Assembly (NCBI GenBank): GCA_021292105.1
Contig: CM037871.1
Coordinates: forward strand, 36,385,854 to 36,449,853
DNA length: 64,000 nucleotides
Source: Anadara kagoshimensis
Taxonomy: Eukaryota; Mollusca; Bivalvia; Arcoida; Arcidae
Reading direction: 5' to 3'
How positions within the stretch are numbered: the stretch's first letter is position 1; each line of letters begins with the position of its first letter. A model generated the notes under the pieces. That model saw only the letters and a program-made list of their open reading frames with translations. It ran no database searches and was not told the origin of the DNA. A program made the translations under genes and the position numbers. Positions 1 through 64,000 of this stretch are shown here, in pieces.

Positions 1-260
1 TTTCCGCGAATTTTCACCAAAAGGAAGTTTTGCGACATGAATTTTCGCGATATATATCCAATCTTTAATGCAACATGTAATCTAACATTCACCGTTTTAA
101 GAACTCTTTTTTCAGTTGCCCTGTATTCTATGATTAAAAAAGGACTACTTTTCGCGAATCTTTACCAAAACGGAATTTTGCGACACGGATTTTCGCGATA
201 TCCAATCTTTTTCTTCGATCTGACATTCACCCCATCAAGAAATTTCCGTGTGCCCGAAAT
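1..260. repeat. Diverged tandem duplication (about 135-150 bp spacing)
   Basis: Two related blocks both carry a stretch ending in 'ttttgcgacay' followed by 'gattttcgcgatat' and 'ccaatcttt', then a 'tgacattcacc'-like segment. They are offset by about 140 bases. No coding signal supports a gene here; the 79-codon open frame across it is just the repeat. Confidence 0.5.
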
Positions 261-411
261 TACCATTGACGTTTGAATTTAACTGAATGAAATATTTAAA
301 ATAGTCATAGGATTTTTAAAAAAAATCTTCAATTTCGCAAAAAGGACGTACCCATGATAAACAATGAATTATCTACTTCTAAAGTCTTTTTTAATTGCAA
401 ATATGTTGAAA

Positions 412-600
412 GAGCAATAACTACCATGGGAAATGAGCAAACCAACTTGGGTTAATGATATGCGCATCTCCTATCAATGTTGATGCTTTGCTCCAGGTTT
501 CATGAAAAAGTGTTTCATAGTTTTGGAGAATTTTCGCAGACAAGAGTTTCGGACGTACGCAAGGACCGACGGACAGACAGAAACTCGGATTTAATAACCA
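412..600 (+). repeat. Dispersed repeat family A, copy 1
   Basis: The block contains 'gagcaaaccaacttggg', 'gcatctcctatcaatgt', 'tttcatgaaaaagtg' and a 'ggacagacag' tail. Related blocks lie at about 20.77-20.95 kb and 39.39-39.56 kb in the same order, so it is an interspersed repeat and not unique sequence. No transposase or reverse transcriptase remnant is seen. Confidence 0.6.
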
Positions 601-687
601 ATAATAATAATTACAATGGATTATTTTATCACAAAGGTTACTGTCTGTATATGAATAATGATAAGTGTATTGTTTCTGTATTTGCAG

Positions 688-815
688 CAGCTGTTCCAGA
701 AGACTAAACAGAGCTTTATACAGTGTTTGTACGGAGTGTATTATAACCGTCTTAACACTGATAGATGTGCTAGCTATCACTGCTGAACTTCTCATCCGAT
801 TGGAAATATTACAAA
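688..815 (+). CDS. TMEM266-like gene: exon with first membrane helix (S1)
   Basis: The acceptor 'tgtatttgcag' precedes it and the donor 'caaa|gtaaga' follows. The frame gives a basic stretch (RRLNRALYSVC), then a hydrophobic helix (TVLTLIDVLAITAELLI) with an internal aspartate and glutamate, as in S1 segments of voltage sensors. It ends with one leftover base that joins 2975 to make Ile. The acceptor could also be three bases later (second 'cag'). Confidence 0.6.
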
Positions 816-3800
816 GTAAGACAATAAATATATTACAGACCTGTCCAAAGTTTAACACTTAAAGGTCAAACACAAACATACCAATCCATGTTCAAAATCA
901 CACACCCAACGCAAACTAAAAACTTCTTGATACCACTCGGCATATTTGCGAGGATATGTCGGTCAATCAACAGCCGATCTTCGACTTTTTTCATAAGCTG
1001 GGTGTTAAACTTTCGACAGTTCTGTATTGTATTGTATAACAATTGTAAATCCGATTGTCTCATTTATTGTTGTATGATCAAAAATTATTACGGATTTTAA
1101 AAATATTGTTCCAACTGCTGTTACCAGGTACAATAACAAAATCGAAATATAAAGTACAGGCCTGACGAAAGTTTAACACTAAGATAACGGATTAGTGCCC
1201 ACTCGGCATTTTATCTCTGACCTCTTTATCCAGATCCCGCAAGTTTCCCACAGGTGCTATATATCTCTCGGCAGCTTTTCGACAATTAGCCATCCATATC
1301 CTACACAGACTTCGCTCCTTTTCGTTACCTTAGTGTTAAACTCCCGACAGGTCTGGTAAACTTCCAACACGTTCGACAGGCCTGTTAAACTTTCGATTGG
1401 TCACGTTCGACAAGTCTGTTAAACTTTCGACAGGCAGTGGCGTACCGCCCTATACGCAAAAACGCAAGGGCGTACACATAAATTGGTCACAAAAACTATT
1501 TTAAACTAAAAAAGAGTATGAGAGAGAGAGTGTGTGTGTGTTTTTTCGTCTCAAATATTCGCACAAAACATAGACTGGATTGGATAAGATTGAATGGTGT
1601 TTTACCCCAATTCAAGAATATTTCACTTATCCCGAGGCAGTCAGTTCAGGAATGGTGAATCTATGATACAAACGCAGAGAACATGTGTGATTAAACCTGG
1701 TACCCAACCTTCCACTCCCAAGGATCAGTAGGATCCGCATATCCGCATATTTAAAATGTGTAATTAATCTCCAATTTGTATCAAAAAATTAACGCGAGAA
1801 GGTATTGTATATATCTGTCTCAAAATGCATTTTGAAGCATATAGATTTAAAAAATTTTCCGGGGGAGCATGCCCCCTGACCCCCCTACCGTGGTCGCGCC
1901 TTTGGCGCTCCAAGTTTGCATACACATATAATCAGGTCACGGTACGCCGCTGACAGGTCTGTACCGTAATATTGATATTGCTGTATCGCCATGACATGAA
2001 CAGATGGCTGACATGAACCACCATGTTGAATACAAATGAAAGCATAAAACTGTAAACTGTTAGTTTTATGCTCGTTTTCATTTTAATTATAGATCTACGT
2101 GTATTGATCATAAGTTATTCATGGTACATATTGTGTCGCTATTAATTTACCGTATAGAATACCAGAGACGGAAAAGTACTGAAAACAAGATTAGCAAAAC
2201 ATACCACAACTGTAGACCTAAACCTTTTTTCATCTGAATTGCCTTCACAAGTGATTAGACGCTCCCTTGCACTGCCGTTTTAGTTGTATTATAAGTATTA
2301 TAAAGGATACAATAAAATGTAAATTTCTTAAGTATTTCTCAACAACTTAAATTCTCCTTAACTTATATCTGGCAAATGGAATGATAATAATTTGTTTAGG
2401 TTTTAGAGATTTCGTGAATTTAAAGTGTCGTTTTGAAAATCACGTTGAGCTTACAGCCTAAAATCTATTTCAATTTTTTAAACATTCTATTTGTAGTCCT
2501 TTATAATCTGTCAAATAGATTTAAGCTAAGAAAAATCTTAGGAATGATCGTGAAACTGACGCCTGCCGTTATAGGCTTTCTAAACACTGTCGTATATTTA
2601 AGTACTGACAAGACAGCGAGAATCAGTAGAATAACAATGTGTCCAATAAAATTGTTATTCCAAAGTTCAGATGAGTTACAAGCATAATTATGGAATCTGT
2701 TAAAGGATGGATGTTATAATTACTTAACACAACTGATAAGAAACAGTTATCCAAAATAAATTTCTAGTATTATAAAATCCACACACATATTGTCTAAGTG
2801 ATTATGATTATTTTACATTTATACATATAGTGTATAAATACTAAGAACTTCATTTTAATATTCATTGTACTTGTAAATTTCAGACACAGACATATTGTCT
2901 AGGTTATTATTTAGATTTGTACATATTGTGTGTAAAAACTAAGAGCTTCATTTTAATATATTTGTAAATTTCAGTATCTCAAGACAATGCTAACACAAGT
3001 TCATCAACAAATATAGCAGCTACATCACAAACATTAAACGGTAGTCATATTCCAGTTGATCCAGGTGGTCCTGTCTGTGTACAATGTAACGTGACTAGTG
3101 ATTTTGGGAATTTTGTTTGTTCATTTCATTATATCAGTATTTGTATCTCTGGAATATTTATAATTGAGGTGAGTTGGTTTTGATTTTTTTATTCATAGTA
3201 TATACCATCCAATATAGTAATGCAAATACCCTAGACATTTATTTATACAGCTCTTTGCAGGATTCAGAGGGAATTGTTGTACACGGATAATGGAAACAAC
3301 CAAAGCATTGAGCATACAAATAAGCAGACAAACCATTTGGAAGATAATTTTAATAACCTCAATCAAATCGAAAACCAAAATGCAGTTCCAGTGCTTCACT
3401 TCAAGAACTGAACTGTTTAAGGGCTTTATAAGCATCAACATACAACAAAAAGTGTCCCTTTACACAATCTCTCATTTTCTTTTTAAAGTAAATGATTTTA
3501 ATGTATTGAAATCAGCAACAATGCCAAAAATATTAGTATGTCGTTTCTTATGAGACCACTTTTATTCTCCACATATCATAATTATCCATTATTACTATTA
3601 TTATTATTATTTAAATTTTGTTTTAGGTACTATGTAGGTTCGTTACAGGACCAAAAATATTTTGTAAAAGACCAGACCAGGTAAATTTAGTTTTAGATTT
3701 CCGTGAATAAAAACTAAGTTTTACAATTTTCTTTCACATCTATAAGATTACGTTACACCCCTAATACCTTGTAGATGGCAAGCCATTTTGTCTATATTTG

Positions 3801-6800
3801 AGCTGTAATTCTTTTCGTCTTAAAACATTTTTAACATTCATGCTTATAATTTATATTCAATTCCAGTTTAAAGTAATGAATTCATGAAACACAATATGTT
3901 TCGTGCGATTTGTTTTGTAACATTTTGAGTTTGTTAAAATAAGACTTATTTGTATTTCTTATGCTTATCTTTAAATTTGTGATTGAAGATCCATTCAATA
4001 TTACATTTACTTTTGAAACCAATAGACTTGAGGCTGTTTGTTACGAATCCTTGGTTGTGTTGGCGATTGGCTGTTTATTTATTTCAATAGGTGTTTCGAG
4101 TTCTTTGTTGTGTTGGCGGTTGGCTCTTTATTTTCTTCTACTATAGCTGTTTATTTCCCGTTCTTGGTTGTGTTTGCTTTAGTCCTGAACATGGTTTTCG
4201 ATAACAATTTTTGTTTATATTACAGATAATCGATGGTTTTGTTGTTTTGCTGCTAGTTACCATGGAGATATTATTTACAGTATTTTGGAATGAAGTTTTA
4301 TGTTACCATGGTGCCGTAGAAGCTGCAACATATTTAGTCATATTTAGAGTAATAAGAATTCCAAGAGCATGTACAAGTAAGTAGCCAATATCCGACCAAA
4401 CAAATTATGTTCAGTTAAATGGAAAGTGACTACTGAATAAAGACGTTATACAATAATAAAAACACATTTTAAAAAATAAAACGTGCTTTCAACAGCAAAA
4501 TTATGACAATAAAATGCAAAAGGTCACTAGGTCACATTATTTTTTCAACACTGAAAGCACGTAATACTTTTAATAACGCATTTAAAATACGCAATATATT
4601 CCTGATGTGTTATTTTTCAAAACGGTCAATTCCATGTAAAACCGCATTTCAAATACGTAACAACGCATTACTTATACAAGTACTATATCGTGTATTTTAA
4701 AATGAAATAACTTTGGGGGGTTGGCATTAACGCTGAATAACCTAGCAAACCAAACACAAAGTCCACTGAACTAGCCGTTCAAATGCCATTGTATCCATTT
4801 TGAGGACATTTCATACATTATCAAACCTATCAGTTCATGTTTCAATCACATTCCCAAAAGAAAATTAAAAAAAACTTTGTCAAATTTAGTTAAACACGCG
4901 AACTTCCACCAGGAAAGTGATGCCTTGGATTCTGAGTGCCCCCGAATGGTAAGCACCTACTGTTATCTAGCTAAAACCGCCACATGTGAAATTAAAATTG
5001 AGAATGAAACAAGGAACTATGGGACGTGTAAAATATCCAGAACAACCTTTGTTACAGAAACGTCATATTTATAACCATAAGAAACAATTTTACATGGTGG
5101 ATAGTAAATGTGTGTTACGTGTTCAGAAAGTATTTTTTATGCAAAGGGTGAATGAAGCTAACAATTCCTGTAAAGTCGTTGAAAGACTCTTCCAAATTTT
5201 TATGTCTTGTTTAGCTTCTACAAGACTACCCCATTGATAAGATTAGACTTATACCTGAATTATAACGCCCACAAAAAAGCTTAAGGATTTGAAACTTGAC
5301 AAACGTGATGACTTCAATTTTCCTATCGTCAACTTTCATTTTCTATGCAGCAATACCTGCTTATGGTTTATTAGTTTCCCAATTAATACGCTACGGTAGA
5401 GCTTGTTCCCACCACAGGGACTTTGTACATCGAAGCAGACTGCTTGAAAATAAATTGTTGACGCAGGGATATTGCAAGCTTATGGCCGTTATCACAGTAT
5501 TGTTGATAAGTTTGATGTCTCTGTGTCCAGGATTGCCCTGGATATATTTGACGTCCCAGAGTTCCATGTTCGTTTCAGTGCCTTTCACACATATTTTATT
5601 ACACACATGGCAGGTGTAGCTAGTTTAACAGGAGGTGCTTTCCCTTCCGGAGCACCCGGCCTCACTTCCCTGGTGGAAGTTCAACGTCTAACTTAACGTG
5701 TCAGTTCCAAAGTTTTTATTTTGCCTCTAGATTGTGATTCGGACATGGATTAGTATGTTTGTTTTTGATTAAACATTGTTTATGTCTGTTTAGTGTCCAA
5801 AGAGAGATATGCTGAGAAAATGGAACTTACAACACATTATTTACGAGAATGTAAATTAAAGAGTGATCAGGAAAACAAACATTATCAACGTACTATAAAA
5901 AGCCAAGAAGTAAGTATAGACGCCATAGGTTTGAAATACATTTACATCCTATTAGCAAACAGCAATTTGGCAAAAGCAAGGTGTAAAAATACAAGAAAAT
6001 AAATGATTTTTGTTGAGTTCGAATATTAGTTAATAACTGGATGAATGTATTGGAACAGATTGAAACATAGTTGCATGTTTAGACTCTAAGTCAATGAAAG
6101 AATTTTTTTTAGAAATTTTAGCTTTGACTCAGAGATATTACAAGCCTATAGGCCTACCATGTCCCTTAAAACGTTTCATGCGTTTTTTACGTGATCAAAC
6201 TATTGGTCATAAGTATGATTTCTGAATCCAAAATTATATTGGGTAAATGTGACGTCTCATAGTTCCATGTTCCTTTCATTTTGAATTTTTCTTGTGTACT
6301 TGGGAGTGTAGCTGGCTAGACAAAAGACACTTACCCTTCAAGAGCAACCGGACTTACTTCCCTAGTGGAAGTTCACATGTTCATATGCCAGTTTTCAAAG
6401 TTTCAAATTTGTTTTTAAGACTGTGGTTTTGACATGGTTGCTTGAATTTCTTGTGTTTTTCATAGGAACAAATAGAGAATCTTAAGAAACAAATACTTCG
6501 ATATGAAATAGAACATACAAAAGAAAGAGGAAAGTATACACAGAGAAGATCTGACGAAGGTAAACATACAACTAGAACATTATTTTTATTTCCTTAGAAT
6601 GAATGTGCAAGCCTGATGCCAACGCATCCACGCTAGGAAGGCATTGGGGGCATGCCCTCTTGAAAATTTTGGACAAATGAAGCGAGTTGGTACATTTTTT
6701 GCATTCTAAAACAACAATATTTATATGAGTAAAATGATAATTCAAATTCGGTTTTGGACCGTTCTTATTCAATGACAGGATTACAGCAGGAAGAAAAATG

Positions 6801-8828
6801 TACATATTTTTTCTGGATTTTGCTTTTACGCCACAGCATAATGTGCCTCTCTTAGTTTTTGATTTAGTTGGAATCACAAGTATTTATTTTTTATTTTGCT
6901 GACATCAGTCTGTGTATAACTTTCAAATCAAGATTCCCACTTGCTAGTTTCCTTTTCAATTTAGGTTATTCATAACAGCTGCGTTTCACATGAGTTTTTA
7001 CTTTTATCAAATAGGTAAATATACACTTTGTATAATTTGTGTTTACAAACTTGTTATGTATTTTAGATAGTCCTGTTTCCCAGAATGGGCATATACCAAA
7101 TCACTATCAGAATGCAGTAAAGGTACAAATGACTCCAAATCAACTTACAGAAAATCACATCACAGAAGTTGACAGTACCAATGTTAACCAGGACAATAAA
7201 ACTACTGAAAATAATGCTCAAACAAAGTTACCAAATGGTGGTAGTAAAAAAAGTAATAGTACCAGGGAATCTGGACATGAGTCCAGTAATGATATTAATA
7301 AGGACCAGAATGTTGGGGAAGGTGTACAAGAATATGAACAAGGCACTGGTGAATTTATACCTGTGCTTGACAATAATGAAGAAAACGCGAAAACAGCAAA
7401 AAGTGATAATACTGAACAGAAATCTGATGGTTCTTTATCTAATAAACACAAAAAGTTGAAAAAGTCTGTTTCTGAAGGTAGTGGTTTTAACACTGATTCT
7501 GTGGTAGAGAACAAGTTACCGAGAACAAATAGTTCAAAGGATTTCCAAAGATCAAGTTCTGTTGATGTTGGACACGTGCACGATATAGTGGCACAAATTG
7601 AGTCGTATGGCAATGTAACAAAGTTACAAAGAAAACACAGTGATAAGGAACAGTTAATGAGTTAGTATATATGTTCTTCTTTCGCCTTCACACATTGGTA
7701 GATTTCTGTTTATTTTAGCTTTTTATTGTGGTTCAAACTACATGTACTGGTAGATAATTGTAAAAATTGAATTTCAACATGAATTTAGATTAATGGATAA
7801 AAGAATACATTAATCTCTATCACACATTGGTATATTTCTTTTTTGTTTTTTCCATTTTCTGTAATTTCTGTAAATTACATATAGACAGCAGTTGGTATAT
7901 TTCTGTAATATGCAAACTGCTTTTATAAAATATTTAAAATCAAATTTCAATTTATATTTCGAATGTTGACTGGAATAATACATTGTTCTTACAATTTTGA
8001 TTAACGATAAATTTGCTTACAATTTTCAAGAGTATTGTAAATTTTATTTTGATATCTAGATGATGATGAGAATGATTCAGCCCTCGGAGCAGATAACATG
8101 GGTCTGGATATTGACGAGCTAGACGAAGTCCAGCGTCGGAATTTACCGGTTATGGCTGAATATGAAGGAACACGGACATACAGGAGCGCGGTAAAACGTT
8201 TATAATATAATAAAAAATAATGAAAGTTGTTTAATAATTTAAGTACCCGTTCAAATGATTTAGCCATTCCATAAGCAACATCATGTTGACATTTAAATTA
8301 CTTGTCTATTGTCAGTATTTCAATGACACTAGAAGCCAACAAAATTCTTACTTTTCATGTAATATTCTAGTGGCCATAAATGAACTTATCTTCTCAATTT
8401 GATTGGGGATGTCAATATCTAGTCAGTCATTATGAGATTCAGTATTGCACAAACTACACTCCCAAAGCAGATATACTCCCCCTAGCACTGTAGTTTAAGT
8501 GGTATCGTAAATGATAAAATTAAATAATCCTGTTCATGTTCAAATCACAATTCCAAAAACAAACCAAACACTTTGAGAACTGGAGAAATATGTAAAACAG
8601 GTGAGCTTCTACCAGGAAAGTGAAACCGTGTGTTTTGAATAGGTAAACAGCTCCTGTTTAGCTAGCGACACCTGCCATGTGTGAAAATCAAAATTAAAAT
8701 GAAAGAAACCAAATGTGAGGTGTCATATCTAGGACAGATTATGATGCAGAGACATCATACTTAACAACAACATTATAATGACAATATATTTTTATTTTCA
8801 GGAGGGTATCCCACTTACTGATTTGTAA
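688..8828 (+). CDS. Voltage-sensor-domain / coiled-coil membrane protein, TMEM266-like (spliced, 5' end missing)
   Basis: Nine plus-strand exons join in phase: 688-815, 2975-3168, 3627-3680, 4226-4376, 5794-5909, 6466-6559, 7067-7660, 8060-8190 and 8802-8828 (stop TAA). Each internal edge has AG/GT signals and every leftover base completes a sensible codon. The product has four hydrophobic segments: one in exon 1, one at the end of exon 2 running into exon 3, and two in exon 4. The last holds arginines in an S4-like spacing (RVIRIPR). A charged coiled coil and a long polar tail follow. This order matches the TMEM266/HVRP1 and Hv1-type voltage-sensor families, and the coiled coil after S4 and the long tail favour TMEM266. 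The protein would sit in a membrane as a voltage sensor. The C-terminus TDL fits a class I PDZ ligand. No initiator exon was found, so the gene probably begins left of the window. Confidence 0.66.
836..1024. mobile_element. MITE, family CAGRCCTGTCGAAAGTTTAAC, copy 1
   Basis: Starts CAGACCTGTCCAAAGTTTAA and ends with the inverse 'gttaaactttcgacagttctg'. Two further copies (1157-1355, 51821-52021) have the same size of about 190-200 bp and the same ends. No clear target duplication. Non-coding. CAG ends and size would fit a hAT-type non-autonomous element, but this is inference. Confidence 0.6.
1157..1355. mobile_element. MITE, family CAGRCCTGTCGAAAGTTTAAC, copy 2
   Basis: Begins CAGGCCTGACGAAAGTTTAA and ends 'gttaaactcccgacaggtctg'. 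'ATAAAGTA' precedes it, as at the 51.8-kb copy, so the family consensus may extend outward. Further fragments with 'gttaaactttcgacagg' follow to about 1440. Confidence 0.6.
1590..1660 (-). repeat. SINE 3'-tail fragment
   Basis: Contains 'caagaatatttcacttat', the inverse of the tail shared by the full SINEs at 41.6 kb and 53.3 kb. The tRNA-like head is missing, so it is a truncated, minus-oriented copy. Confidence 0.5.
2786..2974 (+). repeat. Tandem duplication containing the exon-2 splice acceptor
   Basis: Two roughly 95-base units each contain 'acatattgtct', 'ttcattttaata' and end with 'ttgtaaatttcag' (ending at 2883 and 2974). Only the second acceptor keeps the TMEM266-like frame open; using the first would add 91 bases with an in-frame TAA. 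Confidence 0.7.
2975..4376 (+). CDS. TMEM266-like gene: exons 2-4, S2-S3-S4 of the voltage sensor
   Basis: Exons 2975-3168, 3627-3680 and 4226-4376. The first starts with a Ser/Thr/Asn-rich extracellular-type loop with an N-x-S and an N-x-T sequon and a C-x2-C pair. It then gives S2, which ends in GIFIIE and runs on into VLCRFV in the next exon. The third gives S3 (IIDGFVVLLLVTMEIL, aspartate near the start) and S4 with regularly spaced arginines. The intron between exons 3 and 4 has an open reading stretch with membrane-like composition that is not needed by the model. Confidence 0.62.
4740..5780. repeat. Dispersed repeat family B, two copies head to head
   Basis: About 4740-5075 (minus) and 5290-5780 (plus) are copies of one long repeat. 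Its hallmarks are 'tgcagcaatacctgctt', 'gcagggatattgcaagc', 'gagcacccggcctcacttcc' and 'agtttttattttgc'. Related pieces occur at 6.24-6.45, 8.52-8.78, 10.31-10.65, 10.94-11.09, 12.54-13.01, 13.27-13.45, 14.09-14.58 and 40.94-41.11 kb. No coding domain recognised. It fills most of the intron before the coiled-coil exons. Confidence 0.6.
5794..6559 (+). CDS. TMEM266-like gene: coiled-coil exons
   Basis: Exons 5794-5909 and 6466-6559. The leftover A of the S4 exon plus TG makes Met, then a strongly charged helix follows (KERYAEKMEL, then EQIENLKKQILRYEIEH). Heptad spacing of Leu/Ile in the second exon suggests a coiled coil directly after S4, as in Hv1 and TMEM266 where it drives dimerisation. 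Both donors are clean (gtaagt, gtaaac). Confidence 0.62.
7067..8828 (+). CDS. TMEM266-like gene: polar C-terminal tail and stop
   Basis: Exons 7067-7660, 8060-8190 and 8802-8828. The large exon encodes about 198 residues rich in Asn, Ser, Lys, Glu and Gln, low in hydrophobics and presumably disordered. The next exon is acidic (NDDENDSALGADNMGLDIDE). The last is only nine codons with stop: EGIPLTDL then TAA. The donor after 7660 is gttagt, a weaker but acceptable site. A polyadenylation signal follows at 8959. Confidence 0.62.
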
Positions 8829-8958
8829 AGTGGGTTTGCATGGCGTAATTGTCCTATTCCTTCTTCAGTACAGAAAATATATTACAGGATATACCATTAT
8901 TATGTAAAACAGTCAGTGGATAAAGAAATCCAGAGCCTGTTGCTTTTCAAGTATTTTC

Positions 8959-8964
8959 AATAAA
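8959..8964 (+). promoter_or_regulatory. Polyadenylation signal AATAAA for the TMEM266-like gene
   Basis: A canonical AATAAA lies 130 bases after the stop codon, followed within 30 bases by TG-rich sequence ('gttgttgtaagg'), a typical cleavage context. Confidence 0.5.
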
Positions 8965-9270
8965 TGTGATTAACATGTATTATGATCATTATTGTTGTTG
9001 TAAGGAATATCTGTTATGCGGACATTTTTTGTATTGAATTTTTTTCATAATTCTCGATGAGATGTAACACCGGGCGATTTTAAAACATGTTCCCATTTAA
9101 GAAATCCGTGTGAAAATATTATCAGGTGAATAAAAAAGTATGAAAATCCTATGGAAGTCATATACAGTGTACACATTTGATGGAAAGTCTAAAAATATGG
9201 GACCATTTGTAAAACATATTGAAAACAGATAGAAAGCTGATTACCTCATATTGAACAATATGGACAGATA

Positions 9271-9479
9271 CTGTAAACGTATTTAATTTTGCGTGTATTT
9301 ATTTTTGCGGTTTAGGAAATTTAGACATATCAGCGTAGTTAATTTTTTAACGTTTTTGAAATATGCACTTTAACATAATAAGTATAATATAATTTTTGCT
9401 TGGTATTAATTTCCGCGCAAATCAAACGACCGCGAAAGACGTGAAAATTAGTACATCTCGAAAATAAATACGTTTACAG
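9271..9479. mobile_element. MITE with CTGTAAACGTATTTA inverted ends and TA duplication
   Basis: Ends CTGTAAACGTATTTA and its inverse TAAATACGTTTACAG, flanked by TA on both sides (9269-9270 and 9480-9481). Length 209 bp, non-coding. A TA target site points to the Tc1/mariner-like group or a related TA-inserting family. Confidence 0.75.
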
Positions 9480-10068
9480 TATGCTTTTACCATAAAATTA
9501 TTATACATGTGCGTATGGTGACGTGACCAAACGATGGTGGATTTTCCTGTGTAGAGACAATTTGATTGTTATGGTACCTAATGTGATAATATTCTAGCAT
9601 TATTAACAAAACCAATTTTATAGTGTATGATAACTATGTTAAAATATATCTGTTTAGGGTAAGTGTGGTTGTTATGCTAATTAATGTTATTTTTTCTGTG
9701 ATAATATAATAGTATTTTAAACATGTACAATTACAATGAAATGTCACCATTGTGTCTTTTGTTTATCTGCATTCTTTCCAGTGCTCAAAATAATACTTAT
9801 TTTATTTATTATTGTGACAATTTCACCTCTGTACTATGAATGTTCTTCTACTTAAGCTCAAAATACTACAAAATAGCTTGCTTTATTTTGTTACTTCCTC
9901 ATGTTTATGTACTGATGTCTCTGCCTTATAAGGCTTATGTATAAACATATTTCATGTTCAGTTGTTCATGTTAAAATGTTAGATGTTTCGTGTATTTCAT
10001 GCTCAGATTTTTAAATAACTTTTTGTCACATATTCAGTTGTTCATATATTTCGTATTTCATATATTTC

Positions 10069-10160
10069 ATATTCAAATGTTAATTGCTTTCATGTATTTC
10101 ATATTCAAATGTTAATTGCTTTCATGTATTTCATATTCAAATGTAAAATGCTTTCATATT
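10069..10160. repeat. Short tandem repeat, about 32-bp unit, three copies
   Basis: The phrase 'gctttcatgtatttcatatt' recurs with 'caaatgttaatt' between copies, with 'caaatgtaaaat' in the last one. No gene overlaps it. Confidence 0.65.
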
Positions 10161-12336
10161 CAGATATAAGATTTTTTTTATGTATTTTATTTCAATATTT
10201 TAAAATTTTATTTTTAACTCATATCCCAATAGTCAGACAATAATATATAAAGTTCTATATGCTTCCTAGTATGTTGTAGCAAATGTTTTCTAATCCAAAA
10301 CTTAAGTAAAACATTAACATACCCTTCCGCAGCACACGGCCTCACTTTCTTGTTGGGAGTTAACTTGTTGAAATTAGTTTTCAAATTGTGATTTGCTCGT
10401 GATTTGAATATAAAGAGGTATGTTTGTGTTTGCTCGTACAATTGTTGTTGTATGTGTCCTGTACTGGAAAAATAAATTTCGAACGAATTATTAGTGTCTT
10501 CTCAATTTACATTTATATAAACATAATGGTCTCCCTCCCGTATCACCCGGCCTCACTTGGTGTAAGTTCACGTGTTTTACTTAATTTATCAGTTTTCATA
10601 GTTTCTACTTTGTTTTGGGATTGTGATTCGGATTGGTATTTTTTTCAATTGGTAAACGAAGATGACTGGATACCAAGTTTTACGCTTCAGGTTCAGGTTA
10701 TAATCAATCAGCCACAGAGATGCCGGTTCATAATCAAAACAAAACTAAAATTAAAACAATAACATAAGTGGTTGATTACCAATCCGTGTCCATATAATAA
10801 ATGAAAAATCGTACATGTAACAGATGTTATGATAAACAAATATGATTAATATGTACTATCGCCCACCTTGACATTATCTGGCTTTGCTTCATCAGTAAAA
10901 CAAATACATTTTTATCATTTATTTTAAACATTTGGAACATTTGTTGGGTGTAACTAGCTAAACAGGAGATATTTACCCTTCCGGAGCAACCGGCCTCGCT
11001 TCCGTGGTGAAGTCCACGTTTTAAATTGAATTGTCTGTTTCAAAGTTTTTATTTTGCTTTGGACATGAATAAGTATTTTTGTCTTTATTTACATAGAAAC
11101 CTCTGAAAATGTCCTAATTCTTTGCAGTTATGTTTTATCATACTTGAATAATAACGCTTTTATCACTGATGTCCGATTCGAACTCTGTGCAAGTTTATAT
11201 TAATGCATTTTGTTGATATAACTTTTTATCAGATTTTAATATATATTTGCTGGTCAAATATAAAATTTGCTCTGTTTTTGGTAACATGTGTTTATTAAAT
11301 ATATCTACTTTTATCAGTTTCATTTTAGATAAATTGGATACCGAAATATCATAGTTAGTTTGGAATTATAGAATAATTCAGAACTGATATGACTATTCTT
11401 ACCAAAAATGATCTTTAGATCATTAGGCCACAACAAATTTATTTTAAGTTCTACGTATTTATTTTTGGAAAAAAATTGAGGCGAGCTAGCGATTAAAGAT
11501 TAAATGTAATTTTGTTCCACTGGAATTTTTTATGTACGTCATCGTCACCAACGTACTTATGATGTTGAAACACAAATATTTATCACGAATACAAAACTGG
11601 ACCAAACGTGCCATGTTGGACATTTTAGACAGGCGGAAACGATTTGAAAATGATTTTTTGGGGGTGGGAGGGTCGCAGCATTTGGCTTGGCCTTAGCTAT
11701 ATGTTGCCACCACCAGTTGTACTTCTAATAAGTCGTAGAATACAACTATAAATGATGTATGTGAAATGATATGAATATCTAGACATTGTTGTTTAAAACG
11801 TATATATTCCAACACATTTTATGTAAAACAAAATGCATTCAATGGACACTAATTAATTATTGAAAGGAATGTCCATTAGTGTTCCTTTGAATATGAATAT
11901 GTGATTACTACCTGTAGTATATTACGACTTTTGACCTCAGTTGTTTGATATTTTTTTCTCTTATAGAAAATTTCTATATAAGACCCAGTGCTGTCATCAT
12001 TCACTGCTGTTATTGTTGATTATGTCTTTATTGTGATATCTAATAAATAAATAGTATATATATATATTTAAATGTTGATATAAAGTTGAGTTCTTTTGTT
12101 TATTATATAAGCCAATATACTAATATGTAGTGCTGAATAGCGATTCTGATTCTTTTGTCAAGTACCATACGAATTCCAAACATAAATATACTGACGATAC
12201 TATCAACAAAATATTTTGACGACATATTTATAATATTTCGTAATGCATGTATAATTTTCCAAAAACAATCGATATACCAATGGGCACAAACTGTGTACCA
12301 TTGCCGTTTAGTTGTTTCTTTATTCTTTTGAAACAG

Positions 12337-12524
12337 AATTTATGCAGAACTTGTTAAATCTTGAGAGGAAAGTCCTAAACCATTCAACTCCACATACAGA
12401 TAGATATAAAGATGGCGTTTTAGATCATAATAATCCTAAATTTGGAGATCATGTGAATGTCATCTATCAAAGTGATCTTGAAACAAAAGATGCGACTGTT
12501 TCTTCAAGCCATGCTTCTTATTAG
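12337..12524 (+). CDS. Terminal-exon-like ORF, unassigned
   Basis: The acceptor 'tattcttttgaaacag' is followed by 61 sense codons and TAG. The peptide is polar (starts FMQNLLNLERKVLNHS) and matches no family I recognise. The exon starts in phase 1, so it could join the leftover G of 6466-6559 or the leftover A of 7067-7660 as an alternative last exon of the TMEM266-like gene. It could also be a repeat-borne exon, because repeat B sequence follows immediately and a decayed copy of the whole arrangement lies at 13.86-14.58 kb. The reading frame is intact only here. Confidence 0.35.
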
Positions 12525-12539
12525 ACTTTAAAGTAACAA

Positions 12540-13450
12540 AAGGCTATATTTGAAGGCAAACGTAATTACTTCCCTTTTCTACGTAGCAATATATCTGCTT
12601 CTCCTTATGGCGTATTTGTTTCACAGTACGCTAAAGTAGAGGTTGATCCCACAACGAGAACTTTATACTACGAAGCAAGTTGGTTGCATATTAATTGTTG
12701 ACACAGGGATACTGCAAGCAAAAACTTATCAAGGCCTTCAAAAAGTTTATTAAGCGTCATCACAATATTGTTTATAAATATGATGTCTAAAAATTTACCC
12801 TGGATACATTTGACGTCCCATGTTACTTTCATTCTCAATGCACACGTGGTGAGTGTAGTTGGCTAAACAGGTTGCTTACCCTTCTGGAGCACCCCGCCTC
12901 ACTTCTCTCGTGGAATTCCATGTGTTTAACATGGTTTGCCGGTTTCAAAGTTTTTGTGTTGCTTTGAGATTAGTTTGAACACGGATTGGTATGTTTGTTT
13001 TTGATAAATTCTTTCAACAACCTTGAAAATAAATATGAAGTTTTATTTTACCTGCATGTGCAGCATCTCAAACTATGTACATGTCTTTGACGGGTTACTT
13101 TTACTGTTAGAGCCAAAATACATCTCAATTATGACACCGTTGACATATTGCTCGAACGTACATACACCAGGAAAATATCCATAAAGTCCGTCCAATTAAA
13201 TTTCTTTAAAGGGCGGCAATATATACTGTTTTATCATTGTGACCTTTTACATCATTTGAAAATATATTCATATTTCACACGTGGTGGGACTGGGTGTTTC
13301 TAGCTAAAAGGAATTCCTTACCATTCAGGAGCATCCGCTCTCACATTCCTGGTAGAAGTCCACATGTTTAACTTAATTCGCCAGTTTCAAAGTTTTTACT
13401 TTCCTTTGGGTTTGTGATTTGGACATGGACTAGTAAGTTTGTTTTAATTA
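12540..13450 (+). repeat. Dispersed repeat family B, two plus-strand copies
   Basis: About 12540-13010 and 13270-13445 repeat the hallmarks seen at 5.3-5.8 kb ('acccttctggagca', 'cctcacttc', 'agtttttg'/'agtttttac'). They follow the exon-like ORF at 12.34-12.52 kb. Confidence 0.55.
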
Positions 13451-13859
13451 AATTGATCTGTACATCTGCAAGTTACTGAATGTTGACGCGCTAAGCAAAC
13501 TAAGTTGCACATTGCATATGGATTTGGCAACACAACTAAAACTTTGCAACCATAGGTCTATGAAAAAAAGAAACATGCAGCTGCTGAAAAAATACGTATT
13601 TTGCAAAAGCTTATGAATTATAAAACACAAGACACAAGAAAAGAATAAAACTAATAAGAAACAATACAAGATATATTAACACCATTGGCTAAAAACATCT
13701 CATACATGTGTGGGTTACACAGGGCTTGGTGCTTGGTATAAAATTGTGTCCAGTAGTGCCGTTAAAGTAATACTGGTGTTATAATATTATAACATATGAT
13801 AGTATTATGACGTGTTCTTAGTTACGTCTTCTGTTGGGAAGAAAGTCTTCTGTTTTTAA

Positions 13860-14050
13860 AGTCCTGACCTATCCTGCAAAGCCTTGTTTAATCTGGAGAG
13901 AAGACTGTCGCTAAATCATGCAATTCTTCATAGATACCTATGGACAAAGTTCTATTTCTTATTTATCCTATATTTAAATGACATTTATCTTCATTAGCTT
14001 GAAATAAAAGATAATACAAATTATTCAAGTTTTGCCTATGTTTGGGCTTA
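13860..14050 (+). pseudogene. Degraded copy of the 12.34-12.52 kb exon-like ORF
   Basis: Aligns by eye with the ORF at 12337-12524 ('ctggagagaagactgtcgctaa' against 'cttgagaggaaagtcctaaa', then 'gaaataaaagataa' against 'gaaacaaaagatgc'), but several indels and stops break the frame. Repeat B follows it in the same order, so the two are copies of one larger duplicated segment. Confidence 0.5.
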
Positions 14051-14089
14051 AAAAACAATCAAGAACGGCTACATTTGAAGCTACATGTA

Positions 14090-14580
14090 TATGACAAACG
14101 TGATCACTTAAATTTTTCTATTGTCAACTTTCCTTCATATACAGCAATAAACCTGCTTCTCTTGCTTAAGTGTATTGTTCCACAGTATGGGACAGCATGT
14201 TTCCAATACGGGAACTTTAAAACTTTATACAACGTGGCAAGCTGCATACACGTCAATTGTTGATTCAGAGATATTGCAAGCTTAGGCTTACCAAGGCACT
14301 CGTCATAATATTGATAAGTATGATGTCTCTGTATACAAGTTACTCTGGATATATTTGAGGTTCCATAGTTTCCTGTTCCTTTTATTCTGAATTTTGATTT
14401 CACATGTGGCGGGAGAAGCTATCTAAACAGAAAGTCCTTATCTTTCCCGAACACCAGGCATCTATTCTCTGTTGGAAATTCACTTGTTTAACTTAGTTTG
14501 CAAGTTTCAAAATTTTTACTTTGCTTTTGGGATTATGATTTCAATACGGACCGGCATGTGTGTATTTGGTATTGTATGCT
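14090..14580 (+). repeat. Dispersed repeat family B, plus-strand copy
   Basis: Contains 'gcaataaacctgcttctc', 'gagatattgcaagctt', 'atgtctctgtatacaag' and 'tttgcaagtttcaaaat' in the order seen at 5.29-5.78 kb. The minus-strand open frame across it is part of the repeat. Confidence 0.55.
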
Positions 14581-15367
14581 TGCCAAAAAGGTTTTATTTA
14601 AGAGGGTCCTTCTACAGTATCTTCATTTGAGGACCCAGACCTAAAATATATGTTATAGCTACTGTACATTAGAGAAGTTTTATATTTCTTAAGGAGTTTC
14701 TTCTACAATTTCTCTTATATGTGCACCATAGCAAAGGTATGCATGATTAAAGATATTTGACATACAGATTTAACATCTGAAATCCTTTATGTGGATCAAT
14801 TTCAACAATATTTGCAAATTATAAAGGACTTGAATATAGCAACAAGATCCCTGTCAAGCATATGGCCAATGAAAATTTAATAACGATTGCTTTGGACTTA
14901 ACTTCATGTAATTTTAAGAATTCCTAATTATGTGGATGAATCTGATCCTGCAAACATTTGTAGGAACCCTTTTGTTTCCATGTTATTTTAAATAATTAAA
15001 CATTACAAAACATCATAGAGATGACAACATAATATTTAATTCATAAATAGCATCAGATACATGTACATAAATATAACAAATACAAACTATCATACATCAA
15101 GATTACATTTCCTGAGCATCAATTTTTTGCCTGGTTTTAATTCTAGAACAGCTGCTCTATTAAATACAAATACATTTTTTATGACCAAAATGAAAGTTAG
15201 ATTAGAAATGCAGATCAGTCTGCAGTTGAAGAAATGTAAAACACTTCTATCCTTATTTTGAAAAAGCTGTTCTATCAATAACACATCTTTGTGGATATCT
15301 TTGAAAAAAATATATTTTATAGCAAAATTTTACATTTCGTTCATACTAACAATATTTTTCTGAAGTA

Positions 15368-15486
15368 ATAACATTCTATTTAAGTGTATTCATTCGCTAT
15401 TATGAATGAGAGTCAGGAATAGCATATATAACATGAACTGCTTACCATTCATAATACTGAATGAATACACTCAAAAAGAGTGTTAT
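15368..15486. repeat. Foldback inverted repeat (about 40-bp arms) downstream of BLM
   Basis: The left arm 'ataacattctatttaagtg' plus 'tattcattcgctattatgaat' pairs with a right arm ending 'gagtgttat' and containing 'attcataatactgaatgaat'. It lies 0.75 kb past the BLM stop, probably in the 3' UTR, where it could form an RNA hairpin. Candidate minus-strand AATAAA signals for BLM lie at 15580-15590. Confidence 0.65.
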
Positions 15487-15889
15487 TTCTTAAATATTTC
15501 CCTGCATCAATGCACCATTTCATTCAAATTGTCTATCAGTGTTAATAACAATATGAGGAATTCATAAAACTTGATAATTTTTATTTTATTTGCAAGTTAA
15601 ATCTGTAATGATGAATGCCCTTGAATATATTTAATATACAACAATAACAATGATAAGGTAAATCTGTAATATTTACAAGTACATTAATGTGTTGCATCCA
15701 AATGAAATTGTACACTTTTGTATATTCAATAAATGTAACAAACTTTTAAAGATGACATATTTTGTTAAAATTTGCTGTCAAAAGTAATACCACAAGTTGT
15801 ATACATGTACATTATACAAATGTAAATACATGTACAAAACTATATTATAGAATACAACTCTAATTTTCCATCAGAGCTCAAAATCATCA

Positions 15890-16205
15890 TAAACCATTAA
15901 CTGTCCAATTACGATTTACTACAAATGAAATACAACCTGGTTCCAGCATTTAGCACAAATTCCTAGGCCACCATATTTGGCCACAGGTTTAACAATGGTA
16001 TCAATCATTAAATGTCCCACAAAGATTTCCTAAAAAATGATCTACAACCTGGTTCTAGCATTTAGTACAAGTTCATAAGCCTCCTAAGTTGGCCACATGT
16101 TTAACAATGGTTTCAATCATTAAATGTCCCACCATGATTTCCTACAAATGATCTACAACCTGGTTCCAGTATTTAATACAAGTTCCTAAGCGATGATATT
16201 TAGCA
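15890..16205. repeat. Tandem repeat, period about 117 bp, nearly three copies, at the BLM 3' end
   Basis: 'acaacctggttc' followed by 'agcatttag', 'acaagttc', and 'aatcattaaatgtcccac' recur with a period of about 116-117 bases. The array ends about 25 bases before the BLM stop codon on the minus strand, so it lies in the 3' UTR. Confidence 0.75.
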
Positions 16206-16228
16206 AACAATTATAACCTCATAATAGT

Positions 16229-47177
<30,949 letters not shown>

Positions 47178-47181
<4 letters not shown>

Positions 47182-47276
47182 TTTTCACACCACCATGTAT
47201 CTCCTATCAACTGATTAACATATCTGACAAATACCAGAAATTCATCATGATTCTCACAGCCAAAGTATTTCAACAC
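47178..47276 (-). CDS. Small open frame overlapping the BLM start codon (ATGA)
   Basis: The exon that holds the BLM ATG starts at a good acceptor ('tttctatttacag', exon from 47276). From its first base it is open for 32 codons (VLKYFGCENHDEFLVFVRYV, later TWWCEK), then stops at TGA. That TGA shares ATGA with the BLM start. The peptide has the composition of a real protein end rather than UTR. It may be the last exon of an upstream ORF in a dicistronic transcript, or an upstream ORF that tunes BLM translation. No family recognised and no upstream exon proven. Confidence 0.35.
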
Positions 47277-47594
47277 CTGTAAATAGAAATACATAAAAAG
47301 TTTTGATTGAAGCTCAATTTTCATAAAACAAAATAGGTTCAAATGGAAATTAAATTCACAATAAACATTATGTGATTATCAAAAAATTACAATTACAATT
47401 TTTGACGAATACATACTTATGTACTTCTGTTGATAATGTGTTAATCAGGGATATACCAAAAGTTGGGCACATTGCCAAACCTGACCATAGCAGAAGTAAT
47501 GTGTCCTAGCACTCTGCATTCCACTGGTTCACTGCATCATATTTTCCCCTTGATTTTGTAAAAGTAGAGTGGAATACAGGAAATAGTAAATATT

Positions 47595-47760
47595 TTTTCA
47601 CTTATACTGAAGTGGTCAGTTCAAGGATAGTGGAGAAAACCTGAATACTCAGAGAAAACCACCAAACTTCAGCGAGCAAATTCATCAACTGTCCCACAAT
47701 AGGATTTACCGTAGCAGGAATTTGAACCTTTGTGGTGTGAGGGCAAGGCGTTGTTTATAT
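47595..47760 (-). repeat. SINE copy (body and part of head), minus orientation
   Basis: 'tttcacttatactgaagtgg', 'agaaaaccaccaaacttc' and 'aggaatttgaacc' follow the order of the SINE at 53.25 kb. It lies upstream of the BLM start exon. Confidence 0.6.
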
Positions 47761-48465
47761 ACAGGAAACAATGAGAGAAATGTCCGTCTTGTACAGTGAA
47801 AGTATTTTTATTAAGGATATGTTTATTATTTGTCATTTATCATTTTATAATGATTCTTCAATGCAGTATGTCTGTGGTGACATTTGATTTGTGAAGTTGA
47901 TGTTATGGCACCAGCCACCTCATAATTAAATATCTGCCATCCTCAACCTCCATTGTTGTTTATGTAGGTTTTCCAATAGTTCTGAAGGCTTCCATTTGAA
48001 TTTTCCCTCAACTATTTTCATTAAAACTTTTTTTTTTCAGAAATATTGAAATTTGTCATTTTAAGACTTTTTCAGTCAAAATTAAAATTTAGTGAGGGTA
48101 CAAATCGAATTCCTTCCTTTCTGAAAATATATTGCAAATAATAACCTTTACTTTGTCATTTCAATTGGCTGATTAAAGTTGTGTTTACATATGGTCGTCA
48201 TATCGATCTGCTGCTGGACACTGTCAGTGACTGTTGGGACACTTGTCAGCGTGTCAGGTCTATATATACAGGTAAATCGGTGTTCCTACAGTTCCCCAAA
48301 TTGCAATTTTAACAGAATATGGAAAAATCAATTTAAAATTACATTTGTCCTGCCAAATTTGATAAAATACGACAATTAATGATATAACTTTGTAATCAAA
48401 CAGTGGCGCCTTCAGAAACCGGATGTGGAACTCTTCAATATTTTCCTTTATAATAGACCCCTTTC

Positions 48466-48500
48466 ACATTCCAATGCGCACGCGCTAAATTTTGCCAAAC
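48466..48500 (-). promoter_or_regulatory. Putative BLM promoter: NRF1-like site plus shared 20-bp box
   Basis: On the minus strand: GCGCGTGCGCA (close to the NRF1 consensus), then GGAATGTGAAAGGGGTCTAT. The same pair occurs at 61250-61280, just before the RPL36 5' TOP start. It is 1.2 kb upstream of the BLM start exon, which already begins at an acceptor, so a non-coding first exon near here is expected. Confidence 0.45.
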
Positions 48501-48513
48501 GCGGTTATCTCCC

Positions 48514-48693
48514 CTAAAATCGGAACTCTTTTATCAGCTCAGGGGGCAAGTCTACTTTCGCTTTACATAGTAAATAGCATGGACGTTTGATGTTCACTGG
48601 TTTAAACATAAATGTGTCGCCGATTTGACCATCCATCGACGTAAAGCCAAAGCGAGAAGAACGATTATGTTCACCTGTAAAAGCGGTAGCCAT
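48514..48693 (-). CDS. 59-codon ORF with CpG-rich coding-like sequence, unassigned
   Basis: Starts ATG GCT ACC and encodes MATAFTGEHNRSSRFGFTSM, then a second half ending PPELIKEFRF and TAG. The composition is protein-like and richer in CG than the surroundings. It lies directly upstream (minus strand) of the putative BLM promoter box. A weak internal donor after KAK (aaa|gtagac) would be in phase with the 47276 exon, which would make a 78-residue protein; this is speculation. Confidence 0.25.
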   Translation of the reverse strand: MATAFTGEHNRSSRFGFTSMDGQIGDTFMFKPVNIKRPCYLLCKAKVDLPPELIKEFRF

Positions 48694-48920
48694 TAAAACT
48701 TATATTACTCATTTAATTCCATTCCAGATAGTGTCGTCTGACAGGTTAGGATACCCCTCCCCCGATATTGGTTTAGTTGTGACGGGACAGTAACAGACTA
48801 ACCACGACGGGGTGAGGCTGTCTTTTCCTTTCCCTGGGTATCGACAAGTGGTCATTTGGTAGAACAGAAAGAAATTATTTGATCCATTGTGAAATAATGA
48901 ATCGCAGAACATAAGACGGG

Positions 48921-49094
48921 CGGTGTTCATTCTAGAAGGCACATTGACCCCCTTATTTTGCACAAATGGCACTATTGTTAAGACCTTAGTAGCCATATTT
49001 GATAAAACATTAATGCAAAATATTAATATCATGATGTTTTAGATAAAAGTTTTGAAAATGACCCATTCTGAAAAAAATCTAAGATTCAACACTG
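48921..49094 (+). mobile_element. MITE, CAGTGTTCATTCTAG family, copy 4
   Basis: Ends 'cggtgttcattctag' and 'ttcaacactg'; the interior matches copies 1-3 ('gccatatttgataaaac', 'atatcatgatg'). Confidence 0.65.
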
Positions 49095-51820
49095 AAGCTT
49101 TCAGTGAAGGAGTCCACTGTCTGAACAGTACTTGTTACTAGTGCCTTCAAAACTAAAACATCATTTAATAATTTTTATTTCATTATATCCATTGTTTTGA
49201 TTTTTATAACTGGTGTCTTAACATGTTATTATGTGGACCAATGTTAGCCTGTCAAAAGCTATACCATACATATCTGCTCCCACCAAACCAGTCTATTCTG
49301 GCCTAGCTGTATCCATGTAGCCTTATTCTAGCTGCTAAGATATATGTTTATCATACTCCACTGCCCAAGCAAGATTTACTAAATCTTGCCCTAGCTATAG
49401 CTTGACAGTATTTATATAATATAATATTATACTGACATACCAAGAGAAAAACCATGCTTACACTTCTTTGTCAAAATCTACTGAGTTTTACACTGGCCAG
49501 TCAAGATTAATGCACAATTGCACTGGCCAGCCATAGCTGTACTGTGTACATACTGACCTGTCAAAGCTATACTGTGTAGCTACTGACCAGTCAAAGCTAA
49601 ACTGTAAACATACTGACCCGTCAAAGCTGTACTGTATACATACTGGCTGGTCAAAGCTAAATTGTAAACATACTAGCCCGTCAAAGCTATAATGTATACA
49701 TACTGGCCTGTCAAAGCTATACTGTATACATACTGGCCTGTCAAAGCTAAACTGTAAACATACTGGTCTGTCAAAGCTGTACTGTTTACATACTGGCCAG
49801 TCAAAGCTGTACTGTTTACATACTGGCCAGTCAAAGCTATACTGCATCCAAGATGTATGCATGCTTGCACTGCCCTTACAAAGATTATTCCATACATGTA
49901 CTGGCAGTCGGGCTCCATATATGCTTCTTAGTATTTATGTAAGCTTATATTGGCAAGTCGGTAATGTATATTTACCAGTGGATTGTAAAAACCAATTCTT
50001 CATGGTATTTATATACAATATTTGTGTGAAATACATATAGTGGCATTTTGTATCAAATTACAACTAGAGAAGCTTCTTTGGTAGAGTATTTGTTCTGTAA
50101 ATGGCTTTTGTGTTTGAATACAAGACCTGAGAAATGGAAGTGGTTACTATTGCATCTAGATATGAAAATTCTGCTGGTTCCAGTCATTCCTTATTTGAGA
50201 TTTTCCTCAACTTGAATTTAGCAAATTTGAAAGCTTAATATTTTATTTAGTATTCAAGAAATCCATAAATTTAAGTTGTCATTAAGAAGATCATTCTTAA
50301 GTTTTTTACATTTATATTCCAATTTTGTTGAAACTTTATTTGTATAAAATTATTGTCAAAAGTTGTCAGATTTCAATTAAGGAAAATCTTTTAAGTTGCA
50401 ATTGAGAAATGATTGTAAAACTGGAATCAAATATGTAAATCCAACACTATACTTTTAAAGAATACCCACTTAAATTAAAATTAAATGACAATCATGTCCT
50501 TTTAAATTCAGTTGGGATTTACTAGTTTCAGTGATTTGACTGATTATAAATTTGTTGATTTTGGAGGCAGAAAATGTCAATTTAGAATTATTTATGAAAG
50601 CTCTTTTCTGTGTACCTTTGTGTTTGGCATAACTGAGGTGTTGAATTTGTTAATAAAACAAACTTTTAGTGAATATGGATGGGGATTTTAGATTTAGATA
50701 CAACCCTTTTGTAATGTAACACTACTGATTTTGAAACCCAATCTTCTTGATTTTCAGCTTGGTTCTTGCTATTTTGCACATTTTGTTGGTTCTTGCTATT
50801 TTGCACATTTTGTTGTACATACACTTTGAACAGTTGAGCTGCATTGAAAAACATAAAACCAAATTTGCATTTAATTTTCTGCCAATGATAATGCCTCATT
50901 TAGAAATGGGTGACCAAGTAAGACTGATTGGTGTGGTGTATACTGTTATTTTATATTCAAACTGATTACCACTTTGTCTTTGTGCCATATAGGCTCATTC
51001 TTTATAATAGATTGGTTATCTCCATACAACTGGTGAGATGGGTTTGGTTATCTCCATACAACTGGTAAGATGGCTTTATTCAGTCATAAATAATTAAAAT
51101 ACAATACTTGACAGAGAATGCAAATCTAGACTCCTCTTTGCACCAATATATTGTATATATGCAGGTGGATAAATTGAAAATAAAGAAGGCTGTTACAGTT
51201 TTGGAAATTTCAGCTGATAGCTCAGCACTGTCCCAGTGTCTGTATAGGCTCATGCTCTAACCACTGTTGGCAGTTTGAAGGTGATCCTTTGATACATGAC
51301 CAGGCAGTCATTTGGATTTAGCCCACTATTTTAATTTTATTTATTTTTCATTATTATTATTTTTTTTGTGTGGAAAATGTGCTTATTTTAAATATTAAAA
51401 TGTATGGTCCATCAGTTTTTTTTTTTTTTTGCAATAGAATGATACATGTACCCAGCCCTAACTCTGTGTACACATGGAGTTCTGGTGAACTGATGTAATA
51501 CTCTGAAGAAATAAAAATTTTAACCTAAATGTTGCTGATTTGGAGTGGAAAAAATAAGTTTTGTTTATTTTGTTAAAAGGAAGGAAGATTCCAAATATCA
51601 ATTCAACTTTAAAATAAAAAAAATCTTATTTTTACTAGATCTACCTAAATCAGAAAAATATAACTTGTCTCTTCCTAACTCATTCATGATGCAGTATGAC
51701 CTAACCAAAATTATTCCACTAACAAGATTTAGCAGTTTAGCGGTAGTGTTATGTGACAATTATCATAAAGATACGCCATAAGAAATTTAGTTCGGGTAAC
51801 GTTCACGTGTGTATAAAGTA
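49095..51820. other. Gene-free interval between BLM and the transposon
   Basis: Holds the 30-bp minisatellite at 49490-49850, a short duplication with 'ttggttatctccatacaact' (about 51012-51072), and AT-rich sequence. The open frames at 50.67-50.97 kb arise from a 24-base duplication and are not supported as genes. Confidence 0.5.
49490..49850. repeat. Minisatellite, 30-bp unit, about 12 copies
   Basis: Units read 'tcaaagctatactgtata' plus 'catactggcctg' with point variation. Because 30 is divisible by three, the minus strand shows an apparent 10-residue protein repeat (QYSFDWPVC-like); nothing else supports coding. Confidence 0.85.
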
Positions 51821-52021
51821 CAGTCCTGTCGAAAATTTAACAATAAGTTACCGAATATTGGTCCCAAATCTGGCTAATTCCTGTAGTTTCTTACATATAT
51901 CTGTATATCAGCTGTATATATCTCGACAATTTTGGGCAGCTGCTATGCTTATCTCAACAGCTTTTTCTTTCTAGCGTCGAATTAACTTCGTTAGCTCAGT
52001 GTTAAACTTTCGACAGGTCTG
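51821..52021. mobile_element. MITE, family CAGRCCTGTCGAAAGTTTAAC, copy 3
   Basis: Starts CAGTCCTGTCGAAAATTTAA and ends 'gttaaactttcgacaggtctg'. It ends 17 bases before the target duplication of the large transposon. Confidence 0.65.
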
Positions 52022-52038
52022 TAACGTAGTTCTAATCG

Positions 52039-52046
52039 CGATTACT
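52039..52046. repeat. Target site duplication, left copy
   Basis: CGATTACT directly before the left TIR; identical to 60954-60961. Eight bases is the duplication length of P-superfamily (and hAT) transposons. Confidence 0.93.
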
Positions 52047-52347
52047 CACAGGCATTTGTTTCTATGAATGAAAAAAAAATCGAGAAATTACTATATAATA
52101 ACACAAGGTGGTCATCTCTTTTTCAGGAGAATTACCACCAGTCCGCTTCAAACTGATTATTTCCATTTTTGCACGATAAAAATTCAAACAAACCTGGTAC
52201 CGTTCGATTCAAAACACTTTTATCTTTACGGTAATACACATTTTTGTATCCCTCGATAACCCCTCGCTTGAATAATTGACATATTTCTCAGCTATTCCAA
52301 CGACTACGACAAATATCACACTTCCACTATATTCACTTCCGGTCCGC
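52047..52347 (+). repeat. Left terminal inverted repeat (301 bp)
   Basis: Identical, as the reverse complement, to 60653-60953 including a 9-A run. At 52098-52113 it contains ATAACACAAGGTGGTC, strikingly like the ATAACATAAGGTGGTC part of the Drosophila P-element TIR (from memory). The 63-codon open frame inside it is present in both TIRs and is probably incidental. Confidence 0.95.
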
Positions 52348-52610
52348 AGTTAATATTATTTTGAGTAAATAAAATGAGTTGTTTAAAAAATATAAACGTA
52401 TAACAGTTTTAACATTTATATTTTTACACAAACAAAATAATACATATCTTAATTTAAAATCTGTGTTTTATTATTTTGACTATATTTATGTTCTCAACAT
52501 GTACGCCATGACAAGTCAAGAGGGTTTCCAAATAAGAACGATAACTCCCGATGAAATCAAATTGACATTTGGTGGGAAATTTAAAACGGACAATTTTGAT
52601 ACTTTTCAAA

Positions 52611-52648
52611 ATGAGTGAATGCAGAAATAATTTTGCAATTACTTTTTG
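52611..52648 (+). CDS. Putative first coding exon of the transposase
   Basis: An ATG with A at -3 opens MSECRNNFAITF plus two bases, then a textbook donor (gtaagtat) at 52649. The two leftover bases plus the first base of 54224 make TGG (Trp), so the phase fits exactly and the intron would be 52649-54223. A 39-codon upstream ORF (52499-52618) overlaps the start in another frame. The exon is short, so confidence rests on splice signals and phase only. Confidence 0.5.
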
Positions 52649-53089
52649 GTAAGTATAATGAGAGAACTCTCAATTTGTAATACAGCCAATTATATTGACG
52701 TTTTGGGGAAATATATAAAGGAGATAGTACCAAATGAGGCTTTCTATGGTACTAGTACCTAGTCAAATTTGTGTTTCTGTAAACATGGAGAATGCAGCAT
52801 AGAGTTAAAAAAAAAATGACGGTACCTACATTTGTACGGGGGGGGGGGGGATCAGATTTATGGACTGGCACAACATTTATGCAGTAAAAAAAAAAAAAAG
52901 ATTAAAAAAAAAATGTTCAAAGTTTATTATGTTCTATATGTTCATGAGAGTGCATATTTCTCACAGGCACTTGTTTCATGAATAAAAAAAATTATCGAGA
53001 AATTTTTGATTGTCAATATATATTTAGTTGATATGCAATTCTATGGCAGACCAAATGGGTTTTTATTCAAAAAATGGAGTTATCTACAT

Positions 53090-54020
53090 TTAAATACAGA
53101 TATCTTTATTTCAAATAAAGATATCTCTTTCAAATACAGATATCTACATTTTCCAAAAATTAATGCTTTAATACAGATATCTCTAATTCAAATATAGATT
53201 TCTGTATTTGAAATAGAGATATCTATATTTCATGTTTATGCATTGATTAAATAGGGTAAGGTGTTTTACGCCTACTCAAGAATATTTCACTTATACGAGG
53301 CGTCCAGTTTTCCATGGTGGAGGAAGACCCTGGTTTCACGAGGAGACGCCAGGTAGAACCACCGACCTGCGGTAAGGGAACTGAACAAACCCTTTCTCAG
53401 ATAAGGCCGCGCTGTGCGGATTCGAACCTGCGACCTCATTGCTGAGAGACCACATGATTGTTGGCGCCCTGCCTAACCACTCGGCCACTGCGGCCTAATT
53501 GATTAAATAAAGTCAAATGCAGATATCTGTACTTATGTAGCTAAACGTTTACGTCGTAACAATTTCATTTTAGTGGTCAAAGTTTCATATTCAGAATTCT
53601 GTGAAAAAAAATTTAGTGATCCCCAATTGAAATCAACAAATAACTAATTTTTTAATGGGTCTCTAAAATGGTGGTGAGGGAGCAGTTATTAACCGACATC
53701 AAATATGAAACTAAAGTTAATAATCAAATATAAAAAGTCCCATCACCTTCTAAATAAAGATATCTGTATTTGAAACAAAGATATCTTTTTTTGCATTTCA
53801 GTGTCACTAAATAGAGATAGCTGTATTTGAAATAATATATCTTCATTTGTAACACAGATATCTGTATTTGAAATTCAAATATATTTATTTAGGGTTAGAA
53901 TGTTCGTTTAATATAGATATCTATATTTGAAATAGATATATCTTTATTAAGTATATCAAATGTCGATATCTGTATTATGAATGTAGATATCTGTATTTGA
54001 AATGCAGATATCTCTATTTA
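53090..54020. repeat. Cluster of AAATA-AGATATCT-TATTT palindromes
   Basis: About fifteen imperfect copies of a roughly 20-bp palindrome centred on GATATC (AAATACAGATATCTGTATTT type) occur in under 1 kb, spaced about 20-25 bases in sub-clusters. A SINE interrupts the cluster. Palindromes of this type elsewhere in the element were not noticed. Many DNA transposons carry sub-terminal repeats that bind transposase; a role here is only a hypothesis. Confidence 0.75.
53254..53497 (-). mobile_element. tRNA-derived SINE inserted inside the transposon, 12-bp target duplication
   Basis: On the minus strand the head reads GGCCGCAGTGGCCGAGTGGT with a B-box GGTTCGAATCC. The body contains the inverse of 'catggtggaggaagaccc' and the tail AAGTGAAATATTCTTGAGTA. 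The duplication ATTGATTAAATA lies at 53242-53253 and 53498-53509. It shares its tail with the SINE at 41.6 kb. Confidence 0.9.
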
Positions 54021-54223
54021 TTGAATGAAAATCCATTTGGCTTACCATAAAATTCAGTAGCAATATTTACAAAAAAGAGAAATAAAATTTAAAATAAGTT
54101 AAAATATAAGATTTTGCTCAAGAATGAAATGGCTCAATTTAAATAAAAAAGAAACTTTTTCTTAAGAATGAAAATGGCTCCCTTTAAATACTTAATATAA
54201 GCAAAACATTGTTTACTTTGTAG

Positions 54224-56573
54224 GTTATCAGAGCATCTTGCATTTAATACTGGAAATACATCTCTTCATTTAATTTATGAACAATTGAAAGAAAACAGTA
54301 TAATCCAAAACAAGGATCATGAGCATATAAGTGTTAACCTTGTTGCACATTTAATATCTGTATTATTTAAAAATGTACAAAAATCAACAGTCCACTGTCA
54401 GACCACAGGGAAACTTTTACAAAGTTACAAAAATATTTCAATACTACCATCTGTATGTAACAAAGAGATTCCATTTGAAAGTGTGTACAAAATGTTACCT
54501 CCTAACTGGTTTATCTTTCATAAAGACTCCATCTCAGTTACATTTGGTCATTTATCTGAAGTTCGATTTAACGGACAACCATCAACACTTTATTTGAAAC
54601 TTACTGCTTGCAATTCAGTGTCTGTTGAAATGGATCATACCCCTATAGACTTAAAAGAATATTATATTCCAGACACTATCAGATATACCAACTCATCAAT
54701 ACCTGCCTTATTTCACTGTATGTCTATTTTACAACCATGCCAAGGCTATGAAATCCTTAAACAAGATGAACATTCTTTAAGTGACAGTTCTAAATGTATT
54801 AAAGTTCAAATGCAATCAGGCAACAACATAACATATATACTGAAACACAAAGACTGTATACGGTGTTTGAAACTGCAACTGAAGTCTTCTACCACCTGTA
54901 AAAAATGTACAGTATTTGTAAGAAATAGAAAAAAATTACAAAAAGTTGGTGAAAAGGAAAATAAAATACCCAAACCTCTTTCAAAAGATGAAATTTTAAT
55001 AAAACTTAAAATTTTAGCTCCTAATTTACATGACAACCAGCTGTCACTTATGCAATCACAAATAGTAGCATCAAATATTAACAATAAGAAAGGTATGCGC
55101 TGGGACAAAGAAATTATTTGTATGTCATTGAGTTTATACAACAGAAATCCTGCTGTTTACAGAGACCTAACATTAAATAAATGGCTTCTCTTACCATCTG
55201 AACAACTACTTAAAGTTTACAAACATGCTGTTCAACAGAAGCCTGGAATTGTACCAAATATGATGCAGTGGATGTACAATGAATCAATGAGACAAATTTC
55301 AATTCCTGAGGGTTATTATGGGGGTATTATACTGGATGAGATGGCAATCCAGGAGGATCTCCAGATTATACACACTGGTCAAAGTTCAGAATTATATGGG
55401 TTAACATTCACTGGAGGAGACCTTGGAAAAATGCAGGCATTAAATAATGGAGAAATAACTGACTGTCAATTAGCTAATCATGTTCAACAGTATGTTTTCA
55501 CTGGTCTTACTGGATTCAGGTGGCCTTTTGCAAATTTTCCTAACACTCAAGCCCCACCAGCTGAAATATTTATTACCACTTGGATGTGCATAGATGAATT
55601 GATTAAATGGGGGTTCAAACCCATATATTGCTGTATGGATGGGTCTGCCAACAACAGGGCTTTTTTAAAAATGCATTTTTCAAAATCTGATCCACTCTCA
55701 ATGAAGATGGTTGCTAAATATTATAAAAATCCCACCAAGAAAATAGTATTCATGATGGACCCATGTCATCTTATCAAAAAGATTAGAAACAGTGTATTAA
55801 GTAGTGGTTTCCTACAAAGTCACCAAAGACTGCTTACAGTGGATGGGCACTTTGTCATTTGGAAAATGTGGATTGATGCCTACCAGTGGGATCGCTCTAC
55901 AAACACTTTTCCAATCCATCATAAATTGAGTGATGAACACCTTTTCCCAACTAATGCTCAAAAAATGCGGAACAAATTAGCATTTCAGGTCCTTGATAAT
56001 GATATGCTGCATTTAATGAGATGTTACTCTTCAACCTTAAATGATACTTGTCAGGCTGAAATGATAGGAGTGCTAGAGTTTTTGAAATATACCAGTTTTT
56101 TTGTATCATTTTTTACTGACTCAAGGCCCATAAAAGACAGAAATGATCCAAGATTAAACAGCCTCACTGAGTCATATAATTGGTTTAAGTCTTGGGAAAA
56201 ACAGGAAATCAGTGACAATGAGCCCAACAAAAGATACAAGTCTTTGTTGACAATGGAAACAAGAGAAGACCTGGACTATATGTATTACGGATTTATTTCT
56301 CTTGTGGAAATATGTACAAATGAACTGAATATTGAACTGGTCCCCAGTAGAGTTAACAGTGACATAATCGAAAATGTTTTCTGTCAAGAAAGATCACTTT
56401 ATCATGGCGCCAATACTAATCCAAATTATAATGAATATAGAACTGGAATAAACAGTATAATATTGGGACAAACTACAACATCCAGAAAGTCAAATGCTGG
56501 AGGTGAAACTGCAAAACCATTTGCTATTGGACCACCATCAAAGAAATTTAAACATACCAGTAAGTATAAATAA
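54224..56573 (+). CDS. P-element-type transposase (main exon)
   Basis: From the acceptor at 54223 the exon is open for about 780 codons to TAA. Counting codon 1 at 54285 (a TTG, not a true start): a C-x2-C-x10-C-x2-C zinc-type motif at about 191-208, a helix-turn-helix-like segment RWDKEIICMSLSLYNRNPAV, then an RNase H-like core. The acidic residues fit the P/THAP9 family: D351 in IILDEMAIQEDL, D452 in YCCMDGSANNRAF, and E696 in SDIIENVFCQE, followed by HGANTNPN, a motif typical of the family's C-terminal end. The enzyme would cut and join element ends in the nucleus. No N-terminal THAP zinc finger is seen, so end recognition must use another domain. A gtaagt at 56560-56565 could splice off the last residues to a further exon. 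Confidence 0.88.
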
Positions 56574-57000
56574 ATAAATAATAAGTAAATAATAAATAAG
56601 TAGACAAAAAATAAAATAAAATAAAATAATTTTTTTTTCAAAAAGAAATAAAAATACATAAATTATTATGAATAAAGTTGTTAATAAATCAGAAATTACA
56701 GTTGTTAATAAATCAGAAATTAGATAACTTGATAAATCAAATAAATAAATTTCATTTATTATTGGACCACCATTAAAGGTCACTGTAAATTTAAACATAC
56801 CATTAAGTATAAATTAATAAATAAAAATAAATAATAAATATATAATAAAATAAAATAAAATAAATAATGAATAAATGCAATAAAATAAAATAAAATATCA
56901 AAATAAATAAACCTTTTTTTTCAAAAAAAAAATAGAAATACAGAAATTATTATGAATCAAGTTGTTAATAAATCAGAAATTAGATAATGAACAAATTTAA
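56526..57000. repeat. Partial tandem duplication of the transposase 3' end, AT-rich
   Basis: 'attggaccaccat' with 'tttaaacatacca' and 'taagtataaa' from the end of the transposase frame recurs at 56760-56812. Both are followed by runs of 'aataaa', and 'gttgttaataaatcagaaat' occurs three times. The second copy has indels. The many AATAAA hexamers could serve as polyadenylation signals for the transposase. Confidence 0.7.
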
Positions 57001-57459
57001 TTTATTTATACAAGAATAAAATAATTGCACTTTCTTTTTATTTTTTATAATTATATTACCATTTGAAATAAATAGTTATTCATTCATTATAATCTAAATG
57101 ATAATTTAATTAATAATTAATTCTTTGATTAATAATTAAACAATTGAATAAATAGATTAGTCAGTTCATGAATTAATTAATGAATTTGGTAATTATAAAT
57201 TATATGTATTAGGAAATTTTTAAACATTTAATATGCTTTGTAAGTCTTTTAAGGCTTGATATGAAAGCTTTGATGATATAGAGTATGTGTTATTTTATAT
57301 GTATGTGCTGTGTCACTATATTTGATTATGAATGCAATTAATGAATTAGGTAATGAGTGCATTAGTCAATTTTAAACATAATTAGAATAATAATAATATT
57401 TATATCTTAGATTTGTGTTTTAGACATGCACACATTTTTGTAAACCAGTATATATGTAC
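57001..57459. other. AT-rich spacer between convergent genes of the transposon
   Basis: No coding signal. It separates the 3' end of the transposase (plus) from the 3' end of the PHD gene (minus) and probably contains polyadenylation sites for both. Confidence 0.5.
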
Positions 57460-57990
57460 CTATTTCAAGCACTCGGGACAGAACCAGTCACTCTCTTCTA
57501 TTTCATTCCATTGAGTCTCTGATACTTGAATGCATTTTCTGTCATACCACCGGTCACAAAGGTCGCAAGCAATCCAATCTTCACCATCTTTATATACAGA
57601 ATTACATAACGGGCAAATAGTTTCAGTTTCATGTGTTTTCTTTGCAGATTTTTTCTTAGATGAATATTTTGATGACCTTTTTTTCCTCTTTTTCAGATTT
57701 GCATTAGGTGGTTGTGAAACACTAACAGATGCCACAGAAGGACCAGCAGATGCCACAGAAGGTCCGGCCTTTGGTGAATCTGAAGTAGATGGCGGAGGTA
57801 CTGGTATGGTATCAGGAATTGGATTTTCAGTTGTCAGATAATGAGGGAAATGCATACTGTCTGACTCGCGGATAACAAGACATAGTTTTTTTTTTAATGA
57901 ATCCTTTGCATCATTTTTAGAAAATTCAATTCCATATGCATTGACTAATTTTATCAAATCTGTCTTTGTAAAGTTTTTTAAAGATGACAT
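57460..57990 (-). CDS. SAP-like / PHD-finger protein encoded by the transposon
   Basis: 176 residues. Residues 1-40 (FTKTDLIKLVNAYGIEF, then KKKLCLVI) resemble a SAP/HeH DNA-binding helix pair. 50-100 is Pro/Ser-rich with a repeated GPSVAS, and 99-120 is a Lys/Arg/Ser nuclear-localisation-like run. 126-174 is a PHD finger: C126, C129, C142, C145, C153, C171 and C174, with Trp169 before the last pair. The usual ligand histidine is Asp150. PHD fingers read histone H3 tails; here it could guide the element to chromatin (inference). The start lies 41 bases after the helicase stop, in another frame, so the two may share a transcript. The chosen ATG is the first in the frame and starts the SAP-like helix. 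Confidence 0.8.
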   Translation of the reverse strand: MSSLKNFTKTDLIKLVNAYGIEFSKNDAKDSLKKKLCLVIRESDSMHFPHYLTTENPIPDTIPVPPPSTSDSPKAGPSVASAGPSVASVSVSQPPNANLKKRKKRSSKYSSKKKSAKKTHETETICPLCNSVYKDGEDWIACDLCDRWYDRKCIQVSETQWNEIEESDWFCPECLK

Positions 57991-58031
57991 TCCATGGTCA
58001 AATATGAAAGATTTTAACTTCAGATGTGTAC

Positions 58032-60557
58032 TTAGTTTGTTGGCAGACTTGTCATTACAGAAGCTTTGATGTTCAGTTCTGATGTAAGGGTAGACTTAAC
58101 ATCAACCCTTTTGCGTAATGCATCAGTTTTTATTTTACCAACTTTATGAATGAAATCTTTCCTAAACTGATTGTCAGCCACACGACAAAATCTCTGAATA
58201 ATGTCAGAATAAAGTTCTCGCAAACAATGATCTGCACTATCTTTATCAATAAACAAATATTTATCAGACTGTTCAAAAGACTGAAACAAAATTCTCCATT
58301 TGTTGAAAAGAGTTTCATTTTCTAGGAGGACAGAATGACAGTGATTTAAAAATTCCGTTCCATATAATTTAAAATTGCTTTCAGTTTGAACAGAAAGTCT
58401 CTCTTTTTCAATCGCTTGAACAAAAAGAAAAGCAGAATCAATGATGTTGGTTAATCCTTGGGAGAGATTTTGTTTACGCTGTGTTTCGAAAAGGGATTCC
58501 TTATATTCCGAATTATTTTCCAAATCTGCATAACTTGTTGTTAACGAGTCTAACATTTTAACTTTCAAAAAGGCTTTCCCAACTGAAATTCTACTTTTTT
58601 TATTGTACATGTTGTTTTTTGCATGTTTCATATGATGATATCTACATTTCGCAACACAACGTCCAAATATATATCTTAACTTACCCTTAACAGATTCAGA
58701 AATTTCTTTTCCTGTTGTATCTTTTGACACAGTTAAATGTTCTGACTGTTTTTCTATTACTAAAGACTTCACTTTATCAAAAATGTTACTACAGATTTCA
58801 TAATAGATATCTGAGGGCTCACCATCAGATATCAAGTGAACAAGAGCAGTGTATTCTGCAGATACAGAAAAGTTGTATAGTTCTGTACAGAATGCTGTCC
58901 ATATCTTTGAATCTGTTGACACTGTTTTAACATTTCCACATGTTGCTTGAAAAATATCACTGAATTTGTGAAAAAGTTTATTTGAAAAAGTTTCCACAGT
59001 ATTGATTCTGTTTTCAGTTAATGATTTAAAATAAGAACTTACCAGTTTTTCTCTTGGCGAAACTTTCTCTCCAGAAAAAATACTACAGATTTCATTCATG
59101 TTAATGACTTTATGAACCTGTTCCTCTGGATCAAGAACATCAGAATCACTACTCATCAAAAAATCAATTTCTTCAATTTCTGTGTCACTAAAATCAGATA
59201 ATTCCTCCCCCTCCTCAAAGATTGAAATTGCAGGATGTGCTTTCTCTTCAGTCTGACTGGGAACAAAGTCAATTTTGCAACAAGTTGTGTCTTGAAAAAA
59301 ATTCTTATGGCACTTTACACAGTCATCATAAAAGTCATATAAAATTTTCTCGTGTTTTATGACACAAGATGGATTAAAGCCCATTATACGTAGACCCTTT
59401 TTTTCTGTTGCCCGACCTATTGCCACGCCAAACTGACCAGCTGCAAATATGCAACTGGCATCAACTTCTAACCTACTTAATGTCAACCCCTGAGACTTAT
59501 GGATTGTAATGGCAAATGCCAAACACAGAGGCAATTGTCTACGTGTTGCTACAACTTTATTGTCAGTGGTACTGAAGACAGTAAATGTTTCCTTTCTCAA
59601 CTCTGTGTATAAAGTACTTTCAAAGTTTTTATTTTGGAAGTTTACACCAACAGTTTTATTAGTTTTGTCAATTTTCACCACAGTACCTCTTAACCCATTG
59701 ACAAGTTTGTCAGATAAATTTTTTAGCAGTAGAATAGAACAGCCAATCTTAAGGTGCAGTGTTTTAGGAACAGGCATTCTCTCAAGTTTGTTTGTATCAC
59801 CCTCGTCAACTGAATGAAACACATGGTCATCACCTTCAATTTCCATTAATTTACAAGCATTAAAAATAAAACAATCAAAATTCCGTGCACATAGATGGAT
59901 AGGTTCCTCGCCAGGTGGTAAAGGACGACTCAAGCGCTTAATTAAATTAAGAGTGTCATCAGGTAAATTTCCTCTCGACACATCATTCACAGCCTTAATA
60001 AAGTCTGGCTGATTTTGACGCATGACATCAGTTAATACAAATTTATGAATAAAATAGGTTTTAAAAATATCCGAGACAAAACAATATTCTCCTGGGTCAT
60101 CCTTTAGGATGTCAGGAACTGGGGCTAACTGAAAAAAATCACCAACCCCCAGTACCTGAATTCCCCCAAATATTTTCTCACTTTTTCTTGTTTTCCTGCA
60201 AATATATTCTAATTGTTCGAATAAGCGTTTTGACAACATAGAAATTTCATCAATGATTAAGCAGTCTGTTGTTAAAATATTGTTCTTATATATTAAAAAA
60301 TGTTCATTGTTAGAAATTTTGTCCAGTAAATTTTCGTTCGAATATCTACCATCGCCAATACCACACCACGAATGAACAGTTTGTCCCCCTATATTAAGGG
60401 ATGCTATCCCTGTAGTGGCTGTAAGCCTTACATTTATACACTTTTCTTTAAGTTTACGGGCAATTTCTTTACAAACAAAACTCTTTCCAGTGCCACTCTG
60501 GCCTAAAATTAACAAGGAATGGCCATTTACCGCCTTTTGAACAATATCGTCTTGCAT
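58032..60557 (-). CDS. PIF1-family DNA helicase encoded by the transposon
   Basis: 841 residues in one exon. Superfamily 1B motifs: Walker A GQSGTGKS (19-26), TATTGIAS (47-54), Walker B IIDEIS (101-106), GVGDFFQLAPV (137-147), MRQNQPDF, then LAFAITIHKSQGLTL (346-360) and VAIGRATEKKGLRI with the arginine finger at about R382. PIF1 enzymes unwind DNA 5' to 3' and remove G-quadruplexes and RNA-DNA hybrids. After the core there is a cysteine group (CVKCHKNFFQDTTCCK, about 413-428), an acidic stretch (about 446-480) and roughly 360 residues of helix-like sequence that I do not recognise. The ATG is 96 bases inside the right TIR; upstream the frame has no other ATG before a stop. Helitrons carry PIF1-like helicases, but no Rep/HUH domain is seen here. 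Confidence 0.93.
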   Translation of the reverse strand: MQDDIVQKAVNGHSLLILGQSGTGKSFVCKEIARKLKEKCINVRLTATTGIASLNIGGQTVHSWCGIGDGRYSNENLLDKISNNEHFLIYKNNILTTDCLIIDEISMLSKRLFEQLEYICRKTRKSEKIFGGIQVLGVGDFFQLAPVPDILKDDPGEYCFVSDIFKTYFIHKFVLTDVMRQNQPDFIKAVNDVSRGNLPDDTLNLIKRLSRPLPPGEEPIHLCARNFDCFIFNACKLMEIEGDDHVFHSVDEGDTNKLERMPVPKTLHLKIGCSILLLKNLSDKLVNGLRGTVVKIDKTNKTVGVNFQNKNFESTLYTELRKETFTVFSTTDNKVVATRRQLPLCLAFAITIHKSQGLTLSRLEVDASCIFAAGQFGVAIGRATEKKGLRIMGFNPSCVIKHEKILYDFYDDCVKCHKNFFQDTTCCKIDFVPSQTEEKAHPAISIFEEGEELSDFSDTEIEEIDFLMSSDSDVLDPEEQVHKVINMNEICSIFSGEKVSPREKLVSSYFKSLTENRINTVETFSNKLFHKFSDIFQATCGNVKTVSTDSKIWTAFCTELYNFSVSAEYTALVHLISDGEPSDIYYEICSNIFDKVKSLVIEKQSEHLTVSKDTTGKEISESVKGKLRYIFGRCVAKCRYHHMKHAKNNMYNKKSRISVGKAFLKVKMLDSLTTSYADLENNSEYKESLFETQRKQNLSQGLTNIIDSAFLFVQAIEKERLSVQTESNFKLYGTEFLNHCHSVLLENETLFNKWRILFQSFEQSDKYLFIDKDSADHCLRELYSDIIQRFCRVADNQFRKDFIHKVGKIKTDALRKRVDVKSTLTSELNIKASVMTSLPTN

Positions 60558-60652
60558 TCTTGTCGTTTTACCTGTTTTACAATTTCTACTTTCGATTTGT
60601 GATTCTATTTATTCACCGACCAATCAAATATGGTCATCATATTCCCTGCGCA

Positions 60653-60953
60653 GCGGACCGGAAGTGAATATAGTGGAAGTGTGATATTTGTCGTAGTCGT
60701 TGGAATAGCTGAGAAATATGTCAATTATTCAAGCGAGGGGTTATCGAGGGATACAAAAATGTGTATTACCGTAAAGATAAAAGTGTTTTGAATCGAACGG
60801 TACCAGGTTTGTTTGAATTTTTATCGTGCAAAAATGGAAATAATCAGTTTGAAGCGGACTGGTGGTAATTCTCCTGAAAAAGAGATGACCACCTTGTGTT
60901 ATTATATAGTAATTTCTCGATTTTTTTTTCATTCATAGAAACAAATGCCTGTG
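60653..60953 (-). repeat. Right terminal inverted repeat (301 bp)
   Basis: Exact inverse of 52047-52347. The helicase start lies 96 bases inward, so promoter activity of this TIR would drive the minus-strand genes just as the left TIR would drive the transposase. Confidence 0.95.
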
Positions 60954-60961
60954 CGATTACT
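60954..60961. repeat. Target site duplication, right copy
   Basis: CGATTACT, identical to the left copy at 52039-52046. Confidence 0.93.
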
Positions 60962-61300
60962 AGCTAGGCCTAGTCCCAACCCATCTTGTTTTCGCCAAAA
61001 CACATGGGCGCCGCCATTGTTGTTATTGTTTTTGTGTGAATCACGTGTTCGAAATTAGTACTTGAAAATACAGACCGATCTAATCTGAGTCGTTTTGCGA
61101 GGAAGGACATTTTTTTAATGCTTGCCTGGCAGTCCATTTTATGCCATTGTCTCACTCGCGCACTTGCCCCCTGGAACAAAATCCCGCGAGGTTTTGTAAA
61201 TTCGCGCGAGACTTAGTCTAGAAATTTCGCTGTCGTCAGTAGATACAGGGCATGCGCATTTGAATGTGAAAGGGGTCTATTCTCTTTCCGGTTGCCATAC
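60962..61300 (+). promoter_or_regulatory. RPL36: Putative RPL36 promoter with 5' TOP start
   Basis: Contains a YY1-like site on the minus strand (AACAATGGCGGC, near 61007-61018), an E-box-like CACGTG (61042-61047), and an NRF1-like GCATGCGCAT (61250). The box TGAATGTGAAAGGGGTCTAT (61261-61280) follows, and then CTCTTTCCGG at 61282, a terminal oligopyrimidine start typical of ribosomal-protein genes. The region is richer in CG than its surroundings. Confidence 0.6.
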
Positions 61301-61833
61301 AAGATAATAGTCGGTCAGTAGGCAATGCCTTTTGAAATCGGGTTTAATCTGAATAAATAAATCGTAAACTTTGTAGATTTTAGCTAAGATTGAAACAATA
61401 TTTTATACATTTTTCACATTCACCCACAATTTTTTGTTTCTTCTTTAAAATTGCTCTTGATCATGGTTTCTAAGTTGGTAATCTTCCTGAAATATCTGTA
61501 AATATGAATTTACTTAAACGAGCAAAACATTTTATTATTTGAGTAGACCACTATATTTAATTACTTTTAAACTGGTTTTGCACAAATACTGCTTTTCTTA
61601 TTTTGAGATGTAGTAGGGAATTCAGTTAAAAGTTTGTAAAGCGCATAACTTTGTTTCTGTATTTTTTGGACCTCAACATGATTTGAGATGATTATTTTGC
61701 TTTACTAGCCCACATGTATCAATTATTTGGATGCCTCTATTATAACATTCGGGACTGAAACCTGCTGGTTACACACTTGCCTATGTAATAGCTACATCGT
61801 AACACATATTAGTAGAGTAAGAGTAAGACACCT

Positions 61834-61915
61834 ATGGGGTACCTTTCGGGCAAAACGGTAGAGTGCTCACTTTACAAATGGGCGACCCCGGTTTGATTCC
61901 CAGTCAGTGTCTAGG
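61834..61915 (+). repeat. tRNA-like SINE head, copy 1
   Basis: A-box-like 'aaaacggtagagtgctc', B-box-like 'ggtttgattcccag'. It lacks a matching acceptor stem, so it is not a working tRNA gene. Confidence 0.5.
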
Positions 61916-62176
61916 GAAGGGATTTTTTTCAGTGAAAGTAGCATTTATGTTACAAATTGCACCCACACAGGGACCCTGTCTTGAATTTTAATGGCTCAAA
62001 GTGCATCCACAGAAAAGATCCCAATAAAACAAATAATAATCAATAGAATAATATATGTATGTATTAGGATACATCTTCAAGTGATGAAGACAAAAGGGTA
62101 GGTTATGTAGCGATACAGGTACATGGTATAGTATGTACTATGTACAGCTGAGGAGGAGTTACTACTCTTTCGCCTA

Positions 62177-62255
62177 TTGGGTACCCTTTAGGCCAAATGG
62201 TAGAGCACTTGCTTTACAAACAGGCGACCTGGGTTCGATTCCTGGCATTGGGGGA
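62177..62255 (+). repeat. tRNA-like SINE head, copy 2
   Basis: 'aaatggtagagcacttgc' and 'gggttcgattcctggc'; clearly the same family as 61834-61915. Confidence 0.55.
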
Positions 62256-62609
62256 GGGGAATTGTTTCATGGTAACTACTTACTAGTATGAGTTTACATT
62301 ATACTACCAAGGTTTTGGGTAAGAAAATCGGTAAATTGTGAATTATGTCGTACATTGTTGTGACATGCATTTTTTCATTACTGATGAAACTAAAACCAAA
62401 AATGTAGGGTTTTTGAAATATTTTTGAATTTACTATTACAATACATCTGAAAATAATTTTTTTTTAAATATTTACATTGAATTTAATGGATTGGATGCAA
62501 AGAAACTTACCAAACCATTTTGTCAGATAAATATATGCTTATAGTGTGATTGTCAAAAGACGTGAAATATTACAAGTCATTGTTACTTTAAAACTTGTAT
62601 TTTGTAGAA

Positions 62610-62708
62610 ATGGCGCCTCGTTACGAAATGGCAGTAGGCCTCAACAAAGGCCACAAAACAACTAAATTAGAAAGTGGAAGAAAAACCAGGCCATCACGAA
62701 GAAAGGGT
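62610..62708 (+). CDS. RPL36: Ribosomal protein L36 (eL36), first coding exon, partial
   Basis: The exon begins after 'ttttgtag' with AA and ATG. Its 33 codons read MAPRYEMAVGLNKGHKTTKL then ESGRKTRPSRRKG, followed by the donor GTAAGT. This matches the strongly conserved N-terminus of eukaryotic eL36 (MAVGLNKGHK and the PSRRKG/RHSRRRG end). The protein is a component of the large cytosolic ribosomal subunit. The rest of the gene (about 70 residues) is not found before the end of the window. Confidence 0.95.
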
Positions 62709-62795
62709 GTAAGTTATTATTTAATGTTGATTTAAACTCTCTCTCTCTCTAAAAGGAATCCTAACATCTAGTTTGGTTTATTAATGTAATGTAGC

Positions 62796-63000
62796 AGTCT
62801 GGGTACCTCAGGGGTAGAGCATTTGCCTACAGTGCGGGAGGTCCCAGGATCGATCTCCAGCCCGACCCTGCATTTATTGTCCTTCCTGTTACAGTTTAGT
62901 GGCCAGTGTGGCGCTCGGAAGTGATGGACTGGCAATGTGGTAGCCATATAAAGTCTAACCAAGGAAATTTTGGTGAGATTTCCCACCTGGGACCGTTTGA
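62796..63000 (+). repeat. tRNA-derived SINE, copy 3
   Basis: Head 'ggggtagagcatttgcc' with B-box-like 'aggatcgatctcc', then a body 'cgaccctgcatttattgtc' shared with the next copy ('cgaccctgcattttttctc'). Confidence 0.6.
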
Positions 63001-63029
63001 AACTAAAAATACAGAGAGGAATGTAGCTG

Positions 63030-63130
63030 TATGGGTAGCTCAGTGGTAGAGCACTCCCCTATAGTTTGGGAGGTCCCGGGTTCGATCCCCAGTACGACCC
63101 TGCATTTTTTCTCCTTCCAGTTACAGTACA
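63030..63130 (+). repeat. tRNA-derived SINE, copy 4
   Basis: 'gggtagctcagtggtagagc' and 'gggttcgatccccag' are near-perfect Pol III A and B boxes of tRNA type. The body start matches copy 3. This copy looks the youngest of the cluster. Confidence 0.65.
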
Positions 63131-64000
63131 TTTGTGATTGTAATCAAGTATTGATGCCTCAGGTCAAAAGAATTTATCTATACCATAGTCCATAGAAGAC
63201 TATAGTCATTTTGTGAAGATACTTTTCTGAGTGATTCAGCTTGAATTAAGGGTCATGGGTTCTACCAACCATAACCATTCTAATCCCAGCTGGGGCTGCA
63301 CTACATGTTATTTTAAATAAGCTGTTTAATTTCATGAATTTCCCAAGTCTATGCAGTTGCTAAATGAATAGGTACAAGGTGGAAGGAGTGAGTTAATTTT
63401 CAGCATTTCTATGGCATCCTATTCTAGGTGGGGGTGGTATTCTACTACCTGGTTGCTGTATTCAAGACAAGGATCTACCTAATGAGCTTATACATAAAGG
63501 ACCAAACTTGGGTATTTCAGATAAAAGAATATTGGATAAAAAAAAATGACATTGCAAATAAGATATATGGAATAAGTCAAAATCTATCTTTTAAATTGAC
63601 AAAAACTGTGCAGTTAACTAATTAATGTTCGACTAGAAACGAAAGAGTAATCAGTGCTCCAAGTAGCCTAGTAAATGCTCGAAATTTGCGACCAAAAATC
63701 GGATTTTGCGACTACAAATTGTCAGACGATCGCCATTATGTCAAATAATTTTTTTGAGTTTGGCCACTAAAAATCGGGAAATCCGGAAATTTTGTTCATG
63801 ACCCGTCACCCAACCTGACAAATAGTCTCGCCATCAATAATATCTTAAAAGCGCTTGAATCAAAGCAGGTAACTTTATAGTTTAAAGCGCATAACTGACC
63901 GTGATCTAATTTTGCATAATGACAGCCAAACGGCAAAAATCACTTTTTAATTTGGGTTTTGTTACGACTTTTACTTCATCTAAATGATCAAGTTTGATTG

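What the first reader, a model, noticed from the sequence alone, without database searches (positions are those of the whole stretch)
52047..60953. A P-superfamily transposon that carries its own PIF1 helicase and a PHD/SAP protein
Seen: perfect 301-bp TIRs, exact 8-bp duplication, a P/THAP9-type transposase with D351, D452 and E696, an 841-residue PIF1 helicase and a 176-residue PHD protein, all intact. Known: classic P elements encode one protein; PIF1 is typical of Helitrons, not P elements. Inference: the helicase may process ends, replicate gaps or resolve structures during transposition, and the PHD protein may choose target chromatin. It could represent an undescribed lineage of large composite P elements.
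Basis: partly seen in the sequence, partly recalled or inferred. Interest (0 to 1): 0.92.

Follow-up and report, generated by a model that had tools for sequence, protein, structure and literature searches.

The report
P transposon carrying a PIF1-PHD helicase
A recently active jumping gene of the Drosophila P-element kind, in what is probably a bivalve genome, carries its own DNA helicase fused to a chromatin-binding type of zinc finger, and the same pairing recurs in distant relatives, so it looks like a lasting partnership rather than an accident.

Summary
The window has an 8,907-bp element with perfect 301-bp TIRs and an exact 8-bp duplication. It encodes a P-superfamily transposase and, convergent with it, a PIF1 helicase. 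The "PHD protein" is the C-terminus of that helicase: relatives encode one protein of about 1,030 aa. Of 15 copies with a complete transposase frame, only the window copy has the one-base frame break between the two halves. No SAP domain was detected.

A chance nested insertion is excluded. In the same genome 31 of 41 scored transposase loci have a convergent PIF1-type helicase downstream, 30 of them within 2.5 kb. They reach down to 39-47% (transposase) and 34% (helicase) identity to the window. TIRs with exact 8-bp duplications were seen in two diverged families.

Best mechanism (inferred): the transposase cuts and pastes, and the PIF1 protein promotes copying of the element back into the excision gap. 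Drosophila PIF1 has been tied to P-element gap repair (a citing passage seen). Deletion derivatives with microhomology fit aborted gap repair. New variant of a known kind.

The parts
52039..52046 (.). left 8-bp target-site duplication CGATTACT
   Evidence: read in the sequence and by script
52047..52347 (+). left terminal inverted repeat, 301 bp
   Evidence: 100% complementary to the right arm; 40 further perfect copies in the genome
52611..52648 (+). possible first coding exon of the transposase (ATG to a GT donor), in phase with the main frame from 54225
   Evidence: reading of the sequence; no transcript evidence
54225..56573 (+). P-superfamily DDE transposase, main exon
   Evidence: open frame; profile hit to P transposase 6p5a; hhalign to a THAP/P transposase, 98%
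57460..57990 (-). C-terminal part of the helicase protein with the PHD finger, out of frame with the rest in this copy only
   Evidence: PHD match E 1.9e-8; joined to PIF1 in P0033 and not broken at this place in 14 of 15 copies
58032..60557 (-). PIF1-type helicase, N-terminal 841 residues
   Evidence: Pfam PIF1 E 4.1e-32 and Pif1_2B_dom; PDB PIF1 E 7e-68 for the fused protein
60653..60953 (-). right terminal inverted repeat, 301 bp
60954..60961 (.). right 8-bp target-site duplication CGATTACT

Best explanation
It is a two-gene DNA transposon of the P superfamily. One gene encodes the P-type DDE transposase. The other, convergent with it, encodes an accessory protein: a PIF1-type helicase fused to a C-terminal PHD finger. 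Shown: the anatomy, recent mobility of the unit, and long-term linkage of the two genes. Inferred: the transposase cuts the element out and inserts it elsewhere with an 8-bp duplication. The excision leaves a double-strand gap, and the PIF1-PHD protein promotes long processive strand-invasion synthesis from a sister or homologous copy, so that the whole 8.9-kb element is restored at the donor site. Cut-and-paste then raises copy number. When synthesis aborts and the ends are joined by microhomology, internal-deletion derivatives result. The PHD finger may hold the helicase at nucleosomes of active chromatin; this is the weakest step.
For: Unit: 6 elements with both ends placed are 8,906-8,910 bp; 14 other copies are 99.87-99.96% identical over 5,346 bp, with 0-1 substitutions; 7 of 7 independent insertions with both ends in hand have exact, different 8-bp duplications. 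Linkage: 31 of 41 transposase loci have a convergent helicase, 30 within 2.5 kb; a diverged family has both genes between TIRs with its own 8-bp duplication. Both proteins conserved: dN 0.25-0.74 with saturated dS against distant copies. Gap repair: 9 of 11 deletion junctions in 10 derivatives have 1-5 bp microhomology, mean 2.36 against 0.78 for random breakpoints, P about 5e-5. [quoted passage not shown] Pif1 is part of the minimal break-induced-replication replisome (abstract of PMC13237216).
Against: No functional data. Drosophila P elements without a helicase use host gap repair and also give deletion derivatives (recalled), so the junctions do not show that this helicase is needed. Ten of 41 transposase loci, 9 of them among the 19 diverged loci, have no helicase within 20 kb. 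Deletion derivatives that keep only the start of the helicase gene and little or no transposase are present at several sites with their own duplications, so at least in cis the helicase is dispensable. The zinc-binding His of the PHD finger is Asp or Asn in 11 of 13 fingers read. No structure could be predicted.
Confidence: 0.55

Rival explanations
1. The PIF1-PHD protein acts at the ends rather than in gap copying: it unwinds or resolves structures formed by the long TIRs, or helps the transposase during excision, synapsis or insertion.
For: TIRs are very long (301 bp; about 309 bp in family B) and could fold back; the helicase is kept together with the transposase.
Against: Nothing here ties the helicase to the ends; characterised P transposases work without an element-encoded helicase (recalled).
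Confidence: 0.2
2. The PIF1-PHD protein mainly works through chromatin: the PHD finger directs insertion or expression to active chromatin, or protects the element from silencing, and the helicase activity is secondary.
For: Nearest solved PHD fingers are ALFIN-like, TAF3 and BPTF, H3K4me3 readers as I recall.
Against: The conserved part includes the whole helicase domain; the PHD zinc His is replaced in 11 of 13 fingers read; the 7 duplications read show no evident common motif (by eye).
Confidence: 0.15
3. Chance composite: a P element into which a PIF1 gene, for example from a Helitron, was inserted once and which then spread as a young burst.
For: PIF1 helicases are known from Helitrons; the family-A copies are a young, nearly clonal burst.
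Against: The pair recurs in diverged families with the same convergent layout; no Rep domain among the Pfam matches; the helicase is far closer to PIF1 (E 7e-68) than to the Helitron protein Helraiser (E 7e-14).
Confidence: 0.02

Closest known systems
P element superfamily (Drosophila P, THAP9; PDB 6p5a/6pe2)
   Same: Homologous transposase with the D, D, E motifs aligned, 8-bp target duplications, internal-deletion derivatives.
   Different: A second gene (PIF1-PHD), no THAP domain found, 301-bp TIRs. That classic P elements encode one protein with a THAP domain and 31-bp TIRs is recalled.
Kolobok lineages with accessory enzymes (KolobokH with RecQ helicase; KolobokE, D, P with nucleases)
   Same: Cut-and-paste transposon that encodes a repair-type accessory enzyme; one rhodophyte element has RecQ on the complementary strand (PMC9587614, passages read).
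   Different: Another transposase superfamily and another helicase family (RecQ, not PIF1); no PHD mentioned (0 occurrences).
Helitron / Helentron (RepHel)
   Same: A PIF1-type helicase encoded by a transposon.
   Different: Here DDE transposase, TIRs and 8-bp duplications; the helicase is a separate gene and only distantly like Helraiser.
Galileo and other Foldback-like P-superfamily elements of Drosophila
   Same: P-superfamily elements with long TIRs (abstracts in the listing).
   Different: Internally repetitive TIRs; no accessory helicase that I recall (papers not read).

Membership tests
P superfamily | P-type RNase H-like DDE transposase | tested here: met
   6p5a/6pe2 E 6.8e-7; hhalign 98%, 445 columns to P0032; TNP-like_RNaseH_N in 30 of 30 members at E<=0.001; the window protein alone scores 23 bits, below the curated 24.6
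P superfamily | catalytic D, D, E | tested here: met
   D 30/30, D 30/30, E in 22 of 22 rows with a letter, 8 of 30 gapped
P superfamily | GTP-binding insertion domain | tested here: inconclusive
   TNP-like_GBD E 0.015, below cut-off, in the window protein; 4 of 30 members at E<=0.001
P superfamily | TIRs with 8-bp target duplications | tested here: met
   7 of 7 family-A insertions with both ends held and 1 of 1 family-B insertion
P superfamily | THAP DNA-binding domain (present in P and THAP9; whether it is required for membership is open) | tested here: not met
   no THAP match at E<=1 in the window protein, nor among the families found in 30 members at E<=0.001; a possible first exon was not included
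PIF1 helicases | PIF1 helicase core and 2B domain | tested here: met
   PIF1 E 4.1e-32, Pif1_2B_dom E 1.7e-8, above cut-offs; PDB PIF1 chains
PIF1 helicases | 5'-3' helicase activity | not testable with these tools
   needs a biochemical assay
Helitron | Rep nuclease, no TIRs, no target duplication | tested here: not met
   no Rep domain among Pfam matches; TIRs and 8-bp duplications present
PHD finger | C4-H-C3 zinc ligands | tested here: not met
   PHD family match E 1.9e-8, above cut-off, but Asp or Asn replaces His in 11 of the 13 fingers found among 16 proteins examined, window family included; His in 2
SAP domain | Pfam match | tested here: not met
   none at E<=1 or E<=0.05

The most novel reading that the evidence does not exclude
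A lineage of P transposons that carries its own gap-repair engine: a transposon-encoded PIF1 tied to chromatin by a PHD finger turns non-replicative cut-and-paste into effectively replicative transposition by driving strand-invasion copying at the donor site. Together with RecQ in Kolobok, this would mean that cut-and-paste transposons have recruited recombination helicases more than once.
Probability: 0.4. Interest if true: 0.88.

Novelty: new variant of a known kind. Interest (0 to 1): 0.76.

Why it matters
In Drosophila, P elements regain copies through host gap repair (recalled). An element that brings its own PIF1 would make that dependence visible in evolution and directly testable with one gene, and would be a natural case of a transposon steering break repair. 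It also extends the P superfamily to long two-gene elements, and may account for some of the genes named 'PIF1' in Mytilus genomes (several hits carry that name).

Tried and rejected
Nested-insertion and Helitron-fragment readings were rejected. A separate PHD protein was rejected. SAP was not found. Scans of viral contigs gave no confirmed relative of either protein. L061 and L062 (C14) are one insertion duplicated with its flanks (96.6% over 7.9 kb), and C1/C3 share the same left flank, so I count them as two family-B insertion events, not four; C13 (93% to L061) has only its helicase side fetched. The C5 array is one insertion repeated (six units listed, same duplication). The C6:24660315 transposase has no helicase in 5.4 kb downstream but a convergent one 13 kb downstream, so its state is open. 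The C16 locus is a palindromic duplication of a transposase without a helicase in the 9.9 kb fetched. P0026 matches it at 99.8%, and the contig length given for P0026 (7,361) equals that of helicase P0043, but I could not show that they are one contig, nor look for P0043's gene in the genome. The equal contig lengths for P0004/P0039 and P0024/P0052 are suggestive only. The left ends and TIRs of family C were not fetched. Structure prediction was never accepted, so no fold comparison was made. Junctions were read only in loci that cut out (30 of 40 scored matches); for C8:34246892 BLAST joined the pieces with an 11-base overlap where exact matching gave a 3-base filler, and I use the exact result.
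Full report
OBSERVATION. The element is real. Inverted repeats of 301 bp at 52047-52347 and 60653-60953 are 100% complementary, flanked by CGATTACT on both sides. Open frames: transposase 54225-56573 (+), PIF1 58032-60557 (-), PHD 57460-57990 (-).

CORRECTION. In the window the helicase and PHD frames are separate, but they are one gene. P0033, 100% identical to the window's 841-residue helicase over 99% of it, runs on for 1,032 residues through the PHD finger. Among 15 copies in the same genome with a complete transposase frame, the window copy alone carries the one-base difference that separates the two halves. Others have indels or stops elsewhere in the gene: two of the 15 have small deletions in the PHD part, and by matching, 7 of the 15 have an open frame of 1,049 codons; nine such frames are listed in all, and the window copy has 858. 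So 'all three intact' is wrong for this copy, and the family encodes two proteins, not three. Pfam finds a PHD finger but no SAP domain, at E<=1 in the 176-aa piece and at E<=0.05 in the fused protein. A short exon at 52611-52648 could join the transposase frame in phase; this is a reading of the sequence only.

A YOUNG MOBILE UNIT. The genome (1.115 Gb, 36 contigs, unnamed) has 40 perfect matches to the 301-bp TIR outside the window, which are all of the 40 scored out of 136 candidates. Six elements with both ends placed, the window's included, measure 8,906-8,910 bp. Fifteen loci have a transposase frame 100% identical to the window's, the window included. Over 5,346 bp the 14 others are 99.87-99.96% identical, with 0 or 1 substitutions and a few small indels. 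All 7 independent insertions whose two ends I held have exact 8-bp duplications, each different; five further paired elements were not tested because both ends were not cut out.

DELETION DERIVATIVES. Ten TIR-bearing loci examined are internal-deletion derivatives of the element. Their 11 junctions have overlaps of 1-5 bp in nine cases and 3-bp fillers in two. Mean microhomology is 2.36 bp against 0.78 for random breakpoint pairs in the element (20,000 draws, P about 5e-5). This is the pattern expected of aborted gap repair closed by end joining.

THE PAIR IS CONSERVED. Protein searches of the genome gave 64 transposase matches (58 of 120 candidates scored) and 61 helicase matches (54 of 312 candidates scored), so both lists are incomplete. 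Merged, these are 41 transposase and 48 helicase loci. Thirty-one of 41 transposase loci have a convergent helicase downstream within 20 kb, 30 of them within 2.5 kb and one at 13 kb. By my count from that table, 21 of 22 family-A loci and 10 of 19 diverged loci are paired. Some diverged loci are segmental duplicates of one another, so these counts are not independent events. The unpaired transposase loci are one family-A deletion derivative, the two halves of a palindromic C16 locus, and seven diverged pieces. Seventeen helicase loci are unpaired: 12 family-A pieces (97-100%) and 5 diverged ones. By plain arithmetic, 48 helicase loci in 1.1 Gb would put a convergent one within 2.5 kb of a given transposase in well under one case in a thousand.

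FAMILIES. Family B (C14, C1/C3, C13) is about 70-76% identical to the window in the coding stretches that align. Its C14 copy has both genes between TIRs of about 309 bp, 95.8% alike, with CTTTTCTG on both sides. The second C14 copy is a segmental duplicate, and C1/C3 share one left flank and lack the right end, so these are two insertion events. More distant pairs lie on C4, C17 (two) and C18: transposase 39-47%, helicase 34%. The C4 helicase has one open frame of 1,047 codons and includes a PHD-region match; C4 has no DNA match to the window and only 39 bp to family B. That C4, C17 and C18 form one family, and their TIRs, were not tested. Outside this genome, named proteins of Mytilus and Pinctada match both genes. 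Tegillarca, Saccostrea, Dreissena and Mercenaria were seen for the helicase only, and the hemichordate Ptychodera for the transposase only. Three transposase/helicase pairs have contigs of equal length (3,052,682; 7,361; 46,969,939), which suggests but does not prove linkage. Protein identities of the two genes rise and fall together (Pearson 0.86, Spearman 0.74, over 21 non-independent comparisons of seven pairs, three of them family B and three assumed pairs). Against distant copies both genes show dN of 0.25-0.74 while dS is saturated.

WHAT THE PROTEINS ARE. Transposase: the family profile finds a single solved sequence at E<=0.1, the P transposase 6p5a/6pe2 (E 6.8e-7, three colinear blocks, each weak on its own). 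hhalign to a THAP/P transposase gives 98% over 445 columns with the catalytic motifs aligned. All 30 members of the alignment match Pfam TNP-like_RNaseH_N at E<=0.001, though the window protein itself is just under Pfam's cut-off. No THAP domain was found. Helicase: the closest solved relatives are PIF1 helicases (E 7e-68), with Helraiser far behind (7e-14; 1e-108 and 4e-32 for the family profile). In a quick tree of 114 of 121 homologues, by helicase domain, it lies on the 34-row side of a split with 98% SH-aLRT, apart from insect and yeast PIF1; the root is a midpoint. PHD: the nearest solved fingers are ALFIN-like, TAF3 and BPTF, H3K4me3 readers as I recall. Its zinc His is Asp or Asn in 11 of 13 fingers read; 3 of 16 proteins did not fit my motif.

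MECHANISM. Shown: structure, recent mobility, conserved linkage, constraint on both genes, deletion junctions. Inferred: gap copying by the helicase. The main outside support is a passage in PMC8951532 (passages read). [quoted passage not shown] It cites Kocak et al. [quoted passage not shown] that paper is not held. The same paper reports that loss of BLM, HELQ or FANCM impairs gap repair (abstract). The abstract of PMC13237216 names Pif1 as part of the minimal BIR replisome. The deletions fit copies passing through gap repair, but ordinary P elements make them too (recalled), so they do not show that this helicase acts there. Small derivatives without a complete gene are also found at separate sites, so the helicase is not needed in cis. 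End processing and chromatin action remain rivals.

NOVELTY. Searches of the held open-access library (titles and abstract starts seen) listed no paper that describes a P element with PIF1 or PHD. Repbase, Dfam and most subscription journals were not searched. A pearl-oyster genome paper lists PIF1-like helicase among transposon-related domains (PMC9646362, passages read). The nearest precedent is Kolobok, with accessory RecQ (KolobokH) and nucleases (PMC9587614, passages read). I therefore call this a new variant of a known kind. That the host is a bivalve is inferred from the nearest relatives.

Noticed in passing
window 53240-53500: A tRNA-like, SINE-like stretch with a GGTTCGAATCC box (reverse strand) inside the element, within the possible transposase intron; the region is present in the other copies too. 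ARAGORN finds no tRNA in the window.
   Followed up: partly
window 53080-54025: Many copies of a GATATCTGTATTTGAAAT-like palindromic motif in both orientations inside the element.
   Followed up: no
G000 C5:48829286-48862624: Six units, about 6.29 kb apart, each with the same 1.9-kb deletion derivative and the same duplication CTAGTTAA: one insertion carried along in a tandem array.
   Followed up: partly
L063 (G000 C16:10114500-10124400): A nearly 10-kb palindrome with one intact and one broken copy of a distant transposase (P0026 family); it could be biological or an assembly fold-back.
   Followed up: partly
L061 and L062 (G000 C14, 1.85 Mb apart); C1 and C3 copies: Segmental duplications that carry family-B insertions with their flanks.
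   Followed up: partly
window 7036-7665, 30343-30804, 37731-38546: Open frames of 209, 153 and 271 codons (stop to stop) without any Pfam match at E<=0.01.
   Followed up: partly
C-terminal PHD finger of the helicase family: Asp or Asn at the zinc-binding His position in 11 of 13 fingers read, an unusual PHD variant.
   Followed up: partly
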